Shown here piece after piece: positions 1-64,000 of a stretch of DNA of 64,000 bases. Each line of letters opens with the position of its first letter. The first letter of the stretch is position 1. The translations under genes and the position numbers were made by a program. The notes beneath the pieces were generated by a model. It made no database searches, was not told the DNA's origin, and worked only from the letters and a program-made list of their open reading frames with translations. Source of the stretch: Tardiphaga robiniae (lineage in GTDB: Bacteria; Pseudomonadota; Alphaproteobacteria; Rhizobiales; Xanthobacteraceae); NCBI RefSeq assembly GCF_013359755.1, contig NZ_JABMCJ010000076.1, positions 62,001-126,000 on the forward strand. Direction: 5' to 3'.

Positions 1-12
1 CCCCGATCTCAG

Positions 13-118
13 TCCTCATCCTGAGGAGCGGCGCCTTCGCCGCGTCTCGAAGGATGGTGGCCTGCATTATCTCATGGTTCGAGACGGCGCTGAAGAAGCG
101 CCTCCTCACCATGAGGTC
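13..118. repeat. Palindromic intergenic repeat (Rhizobiales type)
   Basis: Inverted repeat made of CCTCATCCTGAGGAG at the left, a GTCTCGAAGGATG / CATGGTTCGAGAC inner pair, and CCTCCTCACCATGAGG at the right. This layout is familiar from dispersed intergenic repeats of Bradyrhizobium and Rhodopseudomonas. It lies just before the first permease gene, so the transporter's promoter or its upstream gene must be left of or inside the element. Confidence 0.7.
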
Positions 119-152
119 CCAGATGTTTCAATAACAGAAAGCGAAATAGCCC

Positions 153-1133
153 ATGCTCGCTTTCATCCTGCGCCGCGCATTGCAGTCCATTGGTGTGATG
201 ATCGCCGTCGGCATCATCGCCTTCACCATGTTCCGCTTTGCCGGCGATCCGGTGAACCAGATGGTGGCCATCGACACCACGCCGGCGCAGCGCGCCGAGG
301 TGCGCGCGTCGCTCGGCCTCGACGACCCCGTCCCGGTGCAATTCGCGCGCTACTTCATCAATGCCGTGCAGTTCAAGTTCGGCGTCTCCTACCAGTTTCG
401 TCAGCCGGTCTCCGCGCTGCTGAAGGAGCGCATGCCGGCGACGCTGGAGCTCGCCACCTGCGCCACCGTGATCGCCATGGTGTTCGGCATTCTGATGGGC
501 ATCTATTCGGCGCTGCGGAAGGATTCGTTCTTCGCCAAGGTGTTGCAGGCGGTATCGCTGATCGGCATCTCGCTGCCGACCTTCCTGATCGGCATTCTGC
601 TGATCTATCTGTTCGCGGTGACCCTCGGCTGGCTGCCCTCCTTCGGGCGCGGCGACGTCGTGAAATTCGGCTGGTGGACCACCGGCTTGCTGACAATCTC
701 CGGCCTGAAGGCGCTGATCATGCCATCGGTCACGCTCGGCCTGTTCCAGATGACGCTGATCATGCGCCTCGTCCGCGCCGAGATGCTGGAAGTGCTGCGC
801 ACCGACTATATCCGCTTCGCACGCGCCCGCGGGCTCACCACGCGGGCGATCCATTTCGGTCATGCGCTCAAGAACACGCTGGTGCCGGTCATCACCGTGG
901 CCGGGCTGCAATTCGGCTCGGTCATCGCCTTCGCCATCATTACCGAGACGGTGTTCCAGTGGCCGGGCATGGGGCTGCTGTTCGTGCAGGCCGTACAGAA
1001 TGTCGATATCCCGATCATGGCGGCCTATCTGTTGGTGGTGTCGCTGATCTTCGTCACCATCAACCTGATTGTGGACATCCTCTACACCGTGGTCGATCCG
1101 CGTCTGCGCGCGACGATCAACCGGCCGGCGTGA
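153..1133 (+). CDS. ABC transporter permease, DppB/OppB type
   Basis: Inner-membrane permease of a dipeptide/oligopeptide/nickel-type ABC importer, 326 residues, the usual length. The N-terminus (MLAFILRRALQSIGVMIAVG) is the typical cytoplasmic arginine stretch plus first membrane helix of DppB proteins. The permease core has further helices, and the ATPase-contact loop reads roughly RTDYIRFARARGL near residues 214-226. It starts a four-gene operon with the second permease 9 bases downstream. No substrate-binding protein is seen in the window; it is probably upstream, so the substrate cannot be named. Confidence 0.93.
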   Translation: MLAFILRRALQSIGVMIAVGIIAFTMFRFAGDPVNQMVAIDTTPAQRAEVRASLGLDDPVPVQFARYFINAVQFKFGVSYQFRQPVSALLKERMPATLELATCATVIAMVFGILMGIYSALRKDSFFAKVLQAVSLIGISLPTFLIGILLIYLFAVTLGWLPSFGRGDVVKFGWWTTGLLTISGLKALIMPSVTLGLFQMTLIMRLVRAEMLEVLRTDYIRFARARGLTTRAIHFGHALKNTLVPVITVAGLQFGSVIAFAIITETVFQWPGMGLLFVQAVQNVDIPIMAAYLLVVSLIFVTINLIVDILYTVVDPRLRATINRPA

Positions 1134-1142
1134 GGGAGTGAC

Positions 1143-2081
1143 ATGACCGACGCGCCCATCCCCCGCACACCCTCCCTCCTCGCCCGCGCCATCGACAGCG
1201 ACATCTTCTATTCGTTCCGCCGCTCCAAACTCACAATGGTCGCCGCCGCGATCGTGTTTGTGCTGCTGATGATGGCGCTGTTCGCGCCTGTGCTGGTGGT
1301 GCAGAATCCGTTCGATCCGGCGCAGCTCGAACTGATCAATTCCCGCATCTCGCCGCTCTGGACGGCGGAGGGCCAGAGGCCGTTCCTGCTCGGCACCGAC
1401 GAACAGGGGCGCGATATCTATTCGGCGATCCTCTACGGCATGCGGATTTCGCTGGTGGTCGGCGTGCTCGGCGTTAGTTTCGCGGCAGTACTCGGCATCG
1501 GGCTCGGCCTGATCGCCGGCTATGTCGGCGGCGCCGTGGACAGCCTGATCATGCGCATTGCCGATGTGCAGCTCACTTTCCCCGCGATCCTGATCGCGCT
1601 CTTGATCGACGGCGTCGTGAAATCGGCGCTCGGCAATCATCTCGATGCATCGACCACGTTGATCGTGCTGGTGGTGGCCATCGGGCTGAGTTTCTGGGTG
1701 CAATATGCCCGCACCGTGCGCGGCTCGGTGATGGTGGAGAAGAACAAGGACTATGTCGCCGCAGCACAGCTGATCGGCCTGCCCGCGCGCGTAATCATGA
1801 TCCGCCATGTGCTGCCGAACACGATGGGGCCGATCCTGGTGATCGCCACCATCAATCTGGCGCTGGCCATCATCACCGAGGCGACGCTGTCGTTTCTCGG
1901 CTCCGGCATGCCCGACACGATGCCGTCGCTGGGCACGCTGATCCGCATCGGCAACAATTATCTGTTCTCCGGCGAATGGTGGGTCATCGCCTTTCCCGGA
2001 CTCGCGCTGGCCTCGCTGATCCTCTCGATCAACCTGCTCGGCGACTGGCTGCGCGATGCGCTGAATCCGAAGCTGCAATGA
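1143..2081 (+). CDS. ABC transporter permease, DppC/OppC type
   Basis: Second inner-membrane permease of the same importer, 312 residues. It has the DppC layout: a cytoplasmic N-terminus, one helix (about residues 30-52), a periplasmic stretch containing LGTDEQGRDIYS (about 83-94), which is a hallmark of this family, and then the permease core. The EAA-type loop reads NKDYVAAAQLIGLPARVIM. It probably pairs with the upstream permease as a heterodimer. Substrate unknown. Confidence 0.93.
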   Translation: MTDAPIPRTPSLLARAIDSDIFYSFRRSKLTMVAAAIVFVLLMMALFAPVLVVQNPFDPAQLELINSRISPLWTAEGQRPFLLGTDEQGRDIYSAILYGMRISLVVGVLGVSFAAVLGIGLGLIAGYVGGAVDSLIMRIADVQLTFPAILIALLIDGVVKSALGNHLDASTTLIVLVVAIGLSFWVQYARTVRGSVMVEKNKDYVAAAQLIGLPARVIMIRHVLPNTMGPILVIATINLALAIITEATLSFLGSGMPDTMPSLGTLIRIGNNYLFSGEWWVIAFPGLALASLILSINLLGDWLRDALNPKLQ

Positions 2082-2106
2082 TGCCTCACCTCAAGCAGTG
2101 CCCGAT

Positions 2107-3092
2107 ATGAGCGTGCCCGTCCTCTCCGTGCGCAACCTGCGCGTCGAATTCGCCAGCCGGCGTGGCGCGCTGCGCGCCATCGACGGCGTGTCCTTCGACA
2201 TCGCCAAGGGCGAGGTGCTGGGCGTGGTCGGCGAATCCGGCGCCGGCAAATCGGTGACGGGACTTGCGGCCATCGGCCTGATCGATCCCCCCGGACGGAT
2301 CGCGGGCGGCGAGATCCTGCTGTCCGGATTGCGCATCGACAATCTGCCGGCGGAGGCGATGCGCCGGATTCGCGGCAAGCGCATCGCCATGATCTTTCAG
2401 GATCCGCTGACCAGTCTCAATCCGCTGTATCGGATCGGCGACCAGCTGGTGGAGACGATCCGCACCCATCTCAACATGAACGAGACGCAGGCGCGCAAGC
2501 GCGCAGTGGATCTGCTCGCCGAGGTCGGCATTCCCGCCCCTGACAAGCGCGTCGATGCCTATCCGCATGAATTCTCCGGCGGCATGCGGCAGCGCGTGGT
2601 GATCGCGCTGGCGATCGCGGCCGAGCCCGAACTGATCATCGCCGACGAGCCGACCACCGCGCTCGATGTCTCCGTGCAGGCGCAGATCATCGCGCTGATC
2701 AAGCGGCTCGGCCGCGACCACGGCACGGCGGTGATGCTGGTCACCCACGATATGGGTGTGATCGCGGAGACCTCCGACCGCGTCGCCGTGATGTATTCCG
2801 GGCGCATCGCCGAGATCGGCCCGGTGCGCGACGTGGTGCAAAACCCGCTGCATCCCTATGCCAAGGGATTGATGGGCGCGATCCCGACGCTGACCGGCGA
2901 CGCCTCGCAGCGGCTGGTGCAGATCCCGGGAAGCATGCCGCGGCTGTCGGCGATTCCGCAGGGCTGTGCGTTCAACCCGCGCTGCAGTTTTGCGTTCGAC
3001 CGCTGCCGCGCGGAGCGGCCTGAGCCGATCGCTGTGGGTGCGCAGCAGGTCGCCTGTCATCTCTACGATCATGCCCATGCGGAGAGCGCGGC

Positions 3093-3096
<4 letters not shown>
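2107..3096 (+). CDS. ABC transporter ATP-binding protein, DppD/OppD type
   Basis: First ATPase of the importer. Walker A GESGAGKS lies near residues 42-49, the Q-loop is IFQDPLTSLNP, the signature is SGGMRQR, Walker B is LIIADEPTTALD, and the H-loop is VTHDMGV. The C-terminal oligopeptide/dipeptide extension has GCAFNPRCSFAFDRC, whose cysteines resemble the Fe-S or metal-binding tail of DppD-type ATPases. The start is uncertain: an in-frame GTG at 2098 would add three residues, and neither start has a strong Shine-Dalgarno. The stop overlaps the next gene by four bases, so the two ATPases are probably coupled in translation. Confidence 0.93.
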
Positions 3097-4106
<1,010 letters not shown>

Positions 4107-4210
4107 TTGCGATCAGGGCGCACTCAGATCAGGGCGCCCTGAAACGACAACGCGGCAGGCACCGCAGGGTATCGGCAACAGACCCCCACAGTACCCACCG
4201 CGAAATCATT

Positions 4211-4229
4211 CAGCCGACACTGTCGGCTG
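4211..4229. terminator. Perfect hairpin between the ABC operon and recA
   Basis: CAGCCGACA-C-TGTCGGCTG is a perfect 9-bp stem in the convergent gap 4107-4290. There is no clear T-run on either side, so its role as a terminator is a guess. Nothing else recognisable is in the gap. Confidence 0.35.
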
Positions 4230-4290
4230 CAAGATCGGTCCGGCAACATCACTGCGCATGAACGTCAGTGCGTCTCCGGACCCGATCCGA

Positions 4291-5394
4291 TCAATCTTCT
4301 GCCGGCTCCTCGCCGTCACCGCCGTCTTCGTCGCGCTCGATGGGACCGGCGAGAATCTGCTCGGCGATCAGGCCGGAATTCTGCCGGATCGATGCTTCGA
4401 TCTTGGCGGTCATGTCCGGATTGGCTTTCAGGAAGGCCTTGGAATTCTCGCGGCCCTGGCCGAGACGCTGGCTGTCATAGGAGAACCAGGCGCCGGACTT
4501 CTCGACGATTCCCGCTTTCACGCCGAGATCGAGGATCTCGCCCATCTTGGAGACGCCTTCGCCATACATGATGTCGAATTCGACCTGCTTGAAGGGCGGC
4601 GCCAGCTTGTTCTTCACGACCTTGACGCGGGTCGAATTGCCGACCACTTCGTCGCGCTCCTTGATCGCGCCGATGCGGCGGATGTCGAGACGGACCGAGG
4701 CGTAGAATTTCAACGCATTACCGCCGGTAGTGGTTTCCGGCGAGCCATACATCACACCGATCTTCATGCGGATCTGGTTGATGAAGATCACCATCGTATT
4801 GGATTTGTTGATCGAGGCAGTCAGCTTGCGCAGCGCCTGGCTCATCAGACGGGCTTGCAGGCCGGGCAGCGCGTCGCCCATTTCGCCTTCGAGTTCGGCG
4901 CGCGGCACCAGCGCTGCCACGGAGTCGATGATCAGCACGTCCACCGCGCCGGAGCGCACCAGCGTGTCGGCGATTTCCAGCGCCTGTTCGCCGTGGTCCG
5001 GCTGCGAGATCAGGAGTTCATCGACATTGACCCCCAGCTTGCGGGCATAGACCGGGTCGAGCGCGTGTTCGGCGTCGATGAAGGCGCAGATGCCGCCCTT
5101 CTTCTGGGCTTCCGCGGCGCAATGCAGCGCCAAAGTGGTCTTGCCCGAGGATTCCGGTCCGTAAATCTCGATCACGCGGCCCTTCGGCAGGCCACCGACG
5201 CCGAGCGCGATATCGAGGCCGAGCGAGCCCGACGAAATCACCTCGATGTCCATCGACCGGTCGTTCTTGCCGAGCTTCATCACCGAGCCCTTGCCGAACT
5301 GGCGCTCGATCTGGGAGAGCGCGGCCGACAGGGCCTTGGTCTTGTCCATGGAGGATCCTTCAACGATACGCAGGGCAGTCGGAGTGGTAGCCAT
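4291..5394 (-). CDS. recA: Recombinase RecA
   Basis: DNA-dependent ATPase for homologous recombination and LexA autocleavage, 367 residues. Walker A is GPESSGKT at residues 79-86 and Walker B is [12 protein letters not shown]. The ssDNA-binding L2 region contains [17 protein letters not shown]. The acidic C-terminal tail (about 20 residues rich in E and D) is typical. A LexA-type box lies about 100 bases upstream, so SOS induction is expected. A large open frame on the opposite strand is a composition shadow. Confidence 0.99.
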
Positions 5395-5496
5395 TGATCT
5401 AGCTCCTTATGAAGGGATTCGCGACAGGACAAACGGCAAGCGCCAGAGGATAGCGGTGCTGTTCGGGTTGAAAACAATGTACCCTATCTGTTCTAT

Positions 5497-5511
5497 GTTC
5501 GCAATATGTTC
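5497..5511. promoter_or_regulatory. SOS (LexA) box upstream of recA
   Basis: GTTCGCAATATGTTC matches exactly the alphaproteobacterial LexA consensus GTTC-N7-GTTC. It is centred about 110 bases from the recA start and about 84 bases from the divergent small gene at 5588, so it could serve both. Another GTTC at 5490 does not have the right spacing. Confidence 0.8.
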
Positions 5512-5587
5512 TTTTGGGAATTTGGGTACTGCCTGTTTTGACCCTCAGTGGCCTAGTTTGATTTCGGCTGTGGCCTATTATGAAAAA

Positions 5588-5854
5588 ATGACCGCAGAGA
5601 AAAAAATCGTTGCAACTGGGATTTGGCTTTACGACCGAACCGCCCCTAGGCGGATTGCTATCTACGCCCAGCCCGTGCGGTTTGCGTCGTCTCGATATGA
5701 CAACGATGACCAATTGGACGAAAGCCGTCCGATTCCAGAAACGCCAGATGGACTCGTTTATACGTGCGACCTCACGGGAGGGAGCCACCACACCCTCGAC
5801 GAGGCGAAGGATTGGGCCGACCAACAACCATGGGGGCCGGTTGAATGGGACTAA
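5588..5854 (+). CDS. Hypothetical protein divergent from recA
   Basis: 88-residue protein beginning MTAEKKIVATGIWLYD, with no signal peptide or membrane helix. I do not recognise the family. The reading frame extends upstream into recA, but that part is a shadow, so the ATG at 5588 is preferred even though its Shine-Dalgarno is weak. It is divergent from recA across the SOS box and followed directly by a good terminator, which supports it as a real single-gene unit. Codon use is less GC-biased than in its neighbours. Function unknown. Confidence 0.55.
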   Translation: MTAEKKIVATGIWLYDRTAPRRIAIYAQPVRFASSRYDNDDQLDESRPIPETPDGLVYTCDLTGGSHHTLDEAKDWADQQPWGPVEWD

Positions 5855-5882
5855 GGCCGCCTCAGTGGGCGGCCTCTTTCAT
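5855..5882 (+). terminator. Rho-independent terminator after the 5588 gene
   Basis: GGCCGCC-TCAGT-GGGCGGCC followed by TCTTTCATT begins immediately after the stop codon. A very similar element (GGCCGC...GCGGCC, TCTTTT) ends the gene at 6518-6817. Confidence 0.65.
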
Positions 5883-5949
5883 TCTTAGTCATCTTCGTCG
5901 ATATCGTTCAAAAACGACAGCCACCCGATTTGGACTAATCGAGCCACTT

Positions 5950-5986
5950 TTGAACCTTCCTGCACGTTTCCCGCACAACAGGATGT
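5950..5986 (+). repeat. Upstream element, copy 1 (TTGAACCTTC...GCACAACAGG)
   Basis: A 37-base stretch that matches the stretch at 6462-6498 with about six differences. Each copy lies 20-50 bases before a gene for a small membrane protein. It could be a shared promoter (TTGAAC as a -35-like part) or a duplicated leader. Confidence 0.5.
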
Positions 5987-6031
5987 CCGCATCGCTCATG
6001 CGTTCAATCCGACATGGGAAGGTCACACGCC

Positions 6032-6445
6032 GTGAAGACGATCGCACTGCTCTCCGTCGCTGCCCTGTTGCTCGTCGAACTCAGCGGCGCGATGCCCAGG
6101 TCGAGCGTGGGTGGCCCGCTGACCATCATGCTGATCATGTTGATCGCCATGCTGGCGGTGGGAATTCATGACGCCTGGACAAAGAAGCGCGGCCCGCTTG
6201 GATGGATCGCGAGCATTATCGCGTCGGTCATCGGCGGCTTCGTGGCGGCGAGCCTGGTCGGCGGGGTCATGGACATGATCCGCCCGCACCTGCACCTGAA
6301 CGGGTCGCTCGTATCCTCACAACATCCTCTGCTCTATATCTCGCTCGCGGGCATGGCGATCCTCACGGTGCTCGGATCATGGATCACGCTGCAGATCCCA
6401 GGCTGGCTCGTGAAGCGCAGCGAAGCACCCCGTAGCGGTGCATGA
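6032..6445 (+). CDS. Small membrane protein, hypothetical
   Basis: About 137 residues with helices near residues 3-20, 33-50, 60-85 and 100-125, so it is a polytopic inner-membrane protein of unknown family. The GTG at 6032 is chosen because GGAAGG sits nine bases before it; an in-frame ATG at 6014 would add six residues. A 37-base element shared with the next gene lies just upstream. There are no enzymatic motifs. Confidence 0.6.
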   Translation: MKTIALLSVAALLLVELSGAMPRSSVGGPLTIMLIMLIAMLAVGIHDAWTKKRGPLGWIASIIASVIGGFVAASLVGGVMDMIRPHLHLNGSLVSSQHPLLYISLAGMAILTVLGSWITLQIPGWLVKRSEAPRSGA

Positions 6446-6461
6446 GGCGGATCACCCTTCA

Positions 6462-6498
6462 TTGAACCTTCTTGCAGCTTTCCTGCACAACAGGGGGT
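6462..6498 (+). repeat. Upstream element, copy 2
   Basis: Second copy of the 37-base TTGAACCTTC...GCACAACAGG element (see 5950-5986), ending 19 bases before the ATG of the next small membrane protein gene. Confidence 0.5.
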
Positions 6499-6517
6499 GA
6501 AGCCAGAGTAAAATCCG

Positions 6518-6817
6518 ATGAACAGAAATCAGCGCATGGTCGTGGTAACAGCACTCTGCGTCATCGCAACCGTGCTGGCATTTACATTTCTCGTGTGGTC
6601 ACACGGGCACATTTCCAACGCCGCAAAATTTGTCGTCTTCTATACGAACACCGATCCCCATTACCCCAGCCTCGTCAACTATTGGGGCATCTATATTCGG
6701 CACGGTCTTGCCGGATATCTGCTCGGTCTGATTGCGCCCATCTGCCTTCTGGCGGTCGCAGCATTCGTTGCCTTGGGCAGGCCTTCATCGGGCGATCTGG
6801 GGACGTTGCCAAGGTAA
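6518..6817 (+). CDS. Small two-helix membrane protein, hypothetical
   Basis: 99 residues with two hydrophobic helices (about residues 8-27 and 65-87) around a polar loop rich in aromatic residues. Family not recognised. It follows the second copy of the shared upstream element and ends directly on a terminator hairpin, so it looks like a monocistronic gene. Confidence 0.55.
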   Translation: MNRNQRMVVVTALCVIATVLAFTFLVWSHGHISNAAKFVVFYTNTDPHYPSLVNYWGIYIRHGLAGYLLGLIAPICLLAVAAFVALGRPSSGDLGTLPR

Positions 6818-6845
6818 GGCCGCCTCGGGGCGCGGCCTCTTTTGG
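6818..6845 (+). terminator. Rho-independent terminator
   Basis: GGCCGC-CTCGGGGC-GCGGCC followed by TCTTTT starts one base after the stop of the 6518 gene. Confidence 0.65.
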
Positions 6846-6981
6846 TCAGTGCAGCGGTTGAACCGGCCGGACGCCCGGGTCACCCCAAGACAGGCAAGTC
6901 GGGTCACACAAACTGCGAGTCCGGCACACTCTGGACAGTTCCCTGTCACCACTTTAGAACGCTTCTAGCCAGGGAGCGTGG

Positions 6982-7209
6982 ATGCCCAAGCCAAAGAAAA
7001 CCGCCGCCGAACTTCAGAAGATCATTCGAGAAGCCGCCGCCATCGCCGGGCCATGGCCCAAGAACATGAGCGTGATCATCTATTCGCTGGATGACAGCTG
7101 GCGCGTCATCGTCAGTTACTCGGATCCGGCCCAGACCCCCTTTCGCGACAGGTTGATGGAGATCTGCCGGGGGCTCGCCCATTTCTACGATCTGGACGAG
7201 CCAAGCTAG
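6982..7209 (+). CDS. Small cytoplasmic hypothetical protein
   Basis: 75 residues, no signal or membrane helix, beginning MPKPKKTAAELQKIIREAAA. A good Shine-Dalgarno (GGGAG) precedes the ATG. The middle (MSVIIYSLDDSWRVIVSY) looks like two beta strands. Function unknown. It is convergent with the thioesterase gene. Confidence 0.6.
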   Translation: MPKPKKTAAELQKIIREAAAIAGPWPKNMSVIIYSLDDSWRVIVSYSDPAQTPFRDRLMEICRGLAHFYDLDEPS

Positions 7210-7249
7210 AGTCGCCGGTGCAGCGCACCGGGCCCATGTGACCTGTGCC

Positions 7250-7687
7250 TTATCCCGCGCGATTCATCTCACGCGTGGCGATCAGATCGCGGATCGGTTG
7301 CGCGATCGGCACCGGGCGATGGGTCTTCTGATCGGTATTGACCCAGACGATCTCGCCGGTGGCAAACAGATCGTCGGCTGCGCGCGCGAAGATGCCGAGT
7401 TCGAACACCAGACTGGAATTGCCGATTCGCGCCACGCGCGCGGCGACGTCCAGCTCCTGATCGAACAGGATCGGCGCCTTGTATTCGATCACCGATTTGA
7501 CGACGTGAAAGTCGACGCCGCTCGCCTTGGCATCGGCAAACTGGTCATAGCCGAGCGCACGAAAATATTCGGTGATGGTCGTGTCGAAGTAAGTGAGATA
7601 GTGCGCGTTGAACACGACGCCCTGGCCGTCGATCTCGGAATAGCGCACCCGAAACGGGTGGAAGAACCAGAACCGGTCGCGTGACAT
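7250..7687 (-). CDS. Acyl-CoA thioesterase, 4HBT hotdog family
   Basis: 145 residues, the usual size for YbgC/4-hydroxybenzoyl-CoA-type thioesterases. The N-terminal active-site segment RVRYSEIDGQGVVFNAHYLTYFD carries the conserved catalytic Asp (about residue 20) of single-hotdog enzymes. It probably hydrolyses short acyl- or aroyl-CoA esters in the cytoplasm; the substrate cannot be fixed from sequence. No operon partner is seen: the next gene to the right runs the same way but is separated by about 100 bases. Confidence 0.85.
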   Translation of the reverse strand: MSRDRFWFFHPFRVRYSEIDGQGVVFNAHYLTYFDTTITEYFRALGYDQFADAKASGVDFHVVKSVIEYKAPILFDQELDVAARVARIGNSSLVFELGIFARAADDLFATGEIVWVNTDQKTHRPVPIAQPIRDLIATREMNRAG

Positions 7688-7791
7688 ATGCCCCTCGCCT
7701 ATGACGGCGGCTTCGTTCTCCGCCCTGATGCTCCCCTAGCCTCTCTTGCACGGCGAAGCCAGCCGCCGCGGGGGAGACGTCATGCCGCAAC

Positions 7792-8109
7792 TCAGCTCCG
7801 CTTGATTGCTTTCAGCACAATGAAGATGTGCGACGCGGCGATGATCACCGACGCCAGCATGAGTCCGAGATTGGCGCCGTGAACCTTCTCCGGTGCGAAG
7901 GTCGTCGCCGTCCAGATGATCAGGCGCACCATCAGCATGAAGACGACCATGCCCCACAGTGCAATCCGCTTCGGCGCATCCCATGTCGGCTTGCCGTCGA
8001 AGCCCCACTGCATCGCAACGCGCTCACCTGCAATCCGCGGCTCGCCATATAGGTTGCACCCGATCATCACGGCCAGAGCACACGCAAATACGATATCGGC
8101 CGACGACAT
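7792..8109 (-). CDS. Small membrane protein, hypothetical
   Basis: 105 residues with an N-terminal helix (about 5-22) and two more (about 50-70 and 80-100). The segment MQWGFDGKPTWDAPKRIA resembles the loop that follows the first helix in DUF1648/SdpI-type membrane proteins, but the match is by eye only. No enzymatic motif. Confidence 0.6.
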   Translation of the reverse strand: MSSADIVFACALAVMIGCNLYGEPRIAGERVAMQWGFDGKPTWDAPKRIALWGMVVFMLMVRLIIWTATTFAPEKVHGANLGLMLASVIIAASHIFIVLKAIKRS

Positions 8110-8404
8110 GATGGCCCCTATGTGAAACTGCGGCCGGATGACGCCTGCATCTCACCTAATCATACCGCAACGATCTATGGCGCCCGATACCATGGCCGCC
8201 TTCGATGACGACCCAGAGATGCATCACGGTTCCGAAAGCGGATCCCTGCACGAGAACTGCCTGCCAAAAAAAACCGTTTATTTGCCGCAAATTTTGCACA
8301 TTTCTATCGACGCACGGAACAAGTTGGTTTAGCGGTATCATTGTCTTACAGCAACCTCAGGTGCTGCAAGCCATTTACACGCGCGCCAGATGTGGTCGTT
8401 TCCC
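8110..8404. other. Intergenic, nothing recognised
   Basis: About 295 bases between divergent small genes. The right half is AT-richer (AAAAAAACCG, TTTGCCGCAAATTTTGCAC), as expected for promoters, but no box matches a known consensus well. Short open frames here have no convincing start or composition. Confidence 0.4.
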
Positions 8405-8614
8405 GTGCCTCGATTTTTCTTTCATATTATCGCCGAAAACACGTTCCTCGACGATGAAGGGACGAGCTTCAAGGACGATCAGGAAGCGATGCTGCACGCA
8501 CGTCAGCTTGCATCGGAGATGGTGCGCAGTATCGGCGTCGTGAAGGGCGCGATCGTCGTCGAGAACGAAGACAGCGGCGGATTGTTCGAAGTGCCGCTGT
8601 CCTGGAGCAACTGA
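8405..8614 (+). CDS. Small DUF6894-like protein
   Basis: 69 residues if the GTG at 8405 is used, which gives MPRFFFHIIAENTFLDDEGT, the usual opening of this small Rhizobiales family. An in-frame ATG at 8390 would add five residues. The rest fits the family: an alternating strand-helix pattern, EAMLHARQLASEMV helix, and a C-terminal ending in VPLSW. Members occur in many copies in Bradyrhizobium genomes; function unknown. Confidence 0.7.
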   Translation: MPRFFFHIIAENTFLDDEGTSFKDDQEAMLHARQLASEMVRSIGVVKGAIVVENEDSGGLFEVPLSWSN

Positions 8615-8703
8615 CACAGGCGCATATGTCAGTGGCCGCGCGCGGGCTTCAGTCCATTTGCGCGCCGGCGGCACGGGCCGCCGATGCCACGGTCATCACC
8701 TGA

Positions 8704-8985
8704 TCAATTCGCAGCGCTGCCGGTCTTGGTGCGCGGCTGTTTCGCGGGTGCAGCCGCCTTCGGCGCATCGCTGCGCACATTGCCCCATGGATCGGCCGCG
8801 GCCTTGGTGTCGGGAATCTTGCGCAGCGACTCGCGATACGCCTTCTCGGTGATCGCGTCCTGCTCCTTCTCCTCCGCCGACTTGGACTTCACCTCCGGCA
8901 TCAGGTTCATCATCTGCGCGGCGGCCGGGCCGGTCAAAAGCGCGAGCACTGCGACGACGCTGAATAGTTTGCTGGATCGTTTCAT
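8704..8985 (-). CDS. Small secreted protein with KxYxxxLxxxP...DPWG motif
   Basis: 93 residues with a clear signal peptide (MKRSSKLFSVVAVLALLTGPAAAQ). The mature part is short, polar and probably unstructured. It shares the pattern EKAYRESLRKIPDTK...DPWGNV with the protein at 11496-11735 (EKAYKAALERVPTPK...DPWGGV), so the two are paralogues. A basic Ala/Lys-rich end follows. Role unknown; periplasmic. Confidence 0.65.
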   Translation of the reverse strand: MKRSSKLFSVVAVLALLTGPAAAQMMNLMPEVKSKSAEEKEQDAITEKAYRESLRKIPDTKAAADPWGNVRSDAPKAAAPAKQPRTKTGSAAN

Positions 8986-9131
8986 GGCACCAAAGCTCCG
9001 TGAATTTCGGAGGCGTTATACCACTGGCCATTCGGGCACGCCAAGCGCCTGACGCAAGGCACCCCGTCGTGCCTCACGCAGGTTGAAACCTTCGGAAACC
9101 GGGAAACCCGGGCGCTGGCCCGGACTGGAGC

Positions 9132-9425
9132 CTAGTCGCCCAGCACCTTCTCCGCGGCCGTCACGATGCTGATGGTCGGGTGCGCCGCGCAATAGGTACC
9201 GAATTTCTTGGCGTTCTCGACGAACACCTCGGTGTCGATGATCGCATCGTCCGAGTCGCCCTTGTACCAGCCGTCCATCCAGGTCAGCACCATCTTGATC
9301 TCGTCGGGGCCGGATTCGACGAATTGCTTGCAGGACATGGTGGACAGATCGAGCACGACAGCCTGGGCCGGCGCGGCAGAGAACATGGCAGCGACAGTCA
9401 GAAACGCGCAGGCGAATTTCATCAT
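9132..9425 (-). CDS. HdeA/HdeB-family periplasmic protein
   Basis: 97 residues. A signal peptide to about residue 22 is followed by a mature part (DLSTMSCKQFVES...WMDGWYKG...YCAAHP) with the two cysteines that form the disulfide of HdeA-type acid-stress chaperones. The family is known for keeping periplasmic proteins soluble at low pH; in rhizobia many members have no tested role. The start follows a strong GGGGAAGGGG purine stretch. It is alone in its unit. Confidence 0.8.
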   Translation of the reverse strand: MMKFACAFLTVAAMFSAAPAQAVVLDLSTMSCKQFVESGPDEIKMVLTWMDGWYKGDSDDAIIDTEVFVENAKKFGTYCAAHPTISIVTAAEKVLGD

Positions 9426-9651
9426 GGTCCCCTTCCCCGAAAATGACGCCGGCCGATGGTTGGCTGAGCGTCCAACGGCCCGACGGTATCATGGAGTTCA
9501 TTTCCTTGATTTGATATTTTTATGAAATCTTCTGATCCTCCAGAACTTCACGAAGGATGAACAGGCGGGTCCGGATTTCCAGGATCGGCTTTATCGGCCG
9601 GCAAGATCGCGGTGCTAGACGTGGCGCATGCAGACGATGCGGACGACAACC

Positions 9652-9891
9652 ATGATCGAGAAACGAACGGCTCCACGACACCGGGTTCTGAAGCGCGGCA
9701 CGCTGGCCTTTGGCGGCGGCGGTATCGATTGCACCGTCCGCAACCTCTCGGCCTCCGGCGCGCGGGTCGATATCGCAAGCCCGCTCGGCCTGCCGCAAAA
9801 TTTCATGCTGGTGATCGAGGCGGATCACTTCATCCGCCGCTGCCGGCCGGTCTGGAATAACGACCGCCAGCTTGGCGTGGCGTTCGAGTAG
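9652..9891 (+). CDS. PilZ-domain protein
   Basis: 79 residues from the ATG at 9652 (an upstream in-frame ATG at 9628 would add eight). It is a minimal PilZ domain: the RxxxR motif is RVLKR at 11-15 and the second c-di-GMP-binding motif is NLSASG at 31-36. Both are intact, so cyclic-di-GMP binding is likely. With no fused output domain it may act by protein-protein contact. It is convergent with the caspase-like gene, and the two stops are only seven bases apart. Confidence 0.85.
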   Translation: MIEKRTAPRHRVLKRGTLAFGGGGIDCTVRNLSASGARVDIASPLGLPQNFMLVIEADHFIRRCRPVWNNDRQLGVAFE

Positions 9892-9898
9892 GTGCCCG

Positions 9899-11323
9899 TC
9901 AGTAGCGCCCGCGGCCGCCATAGTTGCCGCCGCCGTAACCGCCATAGCCTCCACCGCCGTAATAGACGCGCGGTACCGGCTCGTAATAAACCGGCGGCGC
10001 ACGGCGGATAATGACCTCTTCCTCGACGATCTCACGGCTGCGCCGCGGCGGTGGCGATGGCTTGTCAGCACGCTTCTTCGTGGGCTCGGTGGCTTTCTCG
10101 GCCTTTTTCGATGCAGGCGCTGCTGCGGGCGGCGCACCGCACGGGCATGTCGGGCCCGGTCCGGCCAATGCGACATTGGTCGGCGCGTTCGCTACCGCAC
10201 CCGGTACCGGCTTGTTGCGCGTGCGCTCCTCGAGCTTCTGCGCGGTCGATGTCAGATCGCTGTCGGGATATTTCGCCAGGAAGTCGCGATAGGACGGCGC
10301 GGTGTTGGTGATGACGGCGTTATTCCACGCCACCATCTTGTAGTGACGGTCGAGCCATTCTTTCGCCTGCGGGCCGAGCGGCGGCTCGGCATAGAGGCCG
10401 ACAAAGGCCTCATAGGCTTCCACCGAACCGTCCGACACGATCAGGTTGTTGGCGTCCTGCACCGGCTTGCCCTGCAGCTCCTTGCGCCATTGATCGACGG
10501 TCTTCTTGGTCACGGCGGGCTTGGCGCCGGCATCAGTGCCAAAGAAGCGAAAGTCATTGACCAGCGATGAGCTCTCCCACGGCGTCTGACGACCTTCGGT
10601 GGCCTGATTGACCGACAGCCGCACGCGCTTGAACGCATCCTCGATCGGCAGGCCCGGCTCGCGGCCGGCCTTCAGCAGCGCCGTCGTATAGGGGCTGTTG
10701 CCGTCCTTGCCGTCTTCGGCTTCGGCGCCCGGCGACGTGGAGAATGACAGCAGCGTGCCGGGCGTGCCGAATTTCACGTCGACCTGGGCGAGCCCGCGGC
10801 CGGTGGTCTTGCTGATGGCTGGAAACGGATTGTTGCGGCAGGCATCGAGCAGGATGATGCGGCTCTTGCTCGGTACGGATGTCAGCGTGTTCAGGATGTC
10901 GTTGAGGCGCACCGCCTGCAGTGGAATATCGGCTTCGCGCTTCGGATCGATATCGACCGGCACCAGATAATTCTCGCCGTCGATCTGCAGACCGTGGCCG
11001 GCATAGAACATCAGCGCCACCGTGTCGGGCCCCTTGGTGGAGACAGCGGCGGCGAAGCTGGCGATCCTGGCGCGCAAATCGTTCTGCGACAGATCCGCGG
11101 CCGACTGCACCTCAAAGCCGGCATCGCCGAGCATCTGCGCCATGGCCTTGGCGTCATTGACCGGATTGGGGAGCGGCGCGATGGACCGATAGGAGGATTG
11201 CCCGATCACCAGCGCCAGGCGGCTCTCGGCCAAAGCGGCTGTTGAGCCGAGAAGAACGGCGCTCTGCGAGCCGAGCATCACCACGGCTGCAACGATCGCG
11301 CTGCGAATGACAGGACGAACCAT
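9899..11323 (-). CDS. Secreted caspase-like peptidase (C14 family)
   Basis: About 474 residues from the ATG at 11323. A signal peptide (to about residue 32) is followed by a caspase-fold domain beginning RLALVIGQSSY. The catalytic dyad is present: His110 in YAGHG and Cys162 in LDACRNNPF. The second half contains a helical part, a proline/alanine/lysine linker, and a glycine-tyrosine-rich end (GGGGYGGYGGGNYGGRGRY). Such proteins are common in rhizobia; substrates are unknown and the secreted location is an inference from the signal peptide. Confidence 0.88.
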   Translation of the reverse strand: MVRPVIRSAIVAAVVMLGSQSAVLLGSTAALAESRLALVIGQSSYRSIAPLPNPVNDAKAMAQMLGDAGFEVQSAADLSQNDLRARIASFAAAVSTKGPDTVALMFYAGHGLQIDGENYLVPVDIDPKREADIPLQAVRLNDILNTLTSVPSKSRIILLDACRNNPFPAISKTTGRGLAQVDVKFGTPGTLLSFSTSPGAEAEDGKDGNSPYTTALLKAGREPGLPIEDAFKRVRLSVNQATEGRQTPWESSSLVNDFRFFGTDAGAKPAVTKKTVDQWRKELQGKPVQDANNLIVSDGSVEAYEAFVGLYAEPPLGPQAKEWLDRHYKMVAWNNAVITNTAPSYRDFLAKYPDSDLTSTAQKLEERTRNKPVPGAVANAPTNVALAGPGPTCPCGAPPAAAPASKKAEKATEPTKKRADKPSPPPRRSREIVEEEVIIRRAPPVYYEPVPRVYYGGGGYGGYGGGNYGGRGRY

Positions 11324-11495
11324 CGAACACTCTCCCCGGCCAAGCCGGTTTGCGCGACGGATAATTCCCGCCTGATTCAAATGAAATCAGGATGGCCGTC
11401 CGCCAATAATGCGACGGCCTGCCGCTGCCCAATTTGGTCGCTGTCAACGCAAGCGCGGTTCACGGGAACCGCGTGCGACATGTGCTGCCCGACGA

Positions 11496-11735
11496 TTACT
11501 TTTTCTTCGCTGCCGTTGCGGGCGCGGGAGCTGGCGCGACGCCGCCCCACGGATCGTATTTTTCCTTGGGAGTCGGAACGCGTTCCAAGGCGGCCTTGTA
11601 GGCCTTCTCGTCGATCTTCGGCTTTTCGGGCGCGGGCGCATGATCGCTGCCGCCGCGTTTGCCGCCGCCCACCTGTGCGTTCGCCGGCGCAGCCAGAAGC
11701 GCCACTGCCGCGATCGCCAATACCAATGCTCGCAT
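11496..11735 (-). CDS. Small secreted protein, DPWG paralogue
   Basis: 79 residues with a signal peptide (MRALVLAIAAVALLAAPANA). The mature region KIDEKAYKAALERVPTPKEKYDPWGGV matches the motif of the protein at 8704-8985, and the tail is Ala/Pro/Lys-rich. An extra ATG directly upstream (11738) is possible. Unknown periplasmic role. Confidence 0.65.
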   Translation of the reverse strand: MRALVLAIAAVALLAAPANAQVGGGKRGGSDHAPAPEKPKIDEKAYKAALERVPTPKEKYDPWGGVAPAPAPATAAKKK

Positions 11736-11738
11736 CAT

Positions 11739-12076
11739 GGGTCCCTCCGGCGCCTTGATAGCCTGACGTAGAGGCCATTTTCCAGCCCCAACATGGCGAG
11801 GCCGCGACCATCGACCGCAGGTCCGCCCGTCCGCGGAAACGCGCGAATACTCCGGCACCCGTCACCCCGGCCGGCCCATATCCACTGAAAACACAGGCTT
11901 TTCAGCGACCGTTTGGTGAACGATCGGTTGCACATTCCCGTCAAATTTCGTGTCCGGAAAAACCGGATCTTGGAATGTTTCTCCTAATCTCGGCAGACAG
12001 CAATGGAGAAGCGGCCTGCGCCGCCTTCCTTGCGACGGGGATCGGGGACGTGGTCGACATTGCAAACCCAGCCGGC
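11739..12076. other. Divergent intergenic region, nothing firm
   Basis: About 340 bases between the small secreted protein and the acetyltransferase. The frame of the acetyltransferase is open from 11975, but that stretch does not read as protein, so it is treated as leader. No consensus promoter was recognised. Confidence 0.4.
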
Positions 12077-13261
12077 ATGCATGACAGCAGAGCAACGGGC
12101 GCCGGGATGACCGCGGCGAACCGCCCAGCGTCTGCGCCCGATGCGCTTGCGCCGCTCGCGGCAATCGCGCCCGAGCCATGGCGCGCGCTCGCGCAGCAGG
12201 CCGTCGAGCCGAACGGCTATTACCTCGCCGACTGGGAACTGGCCGTCAATGCATCCGCGCGCTGCCGCACCGATGTCGCCGCGCTCAGCGCCTGGATGAG
12301 CGACACCGGAACGCCCCGCTTGATCGGGCTGCTGCCGGTAATCACCGCGCGCCGCGCCTATCGCATTCCTCTCCCCGCACTGGTGAGTGCCGATCCCTAT
12401 GGCACGCTGTCCACGCCGCTGCTCGATCGCGACATGGCGCCGGACGCCGTCACGCGCCTGCTGGAACAGGCCCGCAAGGCCGGCGCTCATGCGCTGATCC
12501 TCGAAAACATCTCGCTCGACGGCGCCGCAATGCAGACGATCCGCAAGTCGCTCGCCATGCAGGATCTTGTGCCGCGCATCCTGCAATCCCACGCCCGCGC
12601 CTACCTTGATGCCACGCGCGATGCCGATGACCTACTGCGCGATGCGCTCGGCGCGAAGAAGCTGAAAGAACTGCGCCGCCAGCGCAATCGTCTCGCCGAA
12701 CATGGCGGCGTGACTTTCCATGTCGCGCGTACGCCGGCCGAAATCGCGGCGACCATCGACACCTTCCTGACGCTGGAAGCAAGCGGATGGAAGGGCAAAC
12801 GCGGCACCGCCCTGATGCAGGATGCCGGCGACAATGCCTTCATCCGCAGCGCCACCAAGGCGCTCGCCGAACACGGCCAATGCGAGATCGTCACGCTGCG
12901 CGCCGGCGACACACCGGTCGCTTCCGGCGTGCTGCTCAGGCATCTCGATCGTGCCTTCTACTTCAAGCTCGGCGTCGACGAGCGCTTCGCCAAACTGTCC
13001 CCCGGCGTGCAACTCACGCTCGACGTGACGCGGCATCTCTGCGCCGATCCCGTGATTGCGAGCGCCGACTCCACGGCCAATGCCGGTCACCCGATGATCG
13101 ACCCGATCTGGCGCGGCCGCCTTGCCATCGGCGACGTGCTGATTCCGCTGCGCAAACACGACCCGCTCGTCTCACTCATCCACGGCGCGCTGACCCTGCG
13201 TCGCTCCATCCGCGAGCCACTGCGACGCGTGGCCCGCTCCCTCCGCAACCGCCTCCGCTAG
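12077..13261 (+). CDS. GNAT-fold acyltransferase, BcsL/CelD-like (Acetyltransf_6)
   Basis: About 394 residues from the ATG at 12077 (an ATG at 12107 is also possible). The segment FYFKLGVDERFAKLSPGVQLTLDVTRHL is the core strand-helix of the CelD/BcsL acetyltransferase family, preceded by KGTAL-type residues (KGKRGTALMQD). The C-terminus is arginine-rich. Such enzymes acylate polysaccharides or peptidoglycan-like substrates; the actual substrate is unknown. The next gene starts 17 bases after its stop, so the two form an operon and may act together. Confidence 0.78.
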   Translation: MHDSRATGAGMTAANRPASAPDALAPLAAIAPEPWRALAQQAVEPNGYYLADWELAVNASARCRTDVAALSAWMSDTGTPRLIGLLPVITARRAYRIPLPALVSADPYGTLSTPLLDRDMAPDAVTRLLEQARKAGAHALILENISLDGAAMQTIRKSLAMQDLVPRILQSHARAYLDATRDADDLLRDALGAKKLKELRRQRNRLAEHGGVTFHVARTPAEIAATIDTFLTLEASGWKGKRGTALMQDAGDNAFIRSATKALAEHGQCEIVTLRAGDTPVASGVLLRHLDRAFYFKLGVDERFAKLSPGVQLTLDVTRHLCADPVIASADSTANAGHPMIDPIWRGRLAIGDVLIPLRKHDPLVSLIHGALTLRRSIREPLRRVARSLRNRLR

Positions 13262-13278
13262 ATATCAGGGGTTCAACC

Positions 13279-14223
13279 ATGAACGCAGCTACTGACGTCG
13301 CGCCGGTGATCTCGGCCGCCAATCAATCGCTCAAGAACGATTTTCCGCTGAAGCCGTTCGCCATCAAGCACAAGCTCGCCGGACATCCGCTGCTGACGCT
13401 GCAGCGTATCGCGCAGCTCGCATCCGAACTGCCGCGCGATCTCATCGAATACAATTCGGGCAAGGTCGCGATCAGCCAGGACCCCGACGCGATCCCGTCG
13501 GTGGATCTCGATCCCGTTGAGGTGGTCAATCGTATCGAGACCGCTGGTGCATGGATGGTGCTGAAGCGGATCGAGAACTCGCCCGAGTATCGTCAACTGC
13601 TCGAAGACACGCTGCTGTCGGTGGCGCGCGCCCGCGGCTTCAACAGCCTGCTCGATGCCGGCTTCGAACAGCTCGAAGGCTTCCTGTTCGTGTCGTCGCC
13701 GAATTCGACCACGCCGTTCCATCTCGACAGCGAGGATAACTTCTTCGTCCAGATCCACGGCGAGAAGTTCTTCACGATCTATGACAACAAAGACCGCGCG
13801 ATCGTCTCCGACGACGAGATCGAGCGTTCGATGACCAAGCACCGCAACCTCAAATTCGACGACAGCTTCGCGCCGCGCGCCGTTGAGTTTCACATGTTCG
13901 ATGGCGACGGCTGCTACGTGCCTTATCAGTGGCCGCACTGGGTGCGCACCGCCGGTTCGTTCTCGATCTCGATGGCAATCACCTGGAAGACCAAAGAAGT
14001 GCGCCGGGTCAACGACCTGCACTTCTTCAATTCGATGCTGCGTGGTGTCGGCTTCCCGCAGCAGCCGCCGGGCCGGCAGCCGGTGCTGGATATGCTGAAG
14101 CTCGCTTTCTACCGGACCGTGACCACGGCGATCAAACCGCTGCGCAGCTCGCTGGCGATGCGCAAAGTTCTGCGCCGCATCGCGCTCGGCAAGAAGGCGA
14201 ACTACTATCTGAAGGGCGCGTAA
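13279..14223 (+). CDS. JmjC/cupin-like Fe(II)/2-oxoglutarate oxygenase
   Basis: 314 residues. A double-stranded beta-helix core carries a likely facial triad: His148 and Asp150 in PFHLDSEDNFF and His220 in YQWPHWVRT. FHMFDGDGCYVPYQWPHWV is typical of JmjC-type cupins. The basic C-terminus (residues about 270-314) may bind membrane or nucleic acid. Co-transcribed with the acyltransferase upstream, which suggests both modify one product; its identity is unknown. Confidence 0.78.
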   Translation: MNAATDVAPVISAANQSLKNDFPLKPFAIKHKLAGHPLLTLQRIAQLASELPRDLIEYNSGKVAISQDPDAIPSVDLDPVEVVNRIETAGAWMVLKRIENSPEYRQLLEDTLLSVARARGFNSLLDAGFEQLEGFLFVSSPNSTTPFHLDSEDNFFVQIHGEKFFTIYDNKDRAIVSDDEIERSMTKHRNLKFDDSFAPRAVEFHMFDGDGCYVPYQWPHWVRTAGSFSISMAITWKTKEVRRVNDLHFFNSMLRGVGFPQQPPGRQPVLDMLKLAFYRTVTTAIKPLRSSLAMRKVLRRIALGKKANYYLKGA

Positions 14224-14260
14224 GGCTCAAAGCTCGTCGGTCGGGATCTCGGCGAGCTAC

Positions 14261-14336
14261 GTAGCCCGCATGAGCGCAGCGATATGCGGGGCACATCGGC
14301 AACATTCCCGGATATCGCTACGCTCATCCGGGCTAC
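14261..14336. repeat. REP-like palindromic repeat
   Basis: GTAGCCCGCATGAGCGCAGC at the left is mirrored by GCTACGCTCATCCGGGCTAC at the right, with GATATGCGGG / CCCGGATATC inside. This is the common dispersed palindrome of Bradyrhizobium-like genomes and lies in a convergent gap, where it may also help end transcription. Confidence 0.75.
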
Positions 14337-14363
14337 ATGCTGAAGGACACGTAAGCGCGCGCC

Positions 14364-15029
14364 CTACTCTGCCGCCTCCGCGTTCACTTCCGCCGAGACC
14401 TGACGGATCGCACGCGCAAGTTTTTCGGCATCCTGCGCACCGGATACCGCATATTTTCCGGCGAACACGAAAGTCGGCACGCCGGAGATGCCTTTGTCCG
14501 CGGCTTCCTTGGCGTTGCCGGAAATCAGTTCGACATCCTCGTCGGTGGCGAGGCGCTTGCGGATATCGTCCGCATCGAGTCCGACATCGGCCGCCGCCTG
14601 GACCAGCGTCTCGCTTTGGGTGAGGTCGCCGCCGTCGCGGAAATACAATTCCATCAGACGCTGCTTGACCTCGGCCGACTTGCCGGAGGCTTCGGCCCAA
14701 TGGATCAGCCGGTGGCAATCGATGGTGTTCGGCTGGCGCTTCACGCTGTCCGGCCGGTAGGTCAGGCCCTCCTGCTCGGCCGCATCGACGACACGGCCGG
14801 CAATGCCTTTGTAGGCTTCGACCGAACCGAATTTGGTCTCCAGATAGGTCGAGCGATCGATGCCCTCGCGCGGGATCCACGGATTAAGGAAGAACGGCCG
14901 CCAATTGACATGCACCGGCACGTCGGGGACCAACGCCAGCGCATTCTCGATGCGGCGCTTGCCGATATAGCACCACGGACACACGACGTCGGAGACGATA
15001 TCGATCTGAAGCGGCTTGATGGTGCTCAT
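14364..15029 (-). CDS. DsbA-family oxidoreductase, FrnE-like
   Basis: 221 residues from the ATG at 15029; an upstream in-frame start would add a non-conserved ten residues. The thioredoxin-fold active site is CPWC at residues 17-20 after an initial beta strand (PLQIDIVSDVV), and the cis-proline region is GISGVPTFVF near the end. No signal peptide, so it is cytoplasmic, as expected for FrnE proteins, which are linked to oxidative-stress resistance. It is a single-gene unit. Confidence 0.88.
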   Translation of the reverse strand: MSTIKPLQIDIVSDVVCPWCYIGKRRIENALALVPDVPVHVNWRPFFLNPWIPREGIDRSTYLETKFGSVEAYKGIAGRVVDAAEQEGLTYRPDSVKRQPNTIDCHRLIHWAEASGKSAEVKQRLMELYFRDGGDLTQSETLVQAAADVGLDADDIRKRLATDEDVELISGNAKEAADKGISGVPTFVFAGKYAVSGAQDAEKLARAIRQVSAEVNAEAAE

Positions 15030-15092
15030 GGGCGGGCTCCCTGTATTTGTTCCGCCCACAAATAGGCGTCGTGGACATCGCGGACAAGGCCG

Positions 15093-15911
15093 TTAGTTCC
15101 CGTTTGAAGCGATCTCCCGGAGCCTGTTCGCCGTGACGTCATCCGCCGGAAAGAACGTCTCGATGGCGATTTCCGACAGGGTGATATCCAGCGGCGTACC
15201 GAAGGTCATGGTCGTCGACATGAAGCTCAGCACATCGTCGCCGAGCTTCATGCGGAATGGCACCACGACGCTGTCAGCCGCGATCGGCGCCGACCGCGCC
15301 GGCACCGGATAGGTCTTTAATTCCTGATACAATTTGATCAGTTCCGGATCGGCGGTCGCCTCGCATTGTCGATGCAGGCGTTCCAGCAGATGCGCGCACC
15401 ATTCGCCGAGATTGACGGTGCGCGAGGCCAACGCCTCCGGATGAAAGCTCAGCCGCAGCACGTTGAAGGGCTGCCCGAGCAAGCGCGGCGCGATGCCTTC
15501 CAGCAGCGGCATCACCATTCGGTTGGCCGCGACCAGATTCCAGTGCCGATCGACCGCCAGCGCCGGATTGGGCTCATGGGCCTTCAGCACGAGGTCAATG
15601 GCCTGTCGCGCTGAATTCAGCGCGGGATCGTCCAGCGCCCGCTGCGGAAAGGCCGGTGCGAAGCCAGCAGCCACCAGCAAGACATTGCGCTCGCGCAGCG
15701 GCACGTCGAGCCGCTCGGCCAGCCGCAACACCATCTCGCGCGAGGGCGAGGCGCGGCCGGTCTCCAGGAAACTCAGATGACGCGTGGAAATCTCGGCATC
15801 GCCGGCCAGATCCAGCTGGCTCAGGCGGCGGCGCTGCCGCCATTCGCGCAAATGATGGCCGATCCCGGCGGGCCGGGATGTTGCGGAGGACGCTGCAAGC
15901 TGTGTGTTCAT
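15093..15911 (-). CDS. XRE-family regulator with MmyB-type ligand domain
   Basis: 272 residues. The N-terminal helix-turn-helix (about residues 20-80, LREWRQRRRLSQLDLAGDAEISTRHLSFLETGRASPSRE) is followed by a PAS-like MmyB ligand-binding domain (about 105-265, with PNPALAVDRHWNLVAANRM). Such regulators often repress an adjacent divergent gene; here that is the small membrane protein at 16028, about 115 bases away. Confidence 0.88.
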   Translation of the reverse strand: MNTQLAASSATSRPAGIGHHLREWRQRRRLSQLDLAGDAEISTRHLSFLETGRASPSREMVLRLAERLDVPLRERNVLLVAAGFAPAFPQRALDDPALNSARQAIDLVLKAHEPNPALAVDRHWNLVAANRMVMPLLEGIAPRLLGQPFNVLRLSFHPEALASRTVNLGEWCAHLLERLHRQCEATADPELIKLYQELKTYPVPARSAPIAADSVVVPFRMKLGDDVLSFMSTTMTFGTPLDITLSEIAIETFFPADDVTANRLREIASNGN

Positions 15912-16027
15912 GGCAAAAAGCTAACACGCGAATTTCGCAGCTTCCATGACCTCACAGGTAATCGATTTGGCTCCGCCGCGCCGTCATGGTCGGGACATCC
16001 ACAACGACCAACCGAAGGACAACGACC

Positions 16028-16426
16028 ATGATCAATCCCTCTCTCCTGCTCCGCCGCGCCATCCAGATCGACGCCATCGTTAGCGGCGCCATGGCGCTGC
16101 TGCTGACCTTTGCCACGGGCCTGCTGGCGCCCCTACTGCATCTGCCTGAAGCACTGCTGCTGGAATCCGGCCTGTTTCTGATCGCCTATGCGGCGCTGGT
16201 CGGCTGGCTCGGCACCCGCGCGACCATGCCGAAGCTGCTGGTGCTGGTGATCATCATCGGCAATGCGCTGTGGACTCTGGGCAGCATCGGCCTGCTGTTT
16301 TCGGGCGCGGTGACGCCGAACCTGCTCGGCCAGATCTTCGTGGCCGCGCAGGCGATCGCAGTCGGTGTGTTTGCGGAGCTGCAATATATCGGGCTGCGCC
16401 GGAGCGCAGCGGCACAGGCAGCTTAA
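16028..16426 (+). CDS. Four-helix membrane protein, hypothetical
   Basis: 132 residues from the ATG at 16028, which follows an AAGGA Shine-Dalgarno. Four hydrophobic helices cover most of the chain. Family not named with confidence. Its divergent position to the XRE regulator makes it the likely target of that regulator. It overlaps the stop of the convergent SET gene by four bases. Confidence 0.7.
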   Translation: MINPSLLLRRAIQIDAIVSGAMALLLTFATGLLAPLLHLPEALLLESGLFLIAYAALVGWLGTRATMPKLLVLVIIIGNALWTLGSIGLLFSGAVTPNLLGQIFVAAQAIAVGVFAELQYIGLRRSAAAQAA

Positions 16427-17124
16427 GCCGCCTTGCTCCTGACCTTGCCGGCCTTTGCCCTGCTAGCCTTGGCCGACCTGGATTTAGCCGACTTGGCCTT
16501 AACAGACTTGGCCTTGGTCGCTGCGGAGGTCTTCTTCGCGGCGGTCTTGGTCGTTTTGGCTTTGCCCGAAGCCGCTTTGCCCGAAGACTTGGCCTTCTTG
16601 GCCTTATCTTTGGCCCTCTTGGCCTTCGCCTTTTCTTCCTTCTTCAGCGCCTTGCGCTCGGCCTTCTCCTTGGCCTTGAGCTTCTCGGCACGTGCCTCGG
16701 CGCGCTTCTTCTTGCGCTTCTTCTCGCAGGAATCGCACTTGCAGCCGATCGGCTTCAGGTATTCCTTGAAATACTCCGTGCCGTAATCGTAGTTGATCTC
16801 TTCGCCCGGCTCGATCTTCTTGATCGAGCGGATGATGATCTTCTTCTTCGCCGCATTGACGTCGGACTCAGCGTTCGGCTTGCAGGCGTGGTTGATATAG
16901 CGCGCGATGTTCTTGCGGATCGAACCATCGACGGTCCAGCGCTTGCTGATCTGGAACAGATACTTGTTCTCGATCGCGTCGTGCTTCTCGTTCTTCGAAT
17001 CCAGCAGGGGCCCGAAGTATTGGACGATCTTGACGCCCTTCTTGATCGGCTGAGTGGCGAAAAGACCGAGACCGGTTTTGGAACGGCCGATGCGATATGG
17101 CTTGGCGGAAGTCGAGGCGGGCAT
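16423..17124 (-). CDS. SET-domain lysine methyltransferase with H1-like basic tail
   Basis: 233 residues from the ATG at 17124 (17154 is also possible). A compact SET domain spans about 9-133: NHACKPN at 78-84 and NYDYG at 111-115 form the SAM-binding pseudoknot, and the post-SET C-x-C-x2-C is at 128-133. The remaining 100 residues are an Ala/Lys/Ser tail with KAKSVKAKSAKSRSAKASRAK-like repeats, resembling histone H1 or bacterial Hc1/AlgP tails. It probably methylates protein lysines; the tail suggests DNA binding or self-methylation. These roles are inferred. Confidence 0.88.
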   Translation of the reverse strand: MPASTSAKPYRIGRSKTGLGLFATQPIKKGVKIVQYFGPLLDSKNEKHDAIENKYLFQISKRWTVDGSIRKNIARYINHACKPNAESDVNAAKKKIIIRSIKKIEPGEEINYDYGTEYFKEYLKPIGCKCDSCEKKRKKKRAEARAEKLKAKEKAERKALKKEEKAKAKRAKDKAKKAKSSGKAASGKAKTTKTAAKKTSAATKAKSVKAKSAKSRSAKASRAKAGKVRSKAA

Positions 17125-17272
17125 GGGATGAGGAACTGACGCTGCTGGAGACAAAATGAAGGCTGACCAAGCTGTCTAGCGCGATTCAACCAGCCCTGTC
17201 AGCCGCTTCCGTTGAACCTTCCCCAGCTTGTGAACGTCAAAGCAGCACCTTTCCCGTGCTGGATGCCCTTGA

Positions 17273-17908
17273 ATGCCCCGCCTGCCCGCCCTCGCCGCCG
17301 CCCTAACGATCCTGCTTGGCGCCACGTCGCTCGCCGCAGCCGACAATATCGGCAGCCTCTACAGCTCCGTGGCCGACAGGGATTGCCGCGGCGTCTCCAA
17401 CTTCAAGATCGATGGCGACGACTATGCGCGAGAACAGGTCTGCAAGGGCCCCGCAGGCCTCGTCGTGTTCAAGAACGAAGATGACCTCCGCGAAACCATT
17501 TCGGCCGGCACCACGGCTGCGGCCGCCAACAGCGAGCCCGCAGCGTCGCAGGGCTTCGGCCCGTTCAATTCGACGACCAATACCATCGAATGGCGCACCA
17601 TCGCCGGCAAACCATTCGCCATGATCCAGCGCTGGCACATCGCCGACAACGACGATCCCGAGAAAAATGGCCGGCCAAAATCCAAGCAGATGTTGGTGGT
17701 GACGCGCCTGCCGCCCGGCGCCGTGTGCCATGTCGCCTATGTCGACGTGACGGCCAATCCGCAGGCCAATGAGCTGGCCCGCAAGGCGGCCGACGAACTT
17801 GCCCGCGGCTTCGATTGCAACACGGGCAAGATCAGCGTGATCGGCATCGGCGGCCGGGCTACGGCACTGGCGATGGCATCGCGCAATATCCCGGGCCCGG
17901 CCAAGTAG
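17273..17908 (+). CDS. Secreted hypothetical protein
   Basis: 211 residues with a signal peptide (MPRLPALAAALTILLGATSLAAA). The mature protein has four cysteines (in DRDCRGV, QVCKGP, AVCHVAY and FDCNTG), probably two periplasmic disulfides. The beta-rich middle (IEWRTIAGKPFAMIQRWHIA) suggests a small sandwich domain. I do not recognise the family. A TTGAACCTTCC stretch lies upstream at 17212, like those before the genes at 6032 and 6518. Confidence 0.65.
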   Translation: MPRLPALAAALTILLGATSLAAADNIGSLYSSVADRDCRGVSNFKIDGDDYAREQVCKGPAGLVVFKNEDDLRETISAGTTAAAANSEPAASQGFGPFNSTTNTIEWRTIAGKPFAMIQRWHIADNDDPEKNGRPKSKQMLVVTRLPPGAVCHVAYVDVTANPQANELARKAADELARGFDCNTGKISVIGIGGRATALAMASRNIPGPAK

Positions 17909-17927
17909 GTTCAGATCGATCGCGCGG

Positions 17928-18929
17928 TCAAAGCTTCGGTATTTTCGCCGCGTCGATCACTGCCGTCCATCGCGCGATTTCCGACGTGACCAATTCACGC
18001 ATTTCCGGCGGCGTGCTTCCCCGCACCTCGCCACCGATCGCCGCTTCCAGCCGCGCCCTGATCCCCGGGTCGGCCAGAGACTTCAGAACGGCCGCGTTGA
18101 GTTGGGCGATGATCCCTGGCGGAGTGCCCTTCGGCGCCAGCAGCCCGGCCCACGTCCTGACATCGAACCCCTTCAGACCTGCCTCGCCGGCCGATGGAAC
18201 ATTCGGCAGCAAAGCACTCCGGGTCGATGATGTGACGGCGAGGCCGCGCACCGCACCACTCTCGATCTGTGGCGCAACAAGCACGCTAGTGCCAACGATC
18301 AGGGGCACATCGCCCGCGAGCAACGCGGTAATCGCCTGAGAGTCGCCGCGGTAGGGCACGTGCAACACGTCGATGCCGGCTGCTGCTTTCAACAATTCGC
18401 CAGCAAGGTGATGCGTGCTGCCGAAGCCGACCGATCCGAAGCTCAACGATCCCGGCTTGGCCTTGGCGAGCGCGATGAGCTCTCCCAGCGTCTTTGCTTC
18501 ATAGTCGCTGCGGGTAGCGACGACGAGCGCGTAATAGACGATCGTGGAGATCATCTCGAAACTATCGACGGGTTGATAGGACAGCGATTTGTAAAGTCCT
18601 GCAGAAATCGCATGGCCTCCGGTTACAAGGCCGAGCGTGTATCCGTCAGGCGCAGCCTTGGCGACCGCGTCCGATGCGAGATTGCCGCCTGCGCCAGGCT
18701 TCGCTTCGACGATGACGGTCTCATTAAGCTGTTTCGCCAGCCCGTCGGCAACGACGCGAGAGAGCGTGTCCGCCGCCCCACCCGATGCGAAACCGTGCAC
18801 GATCCGAATGACACGATTTGGGTAGGCTTGCGCTGAGGCGCCAGGCACGTCGATCGATGAGACTATAAATACAGACACCGCGAGGCATGCGAGAACTTTG
18901 CCCCGAATAGATTTCGACAGCTGGCTCAT
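17928..18929 (-). CDS. Tripartite tricarboxylate transporter substrate-binding protein (Bug/TctC)
   Basis: 333 residues. The ATG at 18929 is chosen because GGGAGGAAATA precedes it; a longer frame to 18989 lacks this. A signal peptide ends near AQAYPNR. The Bug hallmark IRIVHGFASGGAADTLSR follows and the C-terminus has the usual AKIPKL-like end. It captures a carboxylic acid in the periplasm. No TctA/TctB membrane genes are adjacent, so it is either an orphan receptor or uses permeases elsewhere. Placed beside catabolic genes, it may bind their growth substrate. Confidence 0.9.
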   Translation of the reverse strand: MSQLSKSIRGKVLACLAVSVFIVSSIDVPGASAQAYPNRVIRIVHGFASGGAADTLSRVVADGLAKQLNETVIVEAKPGAGGNLASDAVAKAAPDGYTLGLVTGGHAISAGLYKSLSYQPVDSFEMISTIVYYALVVATRSDYEAKTLGELIALAKAKPGSLSFGSVGFGSTHHLAGELLKAAAGIDVLHVPYRGDSQAITALLAGDVPLIVGTSVLVAPQIESGAVRGLAVTSSTRSALLPNVPSAGEAGLKGFDVRTWAGLLAPKGTPPGIIAQLNAAVLKSLADPGIRARLEAAIGGEVRGSTPPEMRELVTSEIARWTAVIDAAKIPKL

Positions 18930-19014
18930 TATTTCCTCCCCTTTTATTTCTTCAGCACTGATCGCCGAGGTGCCGATCTGTCGCTTCATCGCGGCGACTT
19001 TGTCGGCAGCGATG

Positions 19015-19914
19015 TCATGTCGCCTTGCGTTTGAACTCCGCGAGCTCCGGCGATGGAGCCGGCCCCCAGATATCTCGGGGGAGACCTACCCAGACCTTGG
19101 GGCGCTGCGGACGATCCCGGTGCCACGGGCGTGGTTCGAAATAGCCGAGATCTTCATCGATCATCTGATCGAGATCGAAGAACAGTTCGATGAGATGGCC
19201 ATCGGGGTCGCGGTGATAGATCGCGACATTGTGGCCCGGGCCATGACGAACCGGTCCCCACAGGATCTGCATCTTCTTGCGCCCGAGCAGGTCGCAGGCG
19301 CGATGCATGTGCGAGGCATCACGGAGCTCGAACGCCGCGTGATGCAATCGCCGACCCGGGCCGCGCGCGAAATTGACGGAGTGATGATCGACACCACACC
19401 GCATGAAGACGAAGGCGTCCTCGATCCAGTCCGACACCCGGAAATTCAGCACGTCACCATAAAATTTCGACGCCTTCAGCGGGTCTTGCGTGTAGAGCGC
19501 GATATGGCCGAGGCGGTCGGCTGCAATGCCGCCGACAGGCTGCTCCGCGACAGCGAATGTCGGCCCCGCAAGCAGCTCGATCTCCATTTCCTCGAAGTCG
19601 CGGAACAGCACCGAACGGGACACGCCAGGAAGCGGATCGGACTGGATCTCAGCCGCAATTCCAGCGCGCGACAGTGTAGCCACCAGGTCGGCGAAATCCA
19701 GATCGAGCGCCACTTCGAAGGTCAATCGCCGACAGGCCGCCTGATCGCCACGCTGCAGGACGACGGCGAGTTCATCCGAGTCGGTGGCCAGCGATGCGCG
19801 ACTAGCGTCACGCGTCACCACACCGAGTCCGACCACCGCTTGATAGTAGTCGATCTGCCTGTCGATATCAGGCGTAACGAACGTCACATGCCTGATGCGT
19901 TTTACCTTGATCAT
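19015..19914 (-). CDS. VOC-family extradiol dioxygenase-like protein
   Basis: 299 residues with two vicinal-oxygen-chelate modules: RIRHVTFVTPDIDRQIDYY at the N-terminus and LGHIALYTQDPLKASKFY from about residue 138. The catalytic module has the expected metal ligands: His in GHIALYT, His in LHHAAFEL and Glu in GHLIELFFD. This fits catechol 2,3-dioxygenase-type ring cleavage of an aromatic diol; the exact substrate is unknown. It runs leftward between the dehydrogenase and Bug genes, probably in one operon. Confidence 0.85.
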   Translation of the reverse strand: MIKVKRIRHVTFVTPDIDRQIDYYQAVVGLGVVTRDASRASLATDSDELAVVLQRGDQAACRRLTFEVALDLDFADLVATLSRAGIAAEIQSDPLPGVSRSVLFRDFEEMEIELLAGPTFAVAEQPVGGIAADRLGHIALYTQDPLKASKFYGDVLNFRVSDWIEDAFVFMRCGVDHHSVNFARGPGRRLHHAAFELRDASHMHRACDLLGRKKMQILWGPVRHGPGHNVAIYHRDPDGHLIELFFDLDQMIDEDLGYFEPRPWHRDRPQRPKVWVGLPRDIWGPAPSPELAEFKRKAT

Positions 19915-19954
19915 GTGGTCCTCCGTATCTCGTTCCAGACCGATAGCCGTTCGC

Positions 19955-20947
19955 CTACGGGGTCATGATGATCTTGCCGAGCGCGCCCCCGGACTCCAGC
20001 AGCGTGTGCGCCTGCCGGACCTCGGATAATTTCAGCCGTGCCGAGATTGCGGGCTTGATCTCCCCGCGCCCAAGCAGCGAGATCAACTTCCCCATGATGG
20101 CGCGGCGCGCATCGCGGTCATGATCGTAGATGTGAAAGGAGAAACAGCGGATAGCCGGACAGACGTCGAGATACTTCCGCATCTCTCCCATCAAGTTTTC
20201 TTCGGGAAGGCCGGCGAAGGCGTTGTAGGAGACCAGCGTCCCCCATTTGCCGAGCACGCCAAGATAGGAGACGAATTCGGGACCGCAAACATGGTCGAGC
20301 ACGAGGCCGACGCCGCTCCCCCCGGTCAATTCGCGCGTCCGCGCGACGACGTCCTCGTCACGATAGAAGATCACGTGGTCGGCGCCGTTGGATTTGGCGA
20401 ACCGGGCTTTTTCGGGGGTGCTGACCGTACCGATCACCGTCATGCCTGCCAGCTTCGCCAATTGCACGATCGACGTACCGACGCCGCCCGCAGCACCAAT
20501 CACAAGCACACTGCCAGCGGGATTACGCCCACCGCATTCATGGAGCAGCGCCCAGGCCACTTGATAGTTGGCAAGACAGACGGCGTCCTGAAGATCGACG
20601 GCATCAGGCAACAGATGAATGGCATCGGCCGGCGCCACCACATATTCGGCGTAACAGCCGCCGCGCTGTGACAGATCGCGGGCGCTCAGCAAAACCTTCT
20701 GCCCGACCGAGATACCGACAACACCGTGACCGACCGCGGAGATGCGCCCGGCGACATCATTCCCCGGATTGGCCGGTAGTGGCGGCATCCACTTGTAAAC
20801 GCCGCGCCGGATCAAGGCGTCCGGCTGGCCGACGCCAAAAGCCTCCGCCTTGATCTGCACCTCTTTCGGGCCCGGAGCCGGAATGGCGACATCGACATAA
20901 TCGAGCGCGTCGGGACCACCGGGACGATGAACCAGCACAGCCTTCAT
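19955..20947 (-). CDS. MDR-family NAD(P)H oxidoreductase (quinone reductase-like)
   Basis: 330 residues from the ATG at 20947; the open frame continues upstream through the operator but that part is not protein. The N-terminal MKAVLVHRPGGPDALDYV is typical of the quinone oxidoreductase branch of the zinc-free MDR family. The nucleotide-binding motif is VIGAAGGVGTSIVQLA. It is the first gene of the leftward catabolic unit and lies right below the palindrome for the GntR regulator. Confidence 0.88.
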   Translation of the reverse strand: MKAVLVHRPGGPDALDYVDVAIPAPGPKEVQIKAEAFGVGQPDALIRRGVYKWMPPLPANPGNDVAGRISAVGHGVVGISVGQKVLLSARDLSQRGGCYAEYVVAPADAIHLLPDAVDLQDAVCLANYQVAWALLHECGGRNPAGSVLVIGAAGGVGTSIVQLAKLAGMTVIGTVSTPEKARFAKSNGADHVIFYRDEDVVARTRELTGGSGVGLVLDHVCGPEFVSYLGVLGKWGTLVSYNAFAGLPEENLMGEMRKYLDVCPAIRCFSFHIYDHDRDARRAIMGKLISLLGRGEIKPAISARLKLSEVRQAHTLLESGGALGKIIMTP

Positions 20948-20965
20948 GAATCCACCCTGCAGAAG

Positions 20966-20981
20966 ATATTTTCGAAAATAT
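20966..20981. promoter_or_regulatory. Operator palindrome, probable GntR site 1
   Basis: ATATTTTCGAAAATAT is a perfect 16-bp palindrome between the divergent dehydrogenase and GntR genes. A related TTACGAAAAT half-site lies 18 bases further on. The same pair occurs before the FAH gene at 21873. Likely site of the adjacent GntR protein. Confidence 0.7.
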
Positions 20982-21073
20982 GTCCTATTACGAAAATTAT
21001 TGCAATAGCGGTCATGCGCCGGCATTCTGCAACCAGCCGGCACCATCAGCCGGCGGAATCTGAGGTCCATTCC

Positions 21074-21775
21074 ATGACTGCTTCGGCCGTCAAATCGCGC
21101 AAAGAATTCGGCAAAACACTCGCAGTCGATATCACGCACCGACTGCGTCAGGATATCGTCGCTTGCCGGCTCAAGCCTGGCGAACCGCTAAAATTCGATG
21201 CCTTGAAGCTCGCTTTCGGCGCAAGCTTCACGACGCTGCGCGAGGCGCTGACGTCGCTGACGGCGGACGGCCTGGTCGTTGCCGAGGAGCAGCGTGGCTT
21301 TCGCGTGGCGCCCGTTACGAGCGACGACCTGATCGACATCACCCAGACCCGGATCCTGATCGAGATCGAACTGCTCAGCCGCTCCATCGCAAATGGCGGA
21401 GATGACTGGGAAATAGCGGTTATGTCGACCCTGCACAGGCTGGGACGCATTGAGGAAAGGCTTCCCGGTAATCACGTCGAGAATCCGGAATGGCAGATCG
21501 CCCACCGCCAGTTTCACGAGGCGCTGGTGTCGTGCGGGCGCTCCCCGACGTTGTTCGGCATTCGGGCTTCGCTGTTCGAGCGCGCCGAACGCTATCGAAA
21601 CCTGTCCGCCATGTTTCGCCCCCAACCACGCGACAAGGTCGGTGAGCATCGCGCCATCATGCAGGCCGCGATTGCCCGCGATACGGCACTGGCCACGTCC
21701 CTGATCGACCGGCACATCCGCAGCACCTCCGACAATGTCGTGAAATACGCGTCTCATCTGCTGACTGAATCCTGA
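21074..21775 (+). CDS. GntR-family regulator, FCD type
   Basis: 233 residues from the ATG at 21074. An N-terminal winged helix (about 12-75, containing LRQDIVACRLKPGEPL and FTTLREALTSLTADGLV) is followed by an all-helical FCD ligand domain with conserved histidines (HRQFHEAL, EHRAIMQA, HIRST) that usually bind a metal and an organic acid. Divergent from the dehydrogenase and upstream of the FAH gene, with matching palindromes at both promoters, so it very likely controls the whole block. Confidence 0.92.
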   Translation: MTASAVKSRKEFGKTLAVDITHRLRQDIVACRLKPGEPLKFDALKLAFGASFTTLREALTSLTADGLVVAEEQRGFRVAPVTSDDLIDITQTRILIEIELLSRSIANGGDDWEIAVMSTLHRLGRIEERLPGNHVENPEWQIAHRQFHEALVSCGRSPTLFGIRASLFERAERYRNLSAMFRPQPRDKVGEHRAIMQAAIARDTALATSLIDRHIRSTSDNVVKYASHLLTES

Positions 21776-21872
21776 GACGGGATCGCCGGCTAGTCGGCGA
21801 AGAAACCGACCGTGCGCCCCACGTCACACGTGGAAAGCGCCGTCAGGCCTCGTTAGCCCTCTTGCCAGACAT

Positions 21873-21886
21873 TATTTTCGAAAATA
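21873..21886. promoter_or_regulatory. Operator palindrome, probable GntR site 2
   Basis: TATTTTCGAAAATA is a perfect palindrome about 50 bases before the FAH gene, followed by a TTACGAAATT half-site 19 bases on. It matches the core and arrangement of the site at 20966-20981. Confidence 0.7.
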
Positions 21887-21936
21887 TAATCCACTTACGA
21901 AATTTTGATATCCAGGATTAACGGAAAGGCCTCATC

Positions 21937-22797
21937 ATGAAGCTCTTGTCTTTCAGCCATCAGCAGCGCGAGAGCTGGGGAGCCGTCGTCAACGACGCGA
22001 TCGTCGATCTCGGCAAGGCACTCCCGCACTATCCGACGCTCGCCGATTTCATCGCCAGCCCCGACTTCGCCAAGCGCGACCAGATTGTTGACGGACACAA
22101 GCCGGACCTGAAGCTCTCGGACATCAGCTACCTGCCGGTGATCCCCCGCCCCGAAAAGATCGTCTGCGCGGTGCGCAACTATCTCGACCACCACAAGGAA
22201 GCGGTGGCTCATGGCATGGACCGTCAGATCACCGAATTCCCGCCGATCTTTCTGCGGGTCTGGCGCTCACAGGTTGGCCACAACCAGCCGGTGATCCGAC
22301 CGAAGGTCTCCACGCATCTGGACTGGGAGGGTGAACTCGCCGTCGTGATCGGAAAGGGCGGTCGACACATTCCCGAGAGCGAAGCCATGGATCACATCGC
22401 GGGCTATTCGATTTATAACGACGTCAGCGTCCGCGATTATCAGCGACACGCACAGCAGATCGCGGCCGGCAAGAATTTCGTCGGCACCGGACCGTTCGGC
22501 CCGTGGCTGGTGACGACCGATGAAGTCAGCGATCCCACCAAGCTCAAGCTCGAAACCCGCGTGAATGGTGACGTCGTCCAATCCTCGGACACATCCTTTT
22601 TGATCTTCTCGATTCCCCGGCTGATCAACTATGCGTCGGAAATCTTCGACCTCGTCCCGGGTGACGTCATTGCAACGGGAACGCCTGCCGGCGTCGGCTT
22701 TACGCGGAAGCCTCCGATCTTCCTGAAGGCCGGCGACGTCGTCGAAGTCGAAATCGAGAAGCTCGGCATCCTCAGCAATCCCGTCATCGACGAGTAG
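21937..22797 (+). CDS. Fumarylacetoacetate hydrolase-family protein
   Basis: 286 residues. The FAH-fold catalytic core starts near residue 70 (IVCAVRNYLDHHKE). The metal-ligand region is HLDWEGELAVVIGKGG with a second acidic site in YSIYNDVSVRDYQ, and the C-terminal GDVIATGTPAGVGF is a family hallmark. Members hydrolyse or decarboxylate diketo acids in aromatic meta-cleavage pathways. With the VOC dioxygenase nearby, it probably processes the ring-cleavage product. It lies right after a GntR-type palindrome. Confidence 0.92.
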   Translation: MKLLSFSHQQRESWGAVVNDAIVDLGKALPHYPTLADFIASPDFAKRDQIVDGHKPDLKLSDISYLPVIPRPEKIVCAVRNYLDHHKEAVAHGMDRQITEFPPIFLRVWRSQVGHNQPVIRPKVSTHLDWEGELAVVIGKGGRHIPESEAMDHIAGYSIYNDVSVRDYQRHAQQIAAGKNFVGTGPFGPWLVTTDEVSDPTKLKLETRVNGDVVQSSDTSFLIFSIPRLINYASEIFDLVPGDVIATGTPAGVGFTRKPPIFLKAGDVVEVEIEKLGILSNPVIDE

Positions 22798-22847
22798 TCA
22801 GCGGACGGCTTCCTCACAACGCTCGCAAAACACGGACTGGGTCAGCC

Positions 22848-23429
22848 ATGACATCCTATGACATTCGCAAGACCCAGATTTCCGTCGAGACGGTCTGGCA
22901 CGAACGTGGGCCGCGTCTCTCGCAGCCGCTCCATGTCGGCACGGCGCTTGCGATTATCCGCAATCCTTTTGCTGGTCGATACGAGCCGGACCTGATGGCC
23001 TTCCAGGCCGAACTACGCGAACTTGGACGCAAACTTGCGGCCGAACTCGTTCAGGCGCTTGGCGGCAAGGACAAGATCGAAGCCTACGGCAAGGGAATGA
23101 TCGTGGGCGACGACGGCGAGCTTGAGCACGCGGCGGTGTGGCATGAAGCCGGCGGCTGGGCGATGCGCGAGATTCTCGGCCAGCCCAAGGCCATCGTGCC
23201 GGCTGCGAAGACCGTCGGCGGAATCGGCACACGACTGATGGTGCCGCTGGGCCATATCGAAGCGGCCTATGTCCGCAGTCATTTCAACACTGCTGAAATG
23301 ACCATCTGGGATGGCCCGCGCCGCGACGAGATCGCCTTCGGCCTGGTGATGGCCACCGGCGGAAGACCGCATGCACGTATTGGCGGGCTGGCCGCGTCCG
23401 ATATCTCGGTGCATGACGGACAGCGATAG
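22848..23429 (+). CDS. Amino acid synthesis (AA_synth/DUF1185) family protein
   Basis: 193 residues. The segments GTALAIIRNPFAGRYEPDL, YGKGMIVGDDGELEHAAVWHEAGGWAMRE and MTIWDGPRRDEIAFGLVMATGGRPHARIGG are hallmarks of this poorly characterised family, often found beside catabolic genes. The family name is historical, and no reaction is established. It follows the FAH gene by 50 bases in the same direction and probably shares its transcript. Confidence 0.8.
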   Translation: MTSYDIRKTQISVETVWHERGPRLSQPLHVGTALAIIRNPFAGRYEPDLMAFQAELRELGRKLAAELVQALGGKDKIEAYGKGMIVGDDGELEHAAVWHEAGGWAMREILGQPKAIVPAAKTVGGIGTRLMVPLGHIEAAYVRSHFNTAEMTIWDGPRRDEIAFGLVMATGGRPHARIGGLAASDISVHDGQR

Positions 23430-23480
23430 CTACCGCAAACAGCGCCTGCACACGACGCAGGCGCTTCGCAAAGAGTTTCG

Positions 23481-24221
23481 CTACTTCGGCGTCTCCATCG
23501 CCCTGGCGACGGTGATCTTCAGCATCTCGACGAACAGCTTCTCTGCGTCGGTGCCATCGGGTAAGCGGCGCAGGATGTCAGTGAGGCGGCCATCGAGGGT
23601 CAGCATGGTGAAACCATGCACCAGCGACCATGTCCGCGCGATCTGTGCGGCCTGCTCGATGGTCAGCGCATCGGTCGCGACATTGCCCGGATGATGTGCA
23701 CCGACCACGCTGGCAAGACCGGCGAAGGATGCATTGGCTGCCTCGCGCAGATTCGGCCGCGTCATGTCGAGCCGCTCGGTACGAAACATCAGTTGATACA
23801 TGCCGGGCTGCGCACGTGCATAAGCGAGATAGGCCTTGGCGCGGGCGAGCGCGCTTTCGAGCGGCGTCGTGCCGCTCGCACCAGCTGCAGTCATTGTGGC
23901 GTTGAAGTTGCGAAAGCCGATAGCGGCGAGTTCGCTGACGAGGCCGGTGAGATCGCCGAAGTGATGCGTCGGAGCCGCATGCGAGACGCCGGCTTCGCGG
24001 GCGACGGCGCGCAGCGTCAGGCCAGATAGTCCATCGCGCTCCAGCACGATTTCCGCGGCTTTCAGCAGCGCGCCGTGCAAGTCCCCGTGATGATAGGGAG
24101 ATTCGGCGCCGGCGGTTTTTTTAGCCGCGCCCTTGGCTTGCGAAATTCCTGCGACCTTCTTGCGGCGGTCTTGCGGAACGGCGCGCGGTTTCGCGGTCTT
24201 GGCCTGCTTCGTCATGGTCAT
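23481..24221 (-). CDS. TetR-family regulator of the carotenoid-oxygenase block
   Basis: About 246 residues from the ATG at 24221; longer starts (24236) would run into an operator. A lysine-rich N-terminal arm (about 40 residues) precedes the helix-turn-helix (YHHGDLHGALLKAAEIVL, then LTLRAVAREAGVSHAAPTHHF). The C-terminal ligand domain is of the TetR_C_33/WHG type. It is divergent from the oxygenase gene. A palindrome at 24235-24253 touches its own start, so it probably represses itself, and four more copies lie before the neighbouring genes. Confidence 0.9.
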   Translation of the reverse strand: MTMTKQAKTAKPRAVPQDRRKKVAGISQAKGAAKKTAGAESPYHHGDLHGALLKAAEIVLERDGLSGLTLRAVAREAGVSHAAPTHHFGDLTGLVSELAAIGFRNFNATMTAAGASGTTPLESALARAKAYLAYARAQPGMYQLMFRTERLDMTRPNLREAANASFAGLASVVGAHHPGNVATDALTIEQAAQIARTWSLVHGFTMLTLDGRLTDILRRLPDGTDAEKLFVEMLKITVARAMETPK

Positions 24222-24234
24222 GTTATAGGTCGTC

Positions 24235-24253
24235 ATTTTTACACTGTAAAGAT
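24235..24253. promoter_or_regulatory. TetR operator A1
   Basis: ATTTTTACACTGTAAAGAT fits the shared 8-3-8 palindrome ATYTTGAC-N3-GTAAAGAT. It lies just before the TetR gene and just before the -35 (TTGAC, 24259-24263) of the oxygenase promoter. Confidence 0.7.
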
Positions 24254-24258
24254 TTTGC

Positions 24259-24286
24259 TTGACGGGCCGACCGCTCACATCTAGCA
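24259..24286 (+). promoter_or_regulatory. Promoter of the carotenoid oxygenase gene
   Basis: TTGAC (24259-24263) and CTAGCA (24281-24286) are 17 bases apart, a good housekeeping-sigma layout. The same boxes with the same spacing occur at 25793-25820. The promoter sits between operators A1 and A2. Confidence 0.6.
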
Positions 24287-24305
24287 ATCTAGACAACGTA
24301 AAGAT
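24287..24305. promoter_or_regulatory. TetR operator A2
   Basis: ATCTAGACAACGTAAAGAT follows the -10 box and covers the likely transcription start, a position expected for repression. Its centre is 52 bases from that of A1. Confidence 0.7.
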
Positions 24306-24324
24306 AACAGCATGGGAGACAACG

Positions 24325-25728
24325 ATGGCGCTGCTGGACCCGATCGAGGCTGCTCATGACAATCTTGCGCCGATCCCGATGGAGTGTGACGCGCCATTCC
24401 TGACAGTCGTCGGCGAATTGCCACGTGAGCTCAACGGCACGCTCTACCGCAACGGCCCCAATCCTCAATTCGAAACCAAAGGCTCGCACTGGTTTGTCGG
24501 TGACGGCATGCTGCATGCCTTTCACATAGAGAACGGCCGCGCGAGCTATCGCAATCGCTGGATCCACACGCCGAAATTTCTCGCTGAGCACGATGCCGGC
24601 CGCGCGCTCTATCGCGGCTTCGGCCAGAAAATGCCGGATGCCCCCGCTTCACTTGGCAATGACTCAGGCGCGGCCAATACCAACATCGTCTTTCATGCCG
24701 GCCGCCTGCTCGCGCTGGAGGAAGGCCATGCGCCAACCGAGATCGAACCGGGCACGCTGAAGACGCTCGGCTATCAGAACTATAGCGGGCGCATTGGCGG
24801 GCCGTTCACCGCGCATCCGAAGATCGATCCCGTTACCGGAGAGATGACCTTCTTCGGCTACAATGCCCGGGGAATCTTTAGTCCGACGATCTCGTTCGGC
24901 GCAATCGATTCATCGGGCATCGTCACGCGCTTCGAACGTTTCGATGCGCCCTATGCCAGCATGGTGCATGACTTCATCGTCACCGAGAACCACCTGCTGT
25001 TTCCGATCCTGCCCATCACCGGCAGCATGGATCGCGCCCGGTCTGGTCGTTCGCCCTATGCGTGGGAGCCGGACAAGGGCTCTTATGTCGGCGTGATGAA
25101 GCGCGGCGGCAGTGCGGATGATATCAAGTGGTTTCGCGCCGAAGCCTGCTACGTCTTCCATGTGATGAATGCGTGGGAGGAAGGCGACCGCATCATCGCC
25201 GACGTCATGCAGTCCGAGGAAGCGCCGCTGTTCACGCATCCCGACGGCTCGCCGACAGATCCTGCGAAATCCAATGCCCGGCTGTGTCGCTGGACCTTCG
25301 ATCTGGCAGCCAATACTGATCGCTTCACCCGCACCTATCTCGACGACGTCACCGGCGAATTCCCGCGCATCGACGAACGGCGTTCGGGCCTTGTGAGTAC
25401 GCAAGGCTGGTACGCCTGCGATAATCCGGCGCCGGGAGCCAGCAGCGCATTTTCAGGCCTCGTGCATGTTGGACGCGGAGGCGCGCGGCTGGCGCAATAC
25501 ATGCTGCCGCTCGGCGACAGCATTTCGGAGCCGGTCTTCGTCGCGCGCGGCAAGAATGCAGCCGAAGGCGATGGTTGGCTGCTTGCGGTGGTGTGGCGCG
25601 CCCGGCAGAACCGCAGCGATCTGGCAGTGTTCAATGCCACCGATGTCGCCGCGGGGCCGATCGCTCTCGTCCAGCTCGGTCACCGGGTACCAGCAGGCTT
25701 TCACGGCAACTGGGTTAATTCCTTCTAA
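24325..25728 (+). CDS. Carotenoid-cleavage-type oxygenase (RPE65/lignostilbene dioxygenase family)
   Basis: 467 residues from the ATG at 24325. The four iron-binding histidines of the seven-bladed propeller are visible: His164 (FTAHPKI), His215 (MVHDF), His279 (VFHVMNAW) and His460 (AGFHGNW). The opening PFLTVVGELPRELNGTLYRNGPNPQF is a family hallmark. It cleaves a C=C bond in carotenoids, apocarotenoids or stilbenes; the substrate cannot be told. No signal peptide. Two TetR-type operators flank its promoter, and YciB-like membrane genes with the same operators follow. Confidence 0.95.
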   Translation: MALLDPIEAAHDNLAPIPMECDAPFLTVVGELPRELNGTLYRNGPNPQFETKGSHWFVGDGMLHAFHIENGRASYRNRWIHTPKFLAEHDAGRALYRGFGQKMPDAPASLGNDSGAANTNIVFHAGRLLALEEGHAPTEIEPGTLKTLGYQNYSGRIGGPFTAHPKIDPVTGEMTFFGYNARGIFSPTISFGAIDSSGIVTRFERFDAPYASMVHDFIVTENHLLFPILPITGSMDRARSGRSPYAWEPDKGSYVGVMKRGGSADDIKWFRAEACYVFHVMNAWEEGDRIIADVMQSEEAPLFTHPDGSPTDPAKSNARLCRWTFDLAANTDRFTRTYLDDVTGEFPRIDERRSGLVSTQGWYACDNPAPGASSAFSGLVHVGRGGARLAQYMLPLGDSISEPVFVARGKNAAEGDGWLLAVVWRARQNRSDLAVFNATDVAAGPIALVQLGHRVPAGFHGNWVNSF

Positions 25729-25768
25729 ACCATTGATCCAATGACAGTTAAAGATCTCGCCTCACATA

Positions 25769-25787
25769 ATTTTGACAGTGTAAAGAT
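25769..25787. promoter_or_regulatory. TetR operator B1
   Basis: ATTTTGACAGTGTAAAGAT, directly before a TTGAC -35 box, is the counterpart of A1. A weaker half-site (GACAGTTAAAGAT) lies at 25743-25755. Confidence 0.7.
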
Positions 25788-25792
25788 TTTTG

Positions 25793-25820
25793 TTGACGAG
25801 CCCGCGGGCAAGGCCTAGAA
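25793..25820 (+). promoter_or_regulatory. Promoter of the decayed membrane-protein unit
   Basis: TTGAC (25793-25797) and CTAGAA (25815-25820) with 17-base spacing copy the layout of the oxygenase promoter. Confidence 0.55.
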
Positions 25821-25823
25821 GAA

Positions 25824-25842
25824 ATCTTGACAACGTAAAGAT
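25824..25842. promoter_or_regulatory. TetR operator B2
   Basis: ATCTTGACAACGTAAAGAT lies just after the -10 box. Its centre is 55 bases from B1. It is the closest copy to the consensus. Confidence 0.7.
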
Positions 25843-25860
25843 GGAGCGACAGGAAAACAG

Positions 25861-25905
25861 CGTGGCCTCCTTTCTCATGATCGGCGCGGCTGCCATCGCC
25901 TCCTG
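25861..25905 (+). pseudogene. Remnant of the 26370-type membrane protein gene
   Basis: GTG start, then MASFLMIGAAAIAS and stop. The first codons match those of the intact gene at 26370 (MASFLIIAPFGAFAI), and the upstream sequence from operator to Shine-Dalgarno (GGAAA before the start) also matches. It appears to be what is left of a duplicate of that gene after a deletion of most of its body. It may still act as a short leader peptide. Confidence 0.55.
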
Positions 25906-25955
25906 AAGCACAACGACAAAGTACTCATTCGACAACAAGCGCGCGGAACCACGCC

Positions 25956-26279
25956 ATGATCAACGTCCTCGCCAAGCTGGCCATCGGCTTCCTTTCCACC
26001 ATCGCCTTTTTCACGACCTTTGCGGTCGCAGGAGACGTGCTGATCGCGACTGCCGTCGCCATCGCAAGCGCTGCTACGCAGTTCGTTCTCGCACGAACCG
26101 CATATCGCAGGCCGGACATGATGACCCGGACAGCAAGCTGGGGCAGCCTGGCCCTCGTGCTGGTTGTGACCGGGACCACGCTCGTCGGTATCGAACCATC
26201 CGGCGCGGCCGCCTCGGCCTCTCATGACGTTTTCACGCCGGTCGGCAATGTCTGCCCGCTCTCACAACAAGACATATGA
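25956..26279 (+). CDS. Truncated YciB/IspZ-like membrane protein (duplicate copy)
   Basis: 107 residues. The first 75 align with the start of the protein at 27002 (VLAKLAIGFLSTIAFF versus VFAKLGQDFFSTIVFL; GDVLIATAVAIA versus GDVLLATCVAIA), and the helix-turn-helix of membrane segments is kept. The remaining half of the family domain is missing and replaced by about 25 unrelated residues. It is either a decayed duplicate or a short derivative still controlled by operators B1 and B2. Confidence 0.6.
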   Translation: MINVLAKLAIGFLSTIAFFTTFAVAGDVLIATAVAIASAATQFVLARTAYRRPDMMTRTASWGSLALVLVVTGTTLVGIEPSGAAASASHDVFTPVGNVCPLSQQDI

Positions 26280-26331
26280 TCGCAGGATAATGAGCAGCGA
26301 CACGACGACCTCGTAGGCGAGCCTGCAACTC

Positions 26332-26350
26332 ATCTTCACAACGTCAAGAT
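26332..26350. promoter_or_regulatory. TetR operator C
   Basis: ATCTTCACAACGTCAAGAT keeps the 8-3-8 symmetry (ATCTT.AC / GT.AAGAT) and lies 20 bases before the ATG of the membrane gene at 26370. No partner site or clear TTGAC box was seen before it. Confidence 0.6.
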
Positions 26351-26369
26351 AGCCCGAACTGGAAACGCC

Positions 26370-26945
26370 ATGGCTTCCTTTCTCATCATCGCCCCGTTCG
26401 GTGCTTTCGCCATCCTGATGATGGTGTCATCGGTCGCGATCAGCCTCTTCGCCGCAGCCGCGCTGTCGCTCGGCATCGTGGTCTGGGACGTGATCCGCGG
26501 CGGCTCGCTGAAGATGCTTGCAGCAGGCTCGGTGCTGATTTTCAGCGCGCTCGGCTGCTACATCACGCTGGTCGACGGCAATTGGAGCGCGGTGGCCGTC
26601 CGCCTCGCCGTCGATGTCGGCCTGCTCTCAATCGTGCTGCTGTCGCTGGCGATCCGCCTGCCCTTCACGCTGCAATATGCCCGCGAGATGGTCGACGCCG
26701 AAACCTCGAAGCTGCCCGGCTTCATGAAGGCGAACTACATCCTCACCTGGGCCTGGGCCGGCGCATTTGTGCTGATGCTGGTGGCGGACATGCTGATCAT
26801 CTACATGCCCTCGCTGCCACTGTGGATCGGCTTTGCGGTGGCCTTTGCCGCGCGCAACTCTGCCGTTGCCTTCACCAAATGGTACCCACAGTATCGTCGC
26901 GCGAAATATGGTGCAGTGAAACCGGCTGAACCGCTGAAGCCCTGA
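26370..26945 (+). CDS. Polytopic membrane protein, hypothetical
   Basis: 191 residues with five to six hydrophobic helices (for example 5-40, 47-67, 77-97 and 124-160). The C-terminal part RNSAVAFTKWYPQYRRAKYGA is amphipathic and basic. Family not recognised. It is first in a two-gene unit with the YciB-like gene 56 bases downstream and has operator C before it. A decayed copy of its start lies at 25861. Probably works with the oxygenase or its product at the membrane. Confidence 0.75.
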   Translation: MASFLIIAPFGAFAILMMVSSVAISLFAAAALSLGIVVWDVIRGGSLKMLAAGSVLIFSALGCYITLVDGNWSAVAVRLAVDVGLLSIVLLSLAIRLPFTLQYAREMVDAETSKLPGFMKANYILTWAWAGAFVLMLVADMLIIYMPSLPLWIGFAVAFAARNSAVAFTKWYPQYRRAKYGAVKPAEPLKP

Positions 26946-27001
26946 TCCATTTCGCCTGCAAATCGACGCCTGACCATCTCGACTGCATTGGGAGCACTGC
27001 G

Positions 27002-27574
27002 ATGAAGGACGTATTCGCTAAACTTGGCCAGGATTTCTTCTCCACCATCGTCTTCCTGGTGCTCTACCTCGTCACCGGTGACGTCCTGCTGGCGACCTGC
27101 GTGGCGATTGCGGGTGCCGTCGCACAGTTTGTCTATGCCCGCATCAAGGGCTCGAGGCTTGATGTAATGACCTATGCCAGTCTCGCGCTGGTGGTGGTCC
27201 TCGGCGGCGCGACGTTGCTGACCAAGGATCCGCGCTTCGTGCTGGCCAAGCCCAGCATCGGGCATTTCGCCATCGGTGCGATCATGCTGCGCAAGGGCTG
27301 GATGCTGCGCTACCTGCCACCTATCGTCAGCGAGACGATCCCTGAATATGTGACCGCTGCGGGCTATGCCTGGGCCGCGCTGATGTTCGCGCTTGGCGCC
27401 GGTGTCATCGCTGTGGCCATGACCGGCGATATGAAGCTGTGGGCGTTCTATGTGTCGGTCGTAGCCATTGGCGCCAAGGTGCTGGCCTTCGCGATCCAGT
27501 ATGTCGTGTTCCGGGTGATCGTCGGCCGCAAGCTTCGCGCAGCTGCAGCGACGGCGCCGCAGATGGGCGCCTAG
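27002..27574 (+). CDS. YciB/IspZ-like inner-membrane protein
   Basis: 190 residues with about five membrane helices. The arrangement DFFSTIVFLVLYLVTGDVLLATCVAIA, VMTYASLALVVVLGGATLLTKDPRFVLAKPSIGH and LRKGWMLRYLPPIV fits the YciB/IspZ (septation protein A) family by eye, in which the TxDxxFIKxKPTI-like segment is conserved. The genuine housekeeping ispZ is usually elsewhere near ftsY, so this is likely an accessory paralogue. Last gene of the TetR-linked block; its stop overlaps that of the convergent Ig-like gene. Confidence 0.8.
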   Translation: MKDVFAKLGQDFFSTIVFLVLYLVTGDVLLATCVAIAGAVAQFVYARIKGSRLDVMTYASLALVVVLGGATLLTKDPRFVLAKPSIGHFAIGAIMLRKGWMLRYLPPIVSETIPEYVTAAGYAWAALMFALGAGVIAVAMTGDMKLWAFYVSVVAIGAKVLAFAIQYVVFRVIVGRKLRAAAATAPQMGA

Positions 27575-28272
27575 TCGCTCGTACGCAACAGCGAGCTTCG
27601 CAAACGGGCTACTCCGACATCCACCGTCAGCGGCGGCGATGCCGCGGGCGCATGAACCGTGTCGCCCTCATATTCAGCCGTGATCCAGCGCGTGCCATCC
27701 GCCAGCGCCGAGGTGGTGAACGACGCCGTGCCGGCGCGATCGAGGCCGACATGGGTCGCAAGAACCTGCTCGCCATCGCGAAAGGTGACGGCACCTTTCG
27801 GAATGCCAACACCGCCGGCAATCGCGGCCGTCAACGTGACCACCGCTCCAGACGGACAAGGATTCTCGGACGACGACAGCGCCACCGCCGGCATGACGCG
27901 TATGGTTTCCTCCACCACCGCGGATTGGCTCGGCTGCACCACGACGGGCAGATAGTTGGACGTCCCCATATAATCCGCACGGAAGCGATGCGGACCCGGC
28001 GGCAGTCGCTGGACCACCAGCGACGGATGGGCCACATCGACCCAGCCAAGCACCATGAGCGTCGTCTCATCGACAAAGCGGACGATGCCGCCCGGGACGC
28101 CCCCACCGCGTTCACTGGTCACGGACGCCGTCAGTGTCGTGCGGCCGGCTACATCGATGGATGATGCCAGCGTGGTCCGGGTCAGTTCGGAGTGAATGAT
28201 GGATTGGGCGCGGGCCGCGGCCGGACTTGCGAGCATAACTGCAGTGACGACGACCAGATGAAAATTGTTCAC
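27571..28272 (-). CDS. Secreted Ig-like repeat protein
   Basis: 233 residues. A signal peptide ends near AAARAQ. Two bacterial Ig-like (Big_3/Big_5-type) domains follow, about 35-125 and 130-222, each with the pattern TLTASV...GGIVRFVD...LVVQRLPPGPHRFRADYMGTSNY and TLTAAIAG...GAVTFRDGEQVL...WITAEYEGD. Such domains serve as beta-sandwich spacers in surface or periplasmic proteins. Stop codons of this and the preceding gene share CTAG. Confidence 0.8.
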   Translation of the reverse strand: MNNFHLVVVTAVMLASPAAARAQSIIHSELTRTTLASSIDVAGRTTLTASVTSERGGGVPGGIVRFVDETTLMVLGWVDVAHPSLVVQRLPPGPHRFRADYMGTSNYLPVVVQPSQSAVVEETIRVMPAVALSSSENPCPSGAVVTLTAAIAGGVGIPKGAVTFRDGEQVLATHVGLDRAGTASFTTSALADGTRWITAEYEGDTVHAPAASPPLTVDVGVARLRSSLLRTSD

Positions 28273-28651
28273 CTGTTACACTCCGGTTTGCCACCCCTGG
28301 GATGAGGCGCGCGGCCGGCGAAAAGGTTCAACGCAAAACCGGATGCGGAGAGGCCGCATGCCGATGTGAACAATTCGTCACAGATACTGATAAAATATGA
28401 TCCCGTTGACGGCACTGGCTGCGGCCAACAACGTCACCACCGTCGCATTCAGCTTCAGAGCATCCAACATGGCGCGGCCTCGAATTCATCTGCAGTCTGT
28501 TCGCTATTGGAACAGCGCCGCCTGAGTCGTCACCGCTTTTCTTTTTCCTCCGCATCCTTGCGAGTCACCGGAGAATCGAGTCCCGCGCACAGATCGAAAT
28601 TCAGCGGGGTTGCTGCAAGCCTGAGTCGCGTTTTGTCGAACCAAATCGCTG
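28273..28651. other. Intergenic region with one possible tiny gene
   Basis: About 380 bases between divergent secreted-protein genes. The only supported content is the 30-codon frame at 28378-28470. The remainder shows no consensus promoter or repeat. Confidence 0.4.
28378..28470 (-). CDS. Possible 30-residue single-helix membrane peptide
   Basis: The chain begins MLDALKLNATVVTLLAAAS and ends FYQYL; residues 9-27 form one hydrophobic helix. GAGG lies seven bases before the ATG, a good Shine-Dalgarno. Small single-helix proteins of this size are easily missed, but so short a frame can also occur by chance. Confidence 0.4.
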   Translation of the reverse strand: MLDALKLNATVVTLLAAASAVNGIIFYQYL

Positions 28652-28669
28652 GTGCCGCGACACAAAACC

Positions 28670-29659
28670 ATGACCCGAATCGCCATCCTGATCGCCGGCC
28701 TCATCACCGCCGGCACCGCCTTTGCGCAACCCGTGACGCCGCCGCCGGAGCTGCTATCGCAGGAGACACCGGAGTGGTTTGCGAGCGCCCGTGCCTTCGT
28801 GCCGCCGGACCGCGTGGCCGGTCAGGCGTTTCATGTCGACATGTCCGATCCGCAAGCGCCGGTCGGATATGTCGCGACCTATCCAGCCGGTGCTAACGAT
28901 CCCAAGACAGCGGCAAGCGCCTTCGATGCCGGTGAGATGCTGGTCGCAAAACTCGTGCGCAGAGACGGCAAGCTGACCACCCTGTCAGCTGAGCTACGCC
29001 CGCGTGACGTCACGCTGAACAGCAACATCCCGCGTGTACTGAGCGCCGCGCATGACGATGCGGAATATCGCCAACTCCACGCCGAATTGCTGAAGACGCG
29101 CGGCACGCTGCCGGATGGCGCCGTTCCCTGCGATATCCATGGCTGGTCAACCGAGCGCGATCCCAACGGATTGAACGTGCGCGCCGGGCCATCGACGAAG
29201 GCCAAGGTGCTCGGCACACTGCCGCCGCCCTACAAATTCAAGAGCAAAGGTGAGAACGTGCCTGACGGAGGCTGGCTGACGGAATTTTCCATCATCGGCT
29301 TCAAGGATGGCTGGTTCCTGATCGAAGGCGCAACGCCGCCCGGGAAGGACTACGAAGACGCGAGCGTCTATCCGCGCAATCATCCAAAACCCTATGGCGG
29401 CCGCGGCTGGGTCTCAGCCAGCAAGGTCGGCGCGCAATATGCCAATGGCGACACGCGGATGGGCGGACTGTTCCAGGCGCCGCATGTGGACGCGCAGTGG
29501 ACGCCGGCCAAAGGCGAAGGTGGCAGCGAGATCAGCGCCGACGGTGGCCCTAAGCGCGTTCTCGCCTGCAGCGGCTTCTGGGCGCTGGTGGAAAGCCACG
29601 ACGGCGTCCGCGGCTGGTGGCGACGGCTATGCTCGAGCCAGGTGACGAATTGCAGTTGA
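28670..29659 (+). CDS. Secreted bacterial SH3-domain protein
   Basis: 329 residues from the ATG at 28670 (an in-frame GTG at 28652 would add six). Signal peptide MTRIAILIAGLITAGTAFAQ. The C-terminal half has an SH3b region with LNVRAGPSTKAKVLGTLPP near residue 165 and GRGWVSASKVG near 250. Cysteines in the tail suggest a disulfide. SH3b domains often bind peptidoglycan or stem peptides; here no catalytic domain is attached. Function unknown. Confidence 0.75.
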   Translation: MTRIAILIAGLITAGTAFAQPVTPPPELLSQETPEWFASARAFVPPDRVAGQAFHVDMSDPQAPVGYVATYPAGANDPKTAASAFDAGEMLVAKLVRRDGKLTTLSAELRPRDVTLNSNIPRVLSAAHDDAEYRQLHAELLKTRGTLPDGAVPCDIHGWSTERDPNGLNVRAGPSTKAKVLGTLPPPYKFKSKGENVPDGGWLTEFSIIGFKDGWFLIEGATPPGKDYEDASVYPRNHPKPYGGRGWVSASKVGAQYANGDTRMGGLFQAPHVDAQWTPAKGEGGSEISADGGPKRVLACSGFWALVESHDGVRGWWRRLCSSQVTNCS

Positions 29660-29660
29660 G

Positions 29661-30335
29661 CTAAAACCAGATTTGCTGTGGCACGCCCAGCACATCGCGC
29701 GGTGCATTGCCTTCCGGCAGACAGCCCACGCAATCGCGCGCGGCCAGCGCCACCGCACAGGCATCGAGCACATCATCCCGCTTTGCGCCGGTGCGCGTGC
29801 GCCTGGCAGTGAGCCAGTCGTCAAGGTCGCTGAAGCCATTCGCCAGCAACAGATGACGGCGGAGCGCCAGCCCCTCCTCAGTGTGTTTGGACGGCAGCGG
29901 TTGATTGTCGTTCAGGCGGAGAAAGACAAGTTCGGGATGGGCTTCGCGGATATCGAGATCGCGCTGTTCCCGCACGAAGCCGTCGACCTCCATGATCTTC
30001 GGCCCGAGATGCCAGAGCTGGCGTGAGACTTTCTTCTGCCCGCGCCTCTCGGCCTCCGCGTTGGCGAGGTCAGGATCGGTGAAGTCCTGCCACAGCCAGC
30101 GACGTCCGCCGGAGAATACGCGCGAACCGTGGGGGCTGAGCTTCCTGCGCGCCAGCTGATCGCAGCACCGCACGCCGTCATCGCCGAGGCCGATGGGAAT
30201 ATCGATGGCCGCACGGGCAAAGCGCTGCGTCGTGAGCCAGGAAATGTCGCTGATAAAATCGATGGAGCGGTGGTCGCCGTCGAGTGTGACGGCGACCCAG
30301 CCTTTGCTGAAGCCATCGAGGCCAATGAAGGTCAC
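29661..30335 (-). CDS. DUF429-family protein (RNase H-like fold)
   Basis: 224 residues. It opens MTFIGLDGFSKGWVAVTLDG, the first acidic strand of this RNase H-like family; a second acidic strand is AAIDIPIGLGDDGVRCCD, and EAHPELVFLRLN and DDVLDACAVALAAR are further family motifs. The conserved acidic residues suggest a nuclease, but no member has a well-established substrate. A dispersed repeat lies just before the gene. Confidence 0.85.
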   Translation of the reverse strand: MTFIGLDGFSKGWVAVTLDGDHRSIDFISDISWLTTQRFARAAIDIPIGLGDDGVRCCDQLARRKLSPHGSRVFSGGRRWLWQDFTDPDLANAEAERRGQKKVSRQLWHLGPKIMEVDGFVREQRDLDIREAHPELVFLRLNDNQPLPSKHTEEGLALRRHLLLANGFSDLDDWLTARRTRTGAKRDDVLDACAVALAARDCVGCLPEGNAPRDVLGVPQQIWF

Positions 30336-30350
30336 GACATCCTCTCAGCC

Positions 30351-30433
30351 GTCATTGCGAGGAGCATCTTGCGACGAAGCAATCCAGTCTTCGCTTGTAG
30401 CTTTCTAGATTGCTTCGCTGCGCTCGCAATGAC
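30351..30433. repeat. Dispersed palindromic repeat
   Basis: GTCATTGCGAGGAGC...GACGAAGCAATC at the left is mirrored by GATTGCTTCGCTGCGCTCGCAATGAC at the right. This is one of the most frequent intergenic palindromes of Bradyrhizobium-like genomes. It lies downstream of the fumarase gene and upstream of the DUF429 gene. Confidence 0.8.
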
Positions 30434-30450
30434 GCCAAGAGGTCGCAGCA

Positions 30451-32103
30451 TCAACCGAGGTTCAATTCCTTGAAGAAGTCGTTGCCCTTGTCATCGATAA
30501 TGATGAAGGCCGGGAAATCCACGACGTCGATGCGCCAGATCGCTTCCATGCCGAGTTCGGGATACTCGACCACCTCGACCTTCTTGATGCAGTGTTCGGC
30601 GAGGTTGGCCGCCGAGCCGCCGATCGAGCCGAGATAGAAGCCGCCATGCTTCTTGCAGGCCTCGCGCACCGCAACGGCGCGATTGCCCTTGGCAACCATC
30701 ACCATCGAACCGCCCGCCGCCTGGAACTGGTCGACGAAGCTATCCATGCGGCCGGCCGTGGTCGGGCCGAATGCGCCGGAGGCATAGCCTTCCGGGGTCT
30801 TGGCGGGGCCGGCGTAATAGACCGGGTGGTTCTTGAAGTAATCCGGCAGCGGCTCGCCCTTCTCAAGGCGATCGCGCAGCTTGGCATGCGCCGAGTCGCG
30901 CGCGACGATCATGGTGCCGGTCAGCGACAGGCGCGTCTTGGTTGGGTAGTTCGACAGCGTCGCCAGAATGTCCTTCATCGGCTGGTTGAGATCGATCTTC
31001 ACGACCTCGCCGCCGAGCGCCTGCTCCACCTGCGGCAGATACTGCGCGGGGTTATGTTCGAGCTCTTCGAGATAGACACCGTCCTTGGTGATCTTGCCGA
31101 GCACCTGGCGATCCGCCGAGCACGACACGCCGAGGCCGATGGGCAGCGACGCGCCGTGGCGCGGCAGGCGGATGACGCGAACGTCGTGGCAGAAGTACTT
31201 GCCGCCGAACTGCGCGCCGACGCCGGACGACTGCGTCATCTTGAGGATTTCCTGCTCCATCTCGAGATCGCGGAAGGCGTTGCCATCCGGCGAGCCTTGG
31301 GTCGGCAGCGCGTCGAGATAGCGGGCCGAAGCGAGCTTCACGGTCTTCATGCAGAGCTCAGCGGAGGTGCCGCCGATGACGATAGCGAGGTGATACGGCG
31401 GGCACGCAGCGGTGCCCAGCGTCATGATCTTTTCTTTGAGGAAGGCGAGCAGACGATCCTTGGTCAGCACGGAGGGCGTCGCCTGGAACAGGAAGCTCTT
31501 GTTGGCAGAGCCGCCGCCCTTGGCCATGAACATGAACTTGTAGGCGTCATCGCCCTCGGCATAGATCTCGCACTGCGCCGGCATGTTGTTGGCGGTGTTC
31601 TTCTCTTCATACATGGTCAGCGGCGCGACCTGCGAATAGCGCAGGTTGCGGCGCAGATAGGCGTCGCGGGCGCCTTCCGAGAGTGCCGCCTCATCGTCGC
31701 CATCGGTGATGACGTTGCAGCCCTTCTTGCCCATGATGATTGCGGTGCCGGTGTCCTGGCACATCGGCAGCACGCCGCCGGCGGCGATGTTCGCATTCTT
31801 GAGGAAGTCGAAGGCCACGAATTTGTCATTCGGGCTGGCTTCGCTGTCGTCCAGGATGTTGCGCAGCTGCTGCAGATGGCCGGGGCGCAGATAGTGGTTG
31901 ATGTCGCCGAACGCGGCCTCCGAGAGCGCCTTCAGCGCATCCCGCGACACCACCAGCATGTCCCTACCCAGCACTTTCTCGACCCGCACGCCCTCGGTGG
32001 TGACCTTCTTGTAGGGGGTGGTGTCTGCGCCCAGCGGAAACAGCGGGGTGTGCTTGTAGGGCGGGACGGGCTTCGGATCAGGGAAAGCGGTGGGAGCGTT
32101 CAT
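30451..32103 (-). CDS. Fumarate hydratase, class I (Fe-S)
   Basis: 550 residues from the ATG at 32103; a longer open frame upstream is not conserved protein. It is the homodimeric [4Fe-4S] fumarase of the TCA cycle (fumarate to malate). The three cluster cysteines are Cys115 (MCQDTGT), Cys234 (ACPPYH) and Cys328 (VSCSADR), with spacing equal to that in E. coli FumA. The beta domain at the C-terminus contains [15 protein letters not shown] and [13 protein letters not shown] 10-bp hairpin in the leader covers the Shine-Dalgarno. Confidence 0.97.
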
Positions 32104-32108
32104 GGATG

Positions 32109-32139
32109 GGGCCTCAAAAAGGGAGGGAATTTGAGGCCC
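32109..32139 (-). promoter_or_regulatory. Leader hairpin over the fumarase ribosome-binding site
   Basis: On the mRNA, GGGCCTCAAA and TTTGAGGCCC form a perfect 10-bp stem with an 11-base loop. The Shine-Dalgarno GAGG lies in the 3' arm, eight bases before the ATG. This could limit translation until the stem is melted or opened by a partner. Confidence 0.5.
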
Positions 32140-32160
32140 TTGTAGGCGGTTTCCGGACAG

Positions 32161-32218
32161 TTTTGAAGGGTTCAAAACAGGGGGACAGGCCCGCAATCGC
32201 GGGGATAATCCCCCTGTT
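32161..32218. promoter_or_regulatory. Nested palindromes upstream of fumarase
   Basis: TTTTGAA-GGG-TTCAAAA (32161-32177) is a perfect palindrome. Overlapping it, AACAGGGGGA (32176-32185) pairs with TCCCCCTGTT (32209-32218). The first resembles but does not match an FNR/CRP box (spacing is one base short). Possible operator. Confidence 0.4.
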
Positions 32219-32304
32219 CCAGCAGTAACCGGCTGCGCCCGCCGCGCCTTGCATAAAGTGGCGTCCCGCGTTTCAGTGCGACCGGGGATTGAGGAGAATC
32301 TGGA

Positions 32305-32778
32305 ATGTCCATCGACCGCCTGCGCGGCATTTTTTCGGCTGTGGTACTGCTCGCCACCATAACCCTTGCCGCTTCGCCTGCCCGCGCCGACCGTTGCGAT
32401 GATCTCGCGCGGCAGCTCAAGAGCCAGATCGACGGGCTCAGCGTCGGGCGCACCGCAGCCAATGTGATCTACCTGTCGCATCCGGCGGCGAAGCAGTTGC
32501 GACTTGGCTGCGCCAGCCGCAATTTCAGCAACGAGCTCTATGCGGCGTCCGCGACCCGCAAGCCGGCGCCAGCCTTCACCGATCTCGTCGCCAGTGCGGC
32601 AGCCGTCATCTTCACGATTCCCAAGCCGGATACGGTGAAGGGCACCACGCGATGTCTCGGCCGTATGGGGATTTTCCGCGGCGACGACGTGAAGCTGCGC
32701 TATCGCCGGCTCGACCTGCGCTGCACCCGCAACAAAACATCGGCGAACATCACGATCTCCCGCGGCAAGGACGAATGA
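32305..32778 (+). CDS. Secreted hypothetical protein
   Basis: 157 residues with a signal peptide ending near SPARADR. The mature protein has five cysteines (in DRCDD, RLGCASR, TRCLGR, LRCTR and possibly others) and reads as a small disulfide-bonded periplasmic domain. No family recognised. It is divergent from fumarase; the leader includes a GAGGAG Shine-Dalgarno. Confidence 0.65.
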
Positions 32779-32934
32779 GGAATTCGTTTCAATTGTAGTG
32801 AAGTCCTGGACGGCGCGTTTACCACCGTTTCCGATCCGCCCCGATTGTTGCAAATTGCGGCGCCTGATTTACCAACTCCTTGTTGGCGCACACCCCATTG
32901 TCCGACTGCAAGAGTTGGAAACAGGGAATTTGTA

Positions 32935-33105
32935 ATGAGCGTTTCAAGCGTCAGCAGCGCACCACCGGTCGCTGAGGTAAAGCCGATCGAGGCAAAGCCG
33001 CCGGAGCCGAAGAAGAACGACGACAACGACAGCCGCACCGCACCGCCCCCACCGCGTGCAGCACTGCCGCCCGGCCAGGGCACCCGGATCGATCAGCTCG
33101 CTTAA
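32935..33105 (+). CDS. Small proline-rich protein, hypothetical
   Basis: 56 residues beginning MSVSSVSSAPPVAEVKPIEA, then KPPEPKKNDDNDSR and a proline-rich end. It is predicted to be disordered. A GGGAATTT purine stretch precedes the ATG. No domain; role unknown. Confidence 0.5.
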   Translation: MSVSSVSSAPPVAEVKPIEAKPPEPKKNDDNDSRTAPPPPRAALPPGQGTRIDQLA

Positions 33106-33208
33106 CTCGGCACCGTCGGACAGAAACCGGCCGCCGGTCGCGTTGACGCGAGGCCTGCCCCATCACTGCCGCGAATCTGGTATCGGATGCGCAGCTTAGG
33201 GGTTCGGC

Positions 33209-33883
33209 ATGATCGTTCGTCTCGTGATACGGACGCTGGTCTGGTTCGGCGTGATCGGCGCTGTTTTATTCACCGCCGCCGGGACCTGGCAATGGCCGGC
33301 GGCGTGGTCATTTCTGCTCTTCATGATCCTGCTCGGCCTTGGCGGCGGCCTGTGGCTGATCCAAATCGATCCCGCGCTGTTTGAAGAACGCATGCGCCCC
33401 GTCGTACAGCAGGGGCAGCCCACAGCGGACCGCGTCTTCATGGTGGCGTTCTTTACCGTGGCACTGGTCTGGCTGATCGTTGCGGGGCTGGATCAGCGCG
33501 TCGGTCTTTCGCAAATGACCGTTGGCGTCCAGGTCGCGGGTACGGCACTCGCAATCACGGGAATGGCAATCTCATTCTGGGTCCTGCGCGAAAACAGTTT
33601 CGCCGCACCGGTCATCAAGCTTCAACGCGACCGCGGCCAGCACGTCATCGATACCGGTCCGTATCATCTCGTGCGTCATCCCATGTATAGCGGCGCCATC
33701 CTGTTTTTTCTCGGCACATCCCTCTGGCTTGGCTCGTGGTGGAGTACCGCGCTGACGCTGATCATGGCCGTGCTGTTCGCATGGCGCACGACGGCCGAAG
33801 AGCGCACCTTGCGGGACGGCCTCCCCGGCTACACCGACTATACGACGCGCGTCCGCTATCGTCTGTGTCCGGGGCTCTGGTAA
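33209..33883 (+). CDS. Isoprenylcysteine carboxyl methyltransferase-like membrane protein
   Basis: 224 residues with about five membrane helices. The C-terminal catalytic part TGPYHLVRHPMYSGAILFFLGTSLWLGS is the SAM-binding signature of the ICMT/PEMT-like family, and the end EERTLRDGLPGYTDYTTRVRYRLCPGLW is typical of bacterial members. These methylate small lipids or unknown substrates rather than prenylated proteins. Stands alone, convergent with the GST gene. Confidence 0.88.
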   Translation: MIVRLVIRTLVWFGVIGAVLFTAAGTWQWPAAWSFLLFMILLGLGGGLWLIQIDPALFEERMRPVVQQGQPTADRVFMVAFFTVALVWLIVAGLDQRVGLSQMTVGVQVAGTALAITGMAISFWVLRENSFAAPVIKLQRDRGQHVIDTGPYHLVRHPMYSGAILFFLGTSLWLGSWWSTALTLIMAVLFAWRTTAEERTLRDGLPGYTDYTTRVRYRLCPGLW

Positions 33884-33907
33884 CCCCGCCACGCGAGCTG
33901 CGCGGCG

Positions 33908-34615
33908 CTATTTGTCCAGCGCCTTGTAGTGCCGGAAGATGCCGTCCTTGTTGAAGGCAATGCGGCGGTCGCTGTCGAGATAGGCCTTGATGTTCGGGCG
34001 AGCCGCCACGCGGTCATGCAAATCGATCAGGCGTGGGATCTCCCGCTCGAATTTTTTCATGCGTTTCGGAAATGCGTAGCGCAGTCCTTCGACGATCTGG
34101 AACAATGACAGATCCACATAGGTCGCCTTGCGGCCAGTGACATAGGCGCCCTCGCCAGCCTTCAATATCCGCTCGAAATAGCCGAGATATTTCGGCACGC
34201 GCTCTTTCAGGAATTCAGCGCTGCGCTTTTTGGCCGGGCCTTTCTGATCCTCGTAATAGAGCGACACGCCGATCGGGTGATGGGTGTCGTGCACTTCGGC
34301 AATGAAATCGGTGATCGTGAGCTGGAGTTCATGCAGTTGCAGTCGCGCCGCTTCGGACTTCAGCGCCAGACCGTGACGTGGGCCGAGATAGAACAGGATG
34401 TTCGCTGTCTGGCCGATCACCATCTTGCCTGCCTTGAGAAATGGCGGGGCGAATGGCGGAATGCCTTTCTTGCTGCCGAGCATCCTCGTCATTGCGACCA
34501 TTCCGCCCTTGCCGCGCGCCATATCACGGTAGTCCGCGCCGGCGTCTTCGAGCGCCAGGCGCACGAATTCGCCGCGGCCCTGGATCGTCGGCCAATAATA
34601 CAGCTCATATCGCAT
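33908..34615 (-). CDS. Glutathione S-transferase family protein
   Basis: 235 residues from the ATG at 34615 (MRYELYYWPTIQGRGEFVRL). The N-terminal thioredoxin-like domain has the Tyr-containing active-site strand and the turn GRGEFVRLALEDAG; GQTANILFYLGPRHGL corresponds to the glutathione-binding SNAIL/TRAIL-like site. The all-helical C-terminal domain ends with YLDSDRRIAFNKDGIFRHY. Detoxification or thiol chemistry is expected; substrate unknown. Confidence 0.9.
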   Translation of the reverse strand: MRYELYYWPTIQGRGEFVRLALEDAGADYRDMARGKGGMVAMTRMLGSKKGIPPFAPPFLKAGKMVIGQTANILFYLGPRHGLALKSEAARLQLHELQLTITDFIAEVHDTHHPIGVSLYYEDQKGPAKKRSAEFLKERVPKYLGYFERILKAGEGAYVTGRKATYVDLSLFQIVEGLRYAFPKRMKKFEREIPRLIDLHDRVAARPNIKAYLDSDRRIAFNKDGIFRHYKALDK

Positions 34616-34733
34616 GCAGAACCTCGCCAATGTCGCGTCAGGGGGTGCCAGGGTAACTGTTCACCGCGGAATTCGTTCGCCGCGCTGGTCCGGCGAGAAC
34701 TCCGCACCATCGTCCAGCTACCGCCGCAAAACG

Positions 34734-34764
34734 CGCCATGGCCGGGACAGGCCCGGCCATGGCG
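34734..34764 (-). terminator. Hairpin downstream of the lectin-like gene
   Basis: A perfect 13-bp stem (CGCCATGGCCGGG / CCCGGCCATGGCG) with a five-base loop. On the minus strand it is followed by CGTTTTGC, so it can end the secreted-protein transcript. The sequence also resembles a dispersed repeat. Confidence 0.55.
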
Positions 34765-34797
34765 GAGTGTATTGCCGCTCGTCTGCCGCAACAGAAC

Positions 34798-35487
34798 TCA
34801 GTTCGACGCGAAGCAGTACAGCAGCCCGTCGCCGCCGGTGCTCTTCAGGTCGTTCTGCGAGCAACCGCCATCGGGGCCGCGCGACGGATGCGAGGTGTTC
34901 CATGACTTGGACGGCGGTTCTTCGTTCAGCCCCGTACGATCGATATGACCGACCATGGCGGCCCCCTGGGTACTGCTCGTCCAGTTCTTGCAGGTGCGAT
35001 CCTCGCCGGCGGCGAAGGCGGTGCCATCGGCTTGTGAGCCGGTCAGCACGTCATGGCGATTCGGCGTATCGCCGCGGCCATTGATGACGTCGCCCTTCTC
35101 GCTGAGCGAGGTCTGCTTGGAGAGATTGTTGCTGGCGCCATGCAGATCGGCAACATCCTTGGCAACGACGACGCCCTTGGCATTCTTCCATGGGCCGTTG
35201 CCGATGCGATCTTTCGCATTGATCGCGGGCTTGCCGTCGGCGGCCTGCGTCGAGAGATAAGCGCGCCATGTCTTGGCGCCCGCGCCTGCAGCCTGTGCCA
35301 GCGTCTGGCAATGATTGTCGGCGCCGGCGAGGCCACCCAGATTGCCGCCATTGCCGATACCATTGCTGGTGACGAAGAAGCTGGTATCCGCGCCCTGCGC
35401 GAACGATGGCGACGTTGCTGCGAGCGAGACGGCGACAGCACCGGCGCATAGGCCGAGACGGGTCGTGGTCGAGAGAATAGTGGGCAT
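34798..35487 (-). CDS. Secreted lectin-like protein, hypothetical
   Basis: 229 residues from the ATG at 35487, with GGAGGAAT before it. Signal peptide to about residue 31 (ATSPSFAQ). The mature protein has the pattern FFVTSNGIGNGGNLGGLAGADNHCQTLAQAAGAGAKTWRAYLST and ends GGCSQNDLKSTGGDGLLYCFA, a layout seen in proteins annotated as C-type-lectin-like or endostatin-like in rhizobia. Four cysteines probably form disulfides. Function unknown. Confidence 0.65.
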   Translation of the reverse strand: MPTILSTTTRLGLCAGAVAVSLAATSPSFAQGADTSFFVTSNGIGNGGNLGGLAGADNHCQTLAQAAGAGAKTWRAYLSTQAADGKPAINAKDRIGNGPWKNAKGVVVAKDVADLHGASNNLSKQTSLSEKGDVINGRGDTPNRHDVLTGSQADGTAFAAGEDRTCKNWTSSTQGAAMVGHIDRTGLNEEPPSKSWNTSHPSRGPDGGCSQNDLKSTGGDGLLYCFASN

Positions 35488-35622
35488 CGATTCCTCCAAT
35501 TTGTTTTTGTAGCCACGCAACGCCAGTCGCGATGGGACGCAACTGACCAACACGTCATCCGGCGGATTATTCCCGCTCTCTTATTGAGATCATCGCCTGG
35601 TAATGCACACGCATGAGGCCAA

Positions 35623-35654
35623 CAAAAAGCGCCGCGGAATGATCCGCGGCGCTT
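35623..35654 (-). terminator. Rho-independent terminator of the Tim44-like gene
   Basis: On the minus strand AAGCGCCGCGGA and TCCGCGGCGCTT form a perfect 12-bp stem with a four-base loop, followed by TTTGTT. It lies 24 bases after the stop codon. Confidence 0.75.
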
Positions 35655-35677
35655 GTCCGATTTCGATGACGCAAGGC

Positions 35678-36715
35678 TTACGCCTGCTGGATCGCCGACA
35701 GTTCCCAATCGGCGCCGCGCGGGCGCACGAAGGTCCAGATCTCGGTCGCTTCGATCGGCGTTTCGCTGCCAGCCACCAGACGATTGGTGCCACGCTCCAG
35801 CGTCTTGTCGACCAGCGAGAAGCGCATTGCGACGCTCGCATAGTCGGTGTCGCCTTCGCGCCAGGCTTCCGCCAGGTCGCCCTGCAGCAGCTTCACATCC
35901 GACACCTTGTTGATGTCGTTGCGGGCCTTGTTCTCGGCGAGGTCCTTGGCGAAGTACGACACCATTTCCGGCGTCGACAGCTTGCCGAGCTTCTCCACAT
36001 CTTCGTTCGACCAGGCGGCCTGCACGTCGCTGAGCAGCTTCTCGAAAGCTTCGTAATCCTGCGGCGCGATCTCGATCGGCTTGTCATTGTTCGAGCCGCC
36101 GAAACCGAAGCCACCGAGACCACTGCGCTGGGTCGGCTGTGCGCCATAACCCTGCTGCGCCTGGTTCATGTGTGCCTGGTTCTGGTCGGGACCATTGGCC
36201 GGGCCGGTATAGGCCGAGCTGGCCGGACCGGCATAGGCCGACGCCGTCTGGTTGCGACGCTGCCACCAGGACATTGCGAGGCGGACGACGATGATGATCA
36301 GGCCGACCTGCAGCAGCAGGCCGATGATCGAGGAGATGCCGCCGAGGCCGCTGAACAAGCCACCGCCGAACAGCATGCCGAGCAGGCCTGCACCGAGGAA
36401 GCCGGCAGCGAGGCCGCCGAGCATGCCCATGCCCGGACGGTTGAAGAAACCGCCCTTGCTGGCTGCGCCCGTGGTCGCGCTGTTCATGCCGGGCGACCCC
36501 GGCTGTTGCATGGTGCGGTTGAACGGCTGAGCTGCGTTAGGCGCCGTCGACGTGCTCGGCGGGGCCGAGAACGTGCGGTTGCCGCGCGAGCCCGAGCTGC
36601 TGCCACCGCCAACGCGGGCGTCGGCAGAGGAGATTGCAATTGTGAGCGGCATCGCCAGCGAAAGGACAACGGCCATCGTCTTGACGACGCCGCGCATGCT
36701 GAACGTGAAAGTCAT
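35678..36715 (-). CDS. Tim44-domain membrane protein
   Basis: About 345 residues from the ATG at 36715 (GAGGGA precedes it; 36721 is also possible). A signal/anchor helix comes first, then a Ser/Gly-rich stretch, a glycine-rich hydrophobic segment (GMLGGLAAGFLGAGLLGMLFGGGLF) and another helix (IGLLLQVGLIIIVVRLAM). The C-terminal Tim44 domain (about 210-345) reads DYEAFEKLLSDVQAAWSNEDVEKLGKL. This is the alphaproteobacterial TimA-type relative of the mitochondrial import subunit, without the transport partners. Role in bacteria not settled. Confidence 0.88.
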   Translation of the reverse strand: MTFTFSMRGVVKTMAVVLSLAMPLTIAISSADARVGGGSSSGSRGNRTFSAPPSTSTAPNAAQPFNRTMQQPGSPGMNSATTGAASKGGFFNRPGMGMLGGLAAGFLGAGLLGMLFGGGLFSGLGGISSIIGLLLQVGLIIIVVRLAMSWWQRRNQTASAYAGPASSAYTGPANGPDQNQAHMNQAQQGYGAQPTQRSGLGGFGFGGSNNDKPIEIAPQDYEAFEKLLSDVQAAWSNEDVEKLGKLSTPEMVSYFAKDLAENKARNDINKVSDVKLLQGDLAEAWREGDTDYASVAMRFSLVDKTLERGTNRLVAGSETPIEATEIWTFVRPRGADWELSAIQQA

Positions 36716-36930
36716 GGTCATTCCCTCAATCCCCGGCAGGGGGAAAACACCCCTAACATGGCTACCCCAGCCTAAAAGGGAAGCACCGTTCGAGGGTAAA
36801 CGCTGCGGCCCTCGGTCGCGGCTCGTCATTGAACCTTTGGCGCAAGAGTCATCTTGCTTTCAAACACTTATGCTGCATTGCGGGGTGAATGCGCATTAGA
36901 AGGCAGGATGGTATTGCCAGCGGCGCTCCG

Positions 36931-39504
36931 TTAATTCGGCGCCATGGTTTCCTTGACCTTGGCGATCAGCGCGCTCAGGGCGAACGGCTTGGCCAGGAAG
37001 GCGAATTGCTGGTTTTCCGGCAGGCTCTTTTCGAAGGCTTCCTCGGCGTAACCTGACACGAAGATGATGCGAATATCCGCATTGCGGGCGCGCATCTCCT
37101 TCAGCAGCGTCGGTCCATCCATCTCCGGCATCACCACGTCGGAGACCACGAGATCGATGGCGCCGTTCTGCTCGTCGAACAGCTCCATCGCTTCGACGCC
37201 GTTGCCGGCTTCGACCACCGTGTAACCGCGCGAGCGCAGACCGCGGGCGTTCAGCGCGCGCAGGCCCTCTTCGTCCTCGACGAGCAGGATGGTGCCCTGC
37301 CCGGTCAGGTCCGCGCGCGGCTTGGCGTCGGCAGCGGCTTCCTTGGCGGCGACGGCGGCCGCGATCGCCGGATCGGGAGCGACTTCCTTTTCCTGGTGAT
37401 GGCGCGGCAGGAAGATGCGGAACGTGGTGCCTTTACCTGGCTCTGAATCGACATAGACGAAACCGCCGGTCTGCTTGACGATGCCGTACACTGTGGAGAG
37501 GCCGAGGCCGGTGCCCTTGCCGACATCCTTGGTGGAGAAGAACGGCTCGAAGATCTTCTCCACGATGTCGGCGGGAATGCCGGTGCCGGTATCGCTGACA
37601 TCGATACGCACATAGTCCGATGGCGGCATGCCCTTGTAGGACAGCCGCCCGGCTTCCTCGGCCGAGACGTTGACGGTGCGCACAGTCAACGCGCCGCCGT
37701 CCGGCATCGCATCGCGCGCATTGACCGCGAGATTCACGATCACCTGCTCGAATTGCGAGATGTCGACCTTCACCGGCCACAGATCGCGGCCGTGCACGAC
37801 TTCGAGTTTGACCTTCTCGCCGATCAGGCGCTTCAGCAGCAGATCGATATCGGACAGCGCATCGCCAAGATTGAGCACCGTCGGGCGCAGCGTCTGGCGG
37901 CGCGAGAATGCGAGCAGCTGGCGCACCAGCGTCGCCGCGCGCGTCGCGTTCTGCTTGATCTGCATGATGTCCTGGAACGACGGATCTGTCGGCTTGTGCG
38001 CGTTCAGCAGGAAGTCGTTGGCCATCATAATGGCGGAGAGCACGTTGTTGAAATCGTGCGCGATGCCGCCGGCCAGCTGGCCGATGGTGTCCATCTTCTG
38101 CGCCTGGTTGACCTGGTTCTCGAGCGTGCGGCGCTCGGTGGTCTCCAGCATGTAGACGATGGCGGCTTCGGTCTCGCGCTCGTTCTCCTCCACGGCGGTG
38201 ACAAAGAACTGTCCCCAGCGTTCCTTGGCGCCTTCCAGCAGCGCTTCCACCGGCGGGATATCGCCCTGCCCCTGGGCGGCGTGGCCGATGGCCGCGACGA
38301 GCTGGTTGCGGTCGCGGTCGCTGACGGCGGCCAGGATCGATTTGTTGACGGCGCCCGATGTGTTGAGGCTCTGCGCCAGCTTGGCGAAGCGGGCATTGCC
38401 GCGCACCACGGTGCCGTCGCGGTCCACCGTCGCGATCGCCATCGGCGTATGGTCGAAGAAGCGCATGAAGCGCACTTCGGCGGCGCGTTGCGGATCCGAG
38501 CGCTCGTCGCGCGCGCGGCTGATGACGAGGGTGCGCGACGCACCCGGCACGCCGTCGGCGCCGAAAGCGAGCTTGTGATAGAGACGCACCGGCATGGTCT
38601 TGCCGTTGCGCATGCGCAGGTCGATGTCGAAGACTTCGGTTTTGACTTCGCCGGGCATCGGCACAATGGACGTCAGCAACGAGGCGCCGTCACCGGAGAC
38701 GATGTCGGTCAGCTTCAGACCGCCGGAGCCGATCTCGGCAAGATCGTGATCGAGCCAGTTCGCCAACGTGGCGTTGACGTAAACCAGCTCGCCCTTTGGA
38801 TTGACTGAGAAGAAGCCGCAAGGCGCGTGATCGAGATATTCGATGGCGTGCTGCAGTTCCTGGAACACGTCTTCCTGGCGCTGGCGATCCCGGGAAATAT
38901 CGGCCACCGACCACACCGTGGATTTGGCTTCGCGCTTGCCTTCACCCAGTGGACGCACGCGCATCCGCAGCCAGCGGCCATGGCTGCCGTCGGGCGCTGC
39001 GACACGGACTTCCTCCTGCTGGCGCTTGCCCTCGCGGGCAGCCTTGAGCAGGCGGAAGACGGCTTCGGAGACGTCGGGATTGCCGATGAAGACGCGCTCG
39101 ACCGGTCGCGCATCCTGCGCGGAGGCCGCGCCGGTCAAAGCGAGATAGGCAGCATTGGCATAGACCACATGGCCCCGCGCATCGGTGACCGCGATACCGT
39201 CAAAGGCATGATCGGCCACGGTGCGCATGATCGGATCGTCGGAGGTGCGATCGGCAAAGCGGACAATACCGGCGGCAAAGGCGAACAACACGAACAGGCC
39301 GACCATCGCCAGCAGCGCCAGCAGGCCCAGAATATAGGGCTGCGCCTGGGCGCGGCCGAGAGTCATGAATGCCACGGCGCAGGCGATGATCGCGGCGGCA
39401 ATCAGCAGCACCAGCACGATGCTGCCGCTGCGCCGGGCCGGCTCGTGCAGAACCGGATTCTGCGCCGTCATCGATTGGCGATCGTGGTCGGTCTCGGCAG
39501 TCAT
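36931..39504 (-). CDS. cckA: Hybrid histidine kinase CckA
   Basis: 857 residues. Two membrane helices (about 28-48 and 54-76) are followed by PAS domains (about 85-420), a HisKA/HATPase core with phospho-accepting His483 in [11 protein letters not shown] and ATP-binding DTGTGIP and [15 protein letters not shown], then a receiver domain with phospho-Asp789 in [14 protein letters not shown]. This is the architecture of CckA, the kinase/phosphatase that feeds ChpT and CtrA. It lies downstream of flhB in the same direction, as in other Rhizobiales, so flagellar genes and their cell-cycle master kinase are linked. Confidence 0.95.
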
Positions 39505-39676
39505 CGGACGGTTCGTCGCCTGTTGGCAGTTGCGGCAGCGCGGGTTTGCGCGCCTCCTGAGTGCATCAATCGGCTGGCCTTACGCAAGCGCCGCGTCGGC
39601 CTATTCGCTTCCAATCCGCCGATTCGCAACACGTTCCCGGCCCCTTGCCCGGCCCTTTGCCAGGCGCTTTGCCGAA

Positions 39677-40750
39677 TCATGACGGGCGCCCGGACAGGCC
39701 ACGCTTCAGGCCCATGACGTAGCCAATGACTTCGGCCACCGCATGGTAGTGTTCGCCCGGAATTTCCTCGTCGATCTCGACGGTGGCGTAAAGCGCGCGC
39801 GCCAGCGGCACGTTCTCGACGATCGGAATGTCGTGCTTGCCGGCAACTTCCCTGATCTTCAGCGCGATGTTGTCGACGCCCTTGGCGACACAGATCGGCG
39901 CGGTCATGCCGCGCTCATAGGACAGCGCCACGGCGTAGTGCGTCGGGTTGGTGATGATCACCGACGCCTTCGGCACCGCTGCCATCATGCGCTTCTTCAT
40001 GTTCTGCTGACGCAGCTGCTTGATCTTGCCCTTGATGTGGGGGTCGCCCTCGGACTGCTTGTATTCTTCCTTCACTTCCTGCAGCGACATCTTCAGCTTC
40101 TCGTACCAGGTGCGGTACTGGAAGAAGAAGTCGGCAATGGCGACGAAGGCAAGCATCGCCACCACCGAACCCATCAGCTGCAGTGTCAGCGATGTGGTGA
40201 TGCCGAGGATCGCCGACGGATCGATATGGATCAGCGCATCCAGACGAAACCGCTCGGGCCACAGCACCGCGCACATCACGGCGCCGAGCAGGACGAGCTT
40301 GAACAGCCCCTTCAGAAAATTGGCCAGCGCCTGCTTGCCGAAGACGCGCTTGGCGCCTTCCATCGGCGACAGCTTGCTGAACTTGGGCACCAGACCTTCG
40401 GTGGAGAACACCAGCCGGTGCTGGATCAGATTGCCGGCAAGCGCGGCGATCACGAGAAACAGGATCGGCATGCCCATGGTGGACAAGATGGACATGCAGA
40501 GACTCTTGGCCAGCAGTAGTAGTCCAGGCCCGTCGGTCCGTATCATCCAGGAATTTTGCAGAAGATTTTTAAGCGGCGTTTGCAGCCCGCCGCCGACCGA
40601 GCCGTTGAAGGTCGACAAGACCAGCGTCGCACCCGCCAGCAGGAACCAGGTATTGACCTCCTGGCTTTTAGCTACGTCGCCGCGTTCGTGGGCATCGTCG
40701 AGCTTTTTTTGCGTGGGGTCATGTGTCTTCTCGGAATCGTCGTCGGCCAT
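39677..40750 (-). CDS. flhB: Flagellar export-gate protein FlhB
   Basis: 357 residues. Four membrane helices in the first 210 residues are followed by the cytoplasmic domain with the self-cleavage motif NPTH at 268-271, which switches the export apparatus from rod/hook to filament substrates. The N-terminus is highly charged (DDDSEKTHDPTQKKLDDAHERGDV), as in the family. It is ten bases downstream of fliR. Confidence 0.98.
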   Translation of the reverse strand: MADDDSEKTHDPTQKKLDDAHERGDVAKSQEVNTWFLLAGATLVLSTFNGSVGGGLQTPLKNLLQNSWMIRTDGPGLLLLAKSLCMSILSTMGMPILFLVIAALAGNLIQHRLVFSTEGLVPKFSKLSPMEGAKRVFGKQALANFLKGLFKLVLLGAVMCAVLWPERFRLDALIHIDPSAILGITTSLTLQLMGSVVAMLAFVAIADFFFQYRTWYEKLKMSLQEVKEEYKQSEGDPHIKGKIKQLRQQNMKKRMMAAVPKASVIITNPTHYAVALSYERGMTAPICVAKGVDNIALKIREVAGKHDIPIVENVPLARALYATVEIDEEIPGEHYHAVAEVIGYVMGLKRGLSGRPS

Positions 40751-40760
40751 CCGCGCGCCC

Positions 40761-41531
40761 CTATATCCGCGGCATCATTTGTTGCATGACGCCGGTGACG
40801 TATTCGAGGTAGGTCCCCATCATGGTCGCGAGCACGACGGCGAAGATCAGGAAGCCGATCATGATCGAAAGCGGTACACCGACGAAATAGACCTGCATCT
40901 GCGGCATCAGCCGTGCCAGCACGCCAAGCCCCATGTTGAAGACGAGGCCGAACACCAGGAAAGGCGCAGCAAGCTGCGTGCCGATCTTGAACGCCGCCGC
41001 GAAGGCATTGGTCGCGAGCTTCGCCACATCGCCAGTCGACATGATCTCGCCGGGCGCGAAAATCTTGTAGCTGTCATTAATGGCGGCGATCACAAGGTGA
41101 TGCGTATCGGTGGCGAACAGCATCGTGATGCCGAGCATCGTGAGAAAATTGCCGATCAGCACGCCCTGCTGACCCTGCGTCGGATCCACCGAGGTGACGA
41201 AGCCGAGACCGAGTTGCTGCGCGATGATTGATCCGGCGACCTGCAGCGCCGACAGCGTGACGCGCGCGGTGGCGCCGAGCACGACGCCGATGATGATCTC
41301 ATGCACCAGCATCACCAGCATCGGCACGATCGATCCCATATCGACGTTATAAGCGCCGCGATGCGCTGGCAGCATGAGAAGGGTCAGTCCCAATGCGATC
41401 GACAGCTTGGCCCGTGCGGGAATGTTGGTTTCGCCAAAGCCCGGCATCAACATCACCATCGTACCGATGCGGGCGAAGGCCAGCATGAAGGCAGCGGCGA
41501 GAGCGGGCAGAAGCGAGACATCGATGCGCAT
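40761..41531 (-). CDS. fliR: Flagellar export-gate protein FliR
   Basis: 256 residues, the usual length, with about six membrane helices. The N-terminal LPALAAAFMLAFARIGTMVMLMPGFGE is the FliR/YscT signature. FliR with FliP and FliQ forms the export gate in the MS ring. It lies between fliQ and flhB in a leftward operon. Confidence 0.98.
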   Translation of the reverse strand: MRIDVSLLPALAAAFMLAFARIGTMVMLMPGFGETNIPARAKLSIALGLTLLMLPAHRGAYNVDMGSIVPMLVMLVHEIIIGVVLGATARVTLSALQVAGSIIAQQLGLGFVTSVDPTQGQQGVLIGNFLTMLGITMLFATDTHHLVIAAINDSYKIFAPGEIMSTGDVAKLATNAFAAAFKIGTQLAAPFLVFGLVFNMGLGVLARLMPQMQVYFVGVPLSIMIGFLIFAVVLATMMGTYLEYVTGVMQQMMPRI

Positions 41532-41544
41532 ACGGGATTGTGCA

Positions 41545-41808
41545 TCACCCCCCGATGATTCGCGACGATATCCGCAACATGTAGCTCGACAATGCGTCCC
41601 CCATGAACGGGAGCGTCAGCATCATGGTGGCAAAGACCGCGAGAATCTTCGGCACGAAGACCAGCGACTGTTCCTGGATCTGGGTCAGCGCCTGCACCAG
41701 CGACACGACGACGCCGACCAGGAGGCCCACGACCATCAGCGGACCGGACACGATCACAATCGTCCAGATCGCATCGCGGGCAACGTCGAGAGTTTCGGGG
41801 CCGGTCAT
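41545..41808 (-). CDS. fliQ: Flagellar export-gate protein FliQ
   Basis: 87 residues with two membrane helices (about 15-38 and 50-72). The segment SLVQALTQIQEQSLVFVPKILAVF is conserved in FliQ/SctS proteins. Spaced 13 bases from fliR. Confidence 0.97.
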   Translation of the reverse strand: MTGPETLDVARDAIWTIVIVSGPLMVVGLLVGVVVSLVQALTQIQEQSLVFVPKILAVFATMMLTLPFMGDALSSYMLRISSRIIGG

Positions 41809-41850
41809 TGCAGTAATCCTTGTGTTACGCGGTGTTCGTGATGAGGAGGA

Positions 41851-42177
41851 TCAGATCGGCATCTTCATGATGTCTTCGTAGGACTGGATGACGCGATCGC
41901 GCACCGAGACCAGCGTCGACACGGCGACGTCGGTTTCCGCAACTGCCGTGACCACGTCCATCACATTGGCCTTGCCGTTGGCCATTGCGATGGTCTGAGC
42001 ATCCGACTTGCGGCCGGAATCGAGCACGCTGCCCAGCGCGTCCTTGAGGACCGCGCCGAACGACTGACCACCACCGGCGTCCGCCGCCTTGTTGAGACCA
42101 CCACCGACGCCACCACCGGCGTCCATGATGCGCGAGAGAGCCGAGTAAGCATTGGCGGCGACAGAGGGAGTTGCCAT
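41851..42177 (-). CDS. fliE: Flagellar hook-basal body junction protein FliE
   Basis: 108 residues. The C-terminal half is the conserved helix region (FGAVLKDALGSVLDSG..., VVTAVAETDVAVSTLVSVRDRVIQSYEDIMKMPI), typical of FliE, which joins the MS ring to the rod. The N-terminus has a glycine-rich linker. Confidence 0.95.
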   Translation of the reverse strand: MATPSVAANAYSALSRIMDAGGGVGGGLNKAADAGGGQSFGAVLKDALGSVLDSGRKSDAQTIAMANGKANVMDVVTAVAETDVAVSTLVSVRDRVIQSYEDIMKMPI

Positions 42178-42193
42178 GGTTCAGCTGTCCTGT

Positions 42194-42619
42194 TCAGGCC
42201 TTGAGGATGTCGAGCGTACGTTGGATCATCCGGCGCGTGGCGCTGATGATGTTGAGATTGGCTTCGTAGGAGCGCTGCGCTTCCTTCATGTCCGTCATTT
42301 CCACCAGCGAATTCACGTTGGGGTATTTGACGTTACCGGCGGCATCCGCCGCGGGATTGCCGGGCTCGTAGCGCGTGGGAAACGCAGACTGGTCGGGCCT
42401 GATGCGGCCGAGGCCGACGATGCGGGCATCCAGCGAGCGGTCCAGCTCCGATTTGAAGGTCGGCACCTTGCGGCGATAGGGGTCACCGCCCGAAGTCTGC
42501 GCTGTGGACTGCGCATTGGCGATGTTTTCCGAAATCACCCGCATGCGGCCCGCCTGGGCGCGCAGACCGGAGGTCGCGATGCCCATGGACCGCGAGAAGT
42601 CGCTAATATCGTCTGCCAT
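42194..42619 (-). CDS. flgC: Flagellar rod protein FlgC
   Basis: 141 residues. The N-terminal SMGIATSGLRAQAGRMRVISENIANAQST is the rod-protein signature with the ENIAN box, and the C-terminal VEMTDMKEAQRSYEANLNIISATRRMIQRTLDILKA is the matching helix. Proximal rod. It follows flgB in the operon. Confidence 0.97.
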   Translation of the reverse strand: MADDISDFSRSMGIATSGLRAQAGRMRVISENIANAQSTAQTSGGDPYRRKVPTFKSELDRSLDARIVGLGRIRPDQSAFPTRYEPGNPAADAAGNVKYPNVNSLVEMTDMKEAQRSYEANLNIISATRRMIQRTLDILKA

Positions 42620-42648
42620 GATGAGCTCCCTTTATGCGCGCGGCGGCG

Positions 42649-43062
42649 TCAGCGCTTGCCGATAGCTGTCTTCAACAGACCGAGGCTGCGGGTGTAGAGC
42701 GAGGTCGCGGCGGCATAGTCCATCTGGTTGGCCGAGACCTTGAGCATCTCGTCTTCCAGATTGACGGCATTGCCGGCGGGGCGGGTCTCGTAGCCGACCC
42801 GGCTGTTCTGGTTGAAAGAGGCCGAGCCTCCGGTCGGCAGGATGTTGGTGCCGGCGGCGCGCATCATCGGCAGCGAGCCCATACCGCCGGCGGTGACGGA
42901 CGTGTTCCCGGCCTTGTCGAATTTCGGTTCCACGAGATCGCGGGGGCGGAAGTTCGGAGTGTCCGAATTCGAGATATTTTCGGCCAGCACACGCTGGCGC
43001 TCCTGATGCCACTGCATCTTGGTGCGCAGCGCCGACAACATCGGCATGTCGCTGATCGCCAT
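42649..43062 (-). CDS. flgB: Flagellar rod protein FlgB
   Basis: 137 residues. It contains the rod motif QRVLAENISNSDTPNFRPRDL and ends with MDYAAATSLYTRSLGLLKTAIGKR. It is the first gene of the leftward flgB-flgC-fliE-fliQ-fliR-flhB run (cckA follows after a 172-base gap). A CtrA box lies about 60 bases upstream. Confidence 0.97.
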   Translation of the reverse strand: MAISDMPMLSALRTKMQWHQERQRVLAENISNSDTPNFRPRDLVEPKFDKAGNTSVTAGGMGSLPMMRAAGTNILPTGGSASFNQNSRVGYETRPAGNAVNLEDEMLKVSANQMDYAAATSLYTRSLGLLKTAIGKR

Positions 43063-43124
43063 CGGCCTTCTCCGCCCGCCCGGACGGAGTGTCCTGAGCT
43101 AGGCAGAATTTGCCGCCTGCATGG

Positions 43125-43139
43125 TTAATACGAAGTTAA
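43125..43139. promoter_or_regulatory. CtrA box upstream of flgB
   Basis: TTAATACGAAGTTAA is an exact TTAA-N7-TTAA. Overlapping ATGGTTAA (43121-43128) reads TTAACCAT on the flgB strand. The position, 60-75 bases before the start codon, fits activation of a class II flagellar operon. Confidence 0.7.
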
Positions 43140-43231
43140 TTTCCGGCGGTACTTGTTACCGAACCGTAAATGAATGCTGCAAAATTGACGTTTTTCGCAA
43201 CTGCCAACGCTTTTTCGCCTGAATTGGCCGA

Positions 43232-43239
43232 TTAACCAT
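43232..43239 (+). promoter_or_regulatory. TTAACCAT (CtrA-type) motif upstream of fliO
   Basis: TTAACCAT on the fliO strand, about 200 bases before the start; TTAACCAA at 43303-43310 is closer. Same motif and orientation relative to the gene as at flgB, fliL and fliX. Confidence 0.45.
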
Positions 43240-43437
43240 CCCCATCGGCCATACGACGGGGCGGCAGAAGTCGTTTTGGCTGCAGCGATTCATAGTTTAT
43301 TATTAACCAACGGCAGGTTCTGCCGTGGGGCGTTAACAGATGGGGCGTGATTCACGCTGCGTGCGGGGCGTGCGGGGGTATGACACCTCTGACTCTGGAC
43401 GTGGACGTTGCAGCCACCCTGTCTGGCTGGGGACTTT

Positions 43438-44514
43438 ATGATGCAATCATCGGTGCAATTTATCTTGGCCTTCGTTGTCGTGCTGGCGCTGATCGGGCTT
43501 ACCGCCTGGCTGGTGCGCCGATTCGCCGGCAATCGGCTGGGCAACAACACCAGCCGCGGGCGCTTGCCGCGGCTCGCGGTGATCGACGCCGCCGCCGTGG
43601 ACGGCCGCCGCCGCCTGGTGCTGGTCCGCCGCGACAATGTCGAACATTTGCTGATGATCGGTGGCCCGTCGGACATCGTCGTCGAGCCCAATATCGTCCG
43701 CGCCATGCCCGGCCGCGAGCAGGCCCCGCAGCGCGGCGGCCTCGCCGCCGATGTGGCAAGCCGTGGCCCATCGCTGCCTGAAGCCCCGAGCTGGGCAGAG
43801 AGCAACGACTCCGGCTTCGATTCCGAACCGCATGTGCCGGAGCCGGCGCCCCGCCCCGCGCGCCCCTCCTTTATCGAAGAGCCACGCCGCCCGGCCGCGC
43901 CTTTGCCGGAGCGTCGTCCCGATCCGGTGGCCAGCCTCGCGCCAGAGCCTGCGCCGCGCCCCGAACCGGCGCCACGCAATGACCTTTTTCCGCAGCGGCC
44001 GATTCCGCGAAGTGAAATGCCACGTGCCGAGATGCCACGTAGCGAGCCGATGATGCCGCGCCCGATGCGTGCCGATCCGCCGATCCGCACCACGCCGCAG
44101 CCCCGCACGCCGGACCGTCCCGTCGCAGCAGCACCGACCCCGCCCGCTCCGGTTGTTGCTGCCCCGGCGCCCGCCCCGGTCGTCGCGCCACCCGCACCGG
44201 TCCCTGCACCCGCTCCGGCAGCCCCCGTGTCGTCTGCTGATCAGAACCTCGCCGATATGGCGCAGCGCCTCGAAGCAGCCTTGCGCCGTCCTGCCGGCGA
44301 AACCCGTCAGGATGCGCCTGAGCCCCGGGTCGGCGCTCCGTCGGTGGCGCCTGAGGCACCATCGATCCGTCCGGCTTCGCGGTCGCCGGAAGTCTCGATC
44401 GCCAGCCCTGCCCGTGCGGAGGCGCCGCCGGTCGTCCCGCCGGTCAAATCGGGTTTTGAAAATCTCGAAGACGAGATGGCCTCCCTGCTGGGACGGCCGA
44501 AGTCCAGTTCGTGA
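43438..44514 (+). CDS. fliO: Flagellar biosynthesis protein FliO with long proline-rich tail
   Basis: 358 residues from the ATG at 43438 (GGGGAC precedes it). One membrane helix (about 5-25) is followed by a short FliO domain (LPRLAVIDAAAVDGRRRLVLVRRDNVEHLLMIGGPSDIVVE, about 45-88). The remaining 260 residues are Pro/Ala/Arg-rich and probably disordered, far beyond the compact enterobacterial protein (about 120 residues). FliO helps assemble FliP in the export gate; fliP overlaps its stop by four bases. Confidence 0.9.
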   Translation: MMQSSVQFILAFVVVLALIGLTAWLVRRFAGNRLGNNTSRGRLPRLAVIDAAAVDGRRRLVLVRRDNVEHLLMIGGPSDIVVEPNIVRAMPGREQAPQRGGLAADVASRGPSLPEAPSWAESNDSGFDSEPHVPEPAPRPARPSFIEEPRRPAAPLPERRPDPVASLAPEPAPRPEPAPRNDLFPQRPIPRSEMPRAEMPRSEPMMPRPMRADPPIRTTPQPRTPDRPVAAAPTPPAPVVAAPAPAPVVAPPAPVPAPAPAAPVSSADQNLADMAQRLEAALRRPAGETRQDAPEPRVGAPSVAPEAPSIRPASRSPEVSIASPARAEAPPVVPPVKSGFENLEDEMASLLGRPKSSS

Positions 44515-45263
44515 GTTCGGCGAACCTCCCGCGTAGAGTATTTTTCCTTTCAGTTCTGATCGCCGCCGGGACCCTCACAGGTCCCGCGATGGCGCAGGAC
44601 ATCAGCATCAATCTCGGCGGCGGTGGCGGCGGCGTTACCGAACGTGCCGTGCAGATGATCGCGTTGTTGACGGTGCTGTCGATCGCACCGTCGATCCTGA
44701 TCATGATGACGTCATTCACACGCATCGTGGTCGTGCTGTCGCTGCTGCGCACCGCATTGGGTACAGCGACGGCTCCGCCGAACTCGGTGATCATCGCGCT
44801 GGCGATGTTCCTTACGGCTTTCGTGATGGGACCGGTGCTGCAACGTTCCTATGACGACGGTATCAAGCCGCTGATCTCCAACGACATCACCGTCGAACAA
44901 GCTTTGGTGCGTGCATCCATTCCGCTGCGCGGCTTCATGCAGAAGAACGTGCGCGAGAAGGATCTCAAGCTGTTCATGGACTTGTCGGGCGAGCCAGTTC
45001 CAGCGACGCCTGACGACCTGTCGCTCCGCATCCTTGTGCCGGCCTTCATGATCTCCGAGCTGAAGCGCGCTTTCGAGATCGGCTTCCTGCTGTTCCTGCC
45101 CTTCCTGATCATCGATCTCGTGGTCGCCTCGGTCTTGATGGCGATGGGCATGATGATGCTGCCACCGGCGGTGGTGTCACTGCCGTTCAAGCTGATCTTC
45201 TTCGTGCTGGTGGATGGCTGGTCGCTGGTGGCCGGCAGCCTGGTACAGAGTTACGGGCAGTAG
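44511..45263 (+). CDS. fliP: Flagellar export-gate protein FliP
   Basis: 250 residues, GTG start overlapping the fliO stop. A signal peptide (to about AMAQ) precedes the core ALLTVLSIAPSILIMMTSFTRIVVVLSLLRTALG, a FliP/SctR hallmark. It ends with PFKLIFFVLVDGWSLVAGSLVQSYG. FliP, FliQ and FliR form the helical export gate. Convergent with the large TPR gene. Confidence 0.98.
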   Translation: MSSANLPRRVFFLSVLIAAGTLTGPAMAQDISINLGGGGGGVTERAVQMIALLTVLSIAPSILIMMTSFTRIVVVLSLLRTALGTATAPPNSVIIALAMFLTAFVMGPVLQRSYDDGIKPLISNDITVEQALVRASIPLRGFMQKNVREKDLKLFMDLSGEPVPATPDDLSLRILVPAFMISELKRAFEIGFLLFLPFLIIDLVVASVLMAMGMMMLPPAVVSLPFKLIFFVLVDGWSLVAGSLVQSYGQ

Positions 45264-45275
45264 CGAAGCTCGCCC

Positions 45276-48200
45276 CTACCGCGTCATCTCGATCTTGCGG
45301 ACATTGACGACCGGCTGCGGCTTCAGCGAGCCGGTCGGCATCGGATCCGCACTGGCACCCGGCAGGATCGCCTTGGCGCTACTTTCGGGGAAGCGCGTCT
45401 TCATCTCGCGCAGGAAGCCGTCGAGCGTATCGACGGACGCGGCCATCTTGGCAATGGCGGCGAATTCCGAAGAGTTGGTCGAGGTCGGCTTGCTCGCGGT
45501 GTCGAAGGCGATCTTGTCGGCACCGACATTCATCAGCGGCGCATACTTTTCGCGGAAGCGCGCGAGACCGAGGGCGTCTTCCGCCAGCGCATAACCCACG
45601 ACAGCACGGATGATGTCGCTCTTTTCGCTTGGCGTCAGCGGCGAGAAATCCCGCCAGCGGTCGCCATAATAGAGTTCGATCTGCTCGGAGGCCTCGCGCC
45701 AGCGCCGCGACGACCAATAGATATCCGAGCGGAGCCGGATCGCTTCGCGTCCGCTGACATGAGAGATGATGTCGAGCGCCAGCTCGCGGCGGCCGATGTC
45801 ACTCTGCGCCCGCGCCTCGAGCAGCAGCCGCTGTTGACGCAGCTCACCATTGAGATCGGCAATCCGCGTAGTGCGCAGCGCGGCGATGGCGCGGTCGGGC
45901 TTGCGGCTCATCAGATAAACCATCGCCAGACGCGCAGCGACCTGCGAGCGTGCAGCTCCCTCGAGACGGTGATCGACCTGATACTGCAGAAGCTCGGCGG
46001 CCTGATCGAGCAGATCGACGGCCACGAGACGATCTGCAAGACGGCGGATCATTTCGTCGCCGCGGCGGCCGATCGGGGTCAGCTCGCGAAACTCGTAGAA
46101 CATCGCCAGCGCATCGACCGGCGGCAGGCTGTCGCCCTTTGGCGACAGATAAATTTGCGAGAACAGCGCTTGCGCTTCATCCTGCACCTGGCGCGCGGCT
46201 TCGCTGTTGGCCTGGCGCTCGGTGGCCGTACGGGCGGCCAGCAGCGAGTCATTGTAGCGGCCGAGTTCGGCATACATGCGCGACAGGATCTGCAGCACCT
46301 GCACTTCCGTGCCGTCGCCGCGCCAGGTCACTGCCAGCACTTCGAGATCATGCAGCGCGTCCTCGCTGCTGATCTCGTTGCGCTTCTGGCGCAAATTGAT
46401 TTCGCGCAGCTTGGCTTCCGCTGCGGATTGACGATCCACCGACCCGGTAACGTCCTGATACTTCGACAGCGCATCCTTCTCGCGGCCGAGCGCCTCATCG
46501 AGCCAGCCGCTGAGCAGCATGGCCGCGGGCTTGATCTCCGGCGAGATGCCGACCGTTTCGAGCTCACTGCCGCGCGACGACGCGCCGGCATAGTCCTTGA
46601 CCTCGAGCGAGGCCCGCAGCGCGAGCATCAGGGCCGCACGCTGCAGATCGGCCGGCAGCGCGGCGAGCGTGAACTCGGCATTCTTGAAACGCTCGCGCGC
46701 CTCGACCCATTTTTCCTGTTTGGCGTAGGCGAGCGCCTTCCATAATTCACCGTCGTAACCCGGCCCGAGCACCGGATTGGCGATATCCTTCAGGGTCTGT
46801 TCGGGACGCCCCATCATCGCGCTGGCCACCGCATGGACGATCAGCGCGACAGGGCTTTCCTCGCCGACCTTGGTGTCCGCGATCGCGAGATCGGCGACGC
46901 CCTTGGCCTCGTGATACATGCCGCGCGCCATGTAGAATTTGGCCAGATCCATCCGCGCCTGCGGCAGCGAACTAGCTTCGGCCGATGACATCGCGTCGAT
47001 CAACTCGTCGAAGCGCGCGTTGAACGGGCCTTCCTGATCCTTGCGCCACTGGCCGACATCGAAGATCGGCCGGGCGACCGTCGAGGCGCGCTGCGGCGCC
47101 GCATCGGCTGCCGACAGCGTCAGGCCGCCGGGCTTGGTGAGCATCACCTTGTCGATACTGGCTTCAACGGACACGTCGTCGGAGTTCACCTGAACCACCA
47201 CGCCGTGAATCGATTCCAGCAACGAGAATTCAACGAAGTCCTGGCGACGGATGAAGCCGCGCGATGGTGGCAGCGCGGTGATGATATTGAGCGTATCGCC
47301 GGCATCCGGATCAACCAGGCGATGCTTGAGACCGGGCTTGGCCAACGGCACCTGCACGCTGGCGCGCGAGGGATCGGCAATGTTGCGCACGGCGGACAGC
47401 GGCTGCGACGGCGTCTGACGTGTATCGGCCAGCATCAGCGACCAGGCCTGTCCCGCGCCGGCAGGATCGTCGGTCGTGAGCGAAGCCAGTTGTGGGCGAT
47501 TAAGGCGGATGCGGATCGCCTGCCCCTTCTCCAGCGGGATCGTGCTCACATCGGCAATGATCGATCCGCTGTCGCGGCGGATCGGCGCGGTGTCGATGGG
47601 CCGCGTCGAATCTGCCACCAGCCACAGGATATCGCCGCGGCGAAACAAAGCGGCCGGCGTTTGCGATGGAAAGGCAAAGGCTATGCGCACGCCGTCGCTG
47701 CTGCGCTTGACCTCAACCGGCATGCCCGCCGGTTCGGTCGACGCAGCAGCAACGGGTGCAGCAGCAGGGGCCGCCGCAACGACAGGCGCAGGCGGCGGTG
47801 TTTCTTTCGCAGGAACGACGACAACAGGCTCGGCTGCCGGCGCAGGCTTGGGTGACTCAGCGACCTTGGCCGCCTCTGGCTTCGGCTCTTCCGGCTTCGC
47901 TGCCGCGACGGGCGCTGCCGGTACAGCCGTCGCAACCTCGACTTTCTTCTCCGGAACGATCTCTTTCGCGATCACTTCGGAGGTCGGCGGCACGATCTCG
48001 CCGGAGCGCTGTGCCGGGACGCTGGCGGGCTTTTCGACCTCAGGAGGCTTCACCGCGACTGGCGGTTTCTCGTCCGCAGGAGCGGCCACCGGCAGCTTGG
48101 CCAGCGGCGACGGCTTTTCATTCTGCTGGAAGCCGATGTCGACGACGTAGCTCTTGTCCTCGCGGAACGACTTCACATCGACGTCGCCGATCAAGCCGAT

Positions 48201-48956
48201 CTCGACGGCGGTCCGGTTGCCGTCCATCGCCTGACCGATCGATGCGACATTGGCGGGTGCAGACAGTTTGGCATCGGCGAGATCGAACACCAGACCGGCG
48301 TTGAAGGTCAGCGTCAGCGTCTTCTCGTTCAGCACCGACGACACACCGACGCCGCCGGTCTCGAACACGAAGCGCACGAAGGTCGGCTGCACGGATGCGC
48401 GCACGCGGATCGGCGGCTTCTTCTGGCTTTCCGCGGCAGCGCGTTGCTGGCGCAAGGCGCGCTCTGCCGCGCGTGCACGCTCCGACAATTCCTTGACCAC
48501 ATCCTGCGGCAAACCGGGCGGCATGCCCTTCCAGGTGTCGGGCAATAGATCGATGAAGATGCGCTCGCCCGCCGCCATCGAATTGACGGTCACCCTGCGT
48601 GACAACGCGAGACGGATCGCCGTGCCATCGGGATCACGGCGCGCGGAGCCGATATAGTCGGGGGCGGCGTCGCCGAGAATCTCGACAGGAATATCGACCG
48701 GCCGCTTGAAGCGAATGACGAGAATGGTGCCGGCTTGCGTCACCTCGGACTCCACGTCCTCGGCAAGCTTCAGCACAATGCGGCCATAGCCGCCCGACGT
48801 GCCCATGCTGGCGGTGCCCCTCACCGCTTGCGCAGATGCGGCATCCGGGAACGACAACGCAAGACAGACAATGCCCGCGAGGACCGCACAACGTCGAACG
48901 GCCCGCGTCCATGCGCGAGCTTGCGTCCAACATGCAACGGCAGCCGTCCGTGCCAT
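45276..48956 (-). CDS. Large secreted TPR protein of the flagellar locus
   Basis: 1226 residues. Signal peptide (FPDAASAQ, about 43). Residues about 50-265 are beta-rich with AMIN-like strands (GRIVLKLAEDVESEVTQAGTILVIRFKRP). A Pro/Ala/Lys/Glu linker spans about 275-415 and a second beta module 420-600. Residues about 640-1160 are tetratricopeptide-like helix pairs (ARMDLAKFYMARGMYHEAKGVADLAI; LQILSRMYAELGRYNDSLLAARTA). The gene lies with motE, fliM and fliL, pointing to a periplasmic flagellar motor or basal-body role, but no established family name fits. Confidence 0.82.
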   Translation of the reverse strand: MARTAAVACWTQARAWTRAVRRCAVLAGIVCLALSFPDAASAQAVRGTASMGTSGGYGRIVLKLAEDVESEVTQAGTILVIRFKRPVDIPVEILGDAAPDYIGSARRDPDGTAIRLALSRRVTVNSMAAGERIFIDLLPDTWKGMPPGLPQDVVKELSERARAAERALRQQRAAAESQKKPPIRVRASVQPTFVRFVFETGGVGVSSVLNEKTLTLTFNAGLVFDLADAKLSAPANVASIGQAMDGNRTAVEIGLIGDVDVKSFREDKSYVVDIGFQQNEKPSPLAKLPVAAPADEKPPVAVKPPEVEKPASVPAQRSGEIVPPTSEVIAKEIVPEKKVEVATAVPAAPVAAAKPEEPKPEAAKVAESPKPAPAAEPVVVVPAKETPPPAPVVAAAPAAAPVAAASTEPAGMPVEVKRSSDGVRIAFAFPSQTPAALFRRGDILWLVADSTRPIDTAPIRRDSGSIIADVSTIPLEKGQAIRIRLNRPQLASLTTDDPAGAGQAWSLMLADTRQTPSQPLSAVRNIADPSRASVQVPLAKPGLKHRLVDPDAGDTLNIITALPPSRGFIRRQDFVEFSLLESIHGVVVQVNSDDVSVEASIDKVMLTKPGGLTLSAADAAPQRASTVARPIFDVGQWRKDQEGPFNARFDELIDAMSSAEASSLPQARMDLAKFYMARGMYHEAKGVADLAIADTKVGEESPVALIVHAVASAMMGRPEQTLKDIANPVLGPGYDGELWKALAYAKQEKWVEARERFKNAEFTLAALPADLQRAALMLALRASLEVKDYAGASSRGSELETVGISPEIKPAAMLLSGWLDEALGREKDALSKYQDVTGSVDRQSAAEAKLREINLRQKRNEISSEDALHDLEVLAVTWRGDGTEVQVLQILSRMYAELGRYNDSLLAARTATERQANSEAARQVQDEAQALFSQIYLSPKGDSLPPVDALAMFYEFRELTPIGRRGDEMIRRLADRLVAVDLLDQAAELLQYQVDHRLEGAARSQVAARLAMVYLMSRKPDRAIAALRTTRIADLNGELRQQRLLLEARAQSDIGRRELALDIISHVSGREAIRLRSDIYWSSRRWREASEQIELYYGDRWRDFSPLTPSEKSDIIRAVVGYALAEDALGLARFREKYAPLMNVGADKIAFDTASKPTSTNSSEFAAIAKMAASVDTLDGFLREMKTRFPESSAKAILPGASADPMPTGSLKPQPVVNVRKIEMTR

Positions 48957-49054
48957 TCAGAAGTGTCTCTCAGCCCGATGCTCGAAGGACGACCGGTCGT
49001 TCGCCCTGTGTCGAATCTAGATTCCGCGCTCTAAGGATTTGTTAATTAATTTCT

Positions 49055-49825
49055 TTAATTCCGGCCCTGCTGGATCGGCCTGCCTTCGATCTTGGGCAGT
49101 TCGACCGCCGCGGCAGATCGTTCGCCGCCCGAGGCGCGGCGCGCCAGTTCAACGGTGAGGCGTTCGGCGGCTTCCGGCTGCATCAGACCGAGAATGTCGG
49201 ACATCTTCCGAGGCGCGATCTGCGAGGCGATCTCGAACAGCACCGGCATTTCCAGCCGGTCGAAGATCTTCGCGGCGTCCTTCGGCTTCATGCTTTCATA
49301 CATCGTGACGATACCCTTGAAGCGGGCGGCATCGACTTCGCTCTTCTGATCGTTCGCCGTCTTGATACCGGCTTCGACGCCCTTTAATTCGTCGACGCGG
49401 GTTTCGATGCGCTTCTCGGCGGCCTTCAGCAGGCTCTCGCGAATGTCGATCTCGCGTGCACGCGCTTCCAGCTCCTGACGACGCGCTTGCAGCCGTTCGA
49501 GGATCGCCCGTTCGGCCGGCGAGATTTGAGGAGACAGTTCGACAGGCGGGTTGCTGGTCGGTTCGATCGCTGCAGGCGCTGCTACCGCGGGCTTCGGCTC
49601 TTCCTTCTTGGCTGACACCGAGCCGGTAATGTCGCCGTCCGCTGGCTTGCCGCCCGGGAAGTTGAACATCTCCTGCGCCCACGATCCTTTCGTAGGCTGA
49701 GGCTGCGGATCGTAGTTGAACACGTAGCCGCCATCGATCACCAGGCCGGCGATCTTGAGAATCGCCAGCCCGAAAACCGCCACCAAGACGACAGGAAGAA
49801 TACGAACGTCCCGAAAAGCTTTCAT
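49055..49825 (-). CDS. MotE-family flagellar protein (MgtE N-domain)
   Basis: 256 residues. One N-terminal membrane helix (about 10-32), a linker, a coiled coil (about 105-175, rich in E/R/K/L) and a C-terminal MgtE-like helical domain (VTMYESMKPKDAAKIFDRLEMPVLFEIASQIAPRKMSDILGLMQPEAAERLTVELA). This is the layout of MotE/FlbB-type proteins, which in rhizobia stabilise MotC and in spirochaetes build the collar. The stop of the next gene upstream overlaps its start by four bases. Confidence 0.88.
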   Translation of the reverse strand: MKAFRDVRILPVVLVAVFGLAILKIAGLVIDGGYVFNYDPQPQPTKGSWAQEMFNFPGGKPADGDITGSVSAKKEEPKPAVAAPAAIEPTSNPPVELSPQISPAERAILERLQARRQELEARAREIDIRESLLKAAEKRIETRVDELKGVEAGIKTANDQKSEVDAARFKGIVTMYESMKPKDAAKIFDRLEMPVLFEIASQIAPRKMSDILGLMQPEAAERLTVELARRASGGERSAAAVELPKIEGRPIQQGRN

Positions 49826-50259
49826 GCAGCGATGCCGTCAGGCCTCCTCCGCTCGGCAAACGCCTGCGCTGCCGCGGCATTGGCCCGCGCTGCGGACACC
49901 CGCGGCGCATCAGGGTCGGTTTCGGTGAGCGGCCGTGCCGCCACCGCGATCTTCGATAGTCGGCGCACGACAGCGTCGCTCTCGGCGAGCTGGGCTTTTA
50001 GTTGATCGGCCAGCGCCGTTGCCGCCGAAATCTGGCTGCCGAGATTCTCATTGACGTCGCGCACGGTAAGCTTGAGTCCGCCGATCGCACGCTCGGCGAT
50101 CTCGGTCACGGTGATGAGCTCGCCGATCGTGGCCTTCAACGATTGCTCGTCCGCCTTGAGGCGCTTCAGGCGCTTATTGAGCAACATGCAATAGGCGATG
50201 GTCAGGATCAGAAGCACCGCAACCAGGCTCTCGATCACAATTCCTAATGAATGACTCAT
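49822..50259 (-). CDS. DUF6468-like flagellar-locus protein
   Basis: 145 residues. One membrane helix (about 6-27, LGIVIESLVAVLLILTIAYCML), then a long helical coiled-coil region (about 28-110, LKADEQSLKATIGELITVTEIAERAIGGL...) and a short basic end. Found between fliM and motE and overlapping both by four bases, so it is tightly coupled to the motor operon. Precise role unknown; probably a membrane-tethered motor accessory. Confidence 0.78.
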   Translation of the reverse strand: MSHSLGIVIESLVAVLLILTIAYCMLLNKRLKRLKADEQSLKATIGELITVTEIAERAIGGLKLTVRDVNENLGSQISAATALADQLKAQLAESDAVVRRLSKIAVAARPLTETDPDAPRVSAARANAAAAQAFAERRRPDGIAA

Positions 50260-51455
50260 TGTGCCTCCATCAATTTAGTTTGCTCATCAGCCTTCTCAAA
50301 CATGGCGAAGGTTGTGTTAGGCTTGCGTAATTGTTTCGTGACTCTAATGGCAACGCGGTCGCCGACACGGCCCATGCGACCTTCAGTCAAGGTCACGGCT
50401 CCGCAACGCACGGCAACAAGGGCATCCGCCCGCATTTCCAGCGGCAGCGTATCGCCCACTTTGAGAAGCATCAGCTGTTTCAATGGGATCTCCGCCTCAT
50501 ACAGCACGGCGTCGACGGCGATCTCGGCCTGAGCAATTTCAGTGGCGAGATGGCTTTCCCAGATCGGATCACGGCCGAATTTTTCGCCCATGAACATCTG
50601 CATGAGCACGGCGCGGATCGGCTCGATCGTCGCATAGGGCAGCAGCAATTCGATATTGCCGCCGCGATCTTCCATGTCGATATGCAGGCGCACCAGGATT
50701 GCGGCATTGGCTGGACGGCTGATGGCGGCAAAGCGCGGATTGGTCTCAAGCCGGTCGATGGTGAAAGCCACGGGCGACAGTGGCCGGAACGCCTGTTCTG
50801 CGTCGGCCAGCACGACTTCGATCAGGCGCTTCACCAGATTGGTTTCGATGGTGGTATAGGGACGGCCCTCGATGCGCAGCGAGGCCTGACCACGACGGCC
50901 GCCGAGCAACACGTCGATCATCGAATAGATCAGGCTGGAATCGACGGTAGCGAGGCCAAAATTCTCCCACTCCTCTGCCTTGAACACGCACAGCACGGCT
51001 GGCAGCGGAATCGAATTCATATAGTCGCCGAAACGCACCGAAGTGATGCGATCGAGCGAGACTTCGACGTTGTCGGAGGTGAAATTGCGCAGGCTCGTCG
51101 TCATCAACCGCACCAGACGGTCGAACACGATTTCGAGCATCGGCAGACGCTCATACGACACCATCGAGGAATCGATGATGGCGCGAATGCCGGAATTCTC
51201 GTCGAGATGGACCTCGTTGACGCTGAAGCCGAGGAGATTGTCGATTTCTTCCTGCGAGAGAACACGCTCGCCGCCGTTCTTGCCGCCGCCGATATCGCGA
51301 CCGCCGTCCTCGACCATGGCGGCCCATTGCTCCGCCATGGTGCCGGTAAGTTCGTTTTCAGCAGCAGCTTTCGCCGCCTCAACGGGATCCTCTGAATCCA
51401 GAGAAGCTTCCCACTCGGCGGCAATTGCGTCCTGATCGACCTGTTCGGTAGACAT
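50256..51455 (-). CDS. fliM: Flagellar motor switch protein FliM
   Basis: 399 residues. The N-terminal LSQEEIDNLLGF is the CheY-binding segment. The middle domain contains RLPMLEIVFDRLVRLMTTSLRNFT and the C-terminal part the FliN-like SPOA domain. It begins 18 bases after fliL. About 80 residues precede LSQEEIDNLLGF, which is longer than the enterobacterial N-terminus. Confidence 0.97.
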   Translation of the reverse strand: MSTEQVDQDAIAAEWEASLDSEDPVEAAKAAAENELTGTMAEQWAAMVEDGGRDIGGGKNGGERVLSQEEIDNLLGFSVNEVHLDENSGIRAIIDSSMVSYERLPMLEIVFDRLVRLMTTSLRNFTSDNVEVSLDRITSVRFGDYMNSIPLPAVLCVFKAEEWENFGLATVDSSLIYSMIDVLLGGRRGQASLRIEGRPYTTIETNLVKRLIEVVLADAEQAFRPLSPVAFTIDRLETNPRFAAISRPANAAILVRLHIDMEDRGGNIELLLPYATIEPIRAVLMQMFMGEKFGRDPIWESHLATEIAQAEIAVDAVLYEAEIPLKQLMLLKVGDTLPLEMRADALVAVRCGAVTLTEGRMGRVGDRVAIRVTKQLRKPNTTFAMFEKADEQTKLMEAQ

Positions 51456-51473
51456 CAGCCTAAATCCAATTCC

Positions 51474-51965
51474 TCACTGAATGAGGATTTCCTTGAACAG
51501 CACAGCGTTCACGTGATGGGGCGAGATCGCGGCATTGACGCGCCGCGTCAGCTCTTCCTTCAGCCGGAACATGCCAACGGAGCCGTTCAGATCGGTGGTG
51601 CGCAGTTCGCGCAGGTAAACCTGGAACATGTCGGTGATGCGCGGCATCGACGGCGTGATCTGCGCCACCAATGGCGCTTCCTTCACCTCGAGCACGATCT
51701 TGGCCTTGAGATATTGCACGCGCTCGCCGGGCTGACCGGCAAGGTTCACCAGAATCTCCGGCACATCGATGAAGGCGAGCGGCTTCGCAGCCGGCGCCGC
51801 CTCTTTCTTCTCTTCCTTGGGATGTCCCTTCAGGAAGAACCAGCCGCCACCGCCCGCTGCAAGCACCAGCACGCCCACGACGATTGCGATCAGCTTGAAT
51901 TTGCTCTTGGGAGCTGCCGCCTCGTCCCCAGTCGGGGTGCTTTCTGAAGTTTCCGTATCCGCCAT
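51474..51965 (-). CDS. fliL: Flagellar basal-body protein FliL
   Basis: 163 residues with one membrane helix (about 25-45, FKLIAIVVGVLVLAAGGGGWFFL) and a periplasmic domain (FIDVPEILVNLAGQPGERVQYLKAKIVLEV) typical of FliL, which supports the stator. It heads the leftward fliL-fliM-DUF6468-motE operon. Confidence 0.93.
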   Translation of the reverse strand: MADTETSESTPTGDEAAAPKSKFKLIAIVVGVLVLAAGGGGWFFLKGHPKEEKKEAAPAAKPLAFIDVPEILVNLAGQPGERVQYLKAKIVLEVKEAPLVAQITPSMPRITDMFQVYLRELRTTDLNGSVGMFRLKEELTRRVNAAISPHHVNAVLFKEILIQ

Positions 51966-52077
51966 CGCCTGCCCGTCCGGGGTTGGGATGAGCTCGATGC
52001 TGCAAAGCAGGCAATAAAGACGCGATACAAATGCTGCCAGCGCCCAAGGCCCTGTGTGATCGTGACGCTAGGTCGCA

Positions 52078-52085
52078 ATGGTTAA
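52078..52085 (-). promoter_or_regulatory. TTAACCAT (CtrA-type) motif upstream of fliL
   Basis: ATGGTTAA on the plus strand, reading TTAACCAT toward fliL, 113 bases before its start. It matches the motifs at flgB and fliX. Confidence 0.5.
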
Positions 52086-52211
52086 CGGAATCTTTCTTTT
52101 GACGCTCAACTAGGAAAATTCTGCCGGCAAATATGGTCAACAAGACCTTTCTGCCGCCTGATTTCACGCCCTGAAAACCACCAACAAATTGAAAAATATC
52201 AGCTTTTTGAC

Positions 52212-52228
52212 TTGGCACGGCTTTCGCT
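52212..52228 (+). promoter_or_regulatory. RpoN (sigma-54) promoter of the flgF operon
   Basis: TTGGCACGGCTTTCGCT has the GG (52214-52215) and GC (52226-52227) elements exactly ten bases apart and differs from YTGGCACGRNNNTTGCW at one position only. It lies 100 bases before the flgF ATG. Confidence 0.75.
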
Positions 52229-52327
52229 AAGTAGTCTGCGAACCGCGGCTTGGGAGAGCTGTGCGGTTTACGGGATCCGCGGCGAGCTTGGGAGAGCGAC
52301 CCGCGCGAACTTAGGGGAGAACCACCG

Positions 52328-53092
52328 ATGGAGAATATGCTTCTCGTCGGACTGTCGCGGCAGATGACGCTTCGGCGTCAGATGGACGTCGTGGCGAACA
52401 ACATTGCGAATATCAACACGAGCGGCTTCAAGGCCGAGCGGACGATTTTCGAGGAATATCTGAGCCCGGCCGCCCGCGAAGACAACTTCGTCGGCCGCGA
52501 CCGCCGCGTGTCCTTCGTGCAGGACCGCGCCACGATGCATGATTTCACCGGCGGCGCGACCGAGCAGACCAAGAATCCGCTGGATGTCGCCATCGACGGC
52601 AACGCCTTCCTCGCGGTGCAGACCCCGAATGGCGAGCGCTACACCCGCGACGGCGGCATGCAGATCAATTCGCAGGGCCAGCTCGTGACTGCATCGGGCG
52701 CACCGGTGCTCGGCGCCAATGGCCCGATCGTGTTCCAGCAGACCGACCACGATATCAACATCTCGCAGGACGGCACGGTCACGGTGCTCGAAGGCATCAA
52801 CCGCATCGACTCCGTGCGCGGCAAGATTCGCATGGTCAACTTCGCGCAGCCCCAGCGGCTGGTGAAGGAAGGCTCCAACCTGTTCTCGGCCGGTCCCGGC
52901 GCCAATCCGCAGCCGTCCACCACATCGAAGCTCAACCAGGGCTTCATCGAAAAGTCGAACGTCAGCTCGGTCGTCGAAATGACCCGGATGATCGACGTCA
53001 CCCGCGCCTATACCGAGCTGTCCAACATGCTGCAGTCGCAAGGCGACGCGCGGCGCTCCGCCATCGAAAAACTTGCCGACGTTCCGGCTTAA
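52328..53092 (+). CDS. flgF: Flagellar rod protein FlgF
   Basis: 254 residues from the ATG at 52328 (GGGGAGAACC precedes it). The N-terminal LSRQMTLRRQMDVVANNIANINTSGFKAER is the rod/hook-family helix. The C-terminal FIEKSNVSSVVEMTRMIDVTRAYTELSNML matches. Proximal rod. First gene of flgF-flgG-flgA-flgH, with an RpoN promoter upstream. Confidence 0.97.
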   Translation: MENMLLVGLSRQMTLRRQMDVVANNIANINTSGFKAERTIFEEYLSPAAREDNFVGRDRRVSFVQDRATMHDFTGGATEQTKNPLDVAIDGNAFLAVQTPNGERYTRDGGMQINSQGQLVTASGAPVLGANGPIVFQQTDHDINISQDGTVTVLEGINRIDSVRGKIRMVNFAQPQRLVKEGSNLFSAGPGANPQPSTTSKLNQGFIEKSNVSSVVEMTRMIDVTRAYTELSNMLQSQGDARRSAIEKLADVPA

Positions 53093-53104
53093 GGAATCTG
53101 ACCC

Positions 53105-53893
53105 ATGCGCGCTCTTTACACTGCCGCGACCGGGATGGCGGCCCAGGAACTCAACGTCCAGGTCATCTCGAACAATATCGCCAACATGCGCACGACCGGC
53201 TTCAAGAAGCAGCGTGCCGCATTCCAGGACCTCATCTACGATCACGTTCGCCGCGTCGGTGCGCAAGCATCGGATCAGGGCACGGTCATTCCTGTCGGCG
53301 TCGACATCGGCGGCGGTGTGAAGACCGTCGGCACTCCGCGCATGATGACCCAGGGCACGCTGTCGGCAACCGGCGGCGATCTCGATATCGCCGTCCGCGG
53401 CGAAGGCTTCTTCAAGATCCAGCTCACCGATGGCACCTTCGCCTATACCCGCGATGGTACGTTTTCCACTGACCAGCAGGGCCGCATCGTCAACCCGCAG
53501 GGCAACCTGCTGCAGCCAACGATCTCGATTCCCCAGGCATCGTCGCAACTCTCGATCAATGCGCAGGGCCAGGTCTCGGTGATCGTACCGGGCTCGACGA
53601 CCCCGACCGTTCTCGGCCAGATCAGCCTCACCCGCTTCATCAACAAGGCCGGTCTCAATTCGATCGGTGACAACCTGTTCACCGAAACACCTGCCTCCGG
53701 CCCACCGCAGGACGGTGTCGCCAATGCCGACGGCTTCGGCGACATGCAGCAGCGCAACCTCGAAATGGCCAATGTCGAAGTCGTCACCGAAATCTCGGAC
53801 CTGATCGCCGCGCAGCGCGCCTATGAGATGAACGCCAAGGTCATCAGCGCGGCCGACCAGATGCTGCAATCCACCGCCGGCATGTTCCGCTGA
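53105..53893 (+). CDS. flgG: Flagellar distal rod protein FlgG
   Basis: 262 residues, the expected length. Begins MRALYTAATGMAAQELNVQVISNNIANMRTTGFK and ends MANVEVVTEISDLIAAQRAYEMNAKVISAADQML, both FlgG hallmarks. Spaced 12 bases from flgF. Confidence 0.99.
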   Translation: MRALYTAATGMAAQELNVQVISNNIANMRTTGFKKQRAAFQDLIYDHVRRVGAQASDQGTVIPVGVDIGGGVKTVGTPRMMTQGTLSATGGDLDIAVRGEGFFKIQLTDGTFAYTRDGTFSTDQQGRIVNPQGNLLQPTISIPQASSQLSINAQGQVSVIVPGSTTPTVLGQISLTRFINKAGLNSIGDNLFTETPASGPPQDGVANADGFGDMQQRNLEMANVEVVTEISDLIAAQRAYEMNAKVISAADQMLQSTAGMFR

Positions 53894-53904
53894 GGAGAAT
53901 GATC

Positions 53905-55053
53905 ATGACATCAGCCATGCGTTCGCTTCTCCTCGCCACCGCCCTGCTCGCTGCTGCGGCCACCGCTGCGTTCGGCCAAGCGCAGCGCGACGAGGTCATC
54001 GCATCGCCAACGCTGCGCGCCAACGTCACGGTGTCCAGCGACGTGGTGCGGATTGGCGATGTCATCGACAATGCCGGCCCCACCGCGCAGATCGCAATCT
54101 ATCGGGCGCCCGATCTGGGGACCGTCGGCACGCTATCGACCGCGCAGGTCATCGCGGCGTTGCGGCAGCATCAGGTGATCGGCGTCGATACACGCGAGCT
54201 CAAGTCCATTACCGTGACACGGCTGTCGCGCAGCATCGAGAGCAAGGATATAGAGAACCAGGTCGCGCAGTCGCTGGAGAACCGCCACGGCCTTGGTGCC
54301 GCCGCCAATCTGAGCCTGACCTTCGATCGCGAAGTCCAGGGCCTGCAGCTCGACGCCAGCAATACCGGCGCGCTGCAGCCCGTCGCGGTCCGGTTCGACG
54401 CGCGCAGCGGCCGTTTCGACGTCACCTTTGCGATTGGCAACGACTCCAACGTATCTGCCACCAAGCTGCGCTTCACCGGCAGTGCCGTCGAGACCGTGGA
54501 AGCGGCGGTGCTGGTCCGCGGCGTCGAACGCAATGAAGTGCTGAAATCTTCCGATGTTGTCATCGAGCGTCGCCCGAAAGCCGAAGTCGGTAACGATGGC
54601 GTAACGCGCGACCGCGCCGTGGGCATGCAGAGCCGCCGCCAATTGCGCGCCGGTCAGGCAATCCGCAATGCCGACCTCGCCAAGCCTGACCTCGTCACCC
54701 GCGATCAGGCGGTGACGCTGATCTACGAAACCGCCGGGCTCTACCTCACGCTCCGCGGCAAGGCCATCGAAGGCGGCACCGAAGGCGACGTGGTCAATGT
54801 GATCAACCTGCAGTCCAAGCGCACCGTCTCCGGCGTCGTGGTCGGTCGCGGCCAGGTCGCCGTTTCCGCTCCGTCGCCGCGTCTCCCCGCGCAAGTAGAA
54901 GCTCCCGCGCCAACTATTGCCCCAACCCGCGAGTCTCTCCCGTCCGAAAAAATCTCCCAGGCCAGACCTCCCCTGGCCGACTCTCCCGCTGCCAACTCTC
55001 CCGTCGCGCTTGCTGCCAACGACCACGTGCCTGTTTCTCGAAAAGCTGAGTAA
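53905..55053 (+). CDS. flgA: Flagellar P-ring chaperone FlgA
   Basis: 382 residues from the ATG at 53905 (GAGGAG lies seven bases before; 53899 would add two residues). Signal peptide to about AFGQAQ. The SAF/FlgA core (about 200-305) contains VKSS-type and RAVGMQSRRQLRAGQAIRNADLAKPDLVTRDQAVTLIYETAGLYLTLRGKAIEGGTEGD. A Pro/Ser/Ala-rich tail of about 60 residues is unusual. Periplasmic chaperone for the FlgI ring. Confidence 0.93.
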   Translation: MTSAMRSLLLATALLAAAATAAFGQAQRDEVIASPTLRANVTVSSDVVRIGDVIDNAGPTAQIAIYRAPDLGTVGTLSTAQVIAALRQHQVIGVDTRELKSITVTRLSRSIESKDIENQVAQSLENRHGLGAAANLSLTFDREVQGLQLDASNTGALQPVAVRFDARSGRFDVTFAIGNDSNVSATKLRFTGSAVETVEAAVLVRGVERNEVLKSSDVVIERRPKAEVGNDGVTRDRAVGMQSRRQLRAGQAIRNADLAKPDLVTRDQAVTLIYETAGLYLTLRGKAIEGGTEGDVVNVINLQSKRTVSGVVVGRGQVAVSAPSPRLPAQVEAPAPTIAPTRESLPSEKISQARPPLADSPAANSPVALAANDHVPVSRKAE

Positions 55054-55058
55054 AGTTG

Positions 55059-55811
55059 ATGTTCCAGTTCCATCGTCCCTTCGCCACCGGCGCTGCGCTT
55101 CTGACGGTCGGCCTTGCTGCCAGCGGCTGTTCATCGATCGACCGTCTCGCGTCCATCGGCGAGAAACCGGCGCTCACGGCGATCGAAAACCCGACGACAC
55201 AGCCCGGCTACAAGCCGGTGCAGATGCCAATGCCAAAGCCGGAGGTCGCATCCTACAACGCCAACTCGCTATGGCGCAGCGGATCACGCGCGTTCTTCAA
55301 GGATCAGCGCGCGCGTCAGATCGGTGACATTCTCACGGTCACCGTGAATTTCACCGACAAGGCCAATATCGCCAACGAGACCCAGCGCAGCCGCACCAAT
55401 ACGGAGAACTCGGGGATCACCGACTTTGCGGGCAGCAAGCTGCTGACAGGTTCGGCCGCCTCGGTCTTGCCCGGCCGTCTGCTGACGGCTGATGGATCGT
55501 CGTCGAGCGACGGCAAGGGATCGGTCGCACGGCAGGAAGCGTTGCAAACCAGCGTCGCCGCTGTCGTCACCCAATTGCTGCCGAACGGCAATCTCGTGGT
55601 CGAGGGCAAGCAGGAAATCCGCGTCAACTACGAGATCCGCGAACTGATCGTCGCCGGCATCGTGCGCCCGGAAGACATTCAGAGCGACAACACCATCGAC
55701 AGCGCCAAGATCGCCCAGGCCCGCATCGCCTATGGCGGTCGCGGTCAGATTTCGGACGTCCAGCAGCCGCGCTACGGCCAGCAAGTGATGGACGTGCTGC
55801 TGCCCTTCTAA
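55059..55811 (+). CDS. flgH: Flagellar L-ring protein FlgH
   Basis: 250 residues from the ATG at 55059 (a TTG directly before is possible). The lipobox is LAASGC with lipid-modified Cys24. The body contains WRSGSRAFFKDQRARQIGDILTVTVNFTDKANIANETQR and ends IAYGGRGQISDVQQPRYGQQVMDVLLPF, which identify FlgH. Outer-membrane ring of the basal body. It ends the flgF operon; a hairpin follows. Confidence 0.97.
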   Translation: MFQFHRPFATGAALLTVGLAASGCSSIDRLASIGEKPALTAIENPTTQPGYKPVQMPMPKPEVASYNANSLWRSGSRAFFKDQRARQIGDILTVTVNFTDKANIANETQRSRTNTENSGITDFAGSKLLTGSAASVLPGRLLTADGSSSSDGKGSVARQEALQTSVAAVVTQLLPNGNLVVEGKQEIRVNYEIRELIVAGIVRPEDIQSDNTIDSAKIAQARIAYGGRGQISDVQQPRYGQQVMDVLLPF

Positions 55812-55865
55812 CGTTACGAGCTCCCACATCTCATCGTGCTCCCACGCGATGAGGTGTTCACGCGC

Positions 55866-55896
55866 GGCCTTCCGTCAGCTCCCCTGGCGGAAGGCC
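55866..55896. terminator. Hairpin after flgH
   Basis: GGCCTTCCG and CGGAAGGCC form a 9-bp stem with a 13-base loop. The following GTCGTCGTTC has few T residues, so it is a weak candidate. Lies between convergent flgH and the hydratase gene. Confidence 0.4.
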
Positions 55897-55938
55897 GTCG
55901 TCGTTCTGGACAGACTCGAAACGCGGCGCAATCATTCG

Positions 55939-56727
55939 TCAGCTCTTGAAATCCACCTCGACGCTGCCCAGTCCGAGCAATTCCATTCGGACGTGATCTC
56001 CGGCACTGAGCCACGCCGTTTGCACTAGGCTGCCCGTCAGTACGAAGTCTCCGGCGCGCAATATCTTGTCTCGGGCCGCGAGATGGTTGGCAAGCCAAGC
56101 CAGTGCATGATGTGGATGACCAAGAACATCGGCGCCATTGCCGCGCCCCACTTCCGTGCCGTTAACGACGGCACGTCCAATCACCGACAGAAGATCAGGC
56201 GCCTTGCCACGAGTAACAGGCGCACCCAGAACACATCCTGCCGCAAAGAAATCATCTGCGATCAGTGTCGGCGCATCCATACTGCGCCAGTCCGCATAAC
56301 GATCATCGACGATCTCGATAGCCGGATGGTAGGCATCGATCGCTGTTGCGACGTCATCAGCTGTGAACGGCTCGCCCGACGGCATCAGATCGCTCGCGAG
56401 CTGGACCGCAATTTCACACTCCACGCCGACATGTACATAATCGTTGTAGCGCAGCGACGTTCCGGCGGCATGAACACCGCTCATATAGAGTCCGCCGGCG
56501 CAAGGATGCGAAATACCGAGATATTGCTGCATCACCGCGCTTGTGCAGCCGATCTTGTAACCGACCTGCAAGCCGAAATCGGGCGACAGCAAATTGTGAA
56601 GCGCGTCCTGTACGCGATAGCCATCGGCCTCGTCATGCGGGACCGCGTCTGGCGGCAATACGGCGAGCGGCGTGCGGTTATGGCGGACGTAAGCCAGGAT
56701 TTCGGCGATCGCGAGATACTTTTCCAT
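55939..56727 (-). CDS. 2-keto-4-pentenoate hydratase-like protein (MhpD)
   Basis: 262 residues of the FAH-fold hydratase/decarboxylase family. Segments GYRVQDALHNLL, VGYKIGCTSAVMQQYLGI, YMSGVHAAGTSLRYNDYVHVGVECEIAVQLASDLM and GHPHHALAWLANHLAARDKILRAGDFVLTGSL match MhpD-type enzymes. They hydrate 2-oxopent-4-enoate in meta-cleavage pathways. It stands inside the flagellar region without pathway partners; a link to the VOC/FAH block at 19-23 kb is only speculative. Confidence 0.92.
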   Translation of the reverse strand: MEKYLAIAEILAYVRHNRTPLAVLPPDAVPHDEADGYRVQDALHNLLSPDFGLQVGYKIGCTSAVMQQYLGISHPCAGGLYMSGVHAAGTSLRYNDYVHVGVECEIAVQLASDLMPSGEPFTADDVATAIDAYHPAIEIVDDRYADWRSMDAPTLIADDFFAAGCVLGAPVTRGKAPDLLSVIGRAVVNGTEVGRGNGADVLGHPHHALAWLANHLAARDKILRAGDFVLTGSLVQTAWLSAGDHVRMELLGLGSVEVDFKS

Positions 56728-56866
56728 CGGCGGTCCCTTCGCTCGTCACACGGCTCATGCCGACATATGACTAACGGGTAGCGACCACCATCCTGCTTGG
56801 CAACGGTGCGCAGCGTTGCTAGCGCGAACCGACGCTCGCGCCACTGCAACTCCTCGATTCTGGAGT

Positions 56867-57130
56867 TCAGCCGAAGACCCTGGTCAGGTCTTCATGAAGT
56901 CGCCTCATCCCGGCGGGTCCGGTGAATATCTCCTTCACCTCGGCAAGAGCCTCTGTGGTCAGGACGTCTTCAGAACGCCGGCCCTGCGCAGCAGTCGCAA
57001 GGATGCGCGAGGCGATCGCGGCCTGATTGCAGGAGGTGCGGTGCTGCTCCGGCACCCTTGCGACGACCTTTTGAAGAACATTCCGCATCAGCGCGATCGT
57101 ATCGGGATCATAAGAGGCAGGCGCAGCCAT
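56867..57130 (-). CDS. Small hypothetical protein
   Basis: 87 residues, mostly helical, starting MAAPASYDPDTIALMRNVLQ. A strong GGGAGG Shine-Dalgarno lies before the ATG. No signal peptide. No domain recognised. It runs in the same direction as the hydratase but is 140 bases away. Confidence 0.6.
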   Translation of the reverse strand: MAAPASYDPDTIALMRNVLQKVVARVPEQHRTSCNQAAIASRILATAAQGRRSEDVLTTEALAEVKEIFTGPAGMRRLHEDLTRVFG

Positions 57131-57289
57131 TGTTCATCCTCCCGTTTTTTTCTGGAGCAAGCCTACGTCCTATCGGCGAATGATGACGTTCATATTCCCG
57201 TGTTTAAGAATGTCGCCGTGCTGCAGTGCAGTCATCGCAGATCACTGCATCGCACAGCATGCGTGATTGCCTTCCGGAACTCCGAAATG

Positions 57290-57320
57290 AAAAACGGCCG
57301 CCCGATGGGGCGGCCGTTTG
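57290..57320 (-). terminator. Rho-independent terminator of dksA
   Basis: On the minus strand ACGGCCGCCC-CATC-GGGCGGCCGT is followed by TTTTCATTT. The stem is a perfect 10 bp and lies 14 bases after the dksA stop. Confidence 0.85.
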
Positions 57321-57332
57321 GCATCTGAAAGA

Positions 57333-57749
57333 CTATTCGTCGCGATAGACCTTTTCGCGCTTCTCGTGGCGCTCCTGAGCTTCCACGGAGAGTGTTGCGA
57401 TCGGGCGGGCTTCTAGCCGCTTGAGCGAGATCGGCTCGCCGGTCTCCTCGCAATAGCCGTAGGTATTATCCTCGATGCGCAGCAGCGCGGCGTCGATCTT
57501 GGAGATCAGCTTGCGCTGCCGGTCGCGCGCCCGCAGTTCGATGGCGCGGTCGGTTTCCGACGATGCACGGTCGGCGAGGTCGGGGTGATTGACGTTCTCC
57601 TCCTGCAAAGCCTGCAGGGTGAGTTTCGATTCACGGAGGATTTCTTCCTTCCAGGCCAGCAATTTCGCGCGGAAATAGTCGCGCTGCCGGTCGTTCATGA
57701 AAGGCTCTTTTTCGGAGGGGCGATAGCTTTTCAACTTGTCCAAGGCCAA
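57333..57749 (-). CDS. dksA: RNA polymerase-binding factor DksA
   Basis: 138 residues from a TTG at 57749. The later ATG (57698) would drop the LDKLKSYRPSEKEPF segment that corresponds to the E. coli N-terminus, so the TTG or an upstream non-ATG start is preferred. The coiled coil runs about 20-95 with LADRASSETDRAIELRARDRQRKL at the tip. The zinc-finger region YGYCEETGEPISLKRLEARPIATLSVEAQERHEKREK keeps one cysteine out of four, as in other alphaproteobacterial DksA proteins. It sits in the secondary channel and works with ppGpp. Confidence 0.93.
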   Translation of the reverse strand: MALDKLKSYRPSEKEPFMNDRQRDYFRAKLLAWKEEILRESKLTLQALQEENVNHPDLADRASSETDRAIELRARDRQRKLISKIDAALLRIEDNTYGYCEETGEPISLKRLEARPIATLSVEAQERHEKREKVYRDE

Positions 57750-57991
57750 TCCATCTATGCGTGCAAGGCGCCGGAAATGACCGGCCGCGCCGCAGCTTAT
57801 ATAGCGACGTCATGTGACAGACAATAACGTCAGGATACCTCCAGAACCGCCGTCCACCGCCCGGTTTCATGGTCGGAACCGTGCTGCTGCAGCGCACCAC
57901 AACCCCGGCGCGGTCCATTGGTCCAAGAGCCATCCGAGCAGCCATACGGCTTATGCGGGTTTCAGCCGCGCTTGGGGCCGGCCTCGCCGAC

Positions 57992-58402
57992 TTAGACCTG
58001 GCCGGCCTTGGCCAGCTCAACTTCGACCCGGAGCTCGATCTCGGAGAGCACGGCGTCCAGACCGGGTTCGCCGGATGATTCCTTGAGGTTGGCTGCCGCA
58101 CTGCGCAACCGCGCCACCATGGCCGGATTGATCGAGCCCGTGAGCAGGCCGATCTTAAGTTCGTCGAGGACATCGAGCGCGCCACGGCCGCGCTTCACCG
58201 AGCGCTTGCGCCGCTCCACGGGATCTTCGACGCTCTGCATGGCCAGAAGCGCATCGATGCTGTTGGCCGCCCGGGGCGCTACGGTCGGTTTGGTCTCGGA
58301 GGTCGGTGTCGCATCAGGCAACGAAAACCCGGTCGAACTGGTTTTCTTCGCTCCTGACGACGGGGCTCCGAATGTAGTGCCGTTCGGTCCGTAAATGCGC
58401 AT
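57992..58402 (-). CDS. fliX: Flagellar assembly regulator FliX
   Basis: 136 residues from the ATG at 58402 (MRIYGPNGTTFG, the FliX opening). The C-terminal helical part contains VERRKRSVKRGRGALDVLDELKIGLLTGSI. In Caulobacter FliX couples early basal-body assembly to FlbD, the activator of sigma-54 flagellar promoters. Here fliX is divergent from flgI, as in Caulobacter, with a CtrA-type motif and an RpoN promoter between them. Confidence 0.93.
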   Translation of the reverse strand: MRIYGPNGTTFGAPSSGAKKTSSTGFSLPDATPTSETKPTVAPRAANSIDALLAMQSVEDPVERRKRSVKRGRGALDVLDELKIGLLTGSINPAMVARLRSAAANLKESSGEPGLDAVLSEIELRVEVELAKAGQV

Positions 58403-58509
58403 CGGCGTGTCCAGCGAGGGTGATGGCCGATCCCGGCCCACGGCGGCTTGCCGTCCGCTCAGTACCATCGCGAGCGTAAACGGACCTCCAACCGGAAAGG
58501 TCGTCTTTT

Positions 58510-58528
58510 ATGGTTAATCAATCGTAAA
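58510..58528. promoter_or_regulatory. CtrA-type box upstream of fliX
   Basis: ATGGTTAA (TTAACCAT toward fliX) overlaps TTAATCAATCGTAAA, a TTAA-N7-TTAA with one changed base. It lies about 108-126 bases before fliX. Confidence 0.55.
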
Positions 58529-58643
58529 CGGCCCGGCAAAATCTGCCGCAGGCGGCACTTTCGCCGGAGCGCAAGCCGCTTGTCCAGCCCCAGATCCTTT
58601 ATCATTCACATTATAAATCAACGTCTTATACCGATTTAGAACG

Positions 58644-58660
58644 CTGGCACGGCACTCGCA
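58644..58660 (+). promoter_or_regulatory. RpoN (sigma-54) promoter of flgI
   Basis: CTGGCACGGCACTCGCA has GG and GC exactly ten bases apart and one mismatch to the YTGGCACGRNNNTTGCW consensus, the same mismatch as in the flgF promoter. It lies 70 bases before the flgI ATG. Confidence 0.78.
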
Positions 58661-58729
58661 TAGTGAAGGCTGGATCGTCGTCATGGGAGTGGCGAGCGGT
58701 CCAGTGAAGACCTCAGCGGGGAGCAGAGG

Positions 58730-59854
58730 ATGCCGAGCCTACCTTCGATCCGATTCTGTCAGACGGCCTGTGCGGTGCTGCTCGTGCTGCTCGTGCAGGC
58801 GGTGTCGGCACATGCGACGTCGCGGATCAAGGATCTTGCCAATATCGAAGGCGTCCGGCAGAACCAGCTGATCGGCTACGGCCTCGTGGTCGGCCTCAAC
58901 GGCACCGGCGACACCCTCAACAACATCCCGTTCACCCGCCAGTCGCTGCAGGCGATGCTGGAACGCATGGGCGTCAACATTCGTGGCCAGACGCTGCGCA
59001 CCGGCAACGTGGCCGCCGTCATGGTCACCGGCAACCTGCCCGCCTTCGGCACCCAGGGCACCCGCATGGACGTCACCGTCTCGGCGCTTGGCGATGCCAA
59101 GAACCTGACCGGCGGCACCCTGCTGGTCACCCCCCTGCTCGGCGCCGACGGCAATGTCTACGCCGTTGCCCAGGGCTCCCTCGCCATCAATGGCTTTGCC
59201 GCCGAAGGCGCTGCCGCCAGCATCACCCGCGGCGTGCCGACCGTTGGCCGCATCGCCAATGGCGCCATTATCGAGCGCGAGATCGAATTCGCGCTGAACC
59301 GCCTGCCCAATGTGCGCCTCGCGCTGCGCAACCCCGACTTCACCACCGCCAAGCGCATTGCCGCCGCCGTCAACGACTTTCTGGGATCCAAGACCGCCGA
59401 ACCGATCGATCCTTCCACCGTGCAGCTATCGATCCCGCCGGAGTTCAAGGGCAACGTTGTTGCCCTACTCACCGAGATCGAGCAGTTGCAGGTCGAACCG
59501 GATCTGGCCGCCAAGATCATCATCGACGAACGCTCCGGGATCATCGTGATGGGCCGCGACGTCCGCGTCGCCACTGTCGCCGTGGCGCAAGGCAATCTCA
59601 CCGTGACGATTTCGGAGAGCGCCAATGTCAGCCAGCCCAATGCATTCTCCAACGGCCGCACTGTCGTCACGCCAAGCACACGTGTCGGCGTGACCGAAGA
59701 CGGCAAGAAATTCGCTTTGGTGAAGGACGGCGTTTCGCTGCAGCAGCTCGTCGACGGCCTCAACGGACTCGGCATCGGCCCGCGCGACCTGATCGGCATC
59801 CTGCAGGCCATCAAGGCCGCAGGCGCCATCCAGGCCGACATCGAGGTAATGTGA
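58730..59854 (+). CDS. flgI: Flagellar P-ring protein FlgI
   Basis: 374 residues with a signal peptide (to about AVSAHA). The mature protein starts TSRIKDLANIEGVRQNQLIGYGLVVGLNGTGD, the FlgI hallmark, and ends LVDGLNGLGIGPRDLIGILQAIKAAGAIQADIEVM. It forms the ring in the peptidoglycan layer. It overlaps the next gene at ATGA. Confidence 0.99.
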   Translation: MPSLPSIRFCQTACAVLLVLLVQAVSAHATSRIKDLANIEGVRQNQLIGYGLVVGLNGTGDTLNNIPFTRQSLQAMLERMGVNIRGQTLRTGNVAAVMVTGNLPAFGTQGTRMDVTVSALGDAKNLTGGTLLVTPLLGADGNVYAVAQGSLAINGFAAEGAAASITRGVPTVGRIANGAIIEREIEFALNRLPNVRLALRNPDFTTAKRIAAAVNDFLGSKTAEPIDPSTVQLSIPPEFKGNVVALLTEIEQLQVEPDLAAKIIIDERSGIIVMGRDVRVATVAVAQGNLTVTISESANVSQPNAFSNGRTVVTPSTRVGVTEDGKKFALVKDGVSLQQLVDGLNGLGIGPRDLIGILQAIKAAGAIQADIEVM

Positions 59855-60201
59855 TGAACGTCAACACCGCTGTCGCCGCTTATCAGGCCAAGCACCCGAC
59901 CATCAACGGCCGCCCCGATCAGAACCTGATCGATGCGCTGCAGAAAGTATCGCCGCAAGCTCAGGCCAAGACGCGCAAGCAGTCCGAAGACTTCGAGGCG
60001 ATGTTCATCAACACGATGTTCTCGCAGATGACATCGGGCATCAAGGGCGAAGGCCCGTTCGGCGACACCACCGGCACCGGTGCCTGGCGCTCGATGCTGA
60101 CAGACGAATATTCGAAGTCCTTCGCCAAGGCCGGCGGCGTCGGCATCTCCAACGAAGTCTTTCGTTCACTCATCATCCAGCAAGCCAATCGCGCCAGCTG
60201 A
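59854..60201 (+). CDS. flgJ: Rod-binding protein, FlgJ N-domain only (CheL-like)
   Basis: 115 residues from the ATG at 59854. It is only the rod-capping N-terminal domain: KQSEDFEAMFINTMFSQMTSGI and FGDTTGTGAWRSMLTDEYSKSFAKAGGVGISNEVFRSL. There is no muramidase domain, as usual in alphaproteobacteria, where a separate lytic enzyme opens the wall. Confidence 0.9.
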   Translation: MNVNTAVAAYQAKHPTINGRPDQNLIDALQKVSPQAQAKTRKQSEDFEAMFINTMFSQMTSGIKGEGPFGDTTGTGAWRSMLTDEYSKSFAKAGGVGISNEVFRSLIIQQANRAS

Positions 60202-60218
60202 TCGCAGAGGACACCGCC

Positions 60219-60713
60219 ATGAACAATGCGCAACGCCAGCAAGCCGCCCCGATCGCCGCACCGCGTTCGGTCGCGACGCTGATGGAAGCCCGTCAGCTCG
60301 CCGACGAACTCATGAAGGTGATGAACGAGTTGCTCGCCGTCATCGAACAGGAGACAACGCTGGTCCGCAACGGCCATATCCGCGAGGCCATCAAGCTCGA
60401 AGCTCCGAAGGCGGACATTTCGCGTCGCTACATTGCGATGATCTCGCTGCTCAAGATCAGCCAGACATATCTCGCGCAGACGACGCCCGACCTGCTTTCG
60501 GCCTTGCGCAAACACCATGACGTGTTCCGCGCGATGCTGCAGGTCAATCTGACCGTGCTCGCCACCGCGCATGCAGTATCGGAAGGTATCGTCCGCGGCG
60601 TCAATGCCGAGGTTCAGAAGCGTAATATCCCGCAGACCTATACGGCGGCCGGTCGGCAGGCTCAGCCGGGCCGGGTCAACATGACGCCCATTGTCGTCAG
60701 CCGGTCACTTTGA
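60219..60713 (+). CDS. FlgN-like flagellar export chaperone
   Basis: 164 residues, mainly helical. The pattern LADELMKVMNELLAVIEQETTLVRNGHIREAIKLEAPKADISRRYIAMI resembles the FlgN fold, which chaperones hook-associated proteins FlgK and FlgL. Identification rests on helix pattern and position after flgJ; no catalytic motif. The C-terminal end is variable. Confidence 0.7.
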   Translation: MNNAQRQQAAPIAAPRSVATLMEARQLADELMKVMNELLAVIEQETTLVRNGHIREAIKLEAPKADISRRYIAMISLLKISQTYLAQTTPDLLSALRKHHDVFRAMLQVNLTVLATAHAVSEGIVRGVNAEVQKRNIPQTYTAAGRQAQPGRVNMTPIVVSRSL

Positions 60714-60877
60714 TCGTATAATTGGTCATGCGACCGTGGGCGCGTTTGATGCGCCGCGGCATTGCTATCTTTTAACTTAAATTGCAGCGCGCAAGTAAGC
60801 ACCGGATTCAGCCGTTCGGTGCATAATGTCGGTTGGGAACGGGTCGGGATTTATCGAATGGAGCCAGGAGGGCTGCC

Positions 60878-61264
60878 ATGGGTGCCGACTTCAATATCAA
60901 ACCGGTGGGGGCACCGGTTGCCACACCGGTCATCAGACCCGCACCAGAAGCGGTGCGCGAAGCCGTGCCTACGCAACTCCCCCCGGACAAGACCGTGTCA
61001 GCAGCGCCCCGTGTACTGCAGCCGAACATTTCTGCGGCGAACTACCAGCAGATGGACAGCGAACGCATCTCCAAGGAAGTCATCATCGACAAGGGCGCAG
61101 GCGAGATCGTCTTCGTATCTGTGGACAAGAAGTCCAATCAGGTGATCGATCAGTATCCCGAGGAATCGCGACTGCGCTCCCGCGCCTATCTGCGCGCCAT
61201 GGACACGCTCAACCAGGACGCAAAGCTGCAGAATCGACGTATGGAGACGGATCGCAGGATCTAA
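60878..61264 (+). CDS. FlaG-like flagellar protein
   Basis: 128 residues from the ATG at 60878, preceded by CAGGAGGG. The N-terminal half is proline-rich and disordered. The C-terminal half KEVIIDKGAGEIVFVSVDKKSNQVIDQYPEESRLRSRAYLRAM has the strand pattern of FlaG (VV.KiVD..TgEVIRQIP.E...). FlaG influences filament length in other bacteria. Convergent with the orphan gene at 61273. Confidence 0.72.
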   Translation: MGADFNIKPVGAPVATPVIRPAPEAVREAVPTQLPPDKTVSAAPRVLQPNISAANYQQMDSERISKEVIIDKGAGEIVFVSVDKKSNQVIDQYPEESRLRSRAYLRAMDTLNQDAKLQNRRMETDRRI

Positions 61265-61272
61265 TGCGCTGA

Positions 61273-61632
61273 TCAGACGTCGCGCGTTGCAAAGGCCGTA
61301 TCGAGATAGGTGCCACCGGTAGCGGCGTCGGTCACGACGTTCTTGATCGTCGCCTTGTTGTTGGCCGTCATCTGGAACTTGGTGTCGCCCACGCGAAACG
61401 AGTTATCCTTGATCAGGACCTGCTGATACTTCACGGTCCCCTCGCTCTGATACTTCACCTGCGCGCGGAAGCCTTCGACCTGCGAAATCGCGACCTCGAA
61501 CTTCTTTCCATTAGCGTAGGTGCCCTGCCAACTGCCTTTGTAGGCGTCGGCATCCACCGCCACATACTTGCCTGCCGTGACCGGCGTGGTGGTCTTGTAA
61601 GCCGTTGCAAGAATGCTGAGTGCGTCTGCCAT
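61273..61632 (-). CDS. Orphan beta-rich protein in the flagellin region
   Basis: 119 residues starting MADALSILATAYKTTTPVTAG. The rest is beta-rich with YKGSWQGTYANGKKFEVAISQVEGFRAQVKYQSEGTVKYQQVLI, reminiscent of small filament- or lipocalin-like sandwiches, but no family fits. No signal peptide. The ATG at 61632 is chosen; upstream residues are not conserved-looking. A partial CtrA box (TTAA-N7-TTAC) lies upstream at 61698-61712. Confidence 0.6.
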   Translation of the reverse strand: MADALSILATAYKTTTPVTAGKYVAVDADAYKGSWQGTYANGKKFEVAISQVEGFRAQVKYQSEGTVKYQQVLIKDNSFRVGDTKFQMTANNKATIKNVVTDAATGGTYLDTAFATRDV

Positions 61633-61697
61633 CGTGCCTCGTCGCACGCGGCTTCGAATCGCCGCGCCTGTCAGGCGCCATTAGGCCGCGCCAACCA

Positions 61698-61712
61698 TTA
61701 AGCTAAAGTTAC
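61698..61712. promoter_or_regulatory. Partial CtrA-type box upstream of the 61273 gene
   Basis: TTAAGCTAAAGTTAC matches TTAA-N7-TTAA except in the last base. It lies about 66 bases before the orphan gene's start and in the flaF downstream region. Confidence 0.35.
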
Positions 61713-61725
61713 AGTGTCGACACGC

Positions 61726-62091
61726 TCACGGGCGACCGGACAGTCCCGCCGCAATATTGCGGTTGATGTCGATGAGCGCTTGCAGATGTTCCACCTGGCG
61801 GACCTGCTGAAGCGCGGTGCACTGCGTCAGAACAAAAATGCCGATATTGGCGATATTCTGCCGGATCTCGATCGATTCCGGATTCTGATCATTCATGGCA
61901 TCGCCGACGAAGATGGACCAGAGCTTGCGATTGAACAGAAGAGCGTCGTCGAGACCAGCATCGGTATGGTCCCAATTTTCCACGACGTCCTGCAACTTGC
62001 GCGCTGCTTTCAGAAGGGCCTGGGCTTCGATGTCTCTCGGTGTCGCCGTGGTCTGCGCAGTACGCGCGTAAGCTTGAGCACCGATCGACAT
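61726..62091 (-). CDS. flaF: Flagellar biosynthesis regulator FlaF
   Basis: 121 residues, all helical. It opens MSIGAQAYARTAQTTATPRDIEAQALLKAARKLQD and continues with LFNRKLWSIFVGDAMNDQNPES, hallmarks of FlaF, which promotes flagellin translation and secretion and opposes FlbT. It starts three bases after the flbT stop. Confidence 0.95.
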   Translation of the reverse strand: MSIGAQAYARTAQTTATPRDIEAQALLKAARKLQDVVENWDHTDAGLDDALLFNRKLWSIFVGDAMNDQNPESIEIRQNIANIGIFVLTQCTALQQVRQVEHLQALIDINRNIAAGLSGRP

Positions 62092-62094
62092 TCG

Positions 62095-62472
62095 CTACCT
62101 CAAAAACTCTTCTTCCCGCTTGATTAGCGGACGCAATTCCTTGAGTGCTTTGTAAAGCGCGCCGCTTAAAATAAGCTTACTGACGTCCTCGATCGTTTCA
62201 CGAAAACTCGGAACCGCTTCAATCAATTCCTTGATGAAACCGAGATATAGCTCCTGATAGGCTGGGATATCGTTTTCCAGATACATCATCTGTACGCAGA
62301 GATAGACGCGTTTGACCGGCGTCGTTGCAGTCTCCGCCGTGAGGATGTCCTTTTCACGCATGATCGGCGCATCGCCATCAATCAGGAACGCCGTGCGCGT
62401 ATCGGAATTGGTGATCACGCTCTGACCGATGATGATTCGCTCACCCGGCTTCAGTTCGACTCGCAAAGGCAT
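62095..62472 (-). CDS. flbT: Flagellin translation repressor FlbT
   Basis: 125 residues. It opens MPLRVELKPGERIIIGQSVITNSDTRTAFLIDGDAPIMREKDIL, the FlbT hallmark. In Caulobacter FlbT binds the leader of flagellin mRNA and destabilises it when assembly is blocked. Here the gene lies directly downstream of a flagellin gene on the same strand, so its target is probably next door; the flagellin leader is beyond the window. Confidence 0.95.
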   Translation of the reverse strand: MPLRVELKPGERIIIGQSVITNSDTRTAFLIDGDAPIMREKDILTAETATTPVKRVYLCVQMMYLENDIPAYQELYLGFIKELIEAVPSFRETIEDVSKLILSGALYKALKELRPLIKREEEFLR

Positions 62473-62727
62473 TCAGCTCTCCTTCCCCGCAGCGGCCGTG
62501 AGGCCACATGCAAAGCCAACGGTATCTGGTGCCACATTTCGGGCGGGCATGACTATCCAGGAACCCTGAAAATACGCCTGCGATTCGAATAATACCAGCG
62601 TTCAGCGACCGGCGTCTTCAGTCTGGGGAAAGCCAGGATGCCGGGCGACGCGCCGCTGACTACCCCGACCAACGAAAAACGGCGGGATTTCTCCCGCCGT
62701 TCGGTAATCTTGGTGCGACCGCCAGAC
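62473..62727. other. Gap between flagellin and flbT
   Basis: It holds the flagellin terminator (62673-62700). The flbT promoter should be here, but no CtrA box or RpoN promoter with right spacing was found. Confidence 0.4.
62673..62700 (-). terminator. Rho-independent terminator of flagellin
   Basis: On the minus strand ACGGCGGGA-GAAA-TCCCGCCGT is followed by TTTTCG. Perfect 9-bp stem, 28 bases after the flagellin stop. Confidence 0.85.
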
Positions 62728-64000
62728 TTACTGGAGCAGCTTGAGCACGCTCTGCTGCGACTGGTTGGCCAGCGCCAGCGCGGACACCGCGATCGACTGC
62801 CGGGTCGACAGTGCCTGGCTGTTCGCGGCTTCCTCATTGGTGTCGGCCAGCGTCAGGTTGGACGAACCGGTCTGCAGCACGTTGATCAGGTTCTTGGCGA
62901 ACTCCTGACGGATCTGCACGATCGACAGGTTGGAGCCGAGCGCCGAGGCCTGCGCGCGGAGAACCGAGCTGGAGATGTTGAGCGCAGCCAGCGTGTTGTT
63001 CGCCGAGGTATTGTCGAGGAAGTCCGCGCCCTTGGCGAGCTTGCTGAGACCCAGACCTGCCGGCGTCAGGGTCGTGCCGGCGATGTTGAGCGTCGACTTG
63101 CCGGTCTCGTTGAACACCAGCTTGAGCTGATCGCCACCGAGCAGGTTGATGCCGTTGAACGAGGCATCCTGCGACGTGGTCGTGATCTGATCGATGATGT
63201 TGTTGTACTGCGCAACGAGATTGGCGCGCGAGGTCTGCGACGCGAAGTCCTGAACCGGAGTGCTCGGCACCAGGCCATTGAACAGCTTGCCGACGGCCGC
63301 GGCTGTGCCGCCAATGGCGCCGATGGTCGACGAGGCCGCATCGTTGGACGTCTGGATGGTCATGAAGCCGGCGGGATCGATGACGGCTTGCAGGTTGTTC
63401 GGCGCCAGCGCGGCGTTGAGCTGCGCCAGGGTAGAGACCTGGCCGCTCGCGGTACCGAAGGTGATGTTCGTCGCGGTGCTCGACGGATTGGTCGCCGCAA
63501 TCGTCAGCGTCAGCGCCGGCGGACCACCCAGGGCGGTCGGACCTGAGGTCCGCGCCTGGGTCACCGACGTACCCAGGCCGAGCCCGGCGAGTGCGGCGGT
63601 GTTCGAGCTCGTGATCGACAGATCGGAAGCCGCACCCGTGTGCAGCGTGATCGCGCCGATGGGCGCTGCCGCGTTGACTGCAGAGCCCGCACCACCCGAC
63701 AGCGCATCGATCTTGCCCAGCAGCGTAGCGACGGTGTCCGTGATGTTGATTTCGTTGGCGCCCGACGCGCCCGAAGCTCTGAAGGTCAGGCTCTGACCGT
63801 TGACGGTGATGGTGTCGTTCGCCGCGAAGCTGGTAGCAATCGAGTCGGTGGCGGCAAGACCCGACAGCAGCGTGGCGCCGGTGATGGCAGCGGCATTCTT
63901 GTTGTTCGCGACAGTGCCGACATAGGTGTTGTCGGTCTTCGTGGATGTACCCAGCAGGTTGTCGGCGGTCGCACCGGGATTGATCGGCGTCGTGAACGAC
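62728..64000 (-). CDS. Flagellin, partial (N-terminus beyond the window)
   Basis: The frame is open without a stop from 62728 to the right edge, so at least 424 residues are present and the N-terminal D0/D1 part is missing. The C-terminal D1/D0 helices are clear: SSVLRAQASALGSNLSIVQIRQEFAKNLINVLQTGSSNLTLADTNEEAANSQALSTRQSIAVSALALANQSQQSVLKLLQ. The Ala/Gly/Thr-rich central part (ITVNGQSLTF, ITLHTGAASDLSI) looks like the DUF1522-type repeats of Bradyrhizobium flagellins. Main filament subunit; subtype cannot be assigned. Confidence 0.95.
   Translation of the reverse strand, partial: SFTTPINPGATADNLLGTSTKTDNTYVGTVANNKNAAAITGATLLSGLAATDSIATSFAANDTITVNGQSLTFRASGASGANEINITDTVATLLGKIDALSGGAGSAVNAAAPIGAITLHTGAASDLSITSSNTAALAGLGLGTSVTQARTSGPTALGGPPALTLTIAATNPSSTATNITFGTASGQVSTLAQLNAALAPNNLQAVIDPAGFMTIQTSNDAASSTIGAIGGTAAAVGKLFNGLVPSTPVQDFASQTSRANLVAQYNNIIDQITTTSQDASFNGINLLGGDQLKLVFNETGKSTLNIAGTTLTPAGLGLSKLAKGADFLDNTSANNTLAALNISSSVLRAQASALGSNLSIVQIRQEFAKNLINVLQTGSSNLTLADTNEEAANSQALSTRQSIAVSALALANQSQQSVLKLLQ

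Follow-up and report, generated by a model that had tools for sequence, protein, structure and literature searches.

Paired 19-bp palindromes mark a putative TetR autorepressor regulon that links small membrane proteins and a carotenoid-oxygenase-family enzyme in Tardiphaga robiniae

We have identified in Tardiphaga robiniae a regulon that is new and local and that follows the classical TetR design. At its core, TetR is partnered by two small membrane proteins, one VC0807-like and one a divergent YciB-like paralogue, and its sites are paired 19-bp palindromes that, judged from sequence, are very probably operators of a putative TetR autorepressor. We consider it highly probable that the regulon is autoregulated and that TetR binds the paired palindromes directly. 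The arrangement is also kept in many Bradyrhizobium relatives. The window, i.e. the whole stretch of DNA analyzed, comprises 64,000 nt of T. robiniae (Xanthobacteraceae; assembly GCF_013359755.1, contig NZ_JABMCJ010000076.1, positions 62,001-126,000, forward strand). Sites, architecture, conservation, co-occurrence and covariation of the Tardiphaga TetR regulon were computed directly, and the features of the locus are collected in Table 1.

Table 1. Features of the TetR locus (window coordinates; CCO, carotenoid-cleavage oxygenase)
Feature	Position	Strand	Evidence or remark
TetR-family repressor gene, 244 aa	23481..24215	-	TetR_N 33.1 bits, TetR_C_33 52.4 bits
-10 hexamer TATAAC of tetR promoter	24222..24227	-	sequence; similar in many related loci
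Putative operator 1, tetR/CCO divergent region	24235..24253	.	1 mismatch to ATYTTGAC-N3-GTAAAGAT
Predicted oxygenase promoter	24259..24286	+	TTGACG 24259-24264, CTAGCA 24281-24286; 17 nt after TTGAC; conserved geometry
Putative operator 2, tetR/CCO region	24287..24305	.	1 mismatch; abuts -10, covers expected oxygenase transcript start
Carotenoid-cleavage-oxygenase family protein (RPE65 family), 467 aa	24325..25728	+	PF03055 441.9 bits
Putative operator 1, second pair	25769..25787	.	exact match (0 mismatches)
Predicted second promoter	25793..25820	+	TTGACG 25793-25798, CTAGAA 25815-25820
Putative operator 2, second pair	25824..25842	.	exact match (0 mismatches)
Start remnant, duplicated VC0807-like gene	25862..25906	+	14 codons then stop
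Short YciB/IspA-like membrane gene, 107 aa	25956..26279	+	PF04279 23.8 bits, below cut-off 28.7
Putative fifth operator, unpaired	26332..26350	.	1 mismatch on minus strand, 2 on plus
VC0807-like integral membrane protein, 191 aa	26370..26945	+	NF041646 28.8 bits, below cut-off 65
YciB/IspA-like integral membrane protein, 190 aa	27002..27574	+	PF04279 56.6 bits

All five 19-bp palindromes reported in the sequence-only reading lie where it had placed them, but the pattern it gave, ATYTTGAC-N3-GTAAAGAT, is exact in only two of the five copies and inexact in three; the symmetric ATCTTKAC-N3-GTMAAGAT is the better description. With up to three mismatches allowed and both strands counted, the window holds 10 matches to the former pattern, as against a mean of 0.28 and a largest count of 2 in 100 dinucleotide shuffles of the window. 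Across the whole 6.32-Mb Tardiphaga genome, matches with at most one mismatch occur at exactly these five places, so that the random genome-wide occurrence named beforehand as grounds for refutation is not what is found. The centre distances of 52 and 55 bp given for the two pairs are correct, operator pairs in general being set 51-56 bp apart. The unpaired fifth operator has a counterpart with three mismatches in locus L040 and none at up to three mismatches in L038, and it looks like a decaying duplicate of the operator at 25824-25842.

Each pair brackets a promoter, as had been claimed, with the claimed TTGAC-17-CTAG spacing at both, and this sandwich is conserved across related loci. In 174 pairs from 110 distinct loci, the five loci represented by two copies of one contig being counted once, TTGAC begins exactly 5 nt past operator 1 in 167 and [CT]TA follows 17 nt on from TTGAC in 148. 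A sigma-70 consensus scan of 23400-27700 returned one site versus 1.3 expected; it misses the conserved promoters, the -10 elements of which are CTAR-like. A palindromic operator is also present in the promoter region of tetR itself, where the -35 element (TTTACA, 24245-24250) lies inside operator 1 and the TATAAC hexamer stops 6 nt short of the ATG, a position from which the tetR transcript would probably be leaderless. Elements resembling this -10 were counted at 50 of 109 operators against a control rate of 16%, a rough lower bound given that some of the 109 operators probably belong to second pairs.

A search for the paired operator that was blind to TetR was run over 149 family genomes. 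The strict pair was recovered in 29 of them, all among the 34 that carry a close TetR orthologue, and in none of the 115 without one (Fisher 4e-26 for 34 versus 115 genomes, kinship ignored), which bears out the co-occurrence proposed as a check; the reversed-pattern control gave 0 in every genome listed. At tetR, the pair is present in 31 of 35 family loci and in 79 of 80 loci of a second set, which consists of the best 80 of 408 loci by TetR similarity and hence is no independent sample (five of the 80 repeat family loci and are included in these counts and in those for the CCO below). The strict pair is absent in five of the 34 TetR genomes (G021, G043, G075, G089 and G144). Locus L069 of G043 has no operator site, L067 has Asn-84-type sites, L053 has degenerate sites, and L056 and L071 are near misses. 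Pairs accompany their target genes where these lie apart, at about 4 kb from the CCO in G138 and at about 14 kb from tetR in G095.

Operator sequence varies together with the recognition helix of TetR, a protein whose TetR_N (Pfam cut-off 24) and TetR_C_33 matches both exceed their cut-offs. Where residue 84 is His (135 TetRs), operator position 3 is C in 381 of 502 half-sites and is not C in the other 121. Where it is Asn (six TetRs), C is found in 0 of 22 half-sites and A or G stands instead, as is also seen with a betaproteobacterial Asn-84 TetR. The His/Asn switch comprises one well-supported clade and one long-branch TetR, i.e. one or two events.

Two membrane-protein units had been described at the locus. 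One is a full unit (the genes at 26370-26945 and 27002-27574), and the other is the remnant of a tandem duplication that retains a separate short YciB-like gene (25956-26279). A 76-nt direct repeat with 26321-26396, 72% identical, underlies the VC0807-like remnant, whose first codon is CTA in G026 (L038). The short YciB-like gene was considered as mere debris and this was rejected, as its dN/dS is 0.07-0.22 in all 10 pairs of five Tardiphaga and similar short genes occur in four loci of another genus; on these substitution rates it is under purifying selection. Eight of 12 VC0807-like members match NF041646 at E<=0.001, and strong VC0807-like matches occur in 26 of the 149 family genomes, 25 of which carry TetR. 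The 190-aa protein shares with the YciB/IspZ septation protein a PF04279 match above the cut-off, but it scores 48.5 bits versus the TIGR00997 equivalog cut-off of 165.2, and a canonical YciB copy (198.6 bits) lies elsewhere in the genome (C7:518866); by these scores it is a divergent paralogue of housekeeping YciB. Foldseek comparison of both membrane-protein models with the PDB gave no match at E<=0.001.

The sequence-only reading had called the regulon self-contained. Autoregulation by TetR is strongly supported by the co-occurrence in 29 of 29 pair genomes, the promoter sandwich and the covariation of helix and operator, but self-containment is not supported, in view of the VC0807-like gene of G095, which has its own operator pair at the distance given above, and of a sixth operator on a different contig upstream of a DUF2306 membrane gene. 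This single, unpaired site is the only off-locus place with one mismatch to the symmetric consensus, 0.08 being expected genome-wide, and two sister TetRs have DUF2306 neighbours with which its protein product shares 56-57% identity. The DUF2306 gene is probably an unlinked regulon target. Two weaker sites were rejected, each having two mismatches on the listed strand and more than two in the symmetric recount: C3:56578, inside a substrate-binding-protein-like ORF, and C94:43067, about 27 bp before another such ORF.

An Ohr organic-hydroperoxide enzyme is additionally present at one sister locus. One site at 1 mismatch is found in C. insecticola (L239), and none at 1 mismatch with the Rhizobium TetR (L237), Caballeronia M1242 (L240) or Kozakia (L241). 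Eight of 10 matches to plasmid records (all but H4 and H10) were examined, three of the eight stretches being unannotated. Among them, the Caballeronia sp. SBC2 locus supports the helix/operator pairing, the ABA4-like Microvirga locus fits the theme of TetR-linked membrane genes, and in the Rhizobium and Shinella DUF2306 stretches neither a TetR of this family nor a site is present. TetR blr7984 of B. diazoefficiens was set aside, its strongly raised neighbours in the excerpted part of PMC5017801 being a glutathione transferase, a hypothetical protein and a dehydrogenase.

For the mechanism, TetR binding, repression as the sign of regulation, the ligand, the substrate and what the membrane proteins do are all inferred. 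TetR dimers would bind the paired palindromes; with 5 nt between the end of operator 1 and the -35, and with operator 2 lying over the start, bound TetR would shut the promoter. In the divergent region, where operator 1 holds the tetR -35, one complex could silence both directions. The second pair would drive the membrane genes, and the unlinked operator probably adds the DUF2306 gene. An environmental ligand may release TetR, whereupon this ligand would be transported or modified by the membrane proteins and, in the majority of lineages, cleaved by the oxygenase. That the ligand is small and probably hydrophobic, either an alkene, a polyene, or an aldehyde or oxidation product derived from one of these, is a tentative proposal that may well prove wrong.

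The sequence-only reading had TetR sense a substrate or product of the oxygenase. In its fullest form, TetR would be dedicated to the oxygenase and the membrane proteins would be accessories. The CCO does follow the tetR operator pair in 73 of 80 second-set and 21 of 35 family loci, and a sister Asn-84 TetR (L208) also faces a CCO. However, the locus lacks a CCO in 12 of the 34 family genomes with TetR, 10 of these 12 keep an operator pair before the VC0807-like gene, and distant members of this TetR subfamily stand opposite ABA4-like or DUF2306 genes, the fetched stretches showing no CCO; we regard this dedication as rather unlikely. All 21 copies of the enzyme at the locus retain the four His motifs, a residue next to a His being changed in some. 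No crtI_fam match at E<=1e-60 was found in the Tardiphaga genome, and no CrtI in 21 of 22 locus-CCO genomes (top nine candidates per genome scored), so that endogenous carotenoids are an unlikely substrate. A lignostilbene dioxygenase, with the regulon serving lignin-stilbene catabolism, would agree with the best solved-structure matches, which include 6ojr, so named, and 6xm6, named only dioxygenase. It is nevertheless quite improbable, with scores of 413 bits against a cut-off of 800 for the NF053778 equivalog and 345.3 against 650 for NF053780. In addition, Glu132 stands where LsdA has its pocket Lys (an alignment with LsdA, not PbLSD), and this Glu motif recurs in 20 of the 21 locus copies, the pattern giving no match in L056. 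In the excerpted part of PMC6097328, a docking model of PbLSD places Lys135 in contact with the hydroxyl of the substrate.

Two further alternatives concern the palindromes. They could belong to a different, widespread regulator or be a promoter element that is repeated, with TetR a bystander: the half-site TTGAC resembles a -35, L069 lacks a site and L053 has only poor ones. This is extremely improbable, because operator sequence tracks the TetR recognition helix and the strict pair is missing from every family genome without close TetR. TetR could also act from operator 1 as an activator or in a dual role, as the rigid 5-nt offset just upstream of the -35 might suggest. Against this, operator 2 lies over the expected start at both window promoters and operator 1 over the tetR -35; since TetR-family proteins are mostly repressors, either role is very improbable.

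The regulon is short and testable, and it ties a carotenoid-oxygenase-family enzyme to membrane proteins annotated without function, in bacteria mostly without CrtI and probably without carotenoids. No description of it was found among the matches listed in open-licence papers. As release of TetR proteins from DNA is achievable in vitro, the regulator is usable as a ligand screen, and a ligand identified in this way would in turn indicate which substrate the oxygenase and the membrane proteins take. The pairing of His84/Asn84 with position 3 provides a ready specificity test.

ABA4 is a plant factor of neoxanthin synthesis. The TetRs with ABA4-like neighbours (e.g. Microvirga ossetica, L238) are homologous to that of Tardiphaga (35-44% identity) and share 8-3-8 operators and divergent membrane genes. 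They differ in their targets, ABA4-like (PF14108) plus a 284-aa orphan, in a spacing often of 31-34 bp where two sites are seen, and in having no CCO match there. One DUF2306 member, the fungal PraC, is required for an epoxidation (PMC12895699, excerpted part). It is conceivable, though unlikely, that a TetR subfamily with 8-3-8 operators and a one-residue switch controls VC0807/YciB-like, ABA4-like plus 284-aa and DUF2306 proteins and an alkene-cleaving oxygenase in one shared response to hydrophobic alkenes or to products of their oxidation. If so, its orphan proteins would be membrane enzymes or carriers.

With lignostilbene dioxygenases (LsdA, LSD4 and NOV1) the Tardiphaga CCO shares the RPE65/CCO family and the four His motifs, but it differs in its sub-cut-off equivalog scores and in the Glu replacing the LsdA pocket Lys. 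The divergent autorepressor circuits of the TetR family (TetR/tetA, QacR and AcrR type) share with this locus the divergent genes, the palindromic operators over both promoters and the local regulon. In contrast to these, each promoter in Tardiphaga sits between two operators 51-56 bp apart, an oxygenase and orphan membrane proteins take the place of an efflux pump as targets, and an unlinked target is likely.

The locus is real and conserved, and is very probably a TetR regulon of the classical type whose contents are new. No description of it was found among the literature matches listed, which included the available portions of PMC5017801, PMC6097328, PMC12895699 and PMC12997858. It is of interest for its orphan membrane partners, for a likely unlinked DUF2306 target and for the question of the ligand. 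All five 19-bp 8-3-8 palindromes (operators) that the sequence-only reading had placed at 24235, 24287, 25769, 25824 and 26332 were recovered by a pattern scan of the window, two matching its pattern (ATYTTGAC-N3-) exactly and the other three with one mismatch each, the last on the minus strand. Allowing three mismatches on both strands, the window held 10 matches vs 0.28 expected from shuffles. The sites are not scattered at random genome-wide: when the 6.32-Mb own genome was scanned with this pattern, the five locus sites alone came within one mismatch of it. A half-site-like ATGACAGTTAAAGAT lies immediately 3' of the oxygenase stop codon (window 25741-25770), and the same stretch holds the sole sigma-70 consensus match of the region.

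Features of the probable regulon and of the wider TetR subfamily
Feature	Location	Strand	Basis or remark
TetR protein	23481-24215	minus	profile matches
RPE65/carotenoid-oxygenase family enzyme (CCO)	24325-25728		profile matches
VC0807-like membrane protein (VC-like)	26370-26945		profile matches
YciB/IspA-like membrane protein (YciB-like)	27002-27574		profile matches
DUF2306 membrane gene	L110:1556-1960 (own-genome contig C86)		PF10067, 40.6 bits; operator-like palindrome 46 bp upstream
Distant TetRs facing an ABA4-like gene	L213-L219, L221-L225, L229-L233, L072-L075, L238		mostly with 284-aa membrane partner

The closest named TetR relatives among the matches listed were those of T. robiniae Vaf-07, Tardiphaga sp. 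P9-11 and Bradyrhizobium sp. NFR13 (95-97% identity). Canonical YciB is encoded on another own-genome contig (198.6 bits), and the YciB-like protein of the window is its divergent paralogue. Predicted structures of the YciB-like and VC-like proteins (mean pLDDT 82 and 79, respectively) had no match among solved structures at E<=0.001. A 76-nt repeat, 25813-25888 and again 26321-26396 (72% identity), spans operator 25824 and the VC-like gene start, so operator 26332 is a copy of operator 25824. Its counterpart carries two mismatches in Tardiphaga loci L039 and L041 and three in L040, and was not found at <=3 mismatches in L038 of the same genus. The first copy of the duplicated VC-like gene is a 14-codon remnant. 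Between the repeat copies sits a 107-aa short YciB-like gene, which we considered as debris and rejected as such because dN/dS was 0.07-0.22 in 10/10 pairs from five Tardiphaga genomes and similar short genes occur between the VC-like and YciB-like genes in L060, L061 and L064, and 3' of the VC-like gene in L059.

Promoter architecture was compared across 110 distinct loci (35 from family genomes and 75 from named relatives; five more named loci duplicate family loci). These carried 174 operator pairs, in which TTGAC lay exactly 5 nt past operator 1 in 167 and [CT]TA followed 17 nt past TTGAC in 148; with duplicated loci included, the counts were 184, 177 and 158. Inter-palindrome gaps were 32-37 bp. 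At the window oxygenase promoter, operator 2 adjoins the -10 element and overlaps the expected start point. On the tetR side, operator 1 contains the -35 element TTTACA, which is separated by 17 nt from TATAAC, and because TATAAC ends 6 nt 5' of the tetR ATG, the mRNA is probably leaderless. Many related loci have a comparable layout: in a rough count of 109 operators, a TATAAT-like box stood at 16-18 nt in 50 vs 16% of control windows, with the ATG 5-7 nt beyond it in 45 of these 50.

Close TetRs, defined by a search of 149 family genomes (E < 1e-40, the cut placed at a gap in ranked scores), were present in 34. A TetR-blind search for the strict operator pair returned 29/149 genomes (38 rows, two rows in each of G016 and G059 being one place read on both strands), and a reversed-pattern control gave zero pairs in every genome listed. 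The proposed co-occurrence of palindrome and TetR subfamily was borne out: all 29 pair genomes fell within the 34 with a close TetR and none among the 115 others (p = 4e-26 on genome sets compiled by hand, treating genomes as independent of kinship). The pair adjoined tetR in 31/35 family loci (missing in L053, L068, L069 and L070, of which L068 and L070 are truncated by contig ends) and 79/80 named loci (missing in L196). The respective counts were 21/35 and 73/80 for the CCO, 23/35 and 70/80 for the VC-like gene and 24/35 and 75/80 for the YciB-like gene; since named loci were taken as the top 80 of 408 in TetR similarity, they oversample Bradyrhizobium. Where both CCO and VC-like genes were present, two distinct pairs were found in 7/13 family and 57/63 named loci. 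Five of the six failing family loci are Tardiphaga, in which the second pair precedes the short YciB-like gene and is too distant from the VC-like gene to be scored as its own.

At L061:6660-8578 and L064:7258-9180, a few kb from the module, a second CCO, a paralogue with 38% identity, is transcribed divergently from a second TetR gene (28-31%). In Tardiphaga RYN_476 (L121) the oxygenase seems to be decaying, with only a partial match of ~0.7 kb after the operator pair, and the VC-like and YciB-like genes retain their own pair. A strong VC-like match (166.6 bits) occurs at G053:C14:36870, in a genome without a close TetR.

Operator pairs stay with their target genes. In G138 unrelated genes separate the CCO from the VC-like gene, the distance being ~4 kb, and the VC-like gene retains a pair; in G095 the VC-like gene and its own pair lie ~14 kb from tetR. 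In 10/12 TetR genomes without a locus CCO, the pair at tetR directly precedes the VC-like gene (L042, L043, L052, L059-L064, L066), the remaining two being G021 and G043.

A sixth site, ATCTTTACAATGGAAAGAT on the strand of the gene (G000:C86:31706), has one mismatch to the symmetric consensus and was the sole off-locus place at <=1 such mismatch among the own-genome scan matches, vs 0.08 expected genome-wide from first-order base statistics of the window. The DUF2306 protein encoded downstream is 57% and 56% identical to those adjoining the Asn-84 TetRs of L117/L067 and L228; at L117:10008-11006 the gene opposite the Asn-84 TetR encodes an Ohr-family peroxiredoxin (TIGR03561, 159.6 bits), with DUF2306 next in order. 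L210 has a weaker DUF2306-like neighbour, under the cut-off, and the own DUF2306 protein had no match there. The DUF2306 gene is likely an unlinked target of the regulon.

For most of the distant TetRs (35-44% identity), the gene opposite is ABA4-like. An ABA4-like match was present in 21/31 distant loci (L072-L076, L208-L233) and was accompanied by the 284-aa partner in 20; the other ten loci had neither. PF14108 was confirmed for two loci, a named case is Microvirga ossetica (L238), and the one partner copy scanned had no Pfam or NCBIfam match. Their sites are also of the 8-3-8 type, with more mismatches, and paired ones are often 31-34 bp apart. Across 141 distinct loci, we compared TetR residue 84, within the recognition helix SHAAPxHHF, with the third operator base, leaving positions 3 and 17 free and taking the best two sites per locus, so that loci without good sites contribute little. 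With His-84 (135 TetRs), position 3 was C in 381/502 half-sites (T 62, A 44, G 15); with Asn-84 (six TetRs), it was C in 0/22 (A 14, G 8). Caballeronia sp. SBC2 supplies a seventh Asn-84 TetR, whose single site at one mismatch carries A and G. In a phylogeny of 70 TetRs, Asn-84 requires two changes and forms one supported clade (five TetRs, four families) plus the long-branch L212, which implies one or two independent switches. We infer that residue 84 would read operator position 3 directly.

As to the substrate, a CrtI-type desaturase (E<=1e-60, scoring the 9 best candidates of each genome) was found in 29/149 family genomes and, by the same search, not in the own genome. It was unmatched in 21/22 genomes with a locus CCO vs 8/12 TetR genomes without one (Fisher p = 0.04); RPE65 genomes without this TetR had it in 8/14. 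This distribution makes a carotenoid of the host's own making an improbable substrate. The closest PDB structures to the oxygenase are dioxygenases, lignostilbene dioxygenase among them, and it scores under the lignostilbene dioxygenase equivalog cut-offs. The pocket residues of the lignostilbene dioxygenase LsdA are numbered Tyr101/Lys134. At the place aligned with the pocket lysine of LsdA, the window oxygenase has a glutamate. In a docking model of PbLSD (PMC6097328), a lysine, Lys135, contacts the hydroxyl of the substrate.
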